Below, piece after piece: positions 1 to 64,000 of a DNA stretch of 64,000 nt (positions are counted from its first letter, which is position 1; each line of letters starts with the position of its first letter). Where the stretch lies: contig JAFLCC010000007.1 of the NCBI GenBank assembly GCA_017302835.1, positions 1 through 64,000 on the forward strand. Reading direction: 5' to 3'. The notes under the pieces were generated by a model. It was not told the origin of the DNA. It was given only the letters and a program-made list of their open reading frames with translations, and made no database searches. A program made the position numbers and the translations under genes. The stretch comes from Deltaproteobacteria bacterium (GTDB lineage Bacteria > Bdellovibrionota > Bdellovibrionia > Bdellovibrionales > Bdellovibrionaceae).

Positions 1-2
1 AC

Positions 3-95
3 ATGGAGTATTTTAAGCTTAAAATAATGCAAAAAGTTGGCTACCTAAACAGCCGTTTTGCCCTGCAATGGAAGTATGACCCTGAATCCAATTAA
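3..95 (+). CDS. C-terminal end of a gene entering from the left (partial)
   Basis: An open frame runs from the window edge to a TAA at 93-95. The last 30 codons end in the residues SRFALQWKYDPESN. There is too little sequence to assign a family. The two bases before the first ATG are also in frame, so this is most likely the tail of a longer gene rather than a 30-residue protein. The 200 bp after it contain only a loose AGGCAT/ATGCCT pairing and T-rich sequence. Confidence 0.4.
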   Translation: MEYFKLKIMQKVGYLNSRFALQWKYDPESN

Positions 96-296
96 ACCCC
101 TATCCCCACAAAAAGAAGAAAGAGGCATTGAATTGTTTAATCCCATGACACCGCTATGCCTAACAAAGTCACTTTTTTAAGAATCTTTTTTTCTTTTGAA
201 AGGGTGCTTAGGACTACTAGGACTTTAATATCCCTTTTTTTACTTAAATTTATTTTAGTTAACAACTCTTACTTTTCATATTCTAATTAGCTCGTG

Positions 297-752
297 ATGA
301 AAAAAAATCTTCTATTCTACGGCTTACTTCTTTTTGTTTTTTCAACTAACTTTGCAGCGGCTGATGTCTATGAGGAACTCGCTAAAGCTACAGGTGGTAA
401 AGTAAACAGAATGACAAAAGAGGAATTCCTCAATCAAACTAATGATGGGAAGCACCGATACAGTTTCTTACAAAATGCTGTTCCCATCGTAATGCAATCA
501 ATCCATATTACGTCTAATGAGAAAGTTAAGCTCGCTTTTCCAATAGATGCTTTTACTTTTGGTAGCCTTGTTGTAGAACTTACAGGTGAAAATGTTAATA
601 CTGCCACCGCAATGACTCTTATAAATCCTAGTGGGACGGCCATTCAGCCATTGCAAGAATCTGGTGATCCAAAAATACCGGTTTTGGTAAACCTTTCTGC
701 GAGTCATACCGCTCTTATTGTACCAAACCCCAAAGAAGGTAACTGGCCATAA
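297..752 (+). CDS. Secreted protein resembling the region after the vWA domain in hemicentin/VWA7-type proteins; probably frameshifted
   Basis: The ATG at 297 directly follows an in-frame GTG at 294. The protein starts with a clear signal peptide (MKKNLLFYGLLLFVFSTNFAAA). The mature part has the pattern KATGGKVNRMTKEEF and later FPIDAFTFGSLVVELTG, TLINPSG and PNPKEGNW. These resemble the segment that follows the von Willebrand A domain in hemicentin/VWA7-like proteins, but no vWA domain is present. The frame ends right after GNW, where the family normally continues with a beta strand. One frame over, the reading continues as ITLDALNKFLF from 752 and runs open to a TAG at 833-835. A lost base near 748-750 would join the two parts, so this may be a pseudogene, a recent frameshift or a sequencing error. 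Confidence 0.5.
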   Translation: MKKNLLFYGLLLFVFSTNFAAADVYEELAKATGGKVNRMTKEEFLNQTNDGKHRYSFLQNAVPIVMQSIHITSNEKVKLAFPIDAFTFGSLVVELTGENVNTATAMTLINPSGTAIQPLQESGDPKIPVLVNLSASHTALIVPNPKEGNWP

Positions 753-844
753 TCACCCTCGATGCTTTAAATAAATTCTTGTTCAGCGATAACTATCGAG
801 TTCAGAGGCACGTCGGTTGCAGCGACCCACTGTAGAGGTATAAA

Positions 845-2464
845 ATGAAAAAGCATGTTTCTCTCTTGTCTATAGTTTTGACAACCTTATTGCCTATTTT
901 GGCATATGCCTTGGATTGTAGAGATCTCTATTCTTCTAAACCTCGATTCATAGTTCCAGTTTTGGGTGAGCCAAAGGTTCTGTCGGATTCTAATACATTT
1001 CGACCAAAGGCTGAATACATCGCTTCAACTGCTGGTTTTGTGGGTTCTGAAAAAATGTTTACGCAGGTTGAAAAATTGGCTTTTTTTAACTCAGGAAAGA
1101 TTAGCCGTTTGGACATCATTGTTATCCAGGAATCTGCGGATGCAAATAAAAATAACGGATGGCCGTATGCGAATAATGTACTGACCATTATTAGTGATAT
1201 TAATGTAAATAACGATAGGAAATTTGTAAGTTTCGAGGCTTATGACTATACTTCTAATCGAGTAAAAGCCGTTAAAATTGATTTAGAAACTGGGAAAATG
1301 TTGCAAATTTCTTTCAAAAAAGTGGCTCTGGAGCAAAAAACGGACAAAACGGTACGGGAAAATAACTCATCCTTTCTAAGATCTTTTGAGCTTAGAGGAT
1401 TTCGGTGGTTAGGAAACAATCCTAATCTTCCCGAAATTTATAATCAACTAAGACCAGGAGATGAACTTGTGTTTGAAGATGATCATGGTCAAAGGCGCCA
1501 CTGGTTAATTGAAAAAGATAAATGGGGAAGAAAGCGATTTTTAGATGTCGACAACTTTGATGCAAGCTACCACTATTCAAGCTTGAATTTTTTAGGTCCG
1601 ATCCACGAGTTGAGTAACAAAAATTTTGAAAAGCTAGAGACGGCTCAAAATATTTTACTTAGAAAAAATGCAAATCCCCCAAAGCCTTTAATTGTTGATA
1701 AGGGGTGGGAATCAGAGGCTAATCGAATTAACAAATGGTTAAGAGACGCCACCACCACTTGGTTATCAACTAACCTAACAAAAAGAGCTGAAACAAGTCC
1801 ACAACTTGTTGTGGACGAAATGGTCGCTGCACAAGCGGCTCAAGCGATTGCTAAGTGGCAGGACGTAATGGGAGATTTAAATAATATCATGGCTCTTCGA
1901 CAAATGAACAATACGAGTAAATATAGTCAGCAGCAAATTGGGATCAGAAGTATCTACAGGGCAAGCGAAAGTGGTAGCATGCCAAGACAAGTTTTAGATC
2001 TAAGTTCGATAAAAAACGTTCAATTGAATTTTGACTCATATGCTAATGGCAAATCCATGCCTGAAATCCTTCGTGCAAAAATTTTAGTTATTGATCCGAC
2101 AACTAATCAAGTTCAGTTACAAGTGAATACAAGATCAAGAGAAGAAGCTATAACACTTTATGCTCATCTTCTAGAAAGTGCCTATGGTGAAAATATCGAT
2201 TCAGCACTTCATATCAATAATTTGACAGATTTTAGAATCGATTTAGATCTTCTACGGACACAAAGTCTTTTGGGGAGTAAAGTAAAAATAGGGGTGGAAC
2301 CTAATCATGAGCCGAAACAACCTGGATTTTTAGCATCAACCCAACCACAAAGCGACGGAAGCTATACCCTCAATATAAACTTTTTCGATGGGGTTTGGTC
2401 TGGCAGTGATAACTCTGCATTAATAAACGGTTTAATTTGGGGACATAATCTTCGTCGGGAGTAG
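845..2464 (+). CDS. Secreted protein of unknown function, 539 aa
   Basis: The protein begins with a signal peptide (MKKHVSLLSIVLTTLLPILAYA, then LDCRD), so it is exported to the periplasm or beyond. The rest is soluble with mixed alpha/beta character. There is a long helical stretch around residues 290-360 (AAQAAQAIAKWQDVMGDLNN) and a C-terminal part that looks strand-rich. No catalytic motif was recognised. It starts 10 bp after the alternate-frame stop of the preceding secreted gene and has a purine-rich AGAGGTA just upstream, so the two could be co-transcribed. I do not recognise a family. Confidence 0.75.
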   Translation: MKKHVSLLSIVLTTLLPILAYALDCRDLYSSKPRFIVPVLGEPKVLSDSNTFRPKAEYIASTAGFVGSEKMFTQVEKLAFFNSGKISRLDIIVIQESADANKNNGWPYANNVLTIISDINVNNDRKFVSFEAYDYTSNRVKAVKIDLETGKMLQISFKKVALEQKTDKTVRENNSSFLRSFELRGFRWLGNNPNLPEIYNQLRPGDELVFEDDHGQRRHWLIEKDKWGRKRFLDVDNFDASYHYSSLNFLGPIHELSNKNFEKLETAQNILLRKNANPPKPLIVDKGWESEANRINKWLRDATTTWLSTNLTKRAETSPQLVVDEMVAAQAAQAIAKWQDVMGDLNNIMALRQMNNTSKYSQQQIGIRSIYRASESGSMPRQVLDLSSIKNVQLNFDSYANGKSMPEILRAKILVIDPTTNQVQLQVNTRSREEAITLYAHLLESAYGENIDSALHINNLTDFRIDLDLLRTQSLLGSKVKIGVEPNHEPKQPGFLASTQPQSDGSYTLNINFFDGVWSGSDNSALINGLIWGHNLRRE

Positions 2465-2714
2465 CCAAATCCTGAACAAAAAGTCCTCTCTGAATTTAAG
2501 AGACTCTAACAAAATGAAGCCTCCAAAAAATTCCGTGAAATTAAGGTTTTTTGAACAGACCATTTTTTTCCTTTCGCCATTAGCAAAATGGTCACTATGT
2601 CAGAAATCTATACATTCACAAGATAGTAAATACAATCAGGATCTTTTAGGGGTTGGTGTTGAGTTTGCTATAACAATTAAGGTCACATTAAAAAAGTAAC
2701 CTAAAGAAGTCTTT

Positions 2715-3152
2715 ATGAAAAAAGTATTAATGACCTTAGCTGTATTGGCAGCATCGACCTCTGTTATGGCCCAAGATACTGACAATTGTTATACGATGGA
2801 AGTTCCCCCTTTGATGACTGTGTTCGGCCAATCGCCAAATCAGAAAGCATATGTGCAAATTTCATCAAATGATCAAGATACATTAGTTAAAATTCTCACA
2901 AAAACTAAAATTGGCAACTCTATGTTTGCAAGTAGGTGCACATTATCTAGAGGGGATATTTTCTGCGATGAACCTTTTGCTGGTAAGGGATCTGTTCAAA
3001 TCCTTAAAGTGGAAAAAACTTTGACTTTGAGTAAAGTAGCATTAGCAATGGAGACGTCTAGTGTTAATGCCACTAAGATTTTAGGCACGCATCAAAATCT
3101 AAAATTAAACGATATTTCCTGCCAAGAATTAATTAATACTTTCAGTAAATAA
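2715..3152 (+). CDS. Small secreted protein of unknown function, 145 aa
   Basis: A typical signal peptide (MKKVLMTLAVLAASTSVMAQ) precedes a mature domain of about 125 residues. The mature part has four cysteines (NCY, SRCT, FCDE, SCQE) that could form two disulfides in the periplasm. The purine-rich AAAGAAG lies about seven bases before the ATG. A strong intrinsic terminator follows 31 bp after the stop. The family is not recognised. Confidence 0.75.
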   Translation: MKKVLMTLAVLAASTSVMAQDTDNCYTMEVPPLMTVFGQSPNQKAYVQISSNDQDTLVKILTKTKIGNSMFASRCTLSRGDIFCDEPFAGKGSVQILKVEKTLTLSKVALAMETSSVNATKILGTHQNLKLNDISCQELINTFSK

Positions 3153-3183
3153 TATAAATAAATAACAAATCCAGAAGAAATAA

Positions 3184-3217
3184 AAAAAGGGCCAGAAGTT
3201 AACATTCGGCCCTTTTT
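3184..3217 (+). terminator. Rho-independent terminator of the small secreted gene
   Basis: AAAAAGGGCC (3184-3193) pairs with GGCCCTTTTT (3208-3217). A further GAA/TTC pair lies inside the loop. The flanking A- and T-runs make it able to work in both directions. Apart from this hairpin and the promoter at 3412-3440, the 370-bp stretch 3153-3522 shows nothing recognisable. Confidence 0.85.
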
Positions 3218-3411
3218 AACTTTACCATAAAAAGCAAAAGCTCACTAATTACACCGATTCCGTTCTTTCAAAGCATGGCTGCAAAATCCCTCAAAGAGTT
3301 TAGCTATCAAAGACATTAACCAGAAGAAACCCTTCTTACATTTCTAAATCTAGTAGAAACCGAGACCGGCTAACCAGCTTTAAAGTCAATATAAGGGGAT
3401 CACTGCATTCC

Positions 3412-3440
3412 TTGAAACTAGAGTATTATCTTTTTAGAAT
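3412..3440 (+). promoter_or_regulatory. Candidate sigma-70 promoter of the AspT-type transporter
   Basis: TTGAAA (3412-3417) and TAGAAT (3435-3440) are separated by exactly 17 bp. The predicted start site near 3447 leaves a 5' leader of about 75 nt before the transporter ATG at 3523. Confidence 0.4.
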
Positions 3441-3522
3441 CTGATTTTAAAAATTAATTTTTTCGTTGCGGCAGAATCGATAATTACTAGACGTTAGAAA
3501 ATGAATCCCTTACACTTCGCCA

Positions 3523-5181
3523 ATGACTTGGTTAATCGATTTACTCACAAAAGAATCCGTAACTCATTCCATATTAGTTTTATCCTTGATTGCTGGCCTA
3601 GGCTTATGGCTCGGGAGCATTCAAATTTTCCGTTTTAAACTGGGCATTGCCGCTGTGCTTTTTGTCGGACTCGGTTTTGGGCATTTGCATTTCACTCTGG
3701 ATACGCATGTCATTGAGTTCATCCGGGAGTTTGGACTTATTTTATTTATCTTTACTATCGGAACTCAGGTGGGACCTGGTTTTTTCTCTTCGCTTCAAAA
3801 AAATGGCCTTCATCTTAATTTACTTGCGGCCAGCATTGTTATTCTAGGCCTTATCGTTACCTTTATTATTAAAAATGTTGCAGGCCTGGATACCTCGGTG
3901 ATGATTGGCCTGTTTTCTGGAGCCGTGACCAACACCCCTTCCCTAGGTGCAGCCCAGCAGATGATCAAAGACGTACTGCCTGATCAGGCACAAACACCAG
4001 GACTTTCCTATGCTGTGGCTTATCCCTTTGGCATCATAGGGATTGTCTTAACTATGACTCTGATTAGGTATGTTTTTCGAATTAACATTCAGGGAGAAGT
4101 GGCAGAAATTTTAAAAAAATTAAATACCAGCGCCAGCAAACTTTCAACTCTGAATATCCTCGTTAAAAATCCAAACATCAATGGAATCATGATAAAAAAA
4201 ATACCGTCTCTTAAGGAAAGTGGTATTTTAATTTCTAGAATTCAGCATGGAAATTCTGTTTGTGTGGCTACAGCTGACTCCTTAATCCATACAGGAGATA
4301 TTCTTTTAGCCATTGGAAAAAAAGAACAACTTGAAAATATTCAGTTGATCCTTGGCGAAGTCAGTGACATTGATTTAAGGACTGGCTCCCACACTATTTC
4401 AAGCCAACGCATTATTATCACCCAACCTCAAATAGTTGGGAAACGCCCCAGGGAATTAAACTTGTTTCAACGTTTTGGAGTCACCTTGACTCGCGTTTCC
4501 AGAGCTGAAATTGAATTCACCCCCACTGCCGATTTTCAATTTCAATATGGAGATCGTGTGATTGCCGTTGGTGAAGAAGAGTCACTTAAAAAAGTAGCCC
4601 ATGAGTTTGGTAATTCCTTAAAATCGTTAGATCATCCACAAATTATCCCCTTCTTTTTAGGAATTTTTCTGGGAGTTGTGTTAGGAAGCATGCCCTTTTT
4701 CATTCCGGGAATGCCCGTTCCTCTGAAACTGGGATTGGCTGGTGGTCCTTTGATCATAGCGATCTTAATGAGTCGCATTGGTCATATTGGGAAAATTATT
4801 TGGCATATGCCTGAAAGCTCCAACCTAATTTTGCGAGAGTTTGGAATGATTTTATTTTTGTCCTGTGTCGGTTTGAAAGCTGGAGAAAAATTTTTTGATC
4901 TTCTTATAAATGGAGACGGCCTATACTGGATGGCCTTGGCCGCCCTCATTACCTTGATTCCTATTCTTATTGTTGGTTTTTACGCCAGGTACTTCATGAA
5001 AATGAATTATGTCACTCTTTGTGGGCTTCTTTCCGGAAGCATGACAGACCCTCCTGCCTTGGCTTTTGCTAATAGCATGACTCAATCCGATAGTTGTGCC
5101 ATCTCCTATGCCACCGTGTACCCGTTAACAATGTTTCTAAGAGTTATCGGGACACAGATATTTATTTTGCTCTTTTTATAA
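3523..5181 (+). CDS. AspT/YidE-family putative transporter with two RCK_C (TrkA-C) domains
   Basis: This is an inner-membrane secondary transporter of the aspartate:alanine exchanger (AspT/YbjL/YidE) family. The 552 residues follow the family plan. An N-terminal membrane half (about 1-190) carries FGLILFIFTIGTQVGPGF and SGAVTNTPSLGAA. Two soluble TrkA-C-like domains follow (about 205-375). A C-terminal membrane half (about 380-552) carries the mirror motif REFGMILFLSCVGLKAG and SGSMTDPPALAFAN. The repeated NTP/DPP hairpins are typical of the duplicated fold. Substrate cannot be told from sequence; family members exchange amino acids or dicarboxylates. The gene stands alone and converges on the lipoprotein gene to its right. 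Confidence 0.85.
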   Translation: MTWLIDLLTKESVTHSILVLSLIAGLGLWLGSIQIFRFKLGIAAVLFVGLGFGHLHFTLDTHVIEFIREFGLILFIFTIGTQVGPGFFSSLQKNGLHLNLLAASIVILGLIVTFIIKNVAGLDTSVMIGLFSGAVTNTPSLGAAQQMIKDVLPDQAQTPGLSYAVAYPFGIIGIVLTMTLIRYVFRINIQGEVAEILKKLNTSASKLSTLNILVKNPNINGIMIKKIPSLKESGILISRIQHGNSVCVATADSLIHTGDILLAIGKKEQLENIQLILGEVSDIDLRTGSHTISSQRIIITQPQIVGKRPRELNLFQRFGVTLTRVSRAEIEFTPTADFQFQYGDRVIAVGEEESLKKVAHEFGNSLKSLDHPQIIPFFLGIFLGVVLGSMPFFIPGMPVPLKLGLAGGPLIIAILMSRIGHIGKIIWHMPESSNLILREFGMILFLSCVGLKAGEKFFDLLINGDGLYWMALAALITLIPILIVGFYARYFMKMNYVTLCGLLSGSMTDPPALAFANSMTQSDSCAISYATVYPLTMFLRVIGTQIFILLFL

Positions 5182-5209
5182 GGGAGTTCATTCGTGACTA
5201 GCTTCTTAA

Positions 5210-6223
5210 CTAGGGCGTGTTTGCTTCCCAATATTGAAGTCTTGATTTCAGTTGTTCCATCGCCTTGGCTAGATCCGATGTTTTTTGAGTTTGAATCTTG
5301 GATTGCTCTTCAACTGAGTTCACAACCACTTCTTCTTTTTCAATTTTAAAATCTTGATTCACAGACAAATCGATTTTTCTTAGTAGGGTCCGCATCATCT
5401 TTGGATCCAGTTTTTCTTCAATATTAGTATCCATCGGAGCCAAGAATCCATCGATTTTATATGATATTTTGGATTTAAAAGGAAGGAGAGCTATAAAATC
5501 CAGCTTTTCAACATACATCATTGCCTCTTTAATAACACCCACAGAGGAAAGGGGCTCAGAAAGAAGACTTTCTTGCAAAAGAATATCACGAATAAACTGA
5601 GCCCTCATCATGAGAATTTTATAGGCAACTTTTTCAAATCGAGAGTATTGTTTAATATGAAGATCAATGATTTCAGTTACTTTTTCATCAGGCAAAAAAC
5701 CACAAACAGTCTGAAGAGCATAAAACCGACCTAACTTCACTTTATTAATCCTAGAAATCTCTGCAGGTGTATAATCTAATTCATTTCCTTCTTTGTCTTG
5801 TGCTTTAATAGGATTGACCTCGCGAATCTCTTTCAACCAAAGATACACCAACTCAGCAAAATCTTTTACGGGAATTGCTTGGGCTAATTTTTGGCCCCAT
5901 GGCATCAACTGAGAGGGTATGGGACTCAGCCTTTCATAATTAGCTTCATTCATCAATTGTTCAAATGGCAATAAAACACGTTGATCATTGATTCCCACAA
6001 CCGTGGCATCCATCCCGCGAATCATCTCTCTCATATTCGCATTGGTTGTGCCCATTCCTTGAATCATTTCTTTCATACCAGCATTAGTCGTTTCCATGCC
6101 CGAAGTCATTTTGTCCATTTTCTTATTTAAGTCGTCCATTTTATCTGGAACGTCCATCAAGTTGTTTAACTTTTGACAAGAAACCAATAACAATAAAGAA
6201 GCCATTAATATTAAAAATTTCAT
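5210..6223 (-). CDS. Lipoprotein with N-terminal coiled-coil repeats, 337 aa
   Basis: The ATG at 6223 is preferred over an upstream in-frame GTG (6238) because that GTG lies inside the ribosome binding site AGGTGGAG, which is 9 nt from the ATG. The signal peptide ends in a lipobox (LLLLVSC), so the mature protein is lipid-anchored. Residues about 20-85 are a heptad/11-mer-like coiled coil with repeats of the type MxTTNAxMxEMIxGM, reminiscent of a Braun-lipoprotein-like stalk. The remaining 240 residues are helical and not recognised. It follows the chalcone-isomerase-like gene by 39 bp and is probably co-transcribed with it. Confidence 0.75.
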   Translation of the reverse strand: MKFLILMASLLLLVSCQKLNNLMDVPDKMDDLNKKMDKMTSGMETTNAGMKEMIQGMGTTNANMREMIRGMDATVVGINDQRVLLPFEQLMNEANYERLSPIPSQLMPWGQKLAQAIPVKDFAELVYLWLKEIREVNPIKAQDKEGNELDYTPAEISRINKVKLGRFYALQTVCGFLPDEKVTEIIDLHIKQYSRFEKVAYKILMMRAQFIRDILLQESLLSEPLSSVGVIKEAMMYVEKLDFIALLPFKSKISYKIDGFLAPMDTNIEEKLDPKMMRTLLRKIDLSVNQDFKIEKEEVVVNSVEEQSKIQTQKTSDLAKAMEQLKSRLQYWEANTP

Positions 6224-6262
6224 TTTATTTATCTCCACCTATTTCTAGAATATGTTTTTCTT

Positions 6263-6907
6263 TTAATTTAACAATTCGGCTTTTAGCTTTATCAAACCAT
6301 CATCTGCAGGAATACCTAACCACATGGAAAAAATACTCTTACTCAGATTATTCCCCTTAACCATTCCCACGCTCCCATTGGTATCTTCAAAGGAAAGTGT
6401 TTCTGTTCCATCTGCATTTTTGATAGTTAAAAATGTCATTGTTTTTTTCTCTTTAGCCTCGCCTCCAGCTGCCAAAAAAGAAAACAACTGGTTGATTTCT
6501 GGTGAGTTAATATCTACTTCATTGGCCACTAAAGCCTCGCGGAAAGAAACTTGAACTTTTTCTGCCTCGACACTTCTTAAAAAAGTGAGTTGAACAGCGG
6601 CCGCTCTCACCTTTGATACCGTTTCTAGAATATCAGCATCCGATTTAACGACTGCCAAAGGCTCTGAGACAAACAGTTCAGCAGTGTAGACTTTAATATT
6701 AGCAACGAGAACTTTTTTAGTTCGTAAGCCAGCTCCCACCTGCACCAGATCCACATTTAGCTGATCCACTTTAGCTGAAGCTGATTTCGATAGTTTAACG
6801 CCATACATTTCCTTACCAGAAAATTCTTTCGTTAATAATTCAGCATTCGAAGAAGATACGGTTAACATTAAAGAAATAAAAGTCATCCCTAGAATTTTTA
6901 AAGACAT
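6263..6907 (-). CDS. Periplasmic chalcone isomerase-like protein
   Basis: A signal peptide (MSLKILGMTFISLMLTVSSSNA) precedes a domain matching the bacterial chalcone-isomerase-like family. The key pattern is VGAGLRTKKVLVANIKVYTAELFV, followed by a helical pair around LRSVEAEKVQVSFREAL. The C-terminal pattern is LSKSIFSMWLGIPADDGLIKLKAELL. Bacterial members are periplasmic and mostly of unknown function; the plant enzyme's flavonoid reaction should not be assumed. It is the first gene of a pair with the coiled-coil lipoprotein. Confidence 0.75.
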   Translation of the reverse strand: MSLKILGMTFISLMLTVSSSNAELLTKEFSGKEMYGVKLSKSASAKVDQLNVDLVQVGAGLRTKKVLVANIKVYTAELFVSEPLAVVKSDADILETVSKVRAAAVQLTFLRSVEAEKVQVSFREALVANEVDINSPEINQLFSFLAAGGEAKEKKTMTFLTIKNADGTETLSFEDTNGSVGMVKGNNLSKSIFSMWLGIPADDGLIKLKAELLN

Positions 6908-7008
6908 AAGTCCCCCTTAGTTTTTCTTATTCCTTATTGGTGGGAATCACTTTTGTCACTGAAAAAAATTGAGTTTTTACTTGAATAGTTCTTCACAATG
7001 AAAAAAAA

Positions 7009-7070
7009 ATAGTCCACTGTAGTTTTTCTATAGTTCCATAGTTTATTTTTAGTTCAATAGTTTGATAGTT
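7009..7070. repeat. Degenerate ATAGTT repeats in an intercistronic gap
   Basis: ATAGTT or a one-base variant recurs at about 7009, 7019, 7030, 7038, 7050, 7057 and 7065, often 7-8 bp apart, with another copy at 6985. The run lies between the stop of the beta-CASP nuclease gene and the start of the chalcone-isomerase-like gene, so it would be in a shared leftward transcript as AACTAT units. Confidence 0.5.
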
Positions 7071-7091
7071 CTCTATTTCTATTTTCCGTTA

Positions 7092-8474
7092 CTAGCTCTG
7101 CCTATCCAAACTAAACTCTTGATCCCTTTGAGGAACGACACAATTCCAGTGAAATTGAGCTTCAAGATGCTCTTTCATTTTGAATGAGGCTGAAATTTCC
7201 CCATGAGTAATAAAAACTTTTTGGGGTTTCATCTGCGAAGCAGCTAGCCATTCTTTTATTTCAGTATAATCAGCATGAGCCGACACATTATCAATAACTT
7301 CCACACAGGCATTGATTGGCAGCATCTGTCCATGAAATTTAATAGACCGAGCTCCCTCTTGGATCGCTCTTCCTCGAGTTCCTTCAGCTTGAAATCCAGC
7401 AATAAGAATGGTGTTCCGCGGATCTCCTCCAAAAGCTTTTAAATGATGAAGAATTCTCCCTCCCGTTATCATTCCACTGGCTGAAATAATGATCATGGGT
7501 CCCTTTTTTTCATTCAAGGCCTTAGACTCTTCAGGTGTTTTAATATAGGTTACTAAGCTATTGAAATAATCGCATTGATCTTCAGTGAGTTTGTGAAGTT
7601 TATTAAACTGACAAAAAAGTTTAGTTGCACTCGTTGCCATGGGGCTATTCAGATATATGGGAATTCTTGGAATTCTCTTTTGAAGAATGAGTTCTGAAAT
7701 TAAATACAAAAAAGTTTGAGCACGACCCACAGCAAATGCGGGAATGAGCATCACTCCTTTTCTTGTAAAAGTTTCCTTAATTATTCTTTCTAATTCATTC
7801 AGCTCACTGGTTTCTTTATGAACACGGTCCCCATAGGTAGATTCAACAACCAGATAATCAATATCAGAGGCTAAAGTTTTTGGAGGGTACATCACGGCAT
7901 CATTTAATCTGCCCACATCCCCAGAAAATGCGATTTTTTTTCCATTTGTTTCAACAAACGCACTTGCCGCCCCTAAAATATGACCAGCATATTGAAAGGT
8001 CACTCTGAATTCCTTCGTGACCCTAATAGGTAAATCAAATTCAACTGGAACAAATTGACGGAGTGCCTTTTCAGCCTCCTCCCTAGTGTATAATGGTAAG
8101 GCTGGGTGATGTTTAGAAAGGTTCTTACGGTTTAACCACCGGGCATCTTCTTCCTGGATATAGCCCGTATCTGGCAGCAAAATTTTGCAGAGCTCTAAGG
8201 TCGGCGGTGTACAATATATTTTCCCCACAAAACCTTCTTTGATCAACCTAGGAATATATCCTGAATGATCTATGTGAGCGTGGGTTAATATCACCGCTTC
8301 AATTTTTTCTGGGGCGATTGGAAACCGATCCCAGTTTTTTAATCTTAACTCCTTGAGTCCCTGGAAAAGGCCACAATCAATCAGAACATGAGTATCCCCT
8401 GTAGTTAAGAGATATTTTGAACCGGTCACTGTACCCGCGGCACCCAAAAATCTGAGTCTACTTGGACTGAACAT
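7092..8474 (-). CDS. Metallo-beta-lactamase/beta-CASP ribonuclease-like protein
   Basis: This is a predicted zinc-dependent RNA-processing nuclease of the CPSF73/RNase J superfamily. The N-terminal lactamase fold shows LGAAGTVTGSKYLL, the metal-binding LTHAHIDHSGYIPRL and later GDVG. The central beta-CASP region has VESTYGDR and MLIPAFAVGRAQ. The RMMBL end carries GFQAEGTRGRAI, VSAHADYTE and FITHGE. The start at 8474 (MFSPSRLRFLGAAG) is chosen because the core fold begins at once and AAGAGAG lies just upstream; the open frame extends 32 codons further to 8570 without recognisable content. It may act in mRNA or rRNA maturation; the substrate is unknown. Confidence 0.85.
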   Translation of the reverse strand: MFSPSRLRFLGAAGTVTGSKYLLTTGDTHVLIDCGLFQGLKELRLKNWDRFPIAPEKIEAVILTHAHIDHSGYIPRLIKEGFVGKIYCTPPTLELCKILLPDTGYIQEEDARWLNRKNLSKHHPALPLYTREEAEKALRQFVPVEFDLPIRVTKEFRVTFQYAGHILGAASAFVETNGKKIAFSGDVGRLNDAVMYPPKTLASDIDYLVVESTYGDRVHKETSELNELERIIKETFTRKGVMLIPAFAVGRAQTFLYLISELILQKRIPRIPIYLNSPMATSATKLFCQFNKLHKLTEDQCDYFNSLVTYIKTPEESKALNEKKGPMIIISASGMITGGRILHHLKAFGGDPRNTILIAGFQAEGTRGRAIQEGARSIKFHGQMLPINACVEVIDNVSAHADYTEIKEWLAASQMKPQKVFITHGEISASFKMKEHLEAQFHWNCVVPQRDQEFSLDRQS

Positions 8475-8711
8475 TGCTTTTGCTCTCTTGGCTTTTATCA
8501 TCAAGAGAATAGCGATTTTTTTTCTGGTTTTCTCCTTGTTGACTACCCAAGCTGATGCTCGATGGAACAAAACTCTCTAGGGTTCGGCTCTGCAAGGTTT
8601 CATTTTTTTTTGTGCCCAACAACATAGAAAACAACCGGAAACATGTGTGATATTTATTCATTTGTTTCAAGCTATCAATGCCTCGGATGACCTATCAAGA
8701 TTATTATTCTT

Positions 8712-9989
8712 ATGATTAATATAAATTATTGTTTTATGAGCTTTCTGTCAGGTAGACTGTGGATCTTGAAGACAACAACTAAAATTAAAAAATATCTAAA
8801 ATGGATCTTTTTAAGTTCTCTTTGTGGTCTGTTATCGGGGACGGCCACTTTTGTCTTTTTGCAAAGCCTTTCCTTTATCACTGACCTCCGAGAGAAAACT
8901 CCACTTCTTATTTTTGGATTGCCCTTTGCTGGATTACTTATCGGTTACCTTTATTTCTTAAGTGGTAACTCCACGACCAAAGGAACTAATTTGATTCTCG
9001 AAGAAATCCACGACCCAAAAAATGTGGTGCCCTTTCGCATGGCCCCTTTGATTTTCTTTTCTACCTTACTCACTCACTTATTTGGCGGCTCCGCAGGACG
9101 AGAAGGCACCGCTGTGCAGATTGGCTCTTCCTTATCGGATCAACTTTTTCATTTTTTTCGGATTTCTCAAGAGGAAAGAAAAATACTTCTCGTTGCCGGT
9201 GCCAGCGCCGGTTTTAGCGCCGCTATCGGAGCCCCCTTAGCCGGAATGATCTTTGGCATGGAGGTCATTCATCTTGGGAGACTCAAAATTTTTGCATGGA
9301 TTGAGTGCGCGGTGGCCTCTTATATCGCTTTTTACACGGCTTTTTTATTAGGAGCTCCCCATAGTCATTTTCCAAAATTAGAACTGATTGAATTCAACCT
9401 AAAAACTTTATTTTTTATCTTTTTTGCCGGAATGATCTTTGGCATCACCGCCAATTTTTTTTCAAAAATGACCCACTTTGTTGAATCTATTTTTAACAGA
9501 TGGGTGAAATACCCACCCTTAAAACCCTTTTATGCTGGAATTTTATTATCACTCTTGTTTTACTATGAAGGGTCCTATCGCTATTCAGGACTGGGCCTTC
9601 CCGTCATCCAAGAGTCTTTCACCAAACTTCTGACGATCCAAGATCCTCTTTTTAAATCCTTTTTTACGTCCTTAACTGTTGGTTCTGGATTTAAAGGGGG
9701 TGAATTTATTCCCTTAGTTTATATCGGTTCTACCTTAGGAAACGTTCTTTCGAACCTGCTTCCTGTTTCTTTTAAACTTCTTGCTTCCCTCGGTTTTGTT
9801 TCCGTTTTTGCAGGTGCTGCCAATACCCCACTCACCTGCACTCTTTTGGCTATTGAAATTTTTGGATATCAAATAACACCCTATGCCTTTGTGGCCTGCA
9901 TGATGAGTTATTATTTTTCTGGCAACAGAGGTATTTATAAAAGTCAAAAATTTCTCAATAAAAAATTCCCACTTTTTAATAAAAATTAA
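8712..9989 (+). CDS. CLC-family anion channel/antiporter, probably the fluoride-exporting (CLC-F) branch
   Basis: The protein has about ten to eleven membrane segments and the CLC signatures GGSAGREGTAVQIG (with the gating glutamate) and GSGFKGGEFIPL. The stretch GTNLILEEIHDPKNVVPFRMAPL before it, and the threonine after the glutamate instead of proline, match the EriC/CLC-F branch as I recall it, whose characterised members are F-/H+ antiporters giving fluoride resistance. No fluoride (crcB) riboswitch could be seen in the leader. The start is uncertain: 8712 (ATG), 8736 (ATG) or the TTG near 8766 are all possible, and none has a strong ribosome binding site except a loose AGGTAG for the TTG. 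Confidence 0.8.
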   Translation: MININYCFMSFLSGRLWILKTTTKIKKYLKWIFLSSLCGLLSGTATFVFLQSLSFITDLREKTPLLIFGLPFAGLLIGYLYFLSGNSTTKGTNLILEEIHDPKNVVPFRMAPLIFFSTLLTHLFGGSAGREGTAVQIGSSLSDQLFHFFRISQEERKILLVAGASAGFSAAIGAPLAGMIFGMEVIHLGRLKIFAWIECAVASYIAFYTAFLLGAPHSHFPKLELIEFNLKTLFFIFFAGMIFGITANFFSKMTHFVESIFNRWVKYPPLKPFYAGILLSLLFYYEGSYRYSGLGLPVIQESFTKLLTIQDPLFKSFFTSLTVGSGFKGGEFIPLVYIGSTLGNVLSNLLPVSFKLLASLGFVSVFAGAANTPLTCTLLAIEIFGYQITPYAFVACMMSYYFSGNRGIYKSQKFLNKKFPLFNKN

Positions 9990-10017
9990 TACACTTCTTT
10001 CACAACCAGGGCTGAAG

Positions 10018-11097
10018 TTACAAGGTGTTCACAGCATTGAGCTCTTTAAACGCTTGCTCAAGTCGAGTTACCATTGTGGCCTGGCCTGCGCGGAGCCAAA
10101 CCCTTGGATCATAGTATTTTTTATTTGGCTTATCCTCACCCTCGGGATTGCCAATTTGACCTTGTAAATAAGCTTGATTTTTTTTGTAGTATTCCATAAT
10201 CCCAGACCAGTTAGCCCATTGGGTATCGGTATCAATATTCATTTTCACAACACCGTAACTGATAGATTCTTTAATCTCTTCAGGAGTTGAACCGGAGCCC
10301 CCATGAAAAACAAAATTCAAAGAATTAACAGGCAAACGAAATTTATCTGATAAATATTTTTGAGAATCTCTTAAAATCGTTGGCATCAGTTTTACATTTC
10401 CTGGCTTATAAACGCCATGAACATTTCCAAAAGAAGCGGCAATCGTGAATCGAGGGCTAATTTTAATCAAGTGTTCGTAGGCATAGGCCACATCCGCAGG
10501 TTGAGTGTAGAGAGCTGAATGATCCATATGACTGTTGTCAACACCATCTTCCTCACCGCCGGTACAACCTAACTCAATCTCTAAGGTCATTCCCATTTTA
10601 GACATGCGGCTTAGATACTTCCCACAGATTTCTATATTTTCAGCTAAGCTTTCTTCTGAAAGATCCAACATGTGAGAACTAAACAAGGGCTTCCCTGTTT
10701 TTTCAAAGTGCTTTTCTCCAGCATCCAACAAACCATCAATCCAAGGTAAAAGTTTTTTCGCTGCATGATCGGTGTGAAGAATGACGGGGACACCATAATG
10801 AGGTGCTACGTTATGAACATGCAGAGCTCCAGAAATGGCTCCCAAAATAGCGGACTTCTGCCCTTCCAATTTTAGACCTTTACCCGCAACAAATTGCGCT
10901 CCTCCGTTTGAAAACTGAATGATCACTGGGGCTCTCACTTTAGCTGCGGCCTCAAGTGCTGCATTGGCCGAATCTGTTCCCACGACATTCACGGCAGGAA
11001 GAGCAAAATGATTTTTTTTACATTGAGAAAAAACAGTTTGAAGTTCTTCTCCTGTTAGGACTCCAGGCTTCACTAATTCTAATAATTTTTGCGACAT
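10018..11097 (-). CDS. fbaA: Class II fructose-1,6-bisphosphate aldolase
   Basis: This is the zinc-dependent aldolase that cleaves fructose-1,6-bisphosphate to DHAP and glyceraldehyde-3-phosphate in glycolysis. Its 359 residues equal the usual class IIA length. The motifs are present: VILHTDHAAKKLLPW (metal-binding His and catalytic Asp), GCTGGEEDGVDNSHMD, and HGGSGSTPEE for phosphate binding. The start is set at 11097 (MSQKLLELVKPGVL), which has AAGGAAA about 7 nt upstream. The longer open frame to 11130 would include that site. It is a single gene, convergent with the CLC gene. Confidence 0.95.
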   Translation of the reverse strand: MSQKLLELVKPGVLTGEELQTVFSQCKKNHFALPAVNVVGTDSANAALEAAAKVRAPVIIQFSNGGAQFVAGKGLKLEGQKSAILGAISGALHVHNVAPHYGVPVILHTDHAAKKLLPWIDGLLDAGEKHFEKTGKPLFSSHMLDLSEESLAENIEICGKYLSRMSKMGMTLEIELGCTGGEEDGVDNSHMDHSALYTQPADVAYAYEHLIKISPRFTIAASFGNVHGVYKPGNVKLMPTILRDSQKYLSDKFRLPVNSLNFVFHGGSGSTPEEIKESISYGVVKMNIDTDTQWANWSGIMEYYKKNQAYLQGQIGNPEGEDKPNKKYYDPRVWLRAGQATMVTRLEQAFKELNAVNTL

Positions 11098-11214
11098 AAA
11101 GATTTCCTTTTGAAAAGGTTGTTTAATCATATTTTATCCAACCTTACAAGGTTCAATACAAAGTTCAACTCGTAAAGTTATGGGGCTATTAAGAGCCTGT
11201 CCCCAAAAGGTCAA

Positions 11215-11841
11215 TTAATACTCGCAGGATAGGGATTTTTTATCTGTAGCCGCAATGGTGATCCGATCAAATTGACTTGCCAAATAAGTTCCCATAACAC
11301 TTTGATCTGCATCCTTATGTTTCAAACCGAGGACATGCCCCATTTCATGAATGAGCAAGGCTTCTAGATTTATTTTCGTTGAAGACTTATCTTGAAGAGT
11401 TAAATCATAAAATTTAAAATTCTTAGCATTGATGCGAATATCCGCCTCTTTGATCTCATCTCCAAGCCAGTAAACACTTGTCCTCGCCTGTTCCGTAGGT
11501 TTGTCTTCCTCCCATTCTCCATAAAAATAAATGACATTTTGCATGTCCTTAAAAGACAGAACGGGGCCTTTTTGAATGTCCTTGGTATCAACAGCAATAA
11601 CATTTTTTCCTAAAGCTTTATTCCATTTTTCGGCTGCAGAAGTAATAGACTCATAATAATTAGCAGGAACGGATTCATGCAATTTCATCACGATGGGAAT
11701 CTTACCTTTCCAAGAAATTCTTTCCCCATAAACATTTTGCACAAAGCCGCAATCCTCTTGGGGCTTTGGAGCACAGCCAGACAAGTAGGAAACAGCAACT
11801 GACAAAATGATAAATAAAATTAGTCTGAATAATGTTTTCAT
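11215..11841 (-). CDS. Matrixin-like zinc metalloprotease lipoprotein
   Basis: The signal peptide ends in the lipobox SYLSGC (C23), so the mature enzyme is lipid-anchored. The catalytic signature HEMGHVLGLKH (residues 165-175) gives the three zinc-binding histidines and the catalytic Glu of the M10/metzincin group. It is followed by a turn with a methionine (SVMGTY). The domain is only about 140 residues, as in bacterial matrixin-like proteases. It probably cleaves proteins at the cell surface, which could fit a predatory or proteolytic life style (inference). Confidence 0.8.
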   Translation of the reverse strand: MKTLFRLILFIILSVAVSYLSGCAPKPQEDCGFVQNVYGERISWKGKIPIVMKLHESVPANYYESITSAAEKWNKALGKNVIAVDTKDIQKGPVLSFKDMQNVIYFYGEWEEDKPTEQARTSVYWLGDEIKEADIRINAKNFKFYDLTLQDKSSTKINLEALLIHEMGHVLGLKHKDADQSVMGTYLASQFDRITIAATDKKSLSCEY

Positions 11842-12378
11842 ATCTCATTGTGATACCATGGCAAGTCGTAGGCCAAACAGTGAGTTATTTTGAGATTTTT
11901 TCATCTTATTGAAATTATTAATAAATTTAAGATTCTAAAGAAATATTTGCGAGACACTAATTACTGTCTCATTTCAAGAATACTCATTCAAAAAAAACAT
12001 CATCTCTGCAACTTATTAATATTACTGACTATTTAGCGTCTTAATATTAGACAACCATTATGAGACAATTTTTATACATAAAGTTCCTTTATGACTAATC
12101 AAATACTTCCTGTGGAGACAAAGCCACACCAATGTCGAGGGCTGGGCGCGGTGATCCTGATAGCTAAAGAGACACCAGCATAGATAACTTATTGATTTGA
12201 CTCTGTATAACTAGTTGGCAGGTGTCTTGCATTTATACATTGGCAAGACCCATCAGTTCCCCCAGTCATAACCGTGACGATCCCAAGGGTGTTGAACAAA
12301 ATGCCAATCAAAAAAGCCCATCTGGACCTAGAAGAGGATTAAAAAAATCCTCTCCTCCTGCCCTTTTCAAGAACGCCT
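11842..12378. other. 537-bp intergenic gap with a sigma-54-like promoter and hairpins
   Basis: The left 350 bp hold the presumed promoter of the metalloprotease gene and nothing else recognised. From 12216 a sigma-54-type promoter points right. A transcript from about 12242 would contain a perfect hairpin AGAGGATT/AATCCTCT (12333-12353) whose right arm continues into the pyrimidine-rich TCCTCTCCTCCTGCCC. That arm can also pair with GGAGAGGA further right, around 12389-12396. A 73-codon frame at 12222-12443 starts upstream of the predicted start site and is not convincing. A small RNA is possible, as described in the findings. Confidence 0.35.
12215..12232 (+). promoter_or_regulatory. Near-consensus sigma-54 (-24/-12) promoter
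   Basis: TTGGCAGGTGTCTTGCAT matches the sigma-54 consensus YTGGCACG-N4-TTGCW at nearly every defined position. TGGC (12216-12219) and TTGC (12227-12230) have the exact spacing. No convincing gene lies directly downstream. The next rightward gene starts at 12996. Confidence 0.5.
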
Positions 12379-12831
12379 TCAATCAGGGAGAGGAAGATAA
12401 TTTTCGCTGCCACTTTTTAGTGGCTCCTTACAAATGTTTCTAGAATGATTAAATTTAATAGTTAATTTTGACTTTTCATGTTTCATATATTTCCCGTCAC
12501 TTGAAAAAAAACCATTGAAAATAATTCTAGAAAATAAATTTAAACCGCAACTTTCAGAGTAATTGATATAATCTGATTTAATTCCTACTTTGTAACTGTT
12601 GTTCGTTTCTTTCTCCAAAGTGTTGATTGGAAGCAGGTCTTCAAAATCATCATTAAGTAAATATATTTTTTTAAATTCATTTTGATTTTTTTCAAGAAAA
12701 ATTTTACTAAAACAAATTTTTGCTGGCATGATCGATTGCATTGCTTCATTTTTCCAACAGGGAATGGACATGGAAGTTGTTTCAAAAAAACAACAGATAA
12801 TGACCACTTTTAAAAACAAAAAAGCCTTCAT
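12379..12831 (-). CDS. Small secreted protein of unknown function, 150 aa
   Basis: The ATG at 12831 is preceded by GGGGGAG about 8 nt upstream. The N-terminus (MKAFLFLKVVIICCFFETTSMS) is a signal-peptide-like hydrophobic segment. The mature part has several cysteines (IPCWK, KICFSK, SCGLN, NICKE). No family is recognised. It lies opposite the lipoprotein gene at 12996 and shares with it a divergent region containing a long perfect inverted repeat. Confidence 0.6.
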   Translation of the reverse strand: MKAFLFLKVVIICCFFETTSMSIPCWKNEAMQSIMPAKICFSKIFLEKNQNEFKKIYLLNDDFEDLLPINTLEKETNNSYKVGIKSDYINYSESCGLNLFSRIIFNGFFSSDGKYMKHEKSKLTIKFNHSRNICKEPLKSGSENYLPLPD

Positions 12832-12857
12832 AACTCATCTCCCCCAGTTATCTCAGA

Positions 12858-12890
12858 GCGTGTTTAAAAAGACTTTTTAAACACGCTTTT
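12858..12890 (+). terminator. Perfect GCGTGTTTAAAAAG inverted repeat with T-tail
   Basis: GCGTGTTTAAAAAG (12858-12871) and CTTTTTAAACACGC (12873-12886) form a perfect dyad followed by TTTT on the plus strand. The shape is that of an intrinsic terminator for rightward transcription, but it sits in a divergent promoter region where no annotated gene ends. It may terminate an antisense transcript or serve as an operator. Confidence 0.5.
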
Positions 12891-12995
12891 AGCAACTTAG
12901 TTTGTAACTAATCCTTTTTTAAAAAACGAACAAGTCTTTTATCTATTGACCTTATATTCTCCCTAGGTAAGCATACAGATAATGGAGATATTACA

Positions 12996-13586
12996 ATGGA
13001 AAAAATGTCAAAATGCAGTTCCCTAAGTCTTGTGATTTTTATGGGGCTTTTCGCTCTTAATCTAATTAATTGTAGCAGCAACCCAAATAAAGCAGAAAAA
13101 ATAAATACGGAAATTAAAAATCACGGTGATGTCACCGGGGATACCAAAGTAGGTATTAAAGACGGCAATATGGTAGTTCAAAAGAAAGTTCAAATGAATG
13201 AAGAATTACGTCGACTTCAATACGAAGTATATGAACTTGAAGATCGTGTCTATGGAAATCGAAAGTATGGGTCCCTAGGACTCTATGGAGTTTTAAGGGA
13301 ATGCCGTCTGGAAATTTCTGATCAAAAAAATGGTGGGGATGGCAAACTTAAATGGACCGAGCCTATGGACCGAATCACTGACAAAGAGGACGAGTACAAG
13401 GTTGGTCTTGACGAAAAAGATAAGCTTGTGGGCCTTTCAGAGGAATTTTTAAAAGATCGAATTGAAAGATTTAAAGGCTACAAGCAGGTGCTCATGAAGA
13501 GACAAGATGAGTACGAAGAAAAAGTACAAATTTGCAAAGCGGAATTAAAAGCTCAACAAAATCAAAATAAAAAACCTTCTGAATAA
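12996..13586 (+). CDS. Lipoprotein of unknown function, 196 aa
   Basis: The signal peptide runs to the lipobox ALNLINC, followed by SSNPNKAEK, so the product is lipid-anchored. GGAG at about 12983 provides the ribosome binding site. The mature protein is very hydrophilic and helical, with charged coiled-coil segments at residues about 70-90 (NEELRRLQYEVYELEDRVYG) and 150-190, and only two further cysteines. No enzymatic motif is visible. The pattern suggests a structural envelope lipoprotein (inference). Confidence 0.7.
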   Translation: MEKMSKCSSLSLVIFMGLFALNLINCSSNPNKAEKINTEIKNHGDVTGDTKVGIKDGNMVVQKKVQMNEELRRLQYEVYELEDRVYGNRKYGSLGLYGVLRECRLEISDQKNGGDGKLKWTEPMDRITDKEDEYKVGLDEKDKLVGLSEEFLKDRIERFKGYKQVLMKRQDEYEEKVQICKAELKAQQNQNKKPSE

Positions 13587-13710
13587 AAGCCCCTCAAGGC
13601 GCGCTTTTGAAAAGTCTTAAATCTTCGGTCTCGTCGGTTGGACTATTGTAACCCAAGTTGTCCTAAATAGTAATCCTAAAAACCAAGGTAAGATTCTTCA
13701 GCAAATAGGA

Positions 13711-15060
13711 CTATCTTCCTTTGCCAAAAAGAACGACTTGAATTGTTTTAAAGACGATTTGCAAATCCAAGAAGAAACTAAAATTTTTTATATAGTACAA
13801 ATCAAATTGAAGTTTTTGCTTGGAGTCCTCAATGCTAGCTCCATAGGGATACATGACTTGGGCCCAGCCAGTAATGCCGGGCCTCACTAGATGTCTCAAT
13901 CGATAAAATGGAATTTTTTCTTCTAATTCAATATTAAACTCAGGACGCTCTGGCCTGGGGCCTATAAAACTCATTTCCCCTTTCACCACATTCCACAATT
14001 GAGGTAACTCGTCAATCCGCGTGATCCTTAACCACTTTCCCACCCTGGTCACCCTAGAATCATTATTCTGGGCCCATTGCACCCCATTCACCTCAGCATT
14101 TTTGGCCATTGATCTCAATTTAAATATGGTGAATTCATGATCATTAAGACCGGTACGAATTTGTTTATAAAAAACACTTCCCGGAGACTCCAATTTTATC
14201 AAGATGGCCGCCAGAATAATTACCGGCCAGGACAGTAGCAACAACCCCAAAGCTAAAATCATATCACAAAGACGCTTAATTCTGAGCCCAAAAGGATTAT
14301 TAATTAGGGAAAAACCTTTTTCAAAAATAAACCATTCTTGATTTAAAAAATCGACAGGAACTTTTTTTTGCACTCCTTCAAAAAAATCATCTAAATTAAG
14401 GATGGAGGCTCCTGCAAATCTTGTTTTCATTAAAATATCTGAAAACCCTGTGTTCCAGTACTTTGAGGGCAAGGCCAGAATAATCGATGTCCAATCTTTA
14501 TTAATAATTTCGTTCAAGTCTCTTCCCGCCTGAATAGATCCCTTTTCTAAGGAAGGGACAAAGACGACAGACGCAAAGGAAAATTTATTTATGATTTCTT
14601 CGTTAATCAATTTTGTATAATCAGCATGGGCAATAAACAAGTATTTCAAATTAGAAATTTGAATTTTCAAACGGTTCCATAAAAGTCCTTTATACATTGA
14701 AGATAGAAACCAAAATATTATTAAGGTACCAAACAAGATACCTCTTCCAAAGATACCCGATCGTTCTTTACTCAGAATATAGTTGATTAACAAAACAATT
14801 AGAAGTGTTGAAAACACAGCAATAAATTGTCTTTTCATCAGAGTCGATAGTTTTTGCGTATCTAAATCAAAGGATCCAAATATATACAAAGAAGACAACA
14901 AGGTCATCGCCATAAACCAAAACCCAAGGGATTGTTCTAACTGGAAACCCCAATCAGAAAAACGAAGCCCATTAACCAAATGAGAGCTTGCAACGAAACT
15001 CAATAAATCAAAAAAAAGAACTGCCCCTTTATAACGAGGCGTTAATACCGGTTTCAACAT
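13711..15060 (-). CDS. Polyprenyl-phosphate sugar-1-phosphate transferase (WbaP/ExoY type)
   Basis: This membrane enzyme starts polysaccharide repeat-unit synthesis by moving a sugar-1-phosphate from a nucleotide sugar to undecaprenyl phosphate. The N-terminal third has four to five membrane helices. The middle (about 130-260) is a weakly conserved soluble domain. The last 190 residues are the bacterial sugar-transferase domain: KRLCDMILALGLLLLSWPVI, FKLRSM, TRIDELPQLWNVVKGEMSFIGPRPE and RPGITGWAQV. It lies in the same direction as, and 64 bp after, pspA. An O-antigen ligase-like gene and manC nearby point to capsule or exopolysaccharide synthesis. Confidence 0.9.
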   Translation of the reverse strand: MLKPVLTPRYKGAVLFFDLLSFVASSHLVNGLRFSDWGFQLEQSLGFWFMAMTLLSSLYIFGSFDLDTQKLSTLMKRQFIAVFSTLLIVLLINYILSKERSGIFGRGILFGTLIIFWFLSSMYKGLLWNRLKIQISNLKYLFIAHADYTKLINEEIINKFSFASVVFVPSLEKGSIQAGRDLNEIINKDWTSIILALPSKYWNTGFSDILMKTRFAGASILNLDDFFEGVQKKVPVDFLNQEWFIFEKGFSLINNPFGLRIKRLCDMILALGLLLLSWPVIILAAILIKLESPGSVFYKQIRTGLNDHEFTIFKLRSMAKNAEVNGVQWAQNNDSRVTRVGKWLRITRIDELPQLWNVVKGEMSFIGPRPERPEFNIELEEKIPFYRLRHLVRPGITGWAQVMYPYGASIEDSKQKLQFDLYYIKNFSFFLDLQIVFKTIQVVLFGKGR

Positions 15061-15124
15061 AGGGGAAGACTACACTTTTTTTGGAATTCTGAATAGATAT
15101 ATTTTCTTGCCAGATCTCGCGTTA

Positions 15125-15850
15125 CTAGCTCCCTACTTTTTTAACAGTAACGTCCTTGAGCGTGTCACTTTCAATTGTTGAATGGTAACCCACGCGTTTT
15201 TTAAGATCTTCCAATGCGACTGAAGACTTTTTAGATTTTATCAACTTATCAAATTCATCGTTAAGACTGCCTGAGTTTGACAAGGAACTCGTTGCTTCTG
15301 TTTGGGCCTGAAGCTCTATCACCTTGTCTTTGAGGGAATCCATCAGTTCTGAAGACTTTGATTGATTGGCAATGATATCTGTAATATTTTTTTGTGTTTG
15401 GGCTGTTTTGTATTGAGTCAAAACGATGTTATATTCTCGTTTCCTTTTTTCAATGGTTTCTTGGGTTTGCTCCAGCTGGGCTTTGAACTTTTCAACGATC
15501 TCCTTTTGTTTATCCCATTCACTTTTAAGTGCCAAGGCTTTAGCTTGAACTTGATCCCGCTTTTCTACTGCCTGTTGTGCCAATATTTCATTTTTGTGTT
15601 CTAAGGCCAAGACCGCTTTGTTTTCCCAATCTTTGGCTTCAAGCAACAGCTCTGTCACCTGGAGCTTCAGTTTTTTCTCATCAGCAATGACCCGAACCGT
15701 CGTCGCCTTTAATTCATTCATTTCACTATTTAATTTAGAAAGATAATTTTTTACTTTGTCTTCCGGGGTTTCCATGCCTTCGGTAAACATTTCTGTCCTA
15801 CCAAGAACAATATTCCATATCCGAGATAGTAATTGAGTTAAGCGATCCAT
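15125..15850 (-). CDS. pspA: PspA/IM30 (phage shock protein A) family protein
   Basis: PspA proteins are peripheral ESCRT-III-like membrane-repair factors that bind stressed inner membranes. The start at 15850 (MDRLTQLLSRIWNIVLG) gives the usual amphipathic N-terminal helix and has AGGGGAGAG upstream; a longer frame to 15889 is unlikely. The 241 residues are almost entirely coiled coil, with the family-typical KVKNYLSKLNSEMNELKATTVRVIADEKKL and ENKAVLALEHKNEILAQQAVEKRDQ. It follows two membrane-linked protein kinases by about 100 bp, which suggests that those kinases and PspA act in one envelope-stress circuit. Confidence 0.85.
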   Translation of the reverse strand: MDRLTQLLSRIWNIVLGRTEMFTEGMETPEDKVKNYLSKLNSEMNELKATTVRVIADEKKLKLQVTELLLEAKDWENKAVLALEHKNEILAQQAVEKRDQVQAKALALKSEWDKQKEIVEKFKAQLEQTQETIEKRKREYNIVLTQYKTAQTQKNITDIIANQSKSSELMDSLKDKVIELQAQTEATSSLSNSGSLNDEFDKLIKSKKSSVALEDLKKRVGYHSTIESDTLKDVTVKKVGS

Positions 15851-15948
15851 AATCTCTCCCCTTTTCATAGCATGATACAACTTCATCAAGAGTGACGCCT
15901 AAGCCTCACCCCTGCGACTTCATCGGTTTCTTCTTAAAATACTTAACC

Positions 15949-17787
15949 CTATCCTGCTTTACGATTTAATGGGTCCCCAAAAAATTCTAAATTCTGCGTC
16001 CAGGACTTTATAGACTTTTTTTGAAGATCCATTTCACTTAAATAATTTAACAAAAAGTTGTAAAAGTCCTGATTTTCTTCTCGCAACCTACGGTAATCAT
16101 AATAAAGGCTCGTCGTTTTTCCTTTTTCATGAATAAGTCCTTCCAGCTTTATAAAATCCTTTTCATTTTTTATTTGAACGGCCAGTGATTCCATTTTTTT
16201 CTTAAGCCCAACAAGATCTTCATTTTGCAACCGTTCAAAAACAAAATTTCGAGAGAGAGAAAGATCCAGAAGTTTTTCGGTGAAACTAACCAGCTCCTTT
16301 GTCATTTCCGAATGAGTGCCGACTAAAGTCTCGATCGTTTTCACCTGATTCAAGAGTATTTGACCTAAAATGGCTCTTAACTTCTGATCTTTTATTTCTG
16401 GAAGCTTTAATAACATGCGCGACAGATCAAGATCAGAATTAGGTTTCAACTTGCGATTAAAACTTGAAATCAGCGGAATCGTTCTTTTTAAGTAAAAGGC
16501 ATAGAGACCAACCTCACAAAGCAAAACGATAAAAATTTTAACAACGAGACTGACTTCAAAAACAAAAATGGGCAAAAATAGAAAAAGTGCAAGAAGAAAA
16601 TACATTTGTGGTAGCTGAAATTCTGTGGGTAACTTATTCGTAATTTGAATTTCCACGGGGTAAGCTAAAAACTCGTTCTTCAACACCATTGCTGACTTGG
16701 GATCTACGTTTTTCACCAATAATACAGGTAATTTCTGAAGTTTTTTTTCTAGTTCCACATTGTTTATTTGAGGGTACAATCGAAATAAAACTTTTTTCAT
16801 GACTTCGGTGTTATCAAAGGACTTTATAATCAAAGAGGCCACTCCAGGACTCAATGACTCCAAAGACATTTTTCCACAGTTATAGCAAAAATTAGCTCCC
16901 AGTAAAAAATGGGTTTTACAATTCAAACAAACAGGTGCTTCTGTCTTATTGAATACGTTAATCTGTTTTTTACTTAGAAAGTCTTCTTGGATCTCTCGAA
17001 TATTTTGATAACGATAATCCGGGTCGACATGGAGACATTTTTGTACTAAATTTAACCATACCGTAGGCGTATCTGGACGCAATTCCTTCAATTCTTTAAT
17101 TTCACCTTTAATTTTTCGACTAAAAATTTGATGCAAACTAGACGAATGAAACGGCGACCGTGATGAAATCATCTCATATAAAACGCAGCCCAAGGAATAC
17201 ACATCCGCTCGAAGATCCACATGGGAAGAAGAAAAACATTCCGGAGCTAAATATTCCGGTGTTCCCAGAATAGTCCCTGTTTTGGTAAGATCATCCATTG
17301 TCGTCATTCGTGAAATTCCAAAATCTAACAGTCGAATGTCTAAGCTTTGATTGACTAAAATATTTTGAGGTTTCAAATCGCGATGAACAACTCCCTTTTC
17401 ATGACAACAAATTAGCGTGTCTAAAATTTGGCTGGTGATTTTATCTATAGATGACCACGAAAGAATTCCTGATCTAGCAATCAGAGATTTTAAATTTTCT
17501 CCATCAAATTTTTCAATGACCAAAAATTTTGCGTCACCTTCCACCATCCCCGATTCAGGAGAGAGATAAGAATTAAAAATCTTGATAATATGTGGATGAT
17601 TCATCTGGGATAGAATCTCAGCCTCACGTTTAAACCGTTCAACTTGAGTGAGATCTTGATTAATCAATGGATCAAAAGTTTTCAGCGCCACTATCTGTTT
17701 CGTTACTTCATCCATGGCTTCATAAACAATCGAAGTATGACCACGCCCCAGTTCTTTTAAGACGTGATATCTATTGGCTAATTTCAT
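15949..17787 (-). CDS. Ser/Thr protein kinase with zinc ribbon and two membrane helices, 612 aa
   Basis: The ATG at 17787 begins 14 bp after the preceding kinase's stop codon and has GAGG 10 nt upstream. The open frame reaches back to 17886 but would overlap that gene. The kinase domain (about 7-265) is complete: LGRGHTSIVYEA, ATP-binding Lys36, HRDLKPQN (135-142), DFG (155-157) and GTPEYLAPE. A C-x2-C...C-x2-C zinc ribbon follows (CLNC, CYNC), then two adjacent hydrophobic helices and a helical C-terminal tail. It has the same architecture as its upstream neighbour, so the two probably arose by duplication. Confidence 0.85.
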   Translation of the reverse strand: MKLANRYHVLKELGRGHTSIVYEAMDEVTKQIVALKTFDPLINQDLTQVERFKREAEILSQMNHPHIIKIFNSYLSPESGMVEGDAKFLVIEKFDGENLKSLIARSGILSWSSIDKITSQILDTLICCHEKGVVHRDLKPQNILVNQSLDIRLLDFGISRMTTMDDLTKTGTILGTPEYLAPECFSSSHVDLRADVYSLGCVLYEMISSRSPFHSSSLHQIFSRKIKGEIKELKELRPDTPTVWLNLVQKCLHVDPDYRYQNIREIQEDFLSKKQINVFNKTEAPVCLNCKTHFLLGANFCYNCGKMSLESLSPGVASLIIKSFDNTEVMKKVLFRLYPQINNVELEKKLQKLPVLLVKNVDPKSAMVLKNEFLAYPVEIQITNKLPTEFQLPQMYFLLALFLFLPIFVFEVSLVVKIFIVLLCEVGLYAFYLKRTIPLISSFNRKLKPNSDLDLSRMLLKLPEIKDQKLRAILGQILLNQVKTIETLVGTHSEMTKELVSFTEKLLDLSLSRNFVFERLQNEDLVGLKKKMESLAVQIKNEKDFIKLEGLIHEKGKTTSLYYDYRRLREENQDFYNFLLNYLSEMDLQKKSIKSWTQNLEFFGDPLNRKAG

Positions 17788-17800
17788 GCGTTGGAAAACC

Positions 17801-19951
17801 TCATGCCGTCCTCGATAAATGTTGTAGCTCCGAAGTGCTTTCGAAAACATTCCTGATCTCTTTTGATTCAGAAATAAGCGAATCAAAAGAGATCTTTGTG
17901 CTCACTGCATTTTCATCCTGGAATTCATAAATCACTCTAGAGATGGTTGAATCCATTAAGATCAAGTTTTGAACGACTCTCATCTGCATGTCTTCTAATC
18001 GCAATAGATCCTGACCTCTATCCATTCCCGTAGAATTCACCAAAAGAGTTTTTTCCTCCAACTGTTTTTTTATCAGATCCAGCACGCAAATCATTTCTAT
18101 GCTTGAATTTACTAACGGGACTAACTGCTTTAATAACTCAGTTCGGCCCTTAAAAGACTTTCCCCATAGGGTCAGAAAATTAATGATTATTTTTTGGGCC
18201 CAATCTCTGGTTTCTTTCTGGGACAAGTAACGAATTTTTTGTAGACCCTTCTCTATTGGGCTCAGATCGTTATTCTCATTGAAAAAAGACTTTTTCCAAT
18301 CTGAAATCAGGGGAACTCTCAACATATTATACAATCTGACCACCCAAACGAAACCAAAAGCAATATAACCAAAAGCAATAAACAATCCCATCGGATAGGT
18401 TCCGATGACCCAGGTTTTAAAGAAATTTTTCAAAGCATAAAGGAACCCTTCTAAAAAAATACCTTGCATTGAATTACTCCCCGTCTCTGCATAATACATT
18501 TGTTGGGAAGCTAACTTTGCCTTACTATAAATTTCACTAACTACGAAGAATGCCAAAAGATGTAAAGTGGTTCCATAAAATATAAAGCCAATTGAATTCT
18601 TAAAACTCTCAAGTGGAAATGGCTTCTTTAAAACCGTAAATAACTTTTTTACCCAATAGACATAACACCCAATAAAAATCCACCTAGACGGGTATCTTGA
18701 CGGAATAACTCCCTCATTCAATATCGATTCAATTGCAAAAAAAAGAATTAAATTTAAGAGAACACCACTGATAAGAAACATAAAGTTTTGCTTCAACCAG
18801 ACTTGAAATGAAATTTCTGTCTCGTCTAAAATAACTCCCATTTTTTTGGCTTGAAATTTAATTAAAGAAGCCATAGAAGCAGGGACATTGTTGAAAAGCA
18901 GTCGCCCCCATTTAAAGATGGTCGGAGAGCGGTTAGGGCTGCCTATCCACTTTAGATACTCACGAGTTTTTTGCTTGGGGGAGCTTGGACTTACCCAAAG
19001 CTCCTTAGTTTTATGTTCAACTTTTTTTGGATCCTTTTCTTGATGATCTAACAAGCTAAATCCACAACACAAACAGGTAGAGAAAAGAATTGGTGTCTTA
19101 CCATAACATTTTAAACAGAGAGTTTCTTGAAAATGACCTTTTGGCAATTCGAAAAAATGCTCCGATTGGAAATCAAATTCAATTTCTGCAATCGTCTGAT
19201 ATCGGTCTAGTGGTGAACTCTCAAGCATCTTACTAATAATTTTTTCAAGCCATTCTGGCACCTCAGAACGAAAAGATCTGATTGATTTTGGCACTGATTG
19301 AATCTTTTTTTCGTAAAGCAAAACCAAATTCTCTGCTTGAAATGGCAAGTGCCCAGCTAAAATTTCATAGGCGACAACTCCGAGAGCATAAATGTCAGAC
19401 CGAGGATCATAATGACTGGCAGCAAAGAGCTCTGGGGCCATATATTCAGGAGTTCCCAGGGTAGTTCCGGCATGAGTCAAATCAGAAACAGCGGTGATCT
19501 TTGAAATTCCAAAATCAATGACAGTAACCTGTCCTAAATTAACAAAAATGTTTAAAGTTTTTATATCGCGATGGATGATACCGCGGCTGTGACAATATCT
19601 GAAGATCCCAAGTAATTGTTTAAAAATTAAAGTGAAATCACTTAAAGAAAAAATTTTCTCTAATTTTAGCTGATCATATAAATTAATTCCTTCAATATAT
19701 TCCATCACAAGTCCCAGCTGGCCATTCTCTTCGAATAATTCCCAGATTTTTACGATTCCTGGATGATCCAAACCTTGAGTGATTTCAATTTCCTTTTTAA
19801 AGCGAAGTACACTCAGCTCATCACTAATTAAGTGTGGCTTCAAAATTTTAAGCGCGACTCGTTTTTCATTTTTATCTATGGCTTCATAAACATGAGAAGA
19901 AATCCCCTCTCCGATAAGGCGAATGATGTTAAACCTGTTTGAAATGAACAT
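17801..19951 (-). CDS. Ser/Thr protein kinase with zinc ribbon and multiple membrane helices, 716 aa
   Basis: The kinase domain occupies about residues 7-265. It shows LIGEGISSHVYEA, Lys35, HRDIKTLN (127-134, with Thr in place of the usual Pro), DFG (146-148) and GTPEYMAPE, so it should be active. After it comes a zinc ribbon (CLKC, CLCC), about four hydrophobic helices between residues 400 and 580, and a helical cytoplasmic tail with coiled-coil character. It is the first gene of the leftward run kinase-kinase-pspA-sugar transferase. The extracytoplasmic loops are short, so a membrane-state sensor is more likely than a ligand receptor (inference). Confidence 0.85.
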   Translation of the reverse strand: MFISNRFNIIRLIGEGISSHVYEAIDKNEKRVALKILKPHLISDELSVLRFKKEIEITQGLDHPGIVKIWELFEENGQLGLVMEYIEGINLYDQLKLEKIFSLSDFTLIFKQLLGIFRYCHSRGIIHRDIKTLNIFVNLGQVTVIDFGISKITAVSDLTHAGTTLGTPEYMAPELFAASHYDPRSDIYALGVVAYEILAGHLPFQAENLVLLYEKKIQSVPKSIRSFRSEVPEWLEKIISKMLESSPLDRYQTIAEIEFDFQSEHFFELPKGHFQETLCLKCYGKTPILFSTCLCCGFSLLDHQEKDPKKVEHKTKELWVSPSSPKQKTREYLKWIGSPNRSPTIFKWGRLLFNNVPASMASLIKFQAKKMGVILDETEISFQVWLKQNFMFLISGVLLNLILFFAIESILNEGVIPSRYPSRWIFIGCYVYWVKKLFTVLKKPFPLESFKNSIGFIFYGTTLHLLAFFVVSEIYSKAKLASQQMYYAETGSNSMQGIFLEGFLYALKNFFKTWVIGTYPMGLFIAFGYIAFGFVWVVRLYNMLRVPLISDWKKSFFNENNDLSPIEKGLQKIRYLSQKETRDWAQKIIINFLTLWGKSFKGRTELLKQLVPLVNSSIEMICVLDLIKKQLEEKTLLVNSTGMDRGQDLLRLEDMQMRVVQNLILMDSTISRVIYEFQDENAVSTKISFDSLISESKEIRNVFESTSELQHLSRTA

Positions 19952-19979
19952 GAGAAGGCATCGGTTTTTAAGTTCATTT

Positions 19980-20015
19980 CTTAAGTCTAAGACTTGAGTG
20001 TCATAAAAAATGACA
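19980..20015. promoter_or_regulatory. Two adjacent inverted repeats in the kinase/O-antigen ligase divergent region
   Basis: CTTAAGTC/GACTTGAG (19980-19987 and 19991-19998, one G-T pair) is followed at once by the perfect TGTCAT/ATGACA (19999-20004 and 20010-20015) with an AAAAA loop. They lie 29-64 bp upstream of the kinase start. They could be operators. The second, followed by TTTT, also looks like a weak terminator. Confidence 0.35.
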
Positions 20016-20097
20016 TTTTAAACCCAATTTATCCACTTGCCAGTATCCTGCAGAAAAGGTAGGTTTGTCAGACTAAAAATGACTGAGGGTACTCATC

Positions 20098-21405
20098 TTG
20101 AACTATGTTTTTTTCTTGTTTCTTGGCAGCACGCTGATATCTCAATCCCTCATGGATTTTTTTTCTGTTGTCGTCCTGCTTGTTTCTCTTTGGGAAATTA
20201 GAAAAAAGCAGATACCATGGGTTCGTCTACCTAGTTTTAGTAAAAACAATAACCTTTATTTTTGGGAGTTTTTTTTCTTTTTCTGGTTGGTAGTGGTTGC
20301 CATTGGCCTAAGAGATAGTTCGTCCTTTCTCGTTCTTTTTTCAGAATGGAAATGGATCTTAAATCTTTATTCTCTTTATTGGTTTCTCCAAAAGTTAGAG
20401 TGGATTCATTTAGCAACACTTCCTTTGACAACGACTTCCTTAAAAAGTCTAATTCACCAATTTCAACCTTTTTTTATCACTTTGTGCATTTGTTTTGTCT
20501 ATGGTGCCATTGGCTATGTGTTTAATTTTGATCTCTTCAAGCAAGAACCACTGACCCACGGCCGTCGTTTTGGCGGGCCTTTTGATGACCCTATGAACTT
20601 TGCCCACATTTATGGAATGTACTGTGGACTTCTTGCTGCCTTTTGTTTAAGCTCTACAAAATCCATGGAGTTCAAATCATTTTATCTTCCTTTTTGGAAG
20701 AAACTGAAGTCTGGCGAGAATTTATTTTTTCTCACCTGGATCCTCATTTCTTTATCTATTCTGCTTTCACTGACTCGGGGTGCTTGGATTGGTGTCACCA
20801 TGGCCTTTCTTCTTATTTCCTTCCTTACCCATAGGAAAGTGGGCGTGTTTGTTCTCAGCGGCGTGACCTTCCTTTTTACTTCCTTAATGATTTTTTGGAG
20901 CTCCTTCCGTGAAAGAATTTTTCAGGCCTTTCACCCCAGCGAAAATTACGATAGTGAACGTCTTGTTTTATGGAAAACCAATTGGGCCATGTTCCTAGAT
21001 CATCCATGGTTTGGCGTTGGCCATGGGGACTACAAAAACTTTCTTCCCAATTACTTTCAACAGCTAGGAGTCCCTTCTGATCATTTTCAAAGTCATGCTC
21101 ACAATCAATATCTTCAGGCCTTATCCAACACAGGATTTATTGGATTCTTATTTTATTTATGCTTTATCCTCTCTGTTCTTTTTCTGACTCTAAAATTTTA
21201 CCAAAGGACCCAGAATCCCTTATTTCTAGGCTCTCTGGCGGCCCAAGTCAGCTTTCATCTTGGAGCTTTTACTGAATGTAATTTTGAAAGATCTAAGGTC
21301 AGATTGGTTTATTTATTTTTTGTTGCTTTAACATTTTCACTGATATCAAAATATAATTTATCGTTAAAAGCGCGTTTGAAAAGTCAAACCAAGGAGGAAT
21401 CATGA
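20098..21405 (+). CDS. O-antigen ligase/polymerase-like membrane protein (Wzy_C family)
   Basis: A TTG start is supported by GAGGG 8 nt upstream and a stop codon further upstream in frame. About ten to eleven hydrophobic helices are present. The family loop shows RFGGPFDDPMNFAHIYG, LSLTRGAWIG and HNQYLQALSNTGFIGFLFYL, the last matching the conserved H-x-x-Y/F motif of O-antigen ligases and polymerases (WaaL/Wzy). It joins or polymerises lipid-linked sugar repeats on the periplasmic side. Its stop overlaps the manC start by 4 bp, so the two are translationally coupled. Confidence 0.8.
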   Translation: MNYVFFLFLGSTLISQSLMDFFSVVVLLVSLWEIRKKQIPWVRLPSFSKNNNLYFWEFFFFFWLVVVAIGLRDSSSFLVLFSEWKWILNLYSLYWFLQKLEWIHLATLPLTTTSLKSLIHQFQPFFITLCICFVYGAIGYVFNFDLFKQEPLTHGRRFGGPFDDPMNFAHIYGMYCGLLAAFCLSSTKSMEFKSFYLPFWKKLKSGENLFFLTWILISLSILLSLTRGAWIGVTMAFLLISFLTHRKVGVFVLSGVTFLFTSLMIFWSSFRERIFQAFHPSENYDSERLVLWKTNWAMFLDHPWFGVGHGDYKNFLPNYFQQLGVPSDHFQSHAHNQYLQALSNTGFIGFLFYLCFILSVLFLTLKFYQRTQNPLFLGSLAAQVSFHLGAFTECNFERSKVRLVYLFFVALTFSLISKYNLSLKARLKSQTKEES

Positions 21406-22790
21406 TACCCGTCATTCTATCTGGAGGAAGTGGCACTCGCCTATGGCCCGTCTCTCGTGTCAAAATGCCAAAACAGTTTTGTGATTTATTTGATAATTCT
21501 TTGCAAAATCTGAGCATTCAAAGAGCTGAAAAGCTAGGGGCCCCCTTGGTCCTTACCCATGAAGAGCTGAAAAGCTTAACAGAGCAAAATATAAAAAAAA
21601 CCGGATCCACTGCAAAAGCTTTATACGAACCTATTGCTCAAAACACAGCTCCGGCCATAGCCTACCTCTGCCGCTATTTGGAATTGCAAAATAAAACCAA
21701 TGAAATCGTTGCTATTTTCCCTTCCGATCATTTGATTGAAGATGAGCTTCAATTTTTAAAAATTGTCGCCCTCGCAGAAAAAGAGGCCTCCAAAGGATTT
21801 GTTGTTACTCTGGGTATCAAGCCTACTTTCCCTTCAACAGGCTACGGATACATCCAAACTAATTCACAAAATTTGAATGAGGCCCATCCGGTTCTTCGTT
21901 TTTTTGAAAAACCACAACTTCAACTAGCGACTCAATTTTTAAAATCGGGAACTCATTTTTGGAATGCAGGAATATTTATTTTCAAAGTAGCCACCATGAT
22001 CGACTTATTCAAGACTCTCTCTCCCGAGGTTTGGAATGTGGCTACTCAAATAAATTCAAACCATCTGGCGAACTCTTCTCAATTTGGTTTGAATGAAGTT
22101 TATTCTCAGTTTCCTAATATTTCTATTGATTATGCCATTATGGAAAAAATTCAAGATGGAAAGTTAAAATGCATCCCCTGTGATTTAGGATGGAGCGATG
22201 TGGGCTCCTGGGATGCCGTCAGTGGGCTATTTAAGAACACACAGCCTGAATTCCTTCCTGTTGAAGTTATTTCATCAAACAATTATATCCATGGACTCAA
22301 ACAAAAAATTTATGCGACCATTGGAATTCATAATTTAATCATCGTGGACACTGCCGATGCCTTATTGATATCTCAAAAAGGACTCACTCAGGAAGTAAAG
22401 ACTATTGTTAATCAGCTTAAAGAGTTAAACCACAAGGTTGTCAGGGAACATACTTTTGAAGATCGCCCCTGGGGACGCTACGAAGTCTTAAGAGAAGAGA
22501 ATCATTTTAAATCAAAGGTCATCCATGTTCTTCCAAACCAACAAATATCCTACCAATCCCATGACCATCGTGAAGAGCACTGGATTATCACCCAGGGTAA
22601 GGGCGAGATTATTCTGAATGAAGAAATTATTCCCATTCAAAGGGGAAGCTATGTCAAAATCCCTTTAAAGGCCAAACACAGAATAAGAAACACCGGGACT
22701 GAGGTCATTGAGTTTATCGAAGTTCAATTAGGAACCTATCTAGGCGAAGACGATATTCATAGATATCAGGATGATTATCACCGAGTGTAA
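21402..22790 (+). CDS. manC: Mannose-1-phosphate guanylyltransferase / mannose-6-phosphate isomerase
   Basis: The N-terminal nucleotidyltransferase domain makes GDP-mannose from mannose-1-phosphate and GTP. The motifs MIPVILSGGSGTRLWPVSR, FPSDHLI, FEKPQ, FWNAGIFIF and DLGWSDVGSWDA are all there. The C-terminal cupin domain (about 345-462) carries RPWGRYEVL and the metal-site region QISYQSHDHREEHW of type II phosphomannose isomerase. The length of 462 is normal for bifunctional AlgA/ManC. GDP-mannose would feed the polysaccharide made by the neighbouring sugar transferase and ligase. AAGGAGG lies upstream, inside the preceding gene. Confidence 0.92.
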   Translation: MIPVILSGGSGTRLWPVSRVKMPKQFCDLFDNSLQNLSIQRAEKLGAPLVLTHEELKSLTEQNIKKTGSTAKALYEPIAQNTAPAIAYLCRYLELQNKTNEIVAIFPSDHLIEDELQFLKIVALAEKEASKGFVVTLGIKPTFPSTGYGYIQTNSQNLNEAHPVLRFFEKPQLQLATQFLKSGTHFWNAGIFIFKVATMIDLFKTLSPEVWNVATQINSNHLANSSQFGLNEVYSQFPNISIDYAIMEKIQDGKLKCIPCDLGWSDVGSWDAVSGLFKNTQPEFLPVEVISSNNYIHGLKQKIYATIGIHNLIIVDTADALLISQKGLTQEVKTIVNQLKELNHKVVREHTFEDRPWGRYEVLREENHFKSKVIHVLPNQQISYQSHDHREEHWIITQGKGEIILNEEIIPIQRGSYVKIPLKAKHRIRNTGTEVIEFIEVQLGTYLGEDDIHRYQDDYHRV

Positions 22791-22802
22791 ATTCAAGGCG
22801 CT

Positions 22803-23633
22803 CTAACCAAAACGTCCGGTAATATAGTTTTCAGTGCGCTTATCTTGGGGCTTGGTAAAGATTTGCTCACTGGGGCCAAACTCAATTAAGTCTCCCAAAA
22901 ACATAAAGGACGTGTAATCAGCACAGCGAGCGGCTTGGTGCAAATTATGAGTGACAATAAGAATTGTCACATCTTGTTTTATTTCCACAATAAGCTCTTC
23001 AATATGAGCTGTAGAAATAGGGTCCAAGGCACTTGTTGGTTCATCTAAAAGTAAAATCTCTGGATCTGTAGCTAATGCCCTGGCAATACAAAGCCGCTGC
23101 TGTTGTCCTCCAGAAAGCGCCGTTGCTTGAGATTGCAAACGGTCCTTGACCTCGGCCCATAGACCTGCCTGGGAAAGACTTTTTTCAATTTTGTCATCAA
23201 TAAAAGATTTCTTTTTTATGCCTCTCACTTTTAATCCGTAGGCCACATTATCATAAATTGATTTCGGAAAGGGATTTGGTTTTTGAAAGACCATACCAAT
23301 GCGCATTCGCACTTCCATGGGATCTATCTCAGAACTTAAAATGTTCTTCCCCTCAGGATACAAAAGGATATCCCCCTCGTAGGTAGTTGTATTATAGAGA
23401 TCATGCATTCTATTAAAACATCTCAACATGGTGGTTTTGCCACAACCGGAAGGGCCAATCAGGGCCGTAATTTTTTTATCAAAAATAGGCATGGAAACAT
23501 TATTTAATATTTTTTTATCTTGAGGGTTGTACTTAAATGAAAGGTGACTCACCTTAGCACGAAGAAATTCTTTATTTGGAGATAAGGTAAACTTAGTTTC
23601 GCAGTTTTCTGGAGTTTGAAATGTATTTGTCAT
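22803..23633 (-). CDS. pstB: Phosphate ABC transporter ATP-binding subunit
   Basis: This is the cytoplasmic ATPase that powers high-affinity phosphate import with PstSCA. Walker A is GPSGCGKTT, the signature is [16 protein letters not shown], Walker B is [12 protein letters not shown], and the switch is [11 protein letters not shown]. The ATG at 23633 lies two bases after the pstA stop. An in-frame TTG at 23642 overlaps pstA and is less likely. It is the last gene of the operon; phoU and phoBR are not in the window. Confidence 0.95.
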
Positions 23634-23635
23634 GC

Positions 23636-24604
23636 CTACCAATTCATCTTTCTTCTAAAACGATACCGAATATAAATTGCAATTCCATTCATAACCAGGG
23701 TCATCAATAGCAAAACCACTCCTGTCGCCGCCGCATTCACATGGAATTCTGATTGAGGCCTGGAAATCCAATTGAACATTTGAATAGGCATCACCGTAAA
23801 GGAATCTCCAAGCCATTTAAAACTTAAAAATGGAAATTCACCAGTAAAAGGAGATGTTGGCAAAAAAGCAATAAAGGTCAACGCTCCAATCGTCACCAAA
23901 GGTGCTGTTTCACCAATGGCCCTGGACAAAGCAATAATAACTCCTGTTAAAATCCCACCACTGGAATAGGGCAATATATGATGCTGAATTGTTTGCCAAT
24001 GACTGGCACCCAAACCATAGGAAGCTTCACGGATCACATTAGGAATGGTTCTGATCGCTTCACGAGTTGTCACGATAATGATAGGCAATACGAGCAATCC
24101 CAAAGTCATGCCTGCGGTCAGAATGCTTTGACCTAGATTTAATTTGTAAACAAACAATCCCAAGGCCATCAAACCAAAAGTAATTGAAGGAACGCCCGCA
24201 AGATTAATAATATTGAGCTCAATTAACCTCGTGATCATATTTTTAGGAGCATACTCCTCAAGGTAAATTCCAGCCGCAATACCTACAGGTATCGCACAAA
24301 ATGCCGTGGTCATCATGACGGCAAAAGTACCAACCCAGGCAGATAAAATCCCGGCTTTGTCAGCAAACCGAGAAGGGAACTCAGAGAAAAAAGCCATATT
24401 GATTCTTGGCACACCCGTCATTGCTAAATCCATAAAAAGAGCTAGCAAGGTAATTAAAGCAAAGAGCAAAGACATCAATCCAAACATAGCAAAAAAGAAA
24501 TCTTTTCTTTTTCTCGATTTTACATTTCGAGATAAATCTATAGTTAAAGATTCAGTTTTTGTTGCTGGCTCCGAATTAAAACTAGGCACCATGATTGCGT
24601 CCAC
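23636..24604 (-). CDS. pstA: Phosphate ABC transporter permease PstA
   Basis: This inner-membrane permease forms the phosphate channel with PstC. Six hydrophobic helices are visible, with the EAA-type loop [30 protein letters not shown] and the downstream [21 protein letters not shown] start overlaps the last base of the pstC stop and has AGGAG 8 nt upstream, a clear coupled start. The N-terminal 35 residues are a longer cytoplasmic extension than in E. coli. Confidence 0.93.
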
Positions 24605-25527
24605 TATTCTTTCTCCTGAAATCGATTTCTAATCCACATCCCAAGAATATTAAATGTTAGAGTCATAACCAGAAGGGTTAATCCTGCCACATAAATGGAT
24701 TGAAATCCAATAGAACCATGAGGTAGATCCCCAAGACTCACCTGGACAATAAAAGCCGTGATAGTGGAAGCCGGCTCAATGGGATTAAAACTGAGATTAG
24801 GTTGCATGCCAGCGGCAATGGCCACAACCATGGTTTCACCCAAGGCTCTGGATATGCCTAAAATATATGCCGAACTAATTCCAGAAAATGCCGAAGGAAT
24901 CACCACCTTAAAAGTAGTTTGAAATTTGGAAGAGCCCAAAGCCGCTGAGGCCTCACGAAGATGCTTTGGAACAGATCTCATCGCGTCTTCAGATAGTGAA
25001 CTTATATAGGGAATAATCATAATCCCCATGACAATCCCTGCGCTTAATATACTAAAACCACCCAGGTCAGGAATAAATTTTTGCAAAATAGGGGTAACAA
25101 ACAACAAAGCAAAATAACCATAGACCACACTTGGCACCGCCGCTAAGAGTTCCAAAATGGGCTTAAGCATCTCTCGAATATGAGGCTTGACGTATTCACT
25201 CAAATAGGCGGCGGTGATGGTGCCCAAAGGGATGGCAACTAAGAGGGCTATAAAGGTAGCCATAAAGGTTCCTGTAACCAGGGGCCTGATTCCAAATTTA
25301 GGTTCGCTAAACATCGGTGTCCACTCGCTATCTGTAATGAACTCGACAAAACTGACCTGTTTGAAAAAAGGCAAAGACTCTGAAACTAAAATATAAATAA
25401 TACCAACTGTCACCAGAACCGATGAGGCTGCGGCCAAGAACAAAATGCTTTCAATGATTTTGTCCTTGATTCTTCGCCAACGTCTCACCGGGTGGCTTGC
25501 TGATGTGAAAACTGAAAGATCTGCCAT
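24604..25527 (-). CDS. pstC: Phosphate ABC transporter permease PstC
   Basis: The protein has six membrane helices with the EAA-type loop REASAALGSSKFQTTFKVVIPSAFSGISSAYILGISRALGETMVVAIAAG, typical of PstC. The first helix is ILFLAAASSVLVTVGIIYIL. AGAGGA precedes the ATG. It is separated from pstS by 99 bp carrying the 9-bp tandem repeat, while pstC, pstA and pstB overlap or nearly touch. Confidence 0.93.
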   Translation of the reverse strand: MADLSVFTSASHPVRRWRRIKDKIIESILFLAAASSVLVTVGIIYILVSESLPFFKQVSFVEFITDSEWTPMFSEPKFGIRPLVTGTFMATFIALLVAIPLGTITAAYLSEYVKPHIREMLKPILELLAAVPSVVYGYFALLFVTPILQKFIPDLGGFSILSAGIVMGIMIIPYISSLSEDAMRSVPKHLREASAALGSSKFQTTFKVVIPSAFSGISSAYILGISRALGETMVVAIAAGMQPNLSFNPIEPASTITAFIVQVSLGDLPHGSIGFQSIYVAGLTLLVMTLTFNILGMWIRNRFQEKE

Positions 25528-25579
25528 AGTTCCTCTTAATATTCGATATAGGGGATATAATCCACATATTGTATAAACT

Positions 25580-25624
25580 CCATATATCCCATATATCCCA
25601 GATATTCCATATATTCCATAAATC
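25580..25624. repeat. Five tandem 9-bp repeats between pstS and pstC
   Basis: On the plus strand the units read CCATATATC, CCATATATC, CCAGATATT, CCATATATT and CCATAAATC, end to end. They begin 2 bp after the pstS stop. In the leftward mRNA they become AUAUGG-type units with repeated GGA/GGG. A decayed copy may continue to about 25545. Position suggests a role in setting the pstS:pstC expression ratio. Confidence 0.75.
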
Positions 25625-25626
25625 AG

Positions 25627-26628
25627 TTATTGAACACTCTCTTTTTTTAATAAGTCTTCAATTTTCAAAGCAACTTCAGAATGCCCTCCAAAAACAGTTC
25701 CTAATTTAGTTTTTGCTAAATGAGCTTTCACCATTTCATAAACCTTCGTCGGTAATGGAACATATTGCACACTTGGAACTAAGGCTGCTGCTGATTTAAG
25801 ATAAAACTCAGCAAATTGTTTGACTTCAGGTTTTTTAAGCGAGGCCTCATTAACATAAATAAAAATGGGCCGAGACAAGGGTTGATAAGTCCCATTTTCA
25901 ACTGTCTCACGACTGGGCAGCACAGGAGCTACGGTGCTACCTTTTTTATCTTTTGCTATAATAGCTAATGCTTTTAATTTTGATTTATTTTCAAAGTAAT
26001 AGGCCATAGGAATATATCCTAATGCATTTTTGTCTTTAGAAATTCCAGTAACCAAGGTGTTATCATCCTCACTGGCATTGTAATCCCCTCTTGAGGATTT
26101 AGCTTTTCCCACGACGGCTTCTGTAAAATAATCAAAAGTCCCTGAATCCGACCCAGCGCCAAAAAGCTTTATGGGGGCATCTTCCCATTTTGGATTTACT
26201 TGATTCCATTTCGTGATTTTACCTTGAGCTGCTGGTTCCCACATTTTTTTTAATTCTTCCACCGTAATTTCTTTCACCCAAGTATTTTTAGGATTAACTA
26301 CAACCACCGTAGCATCGTAAGCTATAGGTAATTCTAAGAACTTAATTCCCGCTTTTTTACAGTTCTCTAACTCCTCTGACTGAATTGGTCGAGACGCATC
26401 TTGGATATCGGTTTCACCACGGCAAAACTTTTTAAATCCACCGCCTGTACCAGAGATACCAACAGTGACCTTATATTGTTTAAATTCTTTTTGAAACTCC
26501 TCAGCAACAGCCTCCGTGATTGGAAAAACAGTACTGGAACCATCGGCTTTAACAACTTGCGCTTGCCCTTTTAGAGCCACAACAAAACTCATAAAAATGA
26601 GAACTTGCTTAAAATTCAATCTGAACAT
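25627..26628 (-). CDS. pstS: Periplasmic phosphate-binding protein PstS
   Basis: The signal peptide [24 protein letters not shown] precedes a PBP-like phosphate-binding domain. Typical motifs are [20 protein letters not shown] and [27 protein letters not shown], plus [17 protein letters not shown] for phosphate contacts. The 333-residue size is normal. GGAGG lies 8 nt before the ATG. No clear Pho box was found upstream, so regulation by phosphate is assumed from the family, not seen. Confidence 0.93.
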
Positions 26629-26763
26629 AAATAAAACCTCCGTTTGATAATTTTTGATAGAACCCTACTGTAGATTTTACCCATTTACTAGAGCCGCACT
26701 GTTAAGATTTGGTTGGTTTTTTGTTAGGATAATGAGAGGGTAAGGCCAAGGATGTACTGATAG

Positions 26764-27294
26764 ATGAAAAATAAAGCCATTTTTATGGACCGTGATGGGG
26801 TTATTAATAAATTAATTAATAGGAATGGGAAATTCCAGGCCCCCTATGTCCTCAGCGAGCTCGAGCTTTTCCCTGGAGTCATTGAAGCCTTTGCCCAATT
26901 TAAAAAATTTAATTTTCTAACTATCGCTGTCACTAACCAACCCGACGTCGCCAGAGGTTGGGTGGCTAAGGATAGTGTTTATCTGATCAACTCCGAAATT
27001 CATAAATTAATCCCTTTAGATGATATCAAAATATGTTTTCATGTTGATAGCGATCATTGCCTTTGCCGTAAACCGATGCCAGGAATGATCCTAGAAGCCG
27101 CTGCTGAATGGAAAATTGATATGTCCCAATCCTTTATGATTGGAGATCGCTATAGTGATGTTGAAGCTGGATTCCGAGCTGGCTGTAAAACTGTTCTAGT
27201 TGGCCCAGGAGATATCCAAGGTCATTTTCAGAGCCCTCATTTTCGAGTTGAATCTCTTCTTGGATGTGTCAATTTTATAACTGAAAAGTTGTAA
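26764..27294 (+). CDS. HAD phosphatase of the GmhB / HisB-N type
   Basis: The catalytic HAD motifs are complete: FMDRDGVIN (nucleophile and acid Asp), VTNQPDVARG, CRKPMPGM and GDRYSDVEAG. A CFHVDSDHCLC segment carries the C-x-H...C-x-C residues that bind structural zinc in GmhB (D-glycero-D-manno-heptose-1,7-bisphosphate phosphatase), but its loop is much shorter than in E. coli. The likely reaction is removal of the 7-phosphate in ADP-heptose synthesis for LPS core. Another sugar-phosphate phosphatase is possible. It stands alone between pstS and the EEP-fold gene. Confidence 0.7.
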   Translation: MKNKAIFMDRDGVINKLINRNGKFQAPYVLSELELFPGVIEAFAQFKKFNFLTIAVTNQPDVARGWVAKDSVYLINSEIHKLIPLDDIKICFHVDSDHCLCRKPMPGMILEAAAEWKIDMSQSFMIGDRYSDVEAGFRAGCKTVLVGPGDIQGHFQSPHFRVESLLGCVNFITEKL

Positions 27295-27367
27295 CCATAT
27301 TACATTCTATGATACTTGAATTCCCTATATCAAAACAGTAAGTAAGAAACAAACAAAGGAGCTTTCT

Positions 27368-28237
27368 TTGGAATCATGGTATCCGTCCTTAGGCGTCATT
27401 AGAAAAATTTTGAAAAAAATAATTCTGAATTTCATTTTTATCTTGAGCTTGTTTTATTCACATAATTCAAAGGCTCAAATGATCGGTCAAACTCCAGGCC
27501 TCAATCCAAGCATGAATATTTTTTCTATGAACCTACATTGTTTTGCAGGAAATTGGCAATTTCGATTCGAGCAAATTCTGAATAAAATTCTTGAGCTTTC
27601 TCCTGATGTGATCTCGCTTCAAGAAGTCTGTACTACTTTTAATGGCAACCTTAACCAAATTGAATTTATTAAGAAATACCTTATGGATCGTCGCTATCCT
27701 TTACAAAAAATAGTGGCTCAATTTACACATCCAGCATGGAATCAATTTAATGAATATTTAGTTGTTATCACTAAGCAGAATGTTTTAGCCGTTGATCAAG
27801 GTTTACTTCCAACATCTGAGCTACAAAGAGGTTATATTGCCATAAAACTGAATCCTTTTTGGTATATCAATACTCATCTGGAATATAAAATGGAAAACTC
27901 TGCTTACCGCCAAATGCAAATTGATTTTCTGATACAAAGGTTTTTGAATGAAGCCCACGTCATTGGAGGAGACTTCAATTCGGCACCAGATTCTCAAGAG
28001 CAATTTAATTTTAAAAGAATGTCTTACTTGGATTTTTTTCCTGGAAATACGTTTATCGGCGATGATAGCAATAGCAGTCGCCGTATTGATGGGATGTGGT
28101 TCTCGCCTAAGGCCAGAATGTTTCTTAAAACTTTAAACGGTGGCATTACCTTGGATCAAAAAGTAAATGGCCAATATTTAAGCGATCATTTTGCTATTTA
28201 CTCCCTGCTTACATTCCAACTTCCCTATCGTCGATAG
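27368..28237 (+). CDS. Secreted endonuclease/exonuclease/phosphatase-fold hydrolase
   Basis: A TTG start has AGGAG at the right distance. A hydrophobic export signal follows a 17-residue basic lead (KILKKIILNFIFILSLFYSHNSKAQ). The mature domain is the EEP fold: NLHCFAGNW, PDVISLQEVC (metal-binding Glu), NTHLEY (His), GGDFNSAPDS (Asp/Asn) and SDHFAIYS (catalytic Asp-His). Family members are DNases, sphingomyelinases or inositol phosphatases, and the substrate cannot be read here. Secretion fits a nuclease or phospholipase acting on prey or environmental material (inference). Confidence 0.8.
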   Translation: MESWYPSLGVIRKILKKIILNFIFILSLFYSHNSKAQMIGQTPGLNPSMNIFSMNLHCFAGNWQFRFEQILNKILELSPDVISLQEVCTTFNGNLNQIEFIKKYLMDRRYPLQKIVAQFTHPAWNQFNEYLVVITKQNVLAVDQGLLPTSELQRGYIAIKLNPFWYINTHLEYKMENSAYRQMQIDFLIQRFLNEAHVIGGDFNSAPDSQEQFNFKRMSYLDFFPGNTFIGDDSNSSRRIDGMWFSPKARMFLKTLNGGITLDQKVNGQYLSDHFAIYSLLTFQLPYRR

Positions 28238-28281
28238 GTCGTTTGTCAATTTTAGAGATTCAGACAAAAGGCACTAACAAT

Positions 28282-28306
28282 TGTCCTATTTGTTCTAAAT
28301 AGGACA
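28282..28306. terminator. Ten-bp perfect hairpin between convergent genes
   Basis: TGTCCTATTT (28282-28291) pairs perfectly with AAATAGGACA (28297-28306) around a 5-nt loop. It lies between the ends of the EEP-fold gene and the antitoxin gene, where a bidirectional terminator is expected. The downstream T-tracts are short, so its strength is uncertain. Confidence 0.5.
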
Positions 28307-28355
28307 GATTTGGGTATTCAAAGCTTGTTCTCCCGATGGAGAATGTTCTCCAAAA

Positions 28356-28676
28356 TTACGCTCCGATGAGCATTTCAGCTAGATCTGGTTTTTCCTGAAA
28401 CAATTGAAGGAGTCTGTTGGTCGTACTACTGGGCTTTCTTCGACCTTGTTCCCAGTGCCGAAGAGTTCCAATATCCACATTCAAAAGCGAAGCAAATTCT
28501 TGTTGTGTTAAATGGAGAACATCTCGAAGCTTACGGATCTCACTTTTTGAAAAAGTCGGAGCAGGAGCAGTTAAAGTTCGCTTTACAGTTTTTAATTTAA
28601 GTTCGCCCTTTTCATAAGCCACGGCACTTTCAAGACCTCGAATTAAAGCTTGCCCTAATTTTGTTTTCTTTTTCAC
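28356..28676 (-). CDS. higA: HigA-type antitoxin (XRE helix-turn-helix)
   Basis: This 106-residue protein has a C-terminal helix-turn-helix of the XRE family (SKSEIRKLRDVLHLTQQEFASLLNVDIGTLRHWEQGRRKPS). The N-terminal KLKTVKRTL segment is like the toxin-wrapping part of HigA2 antitoxins. It overlaps the toxin gene by 4 bp and is translated after it, the toxin-first order characteristic of higBA. It should neutralise the toxin and, with it, repress the promoter at 29024-29059. Confidence 0.85.
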   Translation of the reverse strand: MKKKTKLGQALIRGLESAVAYEKGELKLKTVKRTLTAPAPTFSKSEIRKLRDVLHLTQQEFASLLNVDIGTLRHWEQGRRKPSSTTNRLLQLFQEKPDLAEMLIGA

Positions 28677-29020
28677 TTTGAAGACTCCTTTTTAATTCGA
28701 ACTACTAATTCTTTTAAAACCTGTTTTTCATCTGGCGAAATATCGTCAGCATCACCTTTTCTGAGCAAAAAAATCAAATGCGTTCTTTCTTTGTCCGGAA
28801 GATCTAGAAAAAAGACTCTAAGGCCACCGCGTTTTCCTTTGTTTCTTCCGGGATCAGCCAGTCTCATTTTACGAATTCCGCCAGTTCCTTGAACGATATC
28901 TCCAGCCTCAGGATTCTTGAGAATTTCGTCCTCGATCTGTTTTGCTAAAGCATCATGATTAGCAAATTCCGCTAAAACTTCTTCTATCAGTGGTGAGTAA
29001 ACAAAAAGGCGATCCACCAT
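28673..29020 (-). CDS. higB: HigB2/RelE-family mRNA interferase toxin
   Basis: The 115-residue protein follows the HigB2 pattern: KNPEAGDIVQGTGGIRKMRLADPGRNKGKRGGLRVFFLDL, then HLIFLLRKGDADDISPDEKQVLKELV. Toxins of this family cut mRNA in the ribosomal A site. Basic residues R49, K50, K61-R63 and the late KGD correspond to the RNA-binding surface of the family. The gene is preceded by a clear promoter with repeated operators, and nothing suggests it is broken. Confidence 0.88.
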   Translation of the reverse strand: MVDRLFVYSPLIEEVLAEFANHDALAKQIEDEILKNPEAGDIVQGTGGIRKMRLADPGRNKGKRGGLRVFFLDLPDKERTHLIFLLRKGDADDISPDEKQVLKELVVRIKKESSK

Positions 29021-29023
29021 CAG

Positions 29024-29059
29024 ATAGTACTACATTTGTATCAGTACTACAAGTGTATT
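29024..29059 (-). promoter_or_regulatory. higBA promoter overlapped by two 17-bp operator repeats
   Basis: On the minus strand TTGTAG (29047-29052) and TACTAT (29024-29029) are 17 bp apart, a good -35/-10 pair just before the toxin start. Two adjacent 17-bp direct repeats, AGTACTACA-N3-GTATY (29026-29042 and 29043-29059, 14 of 17 identical), cover both promoter boxes. This is the layout expected for HigA autorepression. Confidence 0.65.
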
Positions 29060-29362
29060 ATGCACTTTAGAGGTAGGATTGTGAAATCATTACGGAGTCT
29101 CAAATTGAAATGTCGAAAGTAGCTGCGGTTAAAAAGGCTGCATTAAAAGCTGGTTCTTGTAGTGTAAACCTAAGCTTCTAAACATTCGGTTTATTTCCAG
29201 AAGTTCGACATGTATTTTTTACAGAACAAACTATTACAGATGAAGTTCTTTTGCTTTTCGAATATAGTTCCCAACTGAACACGGTCCGACTTCAATTTTA
29301 TTTTATGGAAATTCAACCGTACAATGTTGAACGGTACCCTTAAAACATTCAGGAGAATGATT

Positions 29363-29764
29363 ATGAAAAAAATTAAATATCTAGGAATCGCTATGTTTTT
29401 TTTATTTTCAAGCGTTGGTTTTTCCCAACAAAACAATAGCAACTTTGAAATGTATTGTGGAATTTTAAAAGATCAAAATGGATTGGCGCCTTCCGAGAGA
29501 ACCAATCCTGTATTAGTCATTAAGGATAACAAACGATTTGTACAGTCTTCTCAAAATTTGAGTACTGGCATCAATACAGAAGAGTTGCGTTTTGTAAAAT
29601 CTGGCAGTGGTTATGATCAGTTCGATACATATGAAACAAATAAGTTTGTTGTCAAGTTTGCTATTCCCTGGATTACCAGCTATCGTCAATACCGATTGGC
29701 CTGGATATCGATTAAGGGAACTGGCTATGTGGCCCAATGTTTAGTGGGCGGCGCAGTCCAATAA
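29363..29764 (+). CDS. Small secreted protein of unknown function, 133 aa
   Basis: The ATG at 29363 has AGGAG 7 nt upstream. The open frame reaches back to 29324 but includes that site. The signal peptide MKKIKYLGIAMFFLFSSVGFSQ is clear. The mature protein of about 110 residues has two cysteines (MYCG, AQCL) near its ends, probably paired, and looks strand-rich. No family is recognised. It is monocistronic and followed by the GC-rich segment next to tRNA-Arg. Confidence 0.7.
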   Translation: MKKIKYLGIAMFFLFSSVGFSQQNNSNFEMYCGILKDQNGLAPSERTNPVLVIKDNKRFVQSSQNLSTGINTEELRFVKSGSGYDQFDTYETNKFVVKFAIPWITSYRQYRLAWISIKGTGYVAQCLVGGAVQ

Positions 29765-29815
29765 GTGTAATGGACTTTATATCACTTGCAAAATTGTCGG
29801 CCAGAAGATTTTTAA

Positions 29816-29946
29816 GGGGGCTACTTAGCTCCTCCAGATCACTCTGGCGAAAACCGCTGTGAGCTTTACCGGTGGGGCGAATTCCTTGCCGGACCCATAT
29901 CCTTTGCTATATGCGACCGCAGGCAGAGACTTCGTCCTGCCTTGCT
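29816..29946. other. GC-rich, hairpin-rich intergenic segment beside tRNA-Arg
   Basis: The stretch is about 57% GC by hand count over 110 bp (29831-29940), clearly above its AT-rich surroundings. It contains hairpins CCAGA/TCTGG, CATAT/ATATG and an imperfect GGCAGAGA/TCCTGCC stem at the right end. A minus-strand frame of 38 codons (GRTKSLPAVAYSKGYGSGK...WRS) also runs through it to a TAA near 29825. It lies downstream of tRNA-Arg on the tRNA's strand. It could be a structured RNA, a tRNA-linked remnant or a gene relic. Confidence 0.4.
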
Positions 29947-30001
29947 AGTTGCTTTTGTTTGGAATGGGTAAAGATCCATCGTCCTTTTCTCCGGACGAAA
30001 A
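29947..30001. repeat. 55-bp tRNA-trailer repeat, copy 1
   Basis: This 55-bp sequence directly abuts the 3' end of tRNA-Arg and is 50/55 identical to the sequence abutting tRNA-Val at 39460-39514. It contains a CGTCC/GGACG stem whose loop holds two of the five differences. The shared identity runs on into the tRNA only through TGGTG (the CCA end). Confidence 0.8.
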
Positions 30002-30077
30002 TGGTGTCCTCAAACGGACTTGAACCGCTATCGACCGTTTAGGAAACGGTAGCTCTATCCTGTTGAGCTATGAGGAC
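30002..30077 (-). tRNA. tRNA-Arg (anticodon CCT)
   Basis: The 76-nt gene folds into a full cloverleaf. The acceptor is GTCCTCA/TGAGGAC, the anticodon stem is CCGTT/AACGG with loop TTCCTAA (anticodon CCT, reading AGG), and the T arm has GGTTCAAGTCC. The CCA end is encoded. Confidence 0.95.
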
Positions 30078-30087
30078 TTTAAAGAAA

Positions 30088-31380
30088 TTAGCCTTTTATA
30101 GAACGATTCCTAAAAGATTGCAACTTCGGAATCGTTACAAAGACATAATCACCACTTCTTTCCCGAGCTATCCCCTCAGAGATGATAGGAGTGTCAAAAT
30201 TAAATTCTTCCCTTAAGCTTTGAGCTGAATGGGTACTGACTTTTTTGCCATTTTCGGCATCATCTAGGGTCTCTTTAAACATTCTTTGTGTAGATACCGT
30301 TGCTTTATCTTTTTGAACAATAACATTAATATTTTCCTTTTCATGTTCTGGAACGTAGGCTTTTAAAACATAAAAATGACTGTCTTCAGAAAGCTCATTG
30401 CCGCGATCCTGAATTTTGTAAAAAGGGTCTTCCTCTTTTCCTGTGTATTTAGATGAAATTTTCAAAAAATCCCGGTGTTGATCCGCCAAGGCCTTAGCGT
30501 AATTTTTTGACTGAATTCGCAAAGAGACATTATTATTTTGATCATTTTTTTGATAAAGAGATTCAAAGTGTTTGTTTTGCAATTTTAATTGTTGTTCATT
30601 GCCTTCCTTTGTTTTTAACATTTTTTCTGCGTATTCTTTTTCTTTTCGCTCATTGTTGACTTCCCAAGATTGAATTTTTTTTTCATTTTCCTTCTGATAG
30701 GCTGCTTCTAATTTTTTTTGTTTTTCTTTCTGTTGAAGCTCCACTTCGCTGGTTTTTTTTAGGCCAAATTCTTGAGTTTTTTTATATTTCTCTTCGTTGA
30801 TCTCTCTTTGTTCGTTAATAACTTGATTACCTTTTTCTTTTTCGGCAACGACGGTTTTTTCATTTTGTTCGCGTATATTATTAATATTTGCTTCTTTAAG
30901 CTCCGAGGTGCGTTTCATTTGCTCTTTGTGCTTTTCAATCAAAGTTTGATACTCTCTATCAGCTTGTTCTCTGGTTTTCTCAAGAGTTGATTTATTTTTT
31001 TCTTCTACTTGATCTACTTTTTTTGAATACCTATCTTGGATTTCATTCAATTCGTTCGTTTTCTTGTTTTGAAACTGAGTTAATTTATTGTTATACAATT
31101 CTTCGGCACTTTTTATCTCTTTATGTCCTGATTCAACTATCGCTTGTCTTTTGTTTCGAAATTCATTTACTTGCTGACTTTGACTTTCCTGAATATGGTT
31201 AATTGCCGCGTCTTGGGATTCCGTCAAATCGTTTTTTTTGTTATCATAAAACTTCTTTAAAGAACTAATTTCCTTTTCTTTGGCATCAACTAAATTTTTC
31301 TTTTTTTCCTGGTACTCTTCCTGAATTTTACTTAAATCATCTTGGTATATTTTTCGATTACGATTTATTTCAAGCGACAT
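30088..31380 (-). CDS. Long coiled-coil protein with a C-terminal Hsp20-like domain, 430 aa
   Basis: Residues 1 to about 320 are an uninterrupted charged coiled coil made almost entirely of E, K, Q, N and R. The last 95 residues look like an alpha-crystallin/Hsp20 domain: HFYVLKAYVPEHEKENINVIVQKDKATVSTQR, then REEFNFDTPIISEGIARERSGDYVFVTIPKL, matching the polyptych F-x-LP...A...G-L-x-I-x-IPK pattern. Small heat-shock proteins are normally about 150 residues, so this fusion is unusual. There is no signal peptide, so it is cytoplasmic. It may be a filamentous holdase or scaffold (inference). It sits at the edge of a group of stress-type genes. Confidence 0.75.
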   Translation of the reverse strand: MSLEINRNRKIYQDDLSKIQEEYQEKKKNLVDAKEKEISSLKKFYDNKKNDLTESQDAAINHIQESQSQQVNEFRNKRQAIVESGHKEIKSAEELYNNKLTQFQNKKTNELNEIQDRYSKKVDQVEEKNKSTLEKTREQADREYQTLIEKHKEQMKRTSELKEANINNIREQNEKTVVAEKEKGNQVINEQREINEEKYKKTQEFGLKKTSEVELQQKEKQKKLEAAYQKENEKKIQSWEVNNERKEKEYAEKMLKTKEGNEQQLKLQNKHFESLYQKNDQNNNVSLRIQSKNYAKALADQHRDFLKISSKYTGKEEDPFYKIQDRGNELSEDSHFYVLKAYVPEHEKENINVIVQKDKATVSTQRMFKETLDDAENGKKVSTHSAQSLREEFNFDTPIISEGIARERSGDYVFVTIPKLQSFRNRSIKG

Positions 31381-31399
31381 GGGTTCAGCTTATCAGAAT

Positions 31400-31687
31400 T
31401 TATTTTTTATTTAAAGAATCCTGCTCCGAAACCTCAGGCTTAAGTCTTGGGTTTGGACAATATTCTTTTCCATTAGTTCTACCCTTACACATCCAGGTAG
31501 TGGTGTATTTAATTTTCTCACCCTTCAAAATTGGATAATATCTGATATACTGCTCTGGATCTAAATTCGAAAGTACCTGCTTTTCTGAATCGCTGTAGAT
31601 AATTAATTGGAAGACTCTGTATTCCGCTCGCACTTGGGAGTTTGAAAAAACAAATAAAGAAAATAAAAGCGCCCTTTGTAAAACCAT
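31400..31687 (-). CDS. Small secreted protein, 95 aa
   Basis: A signal peptide (MVLQRALLFSLFVFSNSQVRA) is followed by a 74-residue mature domain starting EYRVFQLIIYS. It has a Cys pair (WMCKG, EYCPN), which may form a disulfide or bind metal, and the pattern LDPEQYIRYYPILKGEKIKYTTTWMCKGR. I do not recognise the family. It lies 19 bp upstream of the coiled-coil/Hsp20 gene on the same strand and may be co-transcribed with it. Confidence 0.65.
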   Translation of the reverse strand: MVLQRALLFSLFVFSNSQVRAEYRVFQLIIYSDSEKQVLSNLDPEQYIRYYPILKGEKIKYTTTWMCKGRTNGKEYCPNPRLKPEVSEQDSLNKK

Positions 31688-31767
31688 AAGCTTTTTATCG
31701 GAAGAAAATTTAAAAGAAAAAGACTCAGCGCAGCTCTAACTTCTTACTTTTATTTATATATATAAAT

Positions 31768-32052
31768 TTACTTATTTTTTATATTTAACATGTAATGAAC
31801 TTCTTTCATCACAAAAGATAATCTAGAATTTAATCCAGAAAGTATTTTAATATTATCTGACAACCTGTCGATTTCACTCATTGTTTTTATCGGAAAATCA
31901 TCTAGCTCATGATAGACTAAACTCTCTAAACCAAGCCTTTGGCTTAGGGTCGATGAAACGCTTTCTTCTTGTAAGGAATGTAGAACTTCTTCTTTGTTCT
32001 CAAAATTTAAGTTTAGCACTTTTTGATTGTCAATCAGTTTCACGTCCAACAC
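31768..32052 (-). CDS. Small cytoplasmic protein of unknown function, 94 aa
   Basis: The product has no signal peptide or membrane segment. It begins MLDVKLIDNQKVLNLNFENKEEVLHSL and is mostly helical afterwards. The reading frame is clean and has AGGTGTTGGACGTG-like purine context at the start. No family is recognised. It may belong with the small secreted gene 80 bp further on. Confidence 0.5.
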   Translation of the reverse strand: MLDVKLIDNQKVLNLNFENKEEVLHSLQEESVSSTLSQRLGLESLVYHELDDFPIKTMSEIDRLSDNIKILSGLNSRLSFVMKEVHYMLNIKNK

Positions 32053-32382
32053 CTTTCTCTATATCCTTAAGTCTAGTCTATTTTTTAATCAAATCTCAAC
32101 CTTTATTTTAATTCAATTTCTATTTCATGAAAAATTATGAATTATTTTCTATTTTATGATCCATTGATAATCTTATTTTGTCTTTGTAAAGTTAAATAGA
32201 TAGAGGTTTATTTTAAAACTGTTTTTTACTAGTTTTACCTGTCGAGATTTAAACAGAGAAACAATTTTGAGCCACGCACCTTTTCAGAAGAGTTAGGCGC
32301 TAGAGTTTGACACAGGAATGAACCTGAGGCTACCGGGTGGGATGCTTTTTTGCTCGTAAACACAGATAGTTAAGTTTGAATT
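32053..32382. other. 330-bp intergenic gap, no feature recognised
   Basis: The left half is very AT-rich and probably holds the promoter of the 94-aa gene. The right 130 bp are more balanced in composition and show no open frame, tRNA or terminator I can support. Confidence 0.5.
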
Positions 32383-32784
32383 CTAATGTTTCTTAAAACC
32401 CTCAACAAAACCCTCAGCAAAGTTTAGTGCCAGATTTTCTAGAACCTGATCGTTTTCGAGTCCTTTTGACAATTCATCTCGGTTTAGCAGACCTTTGAAT
32501 GGGCTCCTAAAAAAGAGAAAATACAAGACTACAGAAAATATCAGAACTAAAGCACTAAAACTGACAATCCCAATAACAAAACCATTTTCAAACTGCCTCA
32601 ACCAAACTTCATAATAATTCCCTAATTGCACCACAGAAAAGAAGATTATGGAAATAGACAGAACACCTATAAGTAATTGAAACATTATTAATGAAAACTC
32701 TTGCCTCAGAGATTTTCGAGTTTCTTCAAAGTCGGTCATCGTATTGAGCAACCTTGATAAAATAATAAAAATGTACTTAATCAT
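32383..32784 (-). CDS. Small membrane protein, holin-X/phage-holin-3_6-like shape, 133 aa
   Basis: An amphipathic N-terminus (MTDFEETRKSLRQEF) leads into two hydrophobic helices: FQLLIGVLSISIIFFSVVQL and GIVSFSALVLIFSVVLYFLFF. A short acidic cytoplasmic tail follows. This shape recalls the small 'holin superfamily' or YqjE-type membrane proteins that sit beside YqjD/ElaB-like genes in many bacteria. The neighbour at 32849 is such a YqjD-like gene, which supports a yqjCDE-like pair. Starts at 32784 and 32739 are both possible. Confidence 0.6.
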   Translation of the reverse strand: MIKYIFIILSRLLNTMTDFEETRKSLRQEFSLIMFQLLIGVLSISIIFFSVVQLGNYYEVWLRQFENGFVIGIVSFSALVLIFSVVLYFLFFRSPFKGLLNRDELSKGLENDQVLENLALNFAEGFVEGFKKH

Positions 32785-32848
32785 CTTCGTCTCTCACAAA
32801 ATAAGAAGAGACCAAAAGGCCTCTTCCATCAGTTCAGTTAATTTGTTT

Positions 32849-33082
32849 CTAGTGCCGTCTTCTTAATGCCATTGTCAGCAGACTTCCAGCTACCACGCCA
32901 GCAGCCGCAGCGATAGCCACTCCAGCTGTTGGATTTTCCTTTACGTAATCACGACTTGTTTTCACATAATCTGAAGTTTTATTTGTAAAATCAGAAGCCA
33001 TAGCTCCTATTTTTTTCCCAGCATCGTAGGACATCACAACCGGTTCAGATTTATTTAACGTTTCACTTGCATGATTTGCCAT
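32849..33082 (-). CDS. YqjD/ElaB-like (DUF883-type) membrane-anchored stress protein, 77 aa
   Basis: The protein has a hydrophilic N-terminus, a helical segment GKKIGAMASDFTNKTSDYVKTSRDYVKENP, and one C-terminal helix AGVAIAAAAGVVAGSLLTMAL ending in RRRH. This is the tail-anchored layout of the YqjD/ElaB family. E. coli members bind ribosomes at the inner membrane in stationary phase. AAGGAG precedes the start. It lies 33 bp after the CsbD gene, probably in one stress operon with it and the two-helix protein. Confidence 0.75.
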   Translation of the reverse strand: MANHASETLNKSEPVVMSYDAGKKIGAMASDFTNKTSDYVKTSRDYVKENPTAGVAIAAAAGVVAGSLLTMALRRRH

Positions 33083-33114
33083 AACAATCTCCTTTTTTTA
33101 TTGTTGTTTTTATT

Positions 33115-33369
33115 TTAACTGTGTATTGACTTTTTTAGATCATCAGTAAGTTTATCTTTTTTCATCTCAAATCGCTGAAAGATATGGCTTAGCTTTTTTC
33201 CGTAAACTTCTTCTTTTTCTCCGTATCTTTGCTGGATAAGCCCACCAATGGCTTTCATGTCACCCTTTGTTTGCTCTAACTCATTATCTGTTAACTTTCC
33301 CCAAGATTTTTGAAGATCGCCTTTAATCTCTAGCCACTTACCTTTGATGGTATTTTCATTTAATGTCAT
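33115..33369 (-). CDS. CsbD-family stress protein, 84 aa
   Basis: CsbD proteins are small, abundant general-stress proteins of unknown mechanism. The characteristic N-terminal motif NTIKGKWLEIKGDLQKSWGKLTDNELEQTKGDMKAIGGLIQQRYG is complete. The ATG at 33369 is chosen over the upstream frame start (33396) because AAGGAG lies 6-7 nt before it. It is the first gene of a leftward set with YqjD-like and two-helix membrane proteins. Confidence 0.9.
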   Translation of the reverse strand: MTLNENTIKGKWLEIKGDLQKSWGKLTDNELEQTKGDMKAIGGLIQQRYGEKEEVYGKKLSHIFQRFEMKKDKLTDDLKKSIHS

Positions 33370-33659
33370 ATATGCTCCTTTGCTATTGTTATTCATTTTT
33401 TCCTCTTTTAAGAAGTGAATTTCTAATTACCTTTATGAGTTGCAAAGGAGAGACCTTACCTGAGATCAAATCAAAGTAACTTTAAATCTTAATTGCTTTG
33501 AACTGCGAGGATTAAATGGCTCTTAAGGGTTTTTTTTGAACGTCAATTTTCATCAACCTTAATTATTTTGCAACAGCCTTCTTTTTTGATGGCGAAGAAA
33601 TTGCTCACTCTCTTTACAAAATTTTAAAAATAATTTTAAAATGTCAAAAGGAGTTTTCC

Positions 33660-34346
33660 ATGAAAAGACAATTTTCTTTTTTAAGTTCTGTACTGAGTCT
33701 CACTTTACTCTTTCCACTTATAGGAAGTTCCGCTTCGATAAGCTCCCTCAGAGAGAAGTCTTTAAGAGCCTCGCAAGTACTTGATGAAGTCGTAAAGATT
33801 TCTGATAACTCCATTCCAAAAACCTTACTAGAAAAAGCGGTATGTATCGCAACGATACCTGATGTCATTCGAGGCGGCTTTGTTTTCGGCGCCAGAGTAG
33901 GAAGTGGACTTGTCTCGTGTCGGACAAACGGTGGATGGAGCCAGCCATCTTATTTAAAGGTTGCCGGAGGTAGCTGGGGACTACAGATTGGGATAGCCAC
34001 TGTGGATATGGTCCTGGTCTTTGTCAGCAAAAATGCTGTCGACAGACTCAGTGTTAGCAACTTCACACTTGGGGGTGATATTTCTGTTGCCGCTGGCCCT
34101 GTGGGAAGAGATGCTCAGGCTGGAACGGATTATCAGCTAAGCAGTGAGGTTTATAGCTACTCCAGATCGCGTGGCTTATTTGGTGGTCTTGTTGTTGAGG
34201 GAGCATCAATGATGGTCGATAACGAGTCAAATATGAAAATGTATTCTCCAGATCCAACAGCGCTAGATTTACTGACCTCAAGTGGGCAGACCGCTCCAGA
34301 GGAAACAAGGAGTTATGTAAATTCACTTAACAGAAACGCACCTTAA
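33660..34346 (+). CDS. Secreted SYLF (Ysc84-like) lipid-binding protein
   Basis: A signal peptide (MKRQFSFLSSVLSLTLLFPLIGSSAS) precedes the SYLF domain. The typical patterns are IPKTLLEKAVCIATIPDVIRGGFVFGARVGSGLVSCR, GGWSQPSYLKVAGGSWGLQIG, DMVLVF and AAGPVGRDAQAGTDYQLSSEVYSYSRSRGLFGG. SYLF domains bind phosphoinositides in eukaryotes; bacterial secreted versions are poorly understood. AAAGGAG precedes the ATG and a terminator follows. The gene is divergent from csbD, so the two could share a stress-responsive control region. Confidence 0.88.
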   Translation: MKRQFSFLSSVLSLTLLFPLIGSSASISSLREKSLRASQVLDEVVKISDNSIPKTLLEKAVCIATIPDVIRGGFVFGARVGSGLVSCRTNGGWSQPSYLKVAGGSWGLQIGIATVDMVLVFVSKNAVDRLSVSNFTLGGDISVAAGPVGRDAQAGTDYQLSSEVYSYSRSRGLFGGLVVEGASMMVDNESNMKMYSPDPTALDLLTSSGQTAPEETRSYVNSLNRNAP

Positions 34347-34370
34347 TTACATAGCTACGCCAATTTTTGA

Positions 34371-34419
34371 GAGACACACAGAGAATCAAACTCGTTGCGG
34401 AAATCTGTGTGACTCTTTT
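34371..34419 (+). terminator. Intrinsic terminator of the SYLF gene
   Basis: CACACAGA (34375-34382) pairs with TCTGTGTG (34404-34411). The stem is extended past an A-A mismatch by GAG/CTC and followed by TTTT. The loop is long (21 nt). Confidence 0.6.
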
Positions 34420-34448
34420 CCCTATTGGTGACAAGAAGCCCACCTTAA

Positions 34449-35465
34449 ATGAAAACATCCCTTTTACTCGTAGTTATCACTTTCTTATCCTTGCCTGTGT
34501 TTTGTTTGGAATTCGAATCACTGTCAGGAAATACATTCAACTTCTATATAGAAAATGATTCAAGAAATATCGGCGGCCCTGGGTCGGATCAATCTTACAC
34601 TAATGGTTTTAAACTCTCTTACATTCTGTCAAATAACAAACAGCCAAACTGGGCCAAAAAGCTAACAAATTGGTCAGATTTTTTAAGAAAAGAATTCAAT
34701 AAATCAAATACAAATTATGGCATTTCATTAGCGCAACAAATTTACTCACCAAGCAACATCGTAAATAAAAATCCAAATTTAGAAGACAGGCCCTATGCCG
34801 GATGGTTAAATTTAGGCTTTTTAGTTCATTTCAGAACCAAAAGCCATAGTCAATTCTTCTCAATAAATTTAGGTGTTGTAGGCCCTGCGGCCAAAGGAGA
34901 AGAGGTTCAAAATAGCTTTCACCGTTTAATTGGAACAACTGAAAGCCAAGGCTGGAAGAATCAATTGAAAAACGAGCCTTCTCTTCAACTATACTACCAA
35001 AATAGATCTAGATTTATAGAGCTTTTTGGAAAGCAAAAAAAATATTTTGATCTCATTCCCTATTATGGCGCCTCTATAGGAAATGTTTTAACGGAGACTC
35101 ATCTTGGCGGCTTGCTCAGATATGGCATCAATTTGCCCGATGACTTTGGCCCTACCCGTGATTCCGCAGGAGATGGAGATAAATTCAATTCCGAAGACTT
35201 AAATTTATCCCATGGATCAAGTTTTTATCTTTTTACTGGAGTGCGTGGCCTTATGGTTGCAAGAAATCTCTTTTTAGATGGAAATACTTATCAGGAAAGC
35301 CCCAGGGTTCATAAACATATTTTAGTCATTGAATCTGATTTTGGTACCGGCTTTAAACTCGAAAGATGGGATGTCATTTGGAGATTTGTGACAAGAAGCC
35401 CAGAGTTTAAAGAGCAAAGCTACTTCAATAGCTTTGCGTCTGTAACCATTTCCTACTCTTTATAA
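34449..35465 (+). CDS. LpxR-like outer-membrane lipid A 3'-O-deacylase
   Basis: A signal peptide (MKTSLLLVVITFLSLPVFC) precedes a beta-barrel-like protein of the LpxR/DUF2219 family. Family patterns are FNFYIENDS (the catalytic Asn-Asp pair), YTNGFKLSY, DRPYAGWL, and GPAAKGEEVQNSFHRLIGTTESQGW containing the conserved His. LpxR removes the 3'-acyloxyacyl chain of lipid A in the outer membrane and so remodels LPS. The protein ends in a strand (SVTISYSL) with a hydrophobic last residue, as outer-membrane barrels do. It stands 100 bp after the SYLF gene, separated by a terminator. Confidence 0.82.
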   Translation: MKTSLLLVVITFLSLPVFCLEFESLSGNTFNFYIENDSRNIGGPGSDQSYTNGFKLSYILSNNKQPNWAKKLTNWSDFLRKEFNKSNTNYGISLAQQIYSPSNIVNKNPNLEDRPYAGWLNLGFLVHFRTKSHSQFFSINLGVVGPAAKGEEVQNSFHRLIGTTESQGWKNQLKNEPSLQLYYQNRSRFIELFGKQKKYFDLIPYYGASIGNVLTETHLGGLLRYGINLPDDFGPTRDSAGDGDKFNSEDLNLSHGSSFYLFTGVRGLMVARNLFLDGNTYQESPRVHKHILVIESDFGTGFKLERWDVIWRFVTRSPEFKEQSYFNSFASVTISYSL

Positions 35466-35494
35466 CAGAATTTAGCTTGTCAATGTTAATTAAT

Positions 35495-35708
35495 TTAAAC
35501 ATAATACCTATTCTCGATACATTTATTCTTTTTCTGGTTTAATAACGATATTAAGAAAGAAAATTCAGCCAGAACAAGAAAAACTGCTAATAGCAATTGG
35601 CCAATTTCCATAGAAAGGCCGGCTAATCCTTTAGCACCAGTTACAAATGATACTAAGGCAATTATAAATTAGTATAGCAGCCCCAAGGGTAACTCGTAAT
35701 AAATACAT
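35495..35708 (-). pseudogene. DUF1328-like small membrane protein split by a one-base frameshift
   Basis: From the ATG at 35708 the first 14 codons read MYLLRVTLGAAILI. One base later (extra T at 35666), the next frame reads IIALVSFVTGAKGLAGLSMEIGQLLLAVFLVLAEFSFLISLL down to a TAA at 35495-35497. Joined, this is a 50-residue two-helix protein with the DUF1328/YtjA pattern and a short lysine-rich tail. Without correction each part is too short to work. DUF1328 genes commonly accompany CsbD and YqjD-like stress genes, which fits the location. A sequencing error in the TTTATAATT run cannot be excluded. Confidence 0.55.
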
Positions 35709-35745
35709 CGTTTTAAGTATTTTTGGAACCACCGAAAGGGAAACA

Positions 35746-36741
35746 ATGACAGAACAAACTAAGATTATTGGACAAAGTCCAAAATTTATTACTTCGTTGA
35801 ATATTGCAAAATGTGTAGCTCGAAGCTCAGCAAATATTCTCATCACAGGAGAAAGTGGAACTGGAAAAGAAATTTTTGCCAAATTTATTCACAGAGAAAG
35901 CAAACATAACAAAGGCCCCTATGTGGCCATCAATTGTTCTGCAATTCCAGAAAACCTTCTAGAATCTGAGCTCTTTGGCCATGCAAAAGGGTCCTTTACT
36001 GGGGCTCAAGAAAAAAGAATTGGGCTCTTCGAAGAAGCCCAGGATGGAACATTATTTTTAGATGAAATAGGAGACTTGAGCTTATCTCTACAAGCTAAAT
36101 TGCTAAGAGTCTTACAAGAAAAACAAATTAAACGCGTCGGAGAGAATCAAAGCAGGTCTATCAATTGTCGCATTATTTCTGCCACCCATAAATTGTTAGC
36201 TCAAGAAATAGACGAGCATCGATTCAGAGAAGATTTATTCTTCAGACTAGATGTCATCCCTATTCATATCCCACCCTTGAGAGAAAGACCTGAGGATATT
36301 ATTTTACTCGCAGAATTCTTCTTAAAGAAATACTCTTTAGAAAATGAAGTTCCTATTAAATTATTTTCCAAAGAGGCCCTAAAGTTTCTTATGGAAAATC
36401 CATGGCGAGGCAATGTCAGAGAACTTGAGAACACCATAGAAAGAGCTGTCGCGCTTTGCAAGACAGAAGAAATAGTTCTTGAAAATTTTATTCCTTTGGC
36501 AATGGGGCTCAATGAAAGTAACGACAAAATGGATTTCTTTTCAAATGAAAACACTTTTTCTCTGCGCTACACCAGCTGCCTTCCGAAATTAGATGAAGTT
36601 ATTCATAGGTATCTTGAATTTGCAGTGCATAAAAATGGTGGAGCTAGAGATAAGACCGCAAAAGAAATTGGCATTGATCGAAAGACTTTATATAAAAGAA
36701 TCAAACCCGATGAAAACGATTCGTTATCGAAAGATAATTAA
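35746..36741 (+). CDS. Sigma-54-dependent transcriptional activator lacking a receiver domain (PspF-like layout)
   Basis: The 331 residues consist of an AAA+ domain starting almost at residue 1 and a Fis-type helix-turn-helix (AKEIGIDRKTLYKRIK). Walker A is GESGTGKE (35-42). The sigma-54 contact loop is GSFTGA (82-87), with Ser instead of the usual Ala. GTLFLDEIGDL is Walker B, and GNVRELEN is present. There is no regulatory N-terminal domain. PspF has the same size and plan and is inhibited by PspA, and a pspA gene lies 20 kb away. The partner here could equally be unknown. Genuine -24/-12 sites for it were not found beside the neighbouring genes. Confidence 0.85.
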   Translation: MTEQTKIIGQSPKFITSLNIAKCVARSSANILITGESGTGKEIFAKFIHRESKHNKGPYVAINCSAIPENLLESELFGHAKGSFTGAQEKRIGLFEEAQDGTLFLDEIGDLSLSLQAKLLRVLQEKQIKRVGENQSRSINCRIISATHKLLAQEIDEHRFREDLFFRLDVIPIHIPPLRERPEDIILLAEFFLKKYSLENEVPIKLFSKEALKFLMENPWRGNVRELENTIERAVALCKTEEIVLENFIPLAMGLNESNDKMDFFSNENTFSLRYTSCLPKLDEVIHRYLEFAVHKNGGARDKTAKEIGIDRKTLYKRIKPDENDSLSKDN

Positions 36742-36830
36742 AAGCAGAGGACCCTTTAACTCGAGAACTTATGAACAAAATAATTCTGATGGAATGAAAA
36801 TTGCTTAGATTTAGAAGGTAGTGTGTTTAT

Positions 36831-39446
36831 ATGGGAAAAGCTTGGCATCAGAATTCTGAAACCGAAACTCTACTGGCACATAAAACTAATATTGAAAAAG
36901 GACTGTCAGATACTGAAGTCACAGCTCTTGTTTTAAAACATGGCGACAATAGACTTCATAATTTCAAAAGAAAAAGTGCATTTAGAATTTTACTTTCCCA
37001 GTTCGCTGATTTGCTCGTTATTATTCTAATGATTGCAGCCGTCATTTCTGCTTTCCTGGGCGAGCCTGAAGATACCATTGCTATAATTGCTATTGTTATA
37101 TTAAATGCTTTGCTTGGTTTCATCCAAGAATACCGCGCGGAAAGGTCCATGGAAGCCCTTAAAGCACTCTCGACACCCATTGCGAAGGTTAAAAGAATGG
37201 GAAAGTTTATTGAAATTCCCACCTATCAAATTGTCCCAGGTGATATCGTCGCTCTTGAGGCAGGACAATTTATTCCAGCGGATCTAAGAATTTTAAAATC
37301 AACTCAGCTCGGCGTTGATGAATCAAGTCTTACAGGGGAATCCAATACAATTAATAAAACTACAGAAGCCATTCCCCACGAATCTCTGCCTATTGCTGAT
37401 CAAAAAAATATGGCCTTCAAGGGTACAATGGTCACCTCTGGCAATGCTATAGGAATTGTAGTTAGCACAGGAATGAATACCGAGCTGGGTAAAATTGCAA
37501 ATCTGCTTAAAGAAGAAGTCGAGGTCAATACACCTCTGCAAAATAAAATGGCTCGCTTTGCCAAGTTGCTTACGATTGTTGTTATTGGTATTTGCATTGT
37601 TATTTTTGCCACAGGATTTTTTCGTGGCGAAGACCCAGTGTTGATGTTTATGACGGCTTTAAGTTTAGCCGTTGCTGGAATTCCAGAAGCACTTCCTGCT
37701 GTGATCACTGTAACTCTTGCGCTTGGGGCCAGGGCCATGGGACGGAACAATTCTTTGGTCAGAAAATTACCAGCCGTAGAGTCTCTTGGTGCTGTTACCT
37801 ATATCTGTACTGATAAAACGGGCACATTGACACAAAATCGCATGGAAGTACAAAATTTTTCACTGGACGGTAAAACTCTTTGCACTATTCCTGAAGTCAT
37901 ATCGCCCAATACAAGTTGGGATTATATCCTAAAAAACTTAGCTCTTAATAATAATGTTAGCTTTGATGAAAATCAAAAAGCACTTGGCGAGCCTACGGAA
38001 ATTGCTTTAGCTCAAGCGGCAATTGAAGTTGATTTTGACAGATTGAATCTTGAAAATGAATTACCTAGGATTGCAGAACTGCCATTTTCTAGTGATCGCG
38101 GGATGATGACAACTATTCATAGAAGTAAATCTAGTCATTTAATTTTATCAAAAGGTGCTCCTGAAAAACTTTTTCCACTTTGCAAAACTTGGTTAAATAA
38201 AGACAAGGGTGAATCTTTTTCGGCTGATTCACAAGCCAGTGCGATAGAAAGTATGGCAGCTAAAGGCTATCGCATATTAGCTCTGGCTTATAATGAACTT
38301 CCCTTATCCACTACTGAAATTTCTATTGAGCATGCAGAAACTGATTTAGTTTTTCTAGGCCTAGTAGCACTGATGGATCCTCCAAGATCTGAAGCAAAAG
38401 AAGCCGTTCGCCTCAGCAAATCTGCTGGAATACATGTTGTTATGATTACCGGCGATCATCCAGCAACTGCAAAGTCCATAGCAAAAGATCTTAATATCAT
38501 AACATCTGATACGGATTTGGTAATGACCGGCCAAGAACTTTCGAAAATAACTGATATCGAGCTCAAGAAGATTATTCATAACATTAAAGTTTATGCCCGC
38601 GTCGCCCCCGAACAAAAAATTTATATTGTGAAAGCTCTTCAATCGAGTGGGGAAATCGTGGCCATGACTGGCGACGGGGTCAATGACGCTCCAGCCTTAC
38701 GAAGTGCCGATGTTGGGGTTTCAATGGGCAAAGGTGGAACTGATGTTGCCAGAGAAGCTTCACATATTATTTTACTTGATGACAATTTTGCTACTATTGT
38801 TCTTGCTATAAAAGAAGGTCGTCGAATTTATGATAATATAAGAAAATTTGTTCGGTTTGCTTTGTCAGGAAATTCTGGTGAAGTTTTAACTTTATTCTTG
38901 GCGCCTTTTTTAGGATTACCAATTCCTTTGTTACCGATTCATATTTTATGGATTAACTTAGTCACCGATGGTTTTCCAGGTATAGCTTTAGGCACAGAGC
39001 TTGCGGAAAAAAATATCATGGAACGTCCTCCTAGATCGCCTAAGGAAAGTCTTTTTGCCCGAGGCTTATGGCAACATACTGTTTGGGTTGGTTTTCTAAC
39101 CGCAGGACTTACTCTTGGAATTGTTGCATGGGCTAAAAATCAAGGCATTGAACACTGGCAAACAATGGGTTTTACGGTATTGACTTTAACCCAACTGGGG
39201 CATGTCATGGCAATTCGGTCTGAATCACTTTCTTTATTTACTTTAGGAATTCGAACAAATAAAGCTTTGTGGATTACTGTCCTAATGACATTTATAGTTC
39301 ATCTTGCTGTTTTGTATTTACCCGCAATGAATAAAGTTTTCAAAACCAGCCCTCTAAGTTTTTTTGAATTAGCACTTTGTGTCGTCGTTTCAAGTCCGGT
39401 GTTTATTAGTGTTGAAATTGAAAAATGGTTCCAGAGAAATATTTGA
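36831..39446 (+). CDS. P-type Ca2+-transporting ATPase (type II, SERCA/PMR1-like)
   Basis: This is an 871-residue inner-membrane pump that exports cations using ATP. The motifs are TGES (actuator), DKTGTLT with phosphorylated Asp328, KGAPE (nucleotide binding) and TGDGVNDAPAL. The membrane ligands of SERCA site II are conserved: IPEALPAV in M4, GNSGEV in M5 and NLVTDGFPGIALG in M6. This argues for Ca2+ (possibly Mn2+) rather than Na+/K+. Ten membrane helices are predictable. It follows the sigma-54 activator by 89 bp and may be its target or share its mRNA. Confidence 0.9.
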   Translation: MGKAWHQNSETETLLAHKTNIEKGLSDTEVTALVLKHGDNRLHNFKRKSAFRILLSQFADLLVIILMIAAVISAFLGEPEDTIAIIAIVILNALLGFIQEYRAERSMEALKALSTPIAKVKRMGKFIEIPTYQIVPGDIVALEAGQFIPADLRILKSTQLGVDESSLTGESNTINKTTEAIPHESLPIADQKNMAFKGTMVTSGNAIGIVVSTGMNTELGKIANLLKEEVEVNTPLQNKMARFAKLLTIVVIGICIVIFATGFFRGEDPVLMFMTALSLAVAGIPEALPAVITVTLALGARAMGRNNSLVRKLPAVESLGAVTYICTDKTGTLTQNRMEVQNFSLDGKTLCTIPEVISPNTSWDYILKNLALNNNVSFDENQKALGEPTEIALAQAAIEVDFDRLNLENELPRIAELPFSSDRGMMTTIHRSKSSHLILSKGAPEKLFPLCKTWLNKDKGESFSADSQASAIESMAAKGYRILALAYNELPLSTTEISIEHAETDLVFLGLVALMDPPRSEAKEAVRLSKSAGIHVVMITGDHPATAKSIAKDLNIITSDTDLVMTGQELSKITDIELKKIIHNIKVYARVAPEQKIYIVKALQSSGEIVAMTGDGVNDAPALRSADVGVSMGKGGTDVAREASHIILLDDNFATIVLAIKEGRRIYDNIRKFVRFALSGNSGEVLTLFLAPFLGLPIPLLPIHILWINLVTDGFPGIALGTELAEKNIMERPPRSPKESLFARGLWQHTVWVGFLTAGLTLGIVAWAKNQGIEHWQTMGFTVLTLTQLGHVMAIRSESLSLFTLGIRTNKALWITVLMTFIVHLAVLYLPAMNKVFKTSPLSFFELALCVVVSSPVFISVEIEKWFQRNI

Positions 39447-39459
39447 ACCCTAGAACCGA

Positions 39460-39514
39460 AGTTGCTTTTGTTTGGTAGGGGTAAAGATTCATCGTCCTCG
39501 TCTCCGGACGAAAA
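39460..39514. repeat. 55-bp tRNA-trailer repeat, copy 2
   Basis: This copy abuts the 3' end of tRNA-Val and matches the tRNA-Arg trailer at 29947-30001 at 50 of 55 positions, in the same orientation. It starts only 14 bp after the Ca2+-ATPase stop codon. Confidence 0.8.
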
Positions 39515-39590
39515 TGGTGCGGTTTACAGGACTTGAACCTGTGACCACTTGCATGTCATGCAAGCACTCTACCAACTGAGCTAAAACCGC
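39515..39590 (-). tRNA. tRNA-Val (anticodon GAC)
   Basis: The 76-nt cloverleaf has acceptor GCGGTTT/AAACCGC, anticodon stem CTTGC/GCAAG with loop ATGACAT (anticodon GAC, reading GUC and GUU), T arm GGTTCAAGTCC and an encoded CCA. It lies 20 bp after lipB on the same strand. Confidence 0.95.
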
Positions 39591-39609
39591 ATAAAGATGA
39601 CACAAATTA

Positions 39610-40284
39610 TTACTTAGAAATATTAAAATCAAGATTTATTTTAAAAGCTTCAACCCATTTTTGAAAAAAATCCTCCATAGGAAAAGTAGCTTTTAAATTA
39701 TAATTGGCGACACGGTCGTGGGCTTGACAAGAGATACCGCAAGAACGAATGAGCTTAAATAATTCTAAATCGTTCGAAATATTAATGGAAATCCCATGCC
39801 TCACCACACCTTGATCGACTTTAATTCCTACAAAAGAGATTTTCCCTTTTTCCGTGTACAATCCGGGCTTCTGAATATCAAAAAAAGAAGTCATTCCGTA
39901 AAATTTTAATATATCCTGGGATGTCGAAAATAAAATATCGATAAATTTCTTTATTCCTAGATCAAAACTTCTTAAATCTATCATTGGATAAATGACCAGC
40001 TGGCCAGGGGAATGAATGGTGGCAAAGCCACCTCGATCGGTTGAAACAATGGGAAGGTTTTCATTTGTCACCAGATCTGTCTCTCTCCTGGCTCTTAATC
40101 CGAGAGTGATTGTGGAATTAAAATCCATTCCAAAAATTTGGACCCTATTTGAGGATTTTATTTCCTTTATTTTCTTTTTTTGAAATTCATCCATTTCATG
40201 AAAGTCACGCCTTCCTAGAAAAATGGATTCTACTTGATAGAACCGATGATTAACGTGAGCGTGAGCGTGAGCGTGATTCAACAT
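39610..40284 (-). CDS. lipB: Octanoyl-ACP:protein N-octanoyltransferase (lipoate synthesis)
   Basis: LipB moves octanoate from acyl carrier protein to lipoyl domains in the cytoplasm. RGGFATIHSPGQLVIYPMIDL (from R84), the catalytic Lys148 in GKISFVGI, and the catalytic Cys182 in IRSCGIS are all present. The usual HGPGQ reads HSPGQ. The N-terminus (MLNHAHAHAHVNH) is coded by a GTGAGC-type hexamer repeat, so the first 13 residues may vary. The ATG lies directly after the stop codon of the upstream lipoprotein gene. LipA is not in the window. Confidence 0.88.
   Translation of the reverse strand: MLNHAHAHAHVNHRFYQVESIFLGRRDFHEMDEFQKKKIKEIKSSNRVQIFGMDFNSTITLGLRARRETDLVTNENLPIVSTDRGGFATIHSPGQLVIYPMIDLRSFDLGIKKFIDILFSTSQDILKFYGMTSFFDIQKPGLYTEKGKISFVGIKVDQGVVRHGISINISNDLELFKLIRSCGISCQAHDRVANYNLKATFPMEDFFQKWVEAFKINLDFNISK
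40255..40276. repeat. GTGAGC hexanucleotide repeat inside lipB
   Basis: Three full GTGAGC units and a partial fourth encode the alternating His-Ala tract near the LipB N-terminus (minus strand). Unit gain or loss would keep the frame. Confidence 0.8.
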
Positions 40285-41223
40285 CTAATACAGCTCCACC
40301 CTGTCATTTTCTCTAAAACCGCCACCAGAGTGGACAATCGCAATGGCTCCGTCTTGCCCAAAAAAGCTAACAACCTCAAGGGTTCCTTTTAATCTTCCTG
40401 GGCTTTTTCCAATAAATTGCCCCGACTCCGAATCATAAATTTCCTCTCCCTCATCCACCACTCTTAAGAGATCACCTGCACTGAGCCCAGACACCTTGCC
40501 AACATTTAAAAACATTCTCTCTCCCTGAATAGAAGCAATTCGCCCTTCCCAAACAATAGCTTCTAGAGATTTAGCGACCTGAGGTACAAATTCAAATAAA
40601 GCATCCTTAACTAAAGTGGCCATTAGCTGCGACGAGGTGTCTGGGGACACTTCGCCAGCAATAAGTCCCTCTTGATCTTTATAGGTAACTGTCTTCATTG
40701 TGTTAAATAATTCTTTTCCATTTTGATTCACGACTTTAACAATTACCGAGCATTCATATTCGATTTTTATGTTCCGAATTAAACCTTTATTAGGAGCTGA
40801 TTTCTTAATCTTTAATTCATGAATTTGCACTTCGAGTCCACTGTGAACGCTAAATTCTTTTAACTTCTTTTGTAGATCCTTAAAATCATAGGAGCCTTGA
40901 GGTGTCATTTTTAAATCAGACAGATTTAAATCGCGACTATCAAATGAAATGACATCTTCATTCTTGTTTAGCTCACGAATAAAAGCCTTTTTGATAGCTG
41001 AACTCATTTCATCTGAAAGAATTTTTTTGTTATCAATAAAAGGAAGAACTAACAACCGTTTCTTAATTATTTGATTATTCTTACTTTGATTTAAGGGAAT
41101 GTCTTTTATCATTTTCTTTGGGCTTGCCGTCCTTTTCTCAAAGGACGAACAGGAGGATAGCCATAAAACCATATTGAAGATCAGAATGAAGCCAGCTAAA
41201 AATTTTAAAATATTTTTTTTCAT
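40285..41223 (-). CDS. Lipoprotein with a FlgT C-terminal-like domain
   Basis: The signal peptide ends in WLSSC, so it is a lipoprotein. The middle (about 50-200) begins RLLVLPFIDNKKIL and resembles the TolB-N-like middle domain of FlgT. The end (about 225-312) reads VWEGRIASIQGERMFLNVGKVSGLSAGDLLRVVDEGEEIYDSESGQFIGKSPGRLKG, the SH3-like pattern of the FlgT C-terminal domain. FlgT builds the outer-membrane H-ring of sodium-driven flagella. Together with the next gene it may form a split FlgT. A general outer-membrane assembly lipoprotein is the alternative. Confidence 0.6.
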   Translation of the reverse strand: MKKNILKFLAGFILIFNMVLWLSSCSSFEKRTASPKKMIKDIPLNQSKNNQIIKKRLLVLPFIDNKKILSDEMSSAIKKAFIRELNKNEDVISFDSRDLNLSDLKMTPQGSYDFKDLQKKLKEFSVHSGLEVQIHELKIKKSAPNKGLIRNIKIEYECSVIVKVVNQNGKELFNTMKTVTYKDQEGLIAGEVSPDTSSQLMATLVKDALFEFVPQVAKSLEAIVWEGRIASIQGERMFLNVGKVSGLSAGDLLRVVDEGEEIYDSESGQFIGKSPGRLKGTLEVVSFFGQDGAIAIVHSGGGFRENDRVELY

Positions 41224-41229
41224 GTCACC

Positions 41230-42423
41230 CTACTTAATTTCAAAAATCATTTCTTTCTCATTGGTTTTGAGCAAAGAAATCTTAGTTAATTCTCCAAAAC
41301 TAAAATCACTCGAAAGAATTTTATTTTGTAATTCTTGAACTGATCCAGAAAAATCCACTTCATAAACAACAAATTGGGAGGTGATTTCCCTTTCCCTCAT
41401 GTTTTTAATCAAGCTTGAAAAGGCCTTCATTTTTTCTTTTATATTTTCGATTCTTAACGGCCTAGAAGTCATCTTAAACTGCAATCGGATCTTCTGAGTA
41501 TTTAGAATTCCTCTCTGTAAAATCTCATCTAACTGCTGGGATAAATCAAGAGAAATAGAATCGACCTCTTCTGCAATTTTGGTTTCAATCCAAGTTTCTA
41601 GTTTATGATCTTCTTTAAAAACCGGTAAATCATATTGGCGTTGAATATCCAGAACCACTTTCCCTTGCTGAGCTTGAATCAATGTTAACTTCATGAACAA
41701 AACATTTTGGATTGATTTTTTATTTGTATTTTTAACCGAAACGCTTCCTTCTAAAATAAAAGGCGATTGATACCATTTTCCAAGATATATTAAATCTTCC
41801 ATGGCCCATTTTTCCCCTGCCATTATTGTTGGCATTGAATTTTGAAATTCGAAAAAGGTGGGTCGCTGCAGGAATATGCCACTCTTAAGTAAATTTTTCT
41901 GTAGTTGAGATTCAAAAGAGAGAGAGATTTTTTTCCATCCCTCATCTTGTTTGGACCACCATCTGTATTTTTTCCCTGATAGCATATTTTCAAAATGAAC
42001 TAGCGGTAAAATGTTTAATTTTTGATCTATTTCCTCTAATATTCTATTTTCCTTTAAAATATTCTTTAACTCTTGAAGGCTGACTTTTAAGAAAATCGTT
42101 TGGGTTGTTTTTTTGTCAAGAACTTCAGGTTCTGTTACCTTTGAAAAAGGTATAAATTTAGAAGCCTTAGAAACGACTCTGGTTTGGAAAATAGTCTTAT
42201 TTTTGGTCAATCTTTCTTCGCCAATAATATCCCGAGAAATATCCTCGACAGCACTTTGAACGGCCTTTTCCATGATTTCTTTTTTAGCCTCGATGAGGGA
42301 TTCTTTTTCACTCGATATCGTATAGGATCTTTCAATCAGTGTCTCTTGAGCAAAGACAGCATTTTGCATCCAACTAAATACGACGATATAAAAAATTAAT
42401 TCTTTATTAAAAAAATGTTTCAT
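41230..42423 (-). CDS. Secreted FlgT N-terminal-like protein, 397 aa
   Basis: The ATG at 42423 (MKHFFNKELIFYIVVFSWMQNAVFA) has AAGGGAAAG upstream. The open frame continues to 42441 without support. The mature N-terminus SLIEAKKEIMEKAVQSAVEDISRDIIG resembles the N-terminal domain of FlgT, in which a helix of frequent Ala and Ile follows the first strand. The remainder is strand-rich and not recognised. It lies 6 bp upstream of the lipoprotein with the FlgT-C-like domain, so the pair probably acts together at the outer membrane. Confidence 0.55.
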   Translation of the reverse strand: MKHFFNKELIFYIVVFSWMQNAVFAQETLIERSYTISSEKESLIEAKKEIMEKAVQSAVEDISRDIIGEERLTKNKTIFQTRVVSKASKFIPFSKVTEPEVLDKKTTQTIFLKVSLQELKNILKENRILEEIDQKLNILPLVHFENMLSGKKYRWWSKQDEGWKKISLSFESQLQKNLLKSGIFLQRPTFFEFQNSMPTIMAGEKWAMEDLIYLGKWYQSPFILEGSVSVKNTNKKSIQNVLFMKLTLIQAQQGKVVLDIQRQYDLPVFKEDHKLETWIETKIAEEVDSISLDLSQQLDEILQRGILNTQKIRLQFKMTSRPLRIENIKEKMKAFSSLIKNMREREITSQFVVYEVDFSGSVQELQNKILSSDFSFGELTKISLLKTNEKEMIFEIK

Positions 42424-42505
42424 CACTTTCCCTTTCGTCAACCCTATGACCTTCCAATTTATCCTGGCATCTCAGCAACCTAGAAACCTAACTTTCTTAA
42501 TAGTC

Positions 42506-45500
42506 TTAACTATTACTCAACTCTAGGAAATCAGTTCTTCCAAATGAAGATTGAATATTATCAAACAAATCGTTGTTGATTGACAGGCCTTGAATTTCAG
42601 GATGCTCAATCTCGACAATTCTTTCGTACTCCTTAAGTTTAATTTTCAAACTTAAAGGAGTCGGACCAGAAAAATCTTTTAACACTGAATTTAGTTTTTC
42701 AAATTCACTCGAGTCTAACAACTCTAAATTAAAAATCACTTTCTTAGATTTTTTTAAAACCTCATCTAGACTCGCAATATTGTCCACCATGATCTTATAT
42801 TGTTCTTCATTGTTTTCTAACATTCCCGCAAGTAAAACAGGCTTATCCTCTTTAAAAACAGGTTCAAATTTAGCATAGACATCAGGAAATACCACTAACT
42901 CACAGCTCCCCGTCAAATCTTCTAATTTTCCAAAACCCATCCGTGTTCCCTTTTTGGTTATCATTTCTCTGAATTCCGTCACGATACCAGCAATAATCAC
43001 TCTGCGTTTTTGATCCTTGCGACGGTCATAGGGATTGGAACTCGGTGACGGGACAATGGGTTCTGCTTTTTTAGCCAGCTCAGGCAAATCTTTGATATGT
43101 CCATGGGTCCAAATATGGGTTAATTTTTCATAACCATTTAAAGGATGATCACTCAGGTAAAAACCAAGGACCTCCTTCTCATAGCCCATCTGAACCATGC
43201 GTGGCCATACTTTTACCTTTGGCAATTTAATATCCATTTTTTGACTCTGATCCAAATCAAATAATGAGGTCTGCCCGAGCTCTCTGTCTTTTTGCACTTC
43301 AATGGCCCTGTCTAAAAATAAAGTGTAACCACCCAGAAGTTCAGATCGTTGAAATCCAAAACCATCAAAGGCACCCGACTTAATCAAGCACTCGATGACT
43401 TTTTTATTTACTTTTCTTAAGTCCACACTGCTAAAAAAATCATAGAGATCTTTAAATTTATGATCTTCTTTTTCAAGACGTGCTTCCAGAATGGAATCCA
43501 CTGCCGCTTGACCCACTCCCTTGATCGCCCCTAGCCCAAAATAAATTTTTTCTCCTTTAACCGTAAACAAATACTCTGAAACATTAATGTGTGGAGGCAG
43601 AACTTCTAATTGATGTTTTTGCGAGTCTTTAACATACTTAACAACTTTATCGGTATCATTAATCTCTGTAGACAACAGCGCTGCAAAAAATTCAGCAGGA
43701 TAGTAATGCTTAATCCATGCTGTCTGAGCGGTAATTACAGAATAAGCCGCCGCATGGGATTTATTAAAACCATAGTCAGCAAACTTATACATAAGCTCAA
43801 AAAGCTCTTCTGATTTTTTGACATCATGACCTTTTTCCTTGGCCCCTTTCAAAAATCTTTCCCGATGAAAATCCATTTCTGATTTGATTTTTTTTCCCAT
43901 GGCACGACGGAGCATGTCGGCTTCACCAAGGCTGTAACCTGCAATCAAAGAGGCAATCCCCATCACCTGTTCTTGATAAACCATAATCCCATAGGTTTCT
44001 TCCAATACTTTTTTAGAATCCTCTAACAAGTACTCTATGGGAGATTCCTTATGCTTTCGCTTCGTGTACTCAGGAATATTGGCCATGGGTCCTGGGCGGT
44101 ACAAGGAAGTGATGGCGGTGATATCTGCAAAAGAAGAAGGTTTTATTTTTCGAGTCGCATCACTGATACCTTCACCCTCAAACTGAAAAATTCCAGCGGT
44201 ATCTCCACGGGAAAGCAGCTCATAAATTTTAGGATCGTTTAAAGGGATTTCAGAGGTAGAAATTTTTTTTCCTTTATTTTTTCTTACCATCTCTAACGCA
44301 TAATGAATATGAGTGAGGGTTTTTAAACCCAAAAAATCAAATTTAATCAAACCAATTTTCTCAGCATGTTTCATATCATACTGAACTACATTTTCACCAT
44401 CGGCACCCTTATACAAAGGCGCATGTTTTCGAAGCTCGCCATCGGCAATAATCACTCCCGCCGCGTGAATCCCTGCATGGCGAACCATTCCTTCCACTTT
44501 TTGAGCTAGATCTATTAAGGTTGCCACCGTGGGATTTGATTCCATCATCTCTGAAATTCTTGGCTCCATTTCAAGTGATTCTTTAAGAGTCACCCCCAAC
44601 TTATCAGGAATCAGCTTTGATACCACATCGACTTCTGGAAAAGTCATTCCTAGCACGCGACCGACATCTTTGAGAGCGGCTCTGGTTTGTAGCTTTCCAT
44701 AAGTGATGATTTGAGAAACTGAGGCTTCTCCATATTTTTGTGTGACGTATTTGATCACTTCGCCACGTCGATCTTGACAAAAATCGATATCAAAATCGGG
44801 CATGCTGATACGTTCTGGATTTAAAAATCTTTCAAATAATAAAAAATTAGGTAAAGGATCCAAATCCGTAATATTCAAAGAGTAAGCAACTAAAGACCCG
44901 GCTCCAGATCCTCTCCCCGGCCCAACAGGAATATTGTTTCCTTTCGCCCAATTAATAAAATCTTGGACGATCAAAAAGTATCCGTTAAATCCCATCCTAT
45001 CGATGACACCTAATTCAAAATCCAAACGAGCTCGGTAATCAGGTTTTTTTTCTTCCAGGACCCCTTCACCACGAGCCTCCGCTTCTTGAAATCGAACCTC
45101 TAGGCCTTTGTGCGATCGATAAGAAATCTCTTCTTTAAGACTACGGCCTTCTTCTGTTGGGAACGTGGGCAAATGATAAATCGCTTTTCCTTGGGCATCT
45201 TTTAAATTAAATTGGATATTAATTTTTTCAGCAATCTTTAAAGTGTTCTCAATGGCCTCGGGAATATCGGCAAAGAGGTCTCTCATTACATGGGGAGCTT
45301 TGAAGTAAAACTCGCTGGAACCTAGCTTAGGCCGATGTTCATCATTTAAGGTGCGATTAGTTCCAATACAAACTAAAACTTCTTGGGCAATTTGATCCTC
45401 TTGATTTAAATAGTAGACATCGTTGGTCGCCACCAATGGGAGTTGAAATTCACGACTTGCAGAAACTAAAAAATCATTTAAAGATTGATGGCCATTTTGC

Positions 45501-46063
45501 TCCATCGTGGTGGGTAGTCCCATACGATTTATCTCTAAATAAAAATCATCTTGAAAAATTTCTTTCAGCAAGAGGATCTTTTTCTTGGCGGACTCCGCTC
45601 CTTCTTTAAGAAAGGCATCGGCCACCTCACCCCGCAAGCTTCCACTGAGGCAAATTAAATTCTCTGAATATTTTCTTAAAATCTCATAATCAATCCGAGG
45701 TTTCCAATAAAACCCTTCTTGAAACCCCACGGAGCTTAAGGCACAAAGATTTTGGTAACCATGAAAGTTTTTGGCAAGTAAAACCAAACGCCTGGGACCT
45801 AAATTGGATTCTCGTTCTTGCTTTTTTTCCAAACGATTTTCACAGATATAAGCATCCATTCCAAGAATGGGTTTCACGTTATTCTCTTTACAAGCAAAAT
45901 AAAACTCAATGGCGCCAAACATATTTCCATTATCTGTAAGGGCCACCGCTGGCATTCCAAAACCAGCTGCCTTTTTAACCATAGATTTGACTCGACAAGA
46001 AGCCTCTAAAAGAGAGTACTCTGAATGCACATGGAGATGAACAAAAGGAATACTTTCAGACAT
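42506..46063 (-). CDS. dnaE: DNA polymerase III alpha subunit
   Basis: This is the replicative polymerase. The 1185 residues are close to the normal DnaE1 size. The PHP domain begins HLHVHSEYSLLEA. The palm has GPGRGSGAGSLVAYSL and the catalytic PDFDIDF. HAGIHAAGVII and the finger region ITSLYRPGPM with GYNKSH-type FNKSHAAAYS follow. An OB fold near the C-terminus (RVIIAGIVTEFREMITKKGTRMGF) binds single-stranded DNA. The ATG follows the guaA stop codon directly, so the two genes are co-transcribed. It is upstream of the FlgT-like genes. Confidence 0.97.
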   Translation of the reverse strand: MSESIPFVHLHVHSEYSLLEASCRVKSMVKKAAGFGMPAVALTDNGNMFGAIEFYFACKENNVKPILGMDAYICENRLEKKQERESNLGPRRLVLLAKNFHGYQNLCALSSVGFQEGFYWKPRIDYEILRKYSENLICLSGSLRGEVADAFLKEGAESAKKKILLLKEIFQDDFYLEINRMGLPTTMEQNGHQSLNDFLVSASREFQLPLVATNDVYYLNQEDQIAQEVLVCIGTNRTLNDEHRPKLGSSEFYFKAPHVMRDLFADIPEAIENTLKIAEKINIQFNLKDAQGKAIYHLPTFPTEEGRSLKEEISYRSHKGLEVRFQEAEARGEGVLEEKKPDYRARLDFELGVIDRMGFNGYFLIVQDFINWAKGNNIPVGPGRGSGAGSLVAYSLNITDLDPLPNFLLFERFLNPERISMPDFDIDFCQDRRGEVIKYVTQKYGEASVSQIITYGKLQTRAALKDVGRVLGMTFPEVDVVSKLIPDKLGVTLKESLEMEPRISEMMESNPTVATLIDLAQKVEGMVRHAGIHAAGVIIADGELRKHAPLYKGADGENVVQYDMKHAEKIGLIKFDFLGLKTLTHIHYALEMVRKNKGKKISTSEIPLNDPKIYELLSRGDTAGIFQFEGEGISDATRKIKPSSFADITAITSLYRPGPMANIPEYTKRKHKESPIEYLLEDSKKVLEETYGIMVYQEQVMGIASLIAGYSLGEADMLRRAMGKKIKSEMDFHRERFLKGAKEKGHDVKKSEELFELMYKFADYGFNKSHAAAYSVITAQTAWIKHYYPAEFFAALLSTEINDTDKVVKYVKDSQKHQLEVLPPHINVSEYLFTVKGEKIYFGLGAIKGVGQAAVDSILEARLEKEDHKFKDLYDFFSSVDLRKVNKKVIECLIKSGAFDGFGFQRSELLGGYTLFLDRAIEVQKDRELGQTSLFDLDQSQKMDIKLPKVKVWPRMVQMGYEKEVLGFYLSDHPLNGYEKLTHIWTHGHIKDLPELAKKAEPIVPSPSSNPYDRRKDQKRRVIIAGIVTEFREMITKKGTRMGFGKLEDLTGSCELVVFPDVYAKFEPVFKEDKPVLLAGMLENNEEQYKIMVDNIASLDEVLKKSKKVIFNLELLDSSEFEKLNSVLKDFSGPTPLSLKIKLKEYERIVEIEHPEIQGLSINNDLFDNIQSSFGRTDFLELSNS

Positions 46064-47632
46064 TTATTCCCACTCGATAGTTGCTGGAGGTTTGCTGGTA
46101 ATATCATACACCACTCGCGAAACGCCCTTCACCTTATTGGTTATTTCATTCGAGATAGCTTTTAAATCACTACTATCAAATTCATACCAATCCGCAGTCA
46201 TCCCATCAATAGCGGTCACCGCTCGTAGGGCTAACACGTACTCGTAGGTACGACCATCCCCCATCACACCAACGGTCTGAATGGGAGTGAGCACACAAAA
46301 GGCTTGCCAAATTTTATCATATAAATTTTTATTTTTTAAATACTGAATAAACAGATGATCTGCTTCCCTTAAAAGGACCAAACGATCTTCCGTCACTTCG
46401 CCAATAACTCGAATACTTAATCCCGGCCCAGGAAAAGGATGCCGGGAAACAATCTCTTCGGGAGCCTTTAATTCACGACCTAAACGCCTGACCTCATCTT
46501 TAAAAAGAAGTCGCACCGGTTCGAGTAATTTAAAATTTAATTTCTCTGGAAGCCCTCCCACATTGTGATGGGACTTAATGGTCACCGAACTCCCCGTGGT
46601 CGAAACACTTTCAATCACATCAGGATACAGAGTTCCTTGAGCCAACCATTTTATTTCTATCTTTGTTTGTAATTTTATTTTTTCCACAGCTTCCTGAAAT
46701 ACTTCAATAAAAATACGCCCAATGGCTTTTCTTTTTAATTCTGGATCAATGAGACCTTTCAATCCTTCCAAAAAATGCTTTGAAGCATCCACCCCCACCA
46801 CATTGAGTCCCACATGCTCATAGGAATTAAGAACATCTGAATACTCATTTTTTCTAAGCAATCCATTGTTCACAAAGACACAATGAACTCGGTCTTTCCC
46901 CAATATTTTAGTCAGTAGGATGGCAACGACACTGGAGTCCACCCCTCCAGAAAGACCACAAAGCACATGGTCTGCAGGGCTTACCATGGACAGAACTTGC
47001 TCGTTAAGTTCTTCCAACATATTCTGGGTTTGCCAATTTTTTTGTGCTCCACATTTTTTAATAAAGTACTCGAGAACTTTCTCGCCCTTTTCCGTATGCA
47101 CCACTTCAGGATGAAACTGCACCGCAAATATTTTTTCACTTTCAATAGCAGCGGGATGGTCTTCAGTCTCTGCTAACAAAGTAAAACCTGCAGGGATCTG
47201 AGTGACCACATCCCCATGACTCATCCAAACTTTTTGATCATAATTCAAAGAGGAAGACACATCTGGATTTTCTTTGAAAATATTTTTACTCCAATGAACT
47301 GTCTTGTACCCATACTCACGAGATTTTGCCGGTTCCACCTTGCCACCCAAATCGTGACAAACTAATTGCATACCATAACAAATTCCCATTAAGGGAGCAG
47401 CTACTTGCAACTCTTTAATGGAACGATAGGGAGCTTGGTCTTCATAAACGGAGCTTGGGCCACCACTTAAAATAATGCCCGCATATTTTTTTTTCTTAAT
47501 CTCATCAAGTGGGTAGGAAAAATGTCTGATCTCTGAAAAATATCCCATTTCTCTCAGACGTCGAGCAATGAGTTGAGTCACCTGAGAACCAAAATCGAGT
47601 ATTAAAAATCCGTGATCTAATAGTTTTGTCAT
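46064..47632 (-). CDS. guaA: GMP synthase (glutamine-hydrolysing)
   Basis: GuaA converts XMP to GMP using ATP and glutamine. The class I amidotransferase domain carries the nucleophile Cys in GICYGMQL and the His-Glu pair in VQFHPEV. The ATP pyrophosphatase domain has the P-loop GLSGGVDSSVVA. The C-terminal dimerisation domain ends KPPATIEWE, the family's typical end. The 522 residues are normal. It follows guaB after 204 bp, which hold a structured element. Confidence 0.97.
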   Translation of the reverse strand: MTKLLDHGFLILDFGSQVTQLIARRLREMGYFSEIRHFSYPLDEIKKKKYAGIILSGGPSSVYEDQAPYRSIKELQVAAPLMGICYGMQLVCHDLGGKVEPAKSREYGYKTVHWSKNIFKENPDVSSSLNYDQKVWMSHGDVVTQIPAGFTLLAETEDHPAAIESEKIFAVQFHPEVVHTEKGEKVLEYFIKKCGAQKNWQTQNMLEELNEQVLSMVSPADHVLCGLSGGVDSSVVAILLTKILGKDRVHCVFVNNGLLRKNEYSDVLNSYEHVGLNVVGVDASKHFLEGLKGLIDPELKRKAIGRIFIEVFQEAVEKIKLQTKIEIKWLAQGTLYPDVIESVSTTGSSVTIKSHHNVGGLPEKLNFKLLEPVRLLFKDEVRRLGRELKAPEEIVSRHPFPGPGLSIRVIGEVTEDRLVLLREADHLFIQYLKNKNLYDKIWQAFCVLTPIQTVGVMGDGRTYEYVLALRAVTAIDGMTADWYEFDSSDLKAISNEITNKVKGVSRVVYDITSKPPATIEWE

Positions 47633-47724
47633 AGCTTTCTAATTTTTATCGAATTCACTATTTTAACAAGGAAAATTGCCATCATCGCGCCGCCGGACAA
47701 AAGAATATTCTTGGCAGGGGCTGT

Positions 47725-47827
47725 GCCTAGGACTCAAATCAAGGCCGCAGGAGTGAGACGACTGAGACTTGGCAAGGCCAAGTCGCAAGAAGTTCGATCG
47801 ACGAGAACGAAGAGTTGATTCCTAGGC
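47725..47827. other. About 103-nt inverted-repeat element between guaB and guaA
   Basis: The ends are GCCTAGGA (47725-47732) and TCCTAGGC (47820-47827), continued inward by ATCAA/TTGAT-like pairing. The centre is the perfect hairpin GACTTGGC-AAG-GCCAAGTC (47766-47784). Smaller GTTC/GAAC and AGT/ACT pairs lie between. The stretch is richer in GC than its surroundings and has no credible open frame. It could be a structured leader, an RNA processing site or a small non-autonomous mobile repeat. Confidence 0.5.
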
Positions 47828-47836
47828 TTAACCCCT

Positions 47837-49300
47837 CTACTCTAAGCGGTAGTTGGGTGCTTCCTTGGTGATACTCACATCATGAACATGGGACTCTTTG
47901 AGACCCTGAGGGGAAATTTGCACAAATTTAGCTCGTTTTTGAAGTTCTTCAATATTCGAAGCCCCCAAATACCCCATCCCTGATTTTAAACCACCCACTA
48001 ATTGATGAATGATACCAGAGGCACTCCCTTTATAGGGAACTTTTCCTTCGATACCTTCAGGAACCAACTTGTCCACATCATGGATATCCATTTGCCCATA
48101 CCTATCTTTAGAGCCCTTGGACATAGCTCCTATAGATCCCATCCCGCGGTACATTTTATACGTTCGTCCTTGATATAAAATCGTTTCACCAGGGGATTCC
48201 TCGGCCCCTGCCAGCAGATTCCCAATCATCACCGTATTCGCACCCAAAGCCAAAGCCTTGGTGATATCCCCTGAATATTTAATTCCGCCATCGGCAATAA
48301 TTGTTTTTCTTTTGTGCTTTGCCTGCTTGGAGCACTCCACTACGGCAGAGATTTGAGGCATCCCCACTCCGGCAACCACTCTGGTAGTACATATACTGCC
48401 AGGCCCCACTCCGACCTTTACCACATCAGCACCAGCCTCCATCAAAGCCAAAGTTCCTTCGGCAGTAACGACATTTCCAGCGATAAAAATAACATCTTTA
48501 AATTTTTTAGAAAGGTATTCCAAATTCGTAATCACATTTTTAGAGTGTCCATGGGCGGTATCAATACAAATCACATCCACATGGGCAGCACACAAGGCCT
48601 CCGCCCTGGCAATCCCTTCTTTACCGACACTGACAGCTCCCCCCACAGACAGACGGCCTCGAGAATCCTTCGTTGCTTGAGGGAAAGCCTGGGCTTTTTC
48701 AATATCTTTGATGGTAATTAATCCTTTCAGCTCGCCCTTCGCATTCACCACGGGAAGCTTTTCAATTCGGTATTTTTGCAAGATTTTTTTTGCTTGCTCA
48801 AGAGTGGTGCCTTCCACGGCGGTGATTAAATTTTCTTTGGTCATTAAATCTTCAATCAATTGATCGACATTGGTCTCGAATCGAAGGTCCCGATTGGTTA
48901 AAATTCCTACCAAGACTTTATCCACCGTTATGGGAACGCCACTGATAGAGTAGCGACTCATCATCTCTAAAGCTTTGCTCACTTTTTCCTTAGGTCCCAA
49001 GGTGATGGGATCCTGGATCATGCCACTTTCATATTTCTTAACCCGCTCGACTTCTAAACATTGTTTTTCAATGTCCATATTTTTATGGATAATTCCAAGG
49101 CCTCCCATTTGCGCCATGATTCTTGCGATACGATTTTCTGTCACTGTATCCATAGCCGAGGAAAGAATGGGTGTATTTAAATATTTATCCTTGGCAAAAA
49201 AACTCTTTGGCGTCACCTCTGTCGGCACTATTTCAGAATACTGAGGAATAAGTAAAATATCGTCAAAGGTTAAAGCGTAGGATATATTTCTAAATTCCAT
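47837..49300 (-). CDS. guaB: IMP dehydrogenase
   Basis: GuaB oxidises IMP to XMP with NAD+, the first step to GMP. The barrel shows [15 protein letters not shown], the catalytic loop [37 protein letters not shown] and the flap YRGMGS. Two CBS domains (about 95-205) bind adenine or guanine nucleotides for regulation. The 487 residues are normal. guaB and guaA run in pathway order on the same strand. The gene starts 22 bp after the gamma-carbonic-anhydrase-like gene. Confidence 0.97.
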
Positions 49301-49321
49301 TTAAATTCCTTTCGTATCAAA

Positions 49322-49831
49322 TTATCGATACCATGTCGTATAGAGTTTATAATTTTCAGAAGATTGAGCAATGTACTTTATTTCTTCTTGAGTTAAGGGG
49401 CGAGCTACCCTTGCCGGTCTTCCTATAATTAAAGAACCTTCTGGAAATTTTGATCCCTCGGTCACTAAGGATCCGGCACCTACAATTGAGTTTTTAGCAA
49501 TAAAACACCCATCCATTAAAATACTTCCCATGCCGATAAGACAGAGATCATCTATGGTCGTTCCATGAAGCATCACTTGGTGCCCAACGGTGACTTGATT
49601 TCCTATTTTTGTTCCCCATTTTTCAAAAGTCCCATGAATAACTGTTCCATCTTGAATATTGGTATCTTCACCAATTTCAATAGGCATGACATCACTTCTT
49701 AAAACGGCTTGATACCAGACAGAACACCCTTTCTTAAGAGTGACATTCCCAATGATCGTTGCATTTTCTGCTAAAAAAACGGACTCGTGAATTTGTGGAG
49801 TGAAACCTCGCACGGATTTGATTAGACCCAT
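49322..49831 (-). CDS. Gamma-class carbonic anhydrase-like hexapeptide-repeat protein
   Basis: The protein is a left-handed beta-helix of the YrdA/PaaY family. The three zinc-binding histidines are visible in VIHGTFEKWG, VTVGHQVMLHG and the preceding strand pattern, followed by a C-terminal helix. The ATG at 49831 (MGLIKSVRGFTP) is preferred over an in-frame TTG at 49849. Members bind zinc and some hydrate CO2; the exact substrate is usually unknown. It lies within the leftward housekeeping run between a DUF151 gene and guaB. Confidence 0.85.
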   Translation of the reverse strand: MGLIKSVRGFTPQIHESVFLAENATIIGNVTLKKGCSVWYQAVLRSDVMPIEIGEDTNIQDGTVIHGTFEKWGTKIGNQVTVGHQVMLHGTTIDDLCLIGMGSILMDGCFIAKNSIVGAGSLVTEGSKFPEGSLIIGRPARVARPLTQEEIKYIAQSSENYKLYTTWYR

Positions 49832-49895
49832 GGCCGAGAATATATACAATTCGCAAAGAGCTCAACATTTTTTATCAAAAAATTTAAAAAGAACT

Positions 49896-50489
49896 CTATT
49901 GAAGATAATTTGAATTCTTTACCAAGTTTTTTTGATTTTCTAACAAATGCTTGGTGACCCCTTCAATTTGCACATTTAAAAGCTTGCTTTGATTGATAAA
50001 ATTTTTAGTCGCAAACAAAGGAACTTTATGCGAGATACAAAGGCTGATCGCTTGATCGGCTTGAATCTTAATCGAGTTTAATTTTTGGTGTCCTTGAAAA
50101 TACACCCTAACATATTGTCTTGGTCCTTTAAGTTGAACAAAAACACATTGAAGTATTTTTATCTGCAAGGACTCTAATATTTGCCCTAAAAAATGATGGG
50201 GATCATAGGGGGCTTGAGATTTATTACCAAAATTGATGACCGCTCCGGCCTCAATGGGGTGGATAGGCACAGGAAGGGTAAACTCTAAACTTTTATCTTT
50301 TAACAAAACAAAGGGCTGATGCAATTCAGGAGTCAATGACACGCCAAATGGAAATAATTCTATTAAATCATTTTGATGAAAAACTTCTTCCTCTTCAGAC
50401 TGATTTGAAAATAATAAATTCCCACCAAGAACTTGATAGATATCAGGAACTGGTAAATTAATATTAGTTGAGTTTGCCACTGTAATCAC
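49896..50489 (-). CDS. DUF151 (bifunctional nuclease domain) protein
   Basis: The C-terminal two thirds resemble the BFN/DUF151 domain, with VFVQLKGPRQYVRVYFQG and IKIQADQAISLCISHKVPLFATKNFI, the latter matching the conserved 'SDAiaLAl..g.PI' pattern. Plant relatives degrade nucleic acid; bacterial function is not settled. The frame opens with a GTG at 50489 inside the miaB end. A second GTG at 50480 has AGGGG 8 nt upstream and may be the true start. Either way the gene overlaps miaB, implying coupling, and a miaB-DUF151 neighbourhood is, from memory, common in delta-type proteobacteria. Confidence 0.7.
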   Translation of the reverse strand: MITVANSTNINLPVPDIYQVLGGNLLFSNQSEEEEVFHQNDLIELFPFGVSLTPELHQPFVLLKDKSLEFTLPVPIHPIEAGAVINFGNKSQAPYDPHHFLGQILESLQIKILQCVFVQLKGPRQYVRVYFQGHQKLNSIKIQADQAISLCISHKVPLFATKNFINQSKLLNVQIEGVTKHLLENQKNLVKNSNYLQ

Positions 50490-51912
50490 CCCTAAAAACT
50501 GCAGGAAAAGCTTTAGTTATATTTATATTCACCGTTTCTCCTACAAGGTTTAAATTTTCTGGAGCTTCAAAATACACCAACTTGTTTTGTGTACTACGTC
50601 CAGAATGTTTCACCATCCCATTTCCAAGGATGGGTTCTTCTTTTTTTTCAACAAGTACGCTTAATGTGCGTCCTTCATATTTTTTGGCAAGGTCAAAGGC
50701 CAATTCATTATGAAAATCAAAAAGACGCTGCAATCTTTCCGATTTGATGGCCTCGGGGATTTGATCTTCAAATTTGGCGGCCTTGGTATTTGGTCTTGGC
50801 GAGTATTTAAAGGCAAAAACGGTTTCAAAAGCCACTTCCTTAATCAATGAAAGAGTCTCCAAGAACTCAGCTTCGGTCTCGCCAGGAAAGCCAACAATAA
50901 TATCTGTCGACAATACCACGTTGGGCATGATTTCTTTGATCATTCTTATTTTCTCGAGGTATTCTTCCCTGGTATAGCCGCGATTCATTTGTTCTAAAAC
51001 ACGAGTGTTGCCACTTTGAAAAGGCAAATGAATGTACTCACAAATCTTTGATTGATTTTGCGCTAACACCTTGATTAATTTTTCATCAAAATCCTTAGGG
51101 TGACTCGTGGTAAATCGGATACGCTCAACACTTGTCTCCTTGGCCACGGCACTCAATAAATCAGCAAAATCAGCCCCACACTCGCTCTGATAGGAATTTA
51201 CATTTTGCCCCAAAAGAGTGACTTCTTTCACTCCCCTTTTGAGCAAAGTTTTAATGTCCATCAAGATATGGGATTGGGGACGGCTTTTTTCTCGACCTCG
51301 AGTAAAAGGAACCACGCAAAAAGTGCAAAAATTATCACAACCTTTAGTGATATTTACAAAAGTTGAGACCCCTGGATTTCGCACTAAAGTTTCTACATGA
51401 TAGGGTTGTCGATGGGCAAATTGAGCTTTTACAATTTTAGATTTATTCGAAAGAGGCTTCTCTGCCTTTGAGTCTTTTTTATCTTCTTCTTTAACTTCTT
51501 GTTTAGCCTCATTTGACTCTTTAAAATAAAGATCCGTCAAAATTTCTGGCAAGGAATCTATCGCATCCGTTCCAAAAACAAAATCAATCATCGGCTGATT
51601 CTTTATTAATTTCTCTTTTTCCTGCTGGCCAACACAGCCCCCCACTCCAATTTTGAGCTGAGGATTTAATTCTTTCATTTTACGATAAGTCCCCACCTCT
51701 GAATAAACCTTGTGAACCGGCTTTTCCCTGATGGAGCACGAATTAATGATAATCACACTGGCTTCTTTTGGATCTTGAACGGGAACAAAATTCACCATTT
51801 CAAGCAAAGCCAACATGCGATCGGAATCGTTGACATTCATTTGACAACCATAGGTGGAAACGTAAACTCCTCGTCCCTTGCCAATATCTTGATTAGGATA
51901 GTTCTGATTCAT
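50464..51912 (-). CDS. miaB: tRNA-2-methylthio-N6-dimethylallyladenosine synthase
   Basis: MiaB is a radical-SAM enzyme that adds a methylthio group to i6A37 in tRNA. The N-terminal methylthiotransferase domain shows STYGCQMNVNDSDR. The radical-SAM cluster motif is CDNFCTFC, followed by VVPFTRGREKSR. A C-terminal TRAM domain is present. An unusual 30-residue, lysine- and glutamate-rich insertion (about 130-160, EVKEEDKKDSKAEK) separates the first two domains. It is the first gene of the leftward run to lipB. Confidence 0.95.
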   Translation of the reverse strand: MNQNYPNQDIGKGRGVYVSTYGCQMNVNDSDRMLALLEMVNFVPVQDPKEASVIIINSCSIREKPVHKVYSEVGTYRKMKELNPQLKIGVGGCVGQQEKEKLIKNQPMIDFVFGTDAIDSLPEILTDLYFKESNEAKQEVKEEDKKDSKAEKPLSNKSKIVKAQFAHRQPYHVETLVRNPGVSTFVNITKGCDNFCTFCVVPFTRGREKSRPQSHILMDIKTLLKRGVKEVTLLGQNVNSYQSECGADFADLLSAVAKETSVERIRFTTSHPKDFDEKLIKVLAQNQSKICEYIHLPFQSGNTRVLEQMNRGYTREEYLEKIRMIKEIMPNVVLSTDIIVGFPGETEAEFLETLSLIKEVAFETVFAFKYSPRPNTKAAKFEDQIPEAIKSERLQRLFDFHNELAFDLAKKYEGRTLSVLVEKKEEPILGNGMVKHSGRSTQNKLVYFEAPENLNLVGETVNINITKAFPAVFRGDYSGKLN

Positions 51913-52034
51913 GGTAAATTCCTCTGGACCTTAAAAGGCCCCATATTTAGGTAAAAAACTCATTGTGTCAATCCAATCTTTGATATATATAGTCAGGCTT
52001 TATTTGACCTCTTTCCTATTCCTTGAGGAGATAT

Positions 52035-52559
52035 ATGATTCCAAGACGACCAAACTCAAAAAAATGGGCTCACTTCCCACAGGATTTAACCTTACAAATT
52101 AAAGATGCCGTTGAGGAAACTTTCGGCAATCAACTGAAAAACCATCGAATTGTTACTGAAGGCCGAATTTATCCAGAAGAAGTTCTTTTTCAAATTGGGT
52201 TTCTGGAAGAAGGGCGACTCAAACAACCTAATTTTGAGATTTCCTTTGATATTCCCGATGATAAAAGTGATGTTTGGCTCCAACTACACAAAGGAATTGA
52301 TCTTATTCATGGCGCCATGCTGGACTATCTAGAAGATGAGGACAACACCGAGCTCCCCCTTTATTGGAAAAAGATCCATTTTAAAAACGAAAACTTTTAT
52401 TTTCAATTTTCAACGACGAATACAGAATTAGAAAACCTTGCCAATAAATTACTAGGCCTTGAAGAATCAAATTTAGTGGTTTCTTCACCCGATTCGGATA
52501 AAGAATCAGATGATGCTTTCGAGCTTGCAGAAATTGAAGAACTGAAAACTCTACAGTAG
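52035..52559 (+). CDS. Conserved-looking protein of unknown function, 174 aa
   Basis: GAGGAG lies just before the ATG at 52035 (MIPRRPNSKKWAHFP); the frame's earlier TTG at 52023 overlaps that site. The protein is soluble and acidic, with pattern FPQDLTLQIKDAVEETFGNQL, a strand region FEISFDIPDDKSDVWLQLHKGIDLIHGAMLDYLE, and an acidic tail. No family is recognised. It is divergent from miaB, and its last 9 bp overlap the tail of the protease gene on the other strand. Confidence 0.65.
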   Translation: MIPRRPNSKKWAHFPQDLTLQIKDAVEETFGNQLKNHRIVTEGRIYPEEVLFQIGFLEEGRLKQPNFEISFDIPDDKSDVWLQLHKGIDLIHGAMLDYLEDEDNTELPLYWKKIHFKNENFYFQFSTTNTELENLANKLLGLEESNLVVSSPDSDKESDDAFELAEIEELKTLQ

Positions 52560-53471
52560 ATTTATTTGTTTTAAGATCCAAGGTTTAAATGTTTGGGTTT
52601 TAACAATAACTCCGTAGGTATTGCAAACTGAAGGATTTGTTTTGTCTGTGACGACGACGGCCATATTAATTCCTACAAGATAATATTTACCTTGATAGTA
52701 ATAGACTGTTGGCCCACCTGAATCACCACTGCAAATTCCTTTTCCATTTGTTTGATCTAAAACAATTTCGATTCCTTCATCCTCCTGAATGGGAACTTCA
52801 CTCACTTTATAGAGTTTCATTAATTGATTTCCCAGTCCCGGACCATGACTCCCATATCCTAAGGAGATAACGGAATCTCCTTTTTTAAGTTCCATAGCAG
52901 CAGGTAAAATACTGATGGGTTCATATTCGGCAGGAACCTCATTTCGTAATTTTAACAACGCCATATCAAAATATTGCCCGTCGGATCTGATATATCCAGA
53001 ATGCATTATCGATTTCTTCACATAATCTCTATTTACCTCATTCGAAACTAAATTGAGGGAATAAATCACTTCAACAACTCCATGTTTTTTTAAACTTGGA
53101 TCTATGTTTGAATCTAGTTTTTCGTCTTTGTTAACGGTATTGCTTGTTATCTTTCCAAAAGCTTTTTCCAAACAGTGAGCTGCTGTTAAAACATGGAACC
53201 GACTAACGATAATTCCCGTACAAACTGAAATATTTTTGGGTTTAGGATCCGTTTCCTTATCAACGGAATAGACGTGCATCAGAACCGTAAATTTCTTCAA
53301 AGGATCTGAACCAAGAACTTCAGTCCCTCCAATGATTGCAGAGCTTTTTTCTAGGGAAACTTCAGTTTGATGGCTTTTATTTTGGTGATTCTTATCTTGG
53401 CATGAAATCAAAAATAGAAATCCAGCTGCAAGTAAAACGCTTTTCAATAACTTCTGATTAAGTATTTTCAT
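52551..53471 (-). CDS. Trypsin-like (S1) serine protease lipoprotein
   Basis: The signal peptide ends in the lipobox FLFLISC (C24), placing the enzyme on the membrane surface. The chymotrypsin-fold triad is complete: His in VLTAAHCLE, Asp in FDMALLKL and Ser in ICSGDSGGPTVYY. The mature enzyme starts after SAIIGGTEV, close to the zymogen-type IIGG junction, so activation by cleavage there is possible. Family members digest proteins outside the cytoplasm, a common trait of predatory bacteria. The N-terminal 40 residues are a polar linker. Confidence 0.88.
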   Translation of the reverse strand: MKILNQKLLKSVLLAAGFLFLISCQDKNHQNKSHQTEVSLEKSSAIIGGTEVLGSDPLKKFTVLMHVYSVDKETDPKPKNISVCTGIIVSRFHVLTAAHCLEKAFGKITSNTVNKDEKLDSNIDPSLKKHGVVEVIYSLNLVSNEVNRDYVKKSIMHSGYIRSDGQYFDMALLKLRNEVPAEYEPISILPAAMELKKGDSVISLGYGSHGPGLGNQLMKLYKVSEVPIQEDEGIEIVLDQTNGKGICSGDSGGPTVYYYQGKYYLVGINMAVVVTDKTNPSVCNTYGVIVKTQTFKPWILKQINLL

Positions 53472-53637
53472 AATGACTCTGGTTTATGCAACATTAGAAC
53501 CAAATCTCTTATTCTTATTATCAATGCAAGAATAAATACATTCGCTTTCACTATCTAAATTTGAATTTTTTTCATCACGTGTAATCTAGTTCTTCCATTC
53601 TCTACCGGTAATGACATTTATGTTTTGCCTATTTTTA

Positions 53638-54321
53638 CTATTTAAATAACTGACGAAGTTTTCGAATATCTAAAGCTATGTTTTCAAGTCGATCATGATA
53701 GGTATCCATCTTGTGAAAGGCTTGTTTGATTTCTTTTTCTTTTTGATGTTCTTTTTTTACATGGGCCTTAAGGCCTCTCAAAGCCACTCTGGCTCCTTCG
53801 ATTGAAAATCGGTCTCTGTGTAAAAGTTTTCTTATAAGAAACGCATTTTCAACATTTTTTTTGGTAAAAAGTCGCTGGTTATTGTGGGCTTTCTTAGGCT
53901 TTAATACCTCAAATTCACTTTCCCAATAGCGAAGCACATACTGCTTTATGCCTAGAAGATCTGAAACTTCACCAATTTTAAAACCCATCTTATCAGGAAT
54001 AGCACTGATCTCTTCAAGTAATAAATCATCACAAAGTGCTGCCGGCAAGGAAATGGGTTCAGAAATAGTGAGGGGAATCGACTCTGAAGCTAGAACTTCC
54101 CTCGCTTCAGGTTCAGGCTCAGTGTCAGCTTCAGCTTTAACTTCAATTTCTGTTTCTGGTTCAGCTGTTGATAGAGGAATCTCAGTTAAAATAGAAAACT
54201 CCATTTGCTCTTCTTTGAAATCTTTCTTGAAATCCTTAGAAGGAACAATTTCAGGTAAATTTCCTTGAGGGTTAAAGGGAGATATTTTTTGTTCTCCACC
54301 TTCTGGGTTAGATATCGTCAT
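53638..54321 (-). CDS. MerR-family transcriptional regulator with acidic N-terminal extension
   Basis: The MerR-type helix-turn-helix lies at about residues 115-185: MGFKIGEVSDLLGIKQYVLRYWESEFEVLKPKKAHNNQRLFTKKNVENAFLIRKLL. The first 110 residues are an unusual low-complexity acidic tract (EIEVKAEADTEPEPEAREV). No effector-binding domain follows, only a helical tail. The gene overlaps the end of ihfA by 14 bp. ihfA-merR pairs after pheT are widespread and the regulator's targets are usually unknown. Confidence 0.88.
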   Translation of the reverse strand: MTISNPEGGEQKISPFNPQGNLPEIVPSKDFKKDFKEEQMEFSILTEIPLSTAEPETEIEVKAEADTEPEPEAREVLASESIPLTISEPISLPAALCDDLLLEEISAIPDKMGFKIGEVSDLLGIKQYVLRYWESEFEVLKPKKAHNNQRLFTKKNVENAFLIRKLLHRDRFSIEGARVALRGLKAHVKKEHQKEKEIKQAFHKMDTYHDRLENIALDIRKLRQLFK

Positions 54322-54652
54322 CCTCGTCCTTCAATTGAGAATAATCTTCTCCATTAAGCATGGCTCTTAATACCTGAGAGGGCTTAAAAGTTAATTTCTT
54401 TCGGGCCGAAATCATGATCTGAACACCTGTTTGAGGATTTCGTCCAACACGCTCGTGCTTGCTGGTAACCACAAAATTACCAAAGCCTGATATTTTAATT
54501 TTATCACCATGATGCAATTGATCTTTAATGGTATCAAAAACAAGTTCAACTAATTCACTGGCTTCTTTTTTAGAAAAACCAATTTTACCATACACTTTTT
54601 CAACGATATCCGCCTTTGTCATCGTTGACTTCCATACATTTTGACCAGCCAT
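54308..54652 (-). CDS. ihfA: Integration host factor alpha subunit (HU/IHF family)
   Basis: This DNA-bending protein binds as a dimer. Core pattern: MTKADIVEKVYGKIGFSKKEASELVELVFDTIKDQL, GDKIKISGFGNFVV, and the DNA-arm motif ERVGRNPQTGVQIMISARKKLTFKPSQVLR. An N-terminal extension MAGQNVWKST and an acidic tail are present. GGAG lies upstream of the chosen ATG. The order pheS-pheT-ihfA-merR is conserved in many proteobacteria and supports IHF-alpha over HU. A perfect IHF consensus lies in its own upstream region. Confidence 0.9.
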   Translation of the reverse strand: MAGQNVWKSTMTKADIVEKVYGKIGFSKKEASELVELVFDTIKDQLHHGDKIKISGFGNFVVTSKHERVGRNPQTGVQIMISARKKLTFKPSQVLRAMLNGEDYSQLKDEDDDI

Positions 54653-54690
54653 GATCTACTCCATTTTCCATTACTCAACAGGTTTTTTTA

Positions 54691-54729
54691 ATTGTAACCA
54701 CAAGCTTAATAAAATCAAGCAGTTACAAT
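54691..54729. promoter_or_regulatory. Stem-loop overlapping a consensus IHF site upstream of ihfA
   Basis: ATTGTAAC (54691-54698) and GTTACAAT (54722-54729) pair perfectly, with an inner GCTT/AAGC stem. AATCAAGCAGTTA at 54713-54725 fits the E. coli IHF consensus WATCAANNNNTTR at all defined positions. It lies about 60 bp before ihfA, in the pheT-ihfA gap. Confidence 0.45.
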
Positions 54730-54757
54730 GAAAAACTCAAGCGCCGCGTCTAAAATT

Positions 54758-57328
54758 TTACCTGAGTGTGATTTGAAAGCTTTCATTTAGTTTTTTAAGT
54801 ATTTGCTCTTGATATTGATTGACTGTGGATTCATCCAGCGTTTTCTCAAAATCTTGAAAACGTATTCTTAAAGCCACACTCTTCTTGCCCTTCTCTAAGT
54901 TTTCACCTTGGTAAATATCAAAAACTTCTAAATTTAATAAATGCTTCGCCACAATTTTACGAATGACAGTAAAAATTGATTCAACTGATTGATGAGAATC
55001 TGCAAGCAAAGCCAAATCTCTTTCGACCACGGGGTAACGAGAAATATTCTGCACTCTCTTAACCCTGGAAACGATCGGGATGATATTATCAAAATCAAAT
55101 TCACCAAAAGCGATGGGAACTCTGATTTTTTCCTCTTCTAGAATCAAAGGATGAAAGGTACTGATAAAACCTCTTTTTCTGCCTTCAACCATAAGAACTG
55201 CTGTTTGATAGGGATGAAGATAATCTGGAAGTTGAATGTCCGCACTTTCATTGACCTTCGAAGGTTCAATTTGTTTCCAACCATATGATTTAACTCGGAA
55301 GTCATTTAAAAGTCCCTCCACCGCTTCTTTAATCATAAAAATCGGCGGGGCCTCAGGTGTGGATTTCCAAAGATCCCTCTTCGCTCCCCAAGCAACCAGG
55401 GCCAGGTTTTGCTTCTCTTTAAAGGACTTTGCCGTTGATTGAAATACCTTTCCCATCTCAAACAGCTTTCCATTGTCATGACCATAGCGAATATTACTGA
55501 GGGCATTTTTGAAGAGACCATAAGTCAGCAAGGGTCTCATGATATTTAAATCTTCATTTAAGGGATTTTTTAATCTCACTAGCGCTTCTATTTTCTCAAA
55601 ACCCAACTCTGAATAATCAAACTGGGGACCGTTAAACTTCAAAAAATCTTTTTCACCTATAAACGAATAATTAAATCCATGGGAAAACCCATAGCCTTTG
55701 ATGACCTTAGCGGATTTAATCATATTGACATAAACAGGATCATGGGAAGTGGGCTTAAATGACAGGGCCGGCAATGTTTCTGGGATATGTTCATAACCTT
55801 GAAGCCTTGCATACTCTTCAACTAAGTCCATATCTGATTCAAGATCCACTCTGAAGCTCGGCGGGGTGACCTGAAAAATAATTTCATTCTTTTTATCGCC
55901 CGTTTCAATCCTTTCAACCCGACAAGAAAGTCTTTTCATCCAATCCATAAAGAGATCGGCCTTCGCTTCGTACCCTATTCTTTCCGTTAGCGTAGCTAGG
56001 GGAATTTCAATCACCTTCGGAGAATTTGGCTTTGTATAAATATCATATTCATCTGCGTACACTTCACAAGCAGAAGCCTCTCCCCCTGACTCCACAAGGG
56101 ACGCCATCGATGAAATTGAAGGTGAGATTGGGGATGAAACTTGATGAATCAAAAAAGCGGCTCGGTCCAAGGCGCGCAAGGCTAGATTGGGATCAATACC
56201 CCGAGCAAATCGATATCCTGACTCCGTCTCTATCCCCAAAGTTCTGGAAGTTTTTCGAACAGAGTGAGGCAAAAAATACGCGGACTCTAAAAAAATATTT
56301 TTCGTTGCTTCCGAAACTCCAGAGGTCTTGCCGCCAATTAATCCTGCTAAGCACAAGGTTTCATTATTTTCATTTTTGATGGATAGCTCTTCGCCAGTAA
56401 GAGTGATCTCGGTCCCATCAAGGGTGATAAATTTTTCGTTTTTCGAAGAAAGTCCCACTTTTATTTTGGAGTTTGGAATAAGATCCGCATCAAAGGCATG
56501 GAGTGGCTGACCCATATCTTGCAAAATAAAATTAGTCACATCCACGATATTATTAATTGATTTTAAACCTAAGGCTTCAAGCCTTTGTTTGAGCCATGCC
56601 GGCGAAGGGCCCACCTTGACATTCTCAATGAATCTTCCTGTATATCTTGGACAAAGATCTGGATTTTCTACCTCTAAATGAAATCGTTTCTTTGTGGATT
56701 TTTCCTTACGAAAAATCCCTTCATCCCTATGATTTGTATTTTTTAATTCTTTATTTAACAAGCAAGAAAGTTCCCTGGCTAAACCAAAATGACTTAAAAC
56801 ATCCGCTCTGTTGGGTGTGACTTTAATTTCAAAAATAACATCATTTAATCCTTTATACTCGCTAAATAGCTGGCCCACATTCGCCTCTGCTGGCAAAATA
56901 GCAATCCCTTCATTAGACTTTCCACCTTCTGATTCAAGCAAACCCAGCTCTTTATAGGAACATAGCATGCCATAGGATTCCACATTTCTAATCACTGATT
57001 TTTGAATAGAAAAATTCCCAGGTAAGATGGCTCCGGGAAGAGCGACAATCACGCGATCTCCCGTTTTATGATTTTGGGCCCCACAAACAATCTGATGAAC
57101 CACACCCTGACCCGTGGTCACTCGACATAAAGACAACTTGTCTGCATTAGGATGCTTATCTTTTTCAAGTATCAATCCGATAACGACATTTTCAAAATCC
57201 TTTGCCTTATTTTCAATGGACTCAACTTCTAACCCAGACCGAGTCAGTAAATCAGCTAAAGCTTCAGGGGTTTTCAAATAATCTTCTATATCAATGTAAT
57301 CGGTTAACCACTTTAATGAAATTTTCAT
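54758..57328 (-). CDS. pheT: Phenylalanine-tRNA ligase beta subunit
   Basis: PheT forms the alpha2-beta2 synthetase with PheS. The 856 residues are somewhat longer than E. coli PheT (about 795). The N-terminal region MKISLKWLTDYIDI leads into the EMAP/tRNA-binding-like domain (FENVVIGLILEKDKHPNADKLSLCRVTTGQG). B3/B4 editing and B5 domains follow, and the C-terminal anticodon-binding domain is recognisable (RYPVVERDLALLADSHQSVESI). Its start lies 25 bp after the pheS stop. Confidence 0.95.
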   Translation of the reverse strand: MKISLKWLTDYIDIEDYLKTPEALADLLTRSGLEVESIENKAKDFENVVIGLILEKDKHPNADKLSLCRVTTGQGVVHQIVCGAQNHKTGDRVIVALPGAILPGNFSIQKSVIRNVESYGMLCSYKELGLLESEGGKSNEGIAILPAEANVGQLFSEYKGLNDVIFEIKVTPNRADVLSHFGLARELSCLLNKELKNTNHRDEGIFRKEKSTKKRFHLEVENPDLCPRYTGRFIENVKVGPSPAWLKQRLEALGLKSINNIVDVTNFILQDMGQPLHAFDADLIPNSKIKVGLSSKNEKFITLDGTEITLTGEELSIKNENNETLCLAGLIGGKTSGVSEATKNIFLESAYFLPHSVRKTSRTLGIETESGYRFARGIDPNLALRALDRAAFLIHQVSSPISPSISSMASLVESGGEASACEVYADEYDIYTKPNSPKVIEIPLATLTERIGYEAKADLFMDWMKRLSCRVERIETGDKKNEIIFQVTPPSFRVDLESDMDLVEEYARLQGYEHIPETLPALSFKPTSHDPVYVNMIKSAKVIKGYGFSHGFNYSFIGEKDFLKFNGPQFDYSELGFEKIEALVRLKNPLNEDLNIMRPLLTYGLFKNALSNIRYGHDNGKLFEMGKVFQSTAKSFKEKQNLALVAWGAKRDLWKSTPEAPPIFMIKEAVEGLLNDFRVKSYGWKQIEPSKVNESADIQLPDYLHPYQTAVLMVEGRKRGFISTFHPLILEEEKIRVPIAFGEFDFDNIIPIVSRVKRVQNISRYPVVERDLALLADSHQSVESIFTVIRKIVAKHLLNLEVFDIYQGENLEKGKKSVALRIRFQDFEKTLDESTVNQYQEQILKKLNESFQITLR

Positions 57329-57353
57329 CTATATCCTCAAAATCCTTGAAAAA

Positions 57354-58376
57354 TTAAAACTGTTTTAAAAATGATAAATTATTTTCTGGCAATAATCGAA
57401 CATCAGGAATTCCATATTTAATGACGGCCATTCTCTCTAATCCAAAACCAAAGGCAAAGCCTGTCCATTCAGGATATTTGATCTTTGCCGTCTCAAAAAC
57501 TTTAGGGTTCATGAGCCCAGCTCCACCGATCTCGATCCATCCCGTTTGCTTGCACAGGCTACAGCCTTTTCCCTTACATAGAGGGCATTGACAATCCACC
57601 TCTGCCGAAGGTTCTGTAAAAGGAAAAAAACTAGGACGAAATCTTGTTTTTAAATCGGAGCCAAAATATTCTTTCACAAAAAACGAAATAGTGCCTTTGA
57701 GGTCAGCCATGGAAATTTTTTTATCAACACACATCCCTTCAATCTGATGAAAATTCGGCAAGTGAGAAATATCACTATCACACCTGAATACGGGACCTGT
57801 TCCAATAATACGAAGTGGCAACTCCTCTTTTTCTAAAGAGTGAATTTGAATCGGCGACGTATGTGTTCTTAAGACATGAGTGTCATCAATGAAAAAAGTA
57901 TCTTGCATGTCCCTAGCTGGATGATTTTTAGGGATATTCAAGGCTTCAAAATTATAGTAGTCTGACTCTATCGATGGCCCTAACCGAAGAGAATAACCCA
58001 ACCGGGATAAAATATTCACGATCTCTTCCATGACCATATAAACAGGGTGAGGAGACCCAACTACCTGAGCCGTTGCTGGCAAGGTTAAATCCAAATACTC
58101 GGCTTCCATTTTAGCCATGATTTCTTGTTTTTTTAACTTCTCAAAACAAAGATCATGGGCAGACTCTAAACTCTGTTTTATTTCATTTACTTTTTTTCCA
58201 AAAAGTGGCTTTTCTTCCTTAGAAAGCTTTGCCATCTCTTTCATCACTTCCGTCAAATCCCCGTTTTTACCCAGAACTTGAACTTTAAATTGATAGAGCT
58301 CCTCACGGGTTTTCGCCTCGTTAAAATAGGTCATCGTTTTTGCGTGTATAGCTTGTAACTTTTCATAAATATTCAT
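57354..58376 (-). CDS. pheS: Phenylalanine-tRNA ligase alpha subunit
   Basis: PheS is the catalytic class II synthetase subunit. Motif 2 ([27 protein letters not shown]) and motif 3 ([19 protein letters not shown]) are present, along with the phenylalanine-pocket region [23 protein letters not shown]. The start at 58376 ([15 protein letters not shown]) replaces an in-frame TTG at 58412 because the 12 extra residues are not family-like. A Cys4 cluster (CQCPLC, CSLC) within the catalytic domain is typical of several bacterial PheS proteins. It heads the operon and is divergent from rsmG. Confidence 0.95.
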
Positions 58377-58533
58377 ACTGTGAACTATGACAGCCCACTT
58401 AAAAGGACGCAAGATTTTTTACTTTGAAGCATCGACTAAGATGCCCCATGGTAAGAGCGCCTTTGAAAAGTCTTCAAGCAACCTCCAAGACCCCATTGAC
58501 TAAGACTCTATTTTAAAAGATAGTTCCGAGGTT

Positions 58534-59379
58534 ATGGCGCAAAAAAATAAATCTAATTATTCCGCTTATAAAGCAAGACAAGAAAAAAAGGGGACTCCTG
58601 CAAGCCCTGCACTTAAGCAAACTTTCTTAAAAGACACAAAATTGGAAAAAACTCCTTTAAGAGGAAAACATAAAAAACCAGCAGAAATATTTAGCCTGGA
58701 AGAGGCTAATGACCGCCTTTATGACATCTTCAAAAACCACTCCTTCTCCCAGATATCTCATGAACAGAGAAGGGCCCTAGCCCATTATTATCGTCTTTTG
58801 ATGCTCAACCAAGAAAAAGAAAATTTCACGCGCTTGCTGACCCTTAAAGATATTGCCATCAAACATTTTTTGGATTCGCTTCTGGTTCCCACTCACTGCC
58901 AGCTACTTTTCCCTCTCTTAGATTTAGGAACGGGCCCGGGGCTCCCAGGAATTCCTTTAAAAGTTTTTTTCCCAGAAGAGAAAATTCTGTTAGCAGAAGG
59001 GGTCCAAAAAAGAGTTACTTTTTTAAAACATTGCCGCGAAGAAATGAAACTTAAGAATTTAGACATTATTGGCAGAAATATATTTCCTGACTTCGTTTAC
59101 CCTGTTCAGGGCGTCATCACCCGTGCCGTAGAAGACATCACCAATACCATGAATCATGTCATGGGATGCTTGCAAGTTGGCGGAAAAATTTATTTTATGA
59201 AAGGCCCTGGAGTCGATCCCGAGTTGGTCCTGGCGAACCAGGCCATGAGTGAATATTATACTCTTGAAAATGACATTACCTATGAAATTCCAAACACTCC
59301 TCACCATCGACGTTTGATCGTTTTTAAAAAAATCAAAAGCAAAAGTATAGATGATTTCGACGATGAGGACGAACCATGA
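58534..59379 (+). CDS. rsmG: 16S rRNA (guanine-527-N7) methyltransferase
   Basis: The SAM-dependent methyltransferase fold matches RsmG/GidB, with ENFTRLLTLKDIAIKHFLDSLLV and the SAM loop LLDLGTGPGLPGIPLKVFFPE, and KRVTFLKHCREEMKLKN for the substrate side. The N-terminal 65 residues (AQKNKSNYSAYKARQEKKG...) form an extra basic extension, not seen in short RsmG proteins, that may bind RNA. Its stop overlaps the next methyltransferase by 4 bp. Loss of the m7G527 mark in other species gives low-level streptomycin resistance. Confidence 0.88.
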   Translation: MAQKNKSNYSAYKARQEKKGTPASPALKQTFLKDTKLEKTPLRGKHKKPAEIFSLEEANDRLYDIFKNHSFSQISHEQRRALAHYYRLLMLNQEKENFTRLLTLKDIAIKHFLDSLLVPTHCQLLFPLLDLGTGPGLPGIPLKVFFPEEKILLAEGVQKRVTFLKHCREEMKLKNLDIIGRNIFPDFVYPVQGVITRAVEDITNTMNHVMGCLQVGGKIYFMKGPGVDPELVLANQAMSEYYTLENDITYEIPNTPHHRRLIVFKKIKSKSIDDFDDEDEP

Positions 59380-60257
59380 CGGCTCCCCTCCCCTTCGCTC
59401 GCCTTGAATTCCTTACCTCCAAACAAAATCCTAAATTTAAAATCTGGAAAAGTCTTCTTCAGGCCAAGGGAAGAAAAACCGAAAAACTATTTCTCCTTTC
59501 TGGCGAAAAAATTATTTTAGATTTTTTTAATAAAAGCGGCAATGATCGCCTCAACAAGAAGAAATCTATCAGCGACTTTCAAATTTCTGCTATTTTATTT
59601 CCTGATAACGAAGCACTGTATCTTCATTTTATGAACTTGATCAACGGATCAACCCCTTCGGATTGGAGGGGTGACGATAAGGATTCAAATCAAGGCCAAA
59701 AGATGAAAGCGTATCGACTCAGCGCTGATCTTTTCAATGAGCTGGACACCTTAGGAACACATTTTTGCTTAGTCGTTTTAACATCTAAGGAATTTAAAGG
59801 TGCCAATTTAAATACGCCTCCTGTCGACTTGGAACTCGTTTGTCCAATCAGTGATCCCAGCAACTTAGGCGCTATCTGCCGCTCCGCCTACGGCTTTGGA
59901 GTTAAGAAATTGATATTAACTAAAAACTCAGCTGACCCTTATCACCCTAAATCATTGAAAAGCTCCAGCGGCGTCGCTCTGCAAATGCAGTTTGAACGAC
60001 TTGACAAAGAGCTCTCGCAAATTCAACCCAATCAGATATCAGAATATGACGTGGGTTTAGACCTTCTAGGCACCGCCATTTCTGAATACCCTTGGCCGAA
60101 AAACCTTCGTCTTTGGCTTGGGGAAGAGGGACAAGGCCTGAAAATCATCCCGAGAGCTCAATGCTTGTTTATACCGACTCAAGGAATCGAATCCCTCAAT
60201 GTCACTGTTGCCGGGAGTATCGCCCTTTACCTTTATCAGTCCAGCAGAAACAAGTAA
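59376..60257 (+). CDS. SpoU/TrmH-family RNA 2'-O-methyltransferase
   Basis: The C-terminal SPOUT knot is clear: CPISDPSNLGAICRSAYGFGVKKLILTKNSADPYHPKSLKSSSGV, LWLGEEGQGL and IPTQGIESLNVTVAGSIALY. These correspond to the three SpoU motifs, with conserved Asn, Arg and Glu. The N-terminal 110 residues are a substrate-binding domain beginning LEFLTSKQNPKFKIWKSLLQAKGR, as in 23S rRNA or tRNA methylases of the RlmB/TsnR group. The target nucleotide cannot be told. It is translationally coupled to rsmG, so both are likely RNA-modifying partners. Confidence 0.85.
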   Translation: MTAPLPFARLEFLTSKQNPKFKIWKSLLQAKGRKTEKLFLLSGEKIILDFFNKSGNDRLNKKKSISDFQISAILFPDNEALYLHFMNLINGSTPSDWRGDDKDSNQGQKMKAYRLSADLFNELDTLGTHFCLVVLTSKEFKGANLNTPPVDLELVCPISDPSNLGAICRSAYGFGVKKLILTKNSADPYHPKSLKSSSGVALQMQFERLDKELSQIQPNQISEYDVGLDLLGTAISEYPWPKNLRLWLGEEGQGLKIIPRAQCLFIPTQGIESLNVTVAGSIALYLYQSSRNK

Positions 60258-60313
60258 AAAAAAAGCGATCAAAAAAGGTTTGATTCGTTACTCCCGAGAA
60301 AAGGGATTTTAAA

Positions 60314-60432
60314 AGATGGTTCGCAAGTTTAAGAAAGTTTTTTCCTAAGAATGCATTGAGTTGAACAGCACCCTTCATTTGAAAAATGGGAACTAGTTAG
60401 ATCTAATGAGAACCATCTGAACATTCTTAGGA
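60314..60432. promoter_or_regulatory. Interleaved perfect inverted repeats upstream of the macroglobulin gene
   Basis: Arm A AGATGGTTC (60314-60322) pairs with A' GAACCATCT (60410-60418). Arm B TCCTAAGAATG (60343-60353) pairs with B' CATTCTTAGGA (60422-60432). The order is A-B-A'-B', so both can form at once only as a pseudoknot. B' ends 13 nt before the ATG at 60446. Confidence 0.55.
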
Positions 60433-60445
60433 TAATGGGGCTTGT

Positions 60446-63400
60446 ATGAGTTTACACTTTAAAAGAGTTTTTTCCACGGTTGTCATTTTATTGTTTTTCA
60501 TTGCTTCTGCTGGTTTTGCAAATCTGCAAAATGCCGATTCAAAGTTTAAATCCAAATTATACAATGAAGCCGCAAAACTATACGAGGAAGAAGTAAGAAA
60601 AGACAACTATAAGTCTTTAGAAGTGGAAATAAAAGAAGAGATAGTCCTTAAACTGACACAAAGTTTGATTTTATCAAATGCGTTTGAAAAAGCCTTGCTA
60701 CAAATTTCCAAATTAAATTTGACAGAGAAAAGCAAAAATTACCCCTTTTATTTGTTGTTAAAGGCAAAGTCTTTTGAAAAGTATTTACAAAATTATCGAT
60801 ATCAAATGCAACAGCTAGTAGTTGAAGGGGAAACGGATATTCTTAAAAAATCCCCAGCATACTTTGAGGGGCAAATCCGTGAAATAACCCAAAACCTTTG
60901 GCAAAATCGACTTGAGTATTTAAATATAGTTTTAGCTGAAAATTTATATTTATTTGATATGTCGAGTGCTGACTCAGAATTAATTCCTACCTTTTATGAT
61001 TATCTTATGACTCAGTTTCAGGCGAATTATCAATGGCAAAATGTTAAAGAATTTAATATTGAAAAAATGTTAAAAGAAGCCTCTGAAGTCGAGGCAAAGT
61101 CTTCACTATTAAAGTCAATGACTGCACCATTTTCACAAAGTGAGATTAATAAAAAAAGATCTTATATTCGCGAGAAGTGGTTAATTGAGTTAAAAAAGCG
61201 CGAATGGCAAATTCCACAGTACGTTGATTATGAATTCAACTTTACGGAAAGTAAGGAAGAAAAAGAAGCTATTGAAAAAAACAAAGAGCTGTCAGACAAA
61301 ATGAATTTCTTTTTAGTGGGTCTAAAAACCTCTCGAGCGAAATCGGAATGGTATGTTCTACTTGCAAAAAACGAATTTAAAAATAAAGATTTTGAAAAGA
61401 GCTATACTTATTGCGAAAAAGCGCTGGATTTATACAAATCTCAAATCTCTGCTGAGTGTTTTGAGATTCAAAGATCCATTGCCAACAAAGAGATGAACTT
61501 TGCCCACGGTTTATTTGATTCTGAAGAAGAAATTGAAGTGCCGTTGAAGGTACGTAATTTTGATAAAATATTTATACGTCTGTATGAAGTTCCTTTTGAT
61601 GGGAACTGGGATAAAGCCTTATCAGACTTTAGAAGCTCTACAAACGTTTATCTTGATAACGAGCGCATAAAAAAATGCTTATTGGAAAAACCTGTTTTGG
61701 AAACAGAAATAAGTGCTAACACAAAAAGAAAACATACCTACAGTGAGACCTTAATTAAGATTTCTAAACGTCAACCTGGACGATATATAATATTGGCCTC
61801 TGAACATAAGAGCTTTGAGTTTGAAAAAAAATTTATTGCCGGGACCTTTGTATTAATTAGCGATTTGGTTATGCTCACTCAAACGGGCATCGAGTTTAAT
61901 TCTGAAAAATCATTGGCTGTTAAGGATATAATGAATTTGCCAACTCAGCATTTTTATTATTTTAATTTCATTACTGGAAAATTAGAAAAAAATGTCAATT
62001 TGCTGTACTCATTAAATCATAAGGCCAACCAGTTACTGCAAAATCAAAATGATAAATCTAGTGTCTGGGATGATTGGGATTTTACGGGACAACAAAGATT
62101 AGGCTATGGCCATCAATTATATGCAGTGGCTTATAAGGGAAAATCTTTTTCGTATTTAAATCAGTACATAAATAAAACACATCAACAAAAAGTGGATATG
62201 ATTATAGAGAAAGACCGCCCTATTTATCGCCCCGGGCAAAAGATTAATTTCAAGGTGATGGCCTTACAACGGGTTCCTTTTGGTTGGCAAGTGATGCCTT
62301 TTAGGAAAGTCACAGTAACTATCAAAGATGCGAATTACAAACAAGCTCATACGGTAGACTTAAAACTAAATGAAATGGGGTCCTCTAGTGGTGAGTTTGA
62401 AATTCCTAAAACGGCTTTGTTGGGAAATTACCATATTGAAGCGCTTATTCAAGATCAGGATTTGAATTTAACAAATGTTGTGAAAAACTTTACCGAGTAT
62501 TTCAAAGTTGAAGAGTATAAACGGCCTGAGTTTTTTGTGGAAATTCCTAAGTCAGAATCAGTTTGGGTGTTTAATAAAAAATCCAAAATTCTGATCAAGG
62601 CAAAATATTATCATGGTTCCCCAGTAAAAAATGCGGTGGTTAACTATAATATAACTCCGCAGGCGTTTTGGCCTTGGTTTTATCGCCCGTGGTTTTATGA
62701 TCAAATCGTCACTCATGGAACTGATCCATCCGCAGAGCAAAAAATGGCTGGCTCTGGAACGACAAATGATAAAGGAGAGTTAGAGATCGAATACACTCCA
62801 CAAAGTAAATCAGAATCCCCGATGCAATACTCGGTAAAGGCAGATATTCGTGACACCGGTGGTAGAACTATTTCTGGAAACCAAAGTTTTTATGCCAATA
62901 AATCTGAATATGTTATTCAATTGGTTCAAGATAAAAACTTTTTCTTTAGCAATGAAAATCCAAAATACACTGTAGATTTGAAAGATTTGAACGGAAGAAA
63001 ATATGCTGGCGATGTTCGTTTTGTTTTGTCTGAAGTATTGCCTCCTACTTCAGAGCAATTAAAAAAGTTAAAAGATAAAGAAAAGAATCCTTACGGGAAC
63101 CCTGAATATCCATACTATCCGCAGTTTCGAAGAGGATATGCCTCTCATCATACTCCAGAGCATGATGTTAATTTTTACCTTAAGGATTTAACAAAAAAAG
63201 AAGTTGAAAAGAAAAACTTAAAAGTGAAACTTGAAAAATCATTGAATGCTGAATTTTCAATACTTAAAGAAGGTTTTTATCATTTAAAGGCGGAATCTTT
63301 GGATTCGCAAAATGTTAGCGCCAGTAATGAATTGTACTTTATGGTTTATCAAAATGGGGAAATGATATCTCAGTTTTATTTACCTAAATTTACCTTGCAG

Positions 63401-64000
63401 GAAAAAAAGTCCTACCAAGTAGGCGATAAAATTAAAATCATTTTTGGTTCAAGTCAGTTGATGGGCGATGCTGTCGTCAATGTTTTAAGAAGGCAGTTTT
63501 TAGGAGCAAATAAGATCTATAGTGATAAAATCAAATTTAGACTTTTTGAATTTAAGGCTGAAGATCAGTTTCAAAGAAATGTCACATTCACTTGGTTTGG
63601 CTGGGGCGAAAGGAAAGTGATTCAAGGTAGTGAAAATATTGAAATTGAACCTTATAACAAAAAGCTTAATTTAGTGTTGGAATATAAAAAGGAATTAAAG
63701 CCCCGTGATAAGCAAAGTTTAAAAATCAAAGTCGAGAACTCGTCTTCAAATCTTGAGGGATTGTTAAAAGTCTATGATCAGTCATTAGAGTATTATGGCA
63801 AAGATTCTAAAGATCGTTTCATGGAACTTTATTCCTCGGATGAATCATCACAGCCTGTTTACGCTTTTGAATTTTACCCTCAGACAACTCCAGTGCCAGA
63901 AAAAATAAATGTTTTTAGTGCCATGATTGAACTTTTTAGAAAAAACGTAAATCTGAAAAGACCACCTAGATTAAATATTGATTTTGATATGTATGCTTAT
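60446..64000 (+). CDS. Bacterial alpha-2-macroglobulin family protein (partial, runs off the right edge)
   Basis: An open frame of 1185 codons from an ATG at 60446 reaches the last base of the window. A signal peptide (LHFKRVFSTVVILLFFIASAGFA) sends it to the periplasm. The first 560 residues are mostly helical with some beta regions and resemble no domain I know. From about 585 the MG2 signature appears (DRPIYRPGQKINFK, residues 590-603) and immunoglobulin-like macroglobulin domains follow up to the edge. Bacterial macroglobulins trap proteases that breach the outer membrane. The bait region and any thioester CxEQ motif lie beyond 64000, so its type cannot be decided. Confidence 0.88.
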   Translation, partial: MSLHFKRVFSTVVILLFFIASAGFANLQNADSKFKSKLYNEAAKLYEEEVRKDNYKSLEVEIKEEIVLKLTQSLILSNAFEKALLQISKLNLTEKSKNYPFYLLLKAKSFEKYLQNYRYQMQQLVVEGETDILKKSPAYFEGQIREITQNLWQNRLEYLNIVLAENLYLFDMSSADSELIPTFYDYLMTQFQANYQWQNVKEFNIEKMLKEASEVEAKSSLLKSMTAPFSQSEINKKRSYIREKWLIELKKREWQIPQYVDYEFNFTESKEEKEAIEKNKELSDKMNFFLVGLKTSRAKSEWYVLLAKNEFKNKDFEKSYTYCEKALDLYKSQISAECFEIQRSIANKEMNFAHGLFDSEEEIEVPLKVRNFDKIFIRLYEVPFDGNWDKALSDFRSSTNVYLDNERIKKCLLEKPVLETEISANTKRKHTYSETLIKISKRQPGRYIILASEHKSFEFEKKFIAGTFVLISDLVMLTQTGIEFNSEKSLAVKDIMNLPTQHFYYFNFITGKLEKNVNLLYSLNHKANQLLQNQNDKSSVWDDWDFTGQQRLGYGHQLYAVAYKGKSFSYLNQYINKTHQQKVDMIIEKDRPIYRPGQKINFKVMALQRVPFGWQVMPFRKVTVTIKDANYKQAHTVDLKLNEMGSSSGEFEIPKTALLGNYHIEALIQDQDLNLTNVVKNFTEYFKVEEYKRPEFFVEIPKSESVWVFNKKSKILIKAKYYHGSPVKNAVVNYNITPQAFWPWFYRPWFYDQIVTHGTDPSAEQKMAGSGTTNDKGELEIEYTPQSKSESPMQYSVKADIRDTGGRTISGNQSFYANKSEYVIQLVQDKNFFFSNENPKYTVDLKDLNGRKYAGDVRFVLSEVLPPTSEQLKKLKDKEKNPYGNPEYPYYPQFRRGYASHHTPEHDVNFYLKDLTKKEVEKKNLKVKLEKSLNAEFSILKEGFYHLKAESLDSQNVSASNELYFMVYQNGEMISQFYLPKFTLQEKKSYQVGDKIKIIFGSSQLMGDAVVNVLRRQFLGANKIYSDKIKFRLFEFKAEDQFQRNVTFTWFGWGERKVIQGSENIEIEPYNKKLNLVLEYKKELKPRDKQSLKIKVENSSSNLEGLLKVYDQSLEYYGKDSKDRFMELYSSDESSQPVYAFEFYPQTTPVPEKINVFSAMIELFRKNVNLKRPPRLNIDFDMYAY

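Follow-up and report, generated by a model that had tools for sequence, protein, structure and literature searches.

Only a handful of regulatory RNAs have been described from Bdellovibrio and related bacteria. In B. bacteriovorus HD100, the account given in PMC3627812 lists eight attack-phase sRNAs, for which homologues outside the species are not reported, and places merRNA at 1073741-1074185; the text of PMC3818213 places a hit-locus sRNA at 96455-96716. The conserved RNA described here adds one. Like the attack-phase sRNAs and merRNA it is a non-coding RNA present in HD100 (1199756-1199873, minus strand), where it is open to testing at once, but it occupies another locus: it lies away from the hit-locus sRNA, and neither it nor its coordinates appear among the eight sRNAs as listed in PMC3627812. 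As a check on the coordinates, a c-di-GMP-I riboswitch was located in HD100; its position, 1073868-1073951, falls within the merRNA span. According to its text, PMC3627812 listed attack-phase sRNAs only and left out any that were joined with the gene downstream; the RNA could thus have been missed there. Judged by title or the opening of the abstract, none of the articles listed on Bdellovibrio sRNA, sigma-54, rpoN, Hfq or deltaproteobacterial sigma54-dependent sRNA describes it.

Described systems elsewhere share some of its properties. Pxr of Myxococcus xanthus, as portrayed in PMC5568312 and PMC5684412, resembles it in being an RNA of 108 nt for which a sigma-54 promoter is predicted, in having stem-loops, and in its presence across a bacterial group in a lineage without Hfq. 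However, Pxr has three stem-loops and lies beside a sigma-54 response-regulator gene (nla19), whereas the RNA here has two stem-loops with an extended C-rich linker and is found next to a matrixin gene; the two are compared, and set apart, by description only. CrcZ/CrcY of Pseudomonas similarly have RpoN-dependent promoters switched on by an enhancer-binding protein, in the account of PMC8657755. They antagonise Hfq-Crc, whereas none of 138 genomes of the order concerned gave an Hfq match (PF17209), by a search that did detect Hfq in 5 of 14 controls. AbcR1 and PmaR of Agrobacterium, as described in PMC6234868, carry C-rich/anti-Shine-Dalgarno (anti-SD) unpaired stretches for pairing. In our RNA, by comparison, not every member has an anti-SD 5-mer, and where there is one it is not always unpaired; nor is there an Rfam match above the gathering score: an Rfam search of the window (the whole 64,000-nt stretch of DNA that was analysed) found two tRNAs only and nothing over the RNA, and a search of 13 member loci at E values up to 5 gave two weak matches, both outside the RNA.

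The window is contig 7 of a 3.63 Mb genome. The promoter and RNA stand in an intergenic stretch between a matrixin-type lipoprotein gene (11215-11841, minus strand; PF00413 match, E 1.9e-9) and an ORF of 150 aa on the minus strand at 12379-12831. This ORF is convergent with the RNA and separates it from a lipoprotein-like gene (12996-13586, plus strand), whose family lacks a Pfam match and has members in 46 of the 59 related genomes. The 150-aa product is small, secreted-looking and fast-changing, with no Pfam match; it has relatives of 26-30% identity in three congeners and none in G003. The initial annotation had proposed a sigma-54-driven small RNA at 12215-12400, in a region with no credible gene. 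For the plus strand that description stands. The sole ORF there, which would encode a 73-aa protein (12222-12443), is interrupted by stops in the nearest congener, G003, and we therefore regard the RNA as non-coding. On the minus strand the description does not hold, as the ORF at 12379-12831 starts inside the last 22 nt of the region.

The promoter reported by the initial annotation is present on the plus strand as TGGCAGGTGTCTTGCA (12216-12231), with TGGC at 12216, TTGC at 12227 and the exact spacing, the GG and GC of the -24/-12 elements being 10 nt apart. From this spacing, transcription would start at about 12242. The 8-bp hairpin is likewise as reported: AGAGGATT-AAAAA-AATCCTCT at 12333-12353, continuing into CCTCCTGCCC TTTT (12354-12367). 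By themselves, the promoter and hairpin of the window are weak and within chance. TGGCN7TTGCW has three matches in the window against 1.04 expected, a number reached by 5 of 100 shuffles; a looser pattern that allows one mismatch has five, against 2.8 expected. The predicted folding z score of the window RNA is -1.49, and 15 of 200 shuffles folded equally well. We regard the locus as real because it is conserved across relatives, since its single-sequence anatomy is not beyond chance.

A DNA search of 59 related genomes gave one notable match, of 79% identity over 195 bases, in the congener G003. It spans the promoter, the stem-loops and the pyrimidine tail, and stands before a homologue of the window lipoprotein gene at 12996. 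G006, from another genus, has the same promoter, with stems at the same places made of different letters. A scan of genome contigs with a 16-base pattern was too unspecific, returning 119 stretches from many phyla. We built a first covariance model from the window genome (G000) and G003 using 12240-12366 only, omitting the promoter as an independent test. Run on 30 sources, this model brought up nine more loci, with E values from 1e-16 to 0.5, and every one has a -24/-12 element directly upstream at the expected distance, a weaker one in the cases of G009 and G027. Two other weak hits (window 24432 and position 210 of L050) had no -24/-12 element with correct spacing; this promoter look-up covered the weak first-model hits other than those at window positions 31606 and 58626. 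The next model, R2, was built from 10 of the 11 sequences, G027 being omitted with its 3' hairpin misaligned. When 66 family genomes were searched with R2, 49 rows from 48 genomes reached E<=0.021. Of these rows, taken unselected, 46 scored 8 or more for a promoter within 45 nt, compared with 2 of the 31 weaker rows; one of those two, G023, was convincing.

Alignment A8 and model R3 were then derived from 48 loci. Among 140 genomes of the order, R3 had matches in 100 at E<=0.5 and in 96 when the cut-off was E<=0.0012; 48 of the matched loci had served to train it, and about half of the 96 genomes were new to it. The matches cover nine of the ten families of the order and are nearly always single-copy, G053 and G099 having two copies each. 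We take the order to be Bdellovibrionales, since HD100 belongs to the same family as the window genome. In all, 368 genomes of the phylum were searched, and among the 228 outside the order none fell below E 0.009; six with E values of 0.009-0.043 are at the chance level for 228 genomes. The total family comprises 100 members in 98 genomes. Promoter and RNA are thus kept in both close and distant relatives, a point on which the initial annotation had said its proposal would stand or fall. Genome comparison thereby defines an RNA family, with its predicted structure, its promoter and its order-level range.

Across the family, a TGGY-N8-TGC core lies within 45 nt upstream of 83 of the 100 members. 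The same core was found for 2 of 100 at -150 to -105, for 1 of 100 on the reverse strand and in 0.4% of shuffles. This count is slightly favoured because G001:C54, a second hit in its genome with no promoter within 45 nt, was dropped and G023 (E 5) was added for its promoter; with both choices reversed it is 82 of 100. Seven more members have the core further up: G074, which has an inserted hairpin; G131 and G045, at 50-54 nt; and G092, G051, G046 and G093, four genomes of one genus, at 107-160 nt. For the remaining 10 of 100, no core was present within the 260 nt examined, and several of these have near-misses, with TTGTA or TTGAA for the -12 element. L226 (G007) has lost the -24/-12 element and has kept both the RNA (E 9.7e-13) and rpoN. 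The order-wide conservation of promoter and RNA together supports the proposal of a sigma-54 promoter driving a small RNA, and we consider it almost certain, from these comparisons, that such a sigma-54-driven RNA exists as a conserved family.

As modelled, the window RNA is about 126 nt long (12242-12367, plus strand), a span that rests on the G003 block of 79% identity and on models R1-R3; its 3' end is that of the model. The 5' segment GCAAGAC (12243-12249) corresponds to CAAGAC or TAAGAC at the same place in many members; HD100 (L238) and other members of genus g6 have an extra short hairpin, GUCUC...GAGAC, near the RNA 5' end. Stem-loop 1 (12256-12297) consists of an outer stem (12256-12259/12294-12297), a CCC/GGG helix (12261-12263/12287-12289) and an apical hairpin (12265-12269/12274-12278) with a bulge on its 3' side. 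In 48 members these helices are paired at 96.0, 98.0 and 92.7%, with each pair changed on both sides. An unpaired, G-poor linker (12298-12329) follows. Its columns contain 6.2% G against 18-27% in other parts of the RNA (48 members); a cruder positional cut of 100 members, which includes part of the next stem, gives 18% against 21%. The linker is marked by a CCYAYC motif, found in the strict form in 80 of 100 members and as a slightly wider pattern in 89 of 100 (shuffled mean 16.4). The window linker is poorer than most, with only CCCATC (12318-12323) as a match. Stem-loop 2, the 3' hairpin (12333-12353), has an 8-bp stem with a purine 5' arm, a pyrimidine 3' arm and an A-rich loop; its helix is 85.5% paired (48 members), again with two-sided changes at each pair. 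The RNA ends in the pyrimidine tail CCTCCTGCCCTTTT (12354-12367), which is anti-Shine-Dalgarno-like and closes with a short U tract; 28 of 100 members have a run of at least four T near the 3' end.

In the model-fitted alignment of 48 members, 90.3% of cells pair and all 22 modelled pairs are changed on both sides. Fitting favours structure, so the shuffled and slid values are the guide for covariation: the score is 0.543, against 0.164 when shuffled and <=0.10 when slid. For a MAFFT alignment of 11 members that was not fitted to a model, RNAalifold recovered a single element, the apical hairpin of stem-loop 1, in which three of the five pairs show two-sided changes. The second fold proposed in the initial annotation, with a purine stretch downstream (about 12386-12397), was not borne out, as this stretch does not align in G003. 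We also looked by eye, in 47 segments, at an alternative hairpin between the linker end and the 5' arm of stem-loop 2, read as CUUCC/GGAAG in genus g3 and CCUACC/GGUAGG in many members of g6; it fails in much of g1 and in HD100.

The initial annotation had emphasised an anti-Shine-Dalgarno arm. Such an arm is indeed enriched near the 3' end: 61 of 100 members have CCTCC, ACCTC or CTCCT among their last 40 nt, where shuffles average 19.5 and reach 30 at most, compared with 15 of 100 for the first 60 nt (shuffled 20.1). However, it is not universal and is often paired. The predicted unpaired probability exceeds 0.5 in 19 of the 61 members that carry it (median 0.40), and for CCTCCTGCC in the window the mean is 0.39. 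The 3' anti-SD arm is thus favoured, though in part simply as the pyrimidine side of a purine/pyrimidine hairpin. The CCYAYC motif of the linker is more widespread than the anti-SD 5-mers, and is unpaired.

The genes around the RNA vary. In 47 loci, the matrixin gene is beside the RNA in 42, mostly divergent and in eight downstream on the same strand; other neighbours are the lipoprotein family (19 loci), isocitrate dehydrogenase (PF00180; 16), an OmpR-type response regulator (7) and, in others, Hsp33 (G079 was placed on the wrong locus both here and in the hybridisation test below). Because the neighbours vary and the orientation to the matrixin gene flips, the RNA is not the leader of one gene. 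This variation points to a free-standing RNA, which may still act as a leader in some genera. Being conserved, structured and non-coding, with no fixed downstream gene, the RNA has the properties expected of a trans-acting sRNA. We tested whether the linker and the tail hybridise with neighbouring genes around their starts; for most families shuffled sequences did as well (mean z -1.48 to 0.76). The lipoprotein family had the lowest score, a mean z of -1.48, with 3 of 19 below -2 for the linker. With no clear hybridisation signal, the matrixin, lipoprotein, isocitrate dehydrogenase and other neighbouring genes were set aside as pairing targets.

The likeliest mode of action is in trans, by base-pairing, and taken as a whole we favour, as reasonably probable, a sigma-54-controlled, trans-acting regulatory sRNA that base-pairs with mRNAs. 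A functionless coincidence of motif and hairpin would suit the weak single-sequence statistics, but conservation, covariation and promoter association refute it for the family as a whole, and we give it next to no chance. It is unlikely that the RNA is instead a structured, sigma-54-driven 5' leader acting in cis on a downstream gene, for example the lipoprotein gene of G003 and of G006, or the isocitrate dehydrogenase gene of Bdellovibrio. The same-strand lipoprotein gene does start roughly 230-260 nt from the promoter in G003 and G006, and in the genus Bdellovibrio the RNA is just upstream of, and points at, the isocitrate dehydrogenase frame. Yet the downstream gene differs among genera and in several genomes is far away or on the opposite strand, a convergent gene intervenes in the window, and the conserved block is closed by the hairpin and tail, followed in some members by a U tract. 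A sponge that sequesters CsrA or another RNA-binding protein through a repeated linker motif would draw on the greater frequency of CCYAYC than of the anti-SD motif, with two or more copies in 32 of 100 members, and on the precedent of CrcZ/CrcY, which PMC8657755 describes as sigma-54-driven sponges. For CsrA itself the RNA offers too few GGA motifs (a mean of 2.2 per RNA, with 65 of 100 members lacking ANGGA), so a CsrA sponge was rejected. Counting further against a sponge, we know of no protein that binds CCYAYC in these bacteria, and we judge this explanation rather improbable. More doubtful still is a broader role as a sigma-54-gated, Hfq-independent mimic of the 16S rRNA 3' end, which would act as a general brake on Shine-Dalgarno-led translation and as an order-wide riboregulator of life cycle or starvation, as Pxr in myxobacteria.

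For the trans-acting sRNA that we prefer, transcription, the activator, the base-pairing mode and the targets are inferred, and would combine as follows. A free-standing regulatory RNA of roughly 120-130 nt would be transcribed by sigma-54 polymerase only when an enhancer-binding protein, bound upstream, is activated by a signal. Its fold would comprise stem-loop 1, then an unpaired linker rich in C and A, and lastly a 3' hairpin followed by the pyrimidine tail. Through the CCYAYC motifs of the linker, and probably through the tail as well, the RNA would pair with G-rich sequence near the ribosome binding sites of mRNAs, and pairing would lower, or sometimes raise, translation of the target without Hfq. 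Mostly single-copy in the 96 matched genomes and nine families, and placed behind a promoter type that demands a signal, the conserved RNA is probably a regulator turned on by a signal. It would then exemplify regulation by an sRNA in an order for which the Hfq search was negative.

Candidate activator sites are CACC/GGTG boxes, accompanied in the window's branch by putative IHF-like bending. CACC/GGTG-type 6-mers are enriched upstream of the RNA members, and of the 90 members with a promoter, 46 have GACACC/GGTGTC in the 150 nt that precede the -24 element (mean of 5.0 in shuffles). In other families this box is just upstream of the -24 element; in the window's genus it is about 40 nt further up, with an IHF-like TAANNNNTTGA in between. 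For the window itself, we note the GACACCA box as a candidate regulator site from the family enrichment (12171-12177); an IHF-like site, TAACTTATTGATT (12185-12197), between this box and the -24 element, which matches the IHF consensus, YAANNNNTTGATW; and CACACCA (12125-12131), which from its sequence may be a distal activator half-site and which aligns with CACACTA in G003. In genera g1 and g3, most relatives have YAANNNNTTGA or a near variant at the IHF-like position. Members of genus g6, HD100 (L238) included, have CGCCGCAAAGTGTGGTGCAAAA upstream of the promoter.

rpoN is present in 60 of 66 family genomes, among them the window genome, G000, which has 14 sigma-54 activator genes. One of these is the receiver-less activator that the initial annotation had noted at 35.7 kb, and it is there as described (ORF 35746-36741, 331 aa, with a PF00158 match beginning at 35764). 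It is one of 14, however, so a special tie to the sRNA is not supported, and we rejected it as the specific controller of the RNA. Another sigma-54-like site is nearer to it: a further exact match, TGGCGAAGAAATTGCT (33590-33605, plus strand), stands about 70 nt before an ORF at 33660-34346 and close to the activator gene at 35746, and this site is perhaps a likelier target of that activator.
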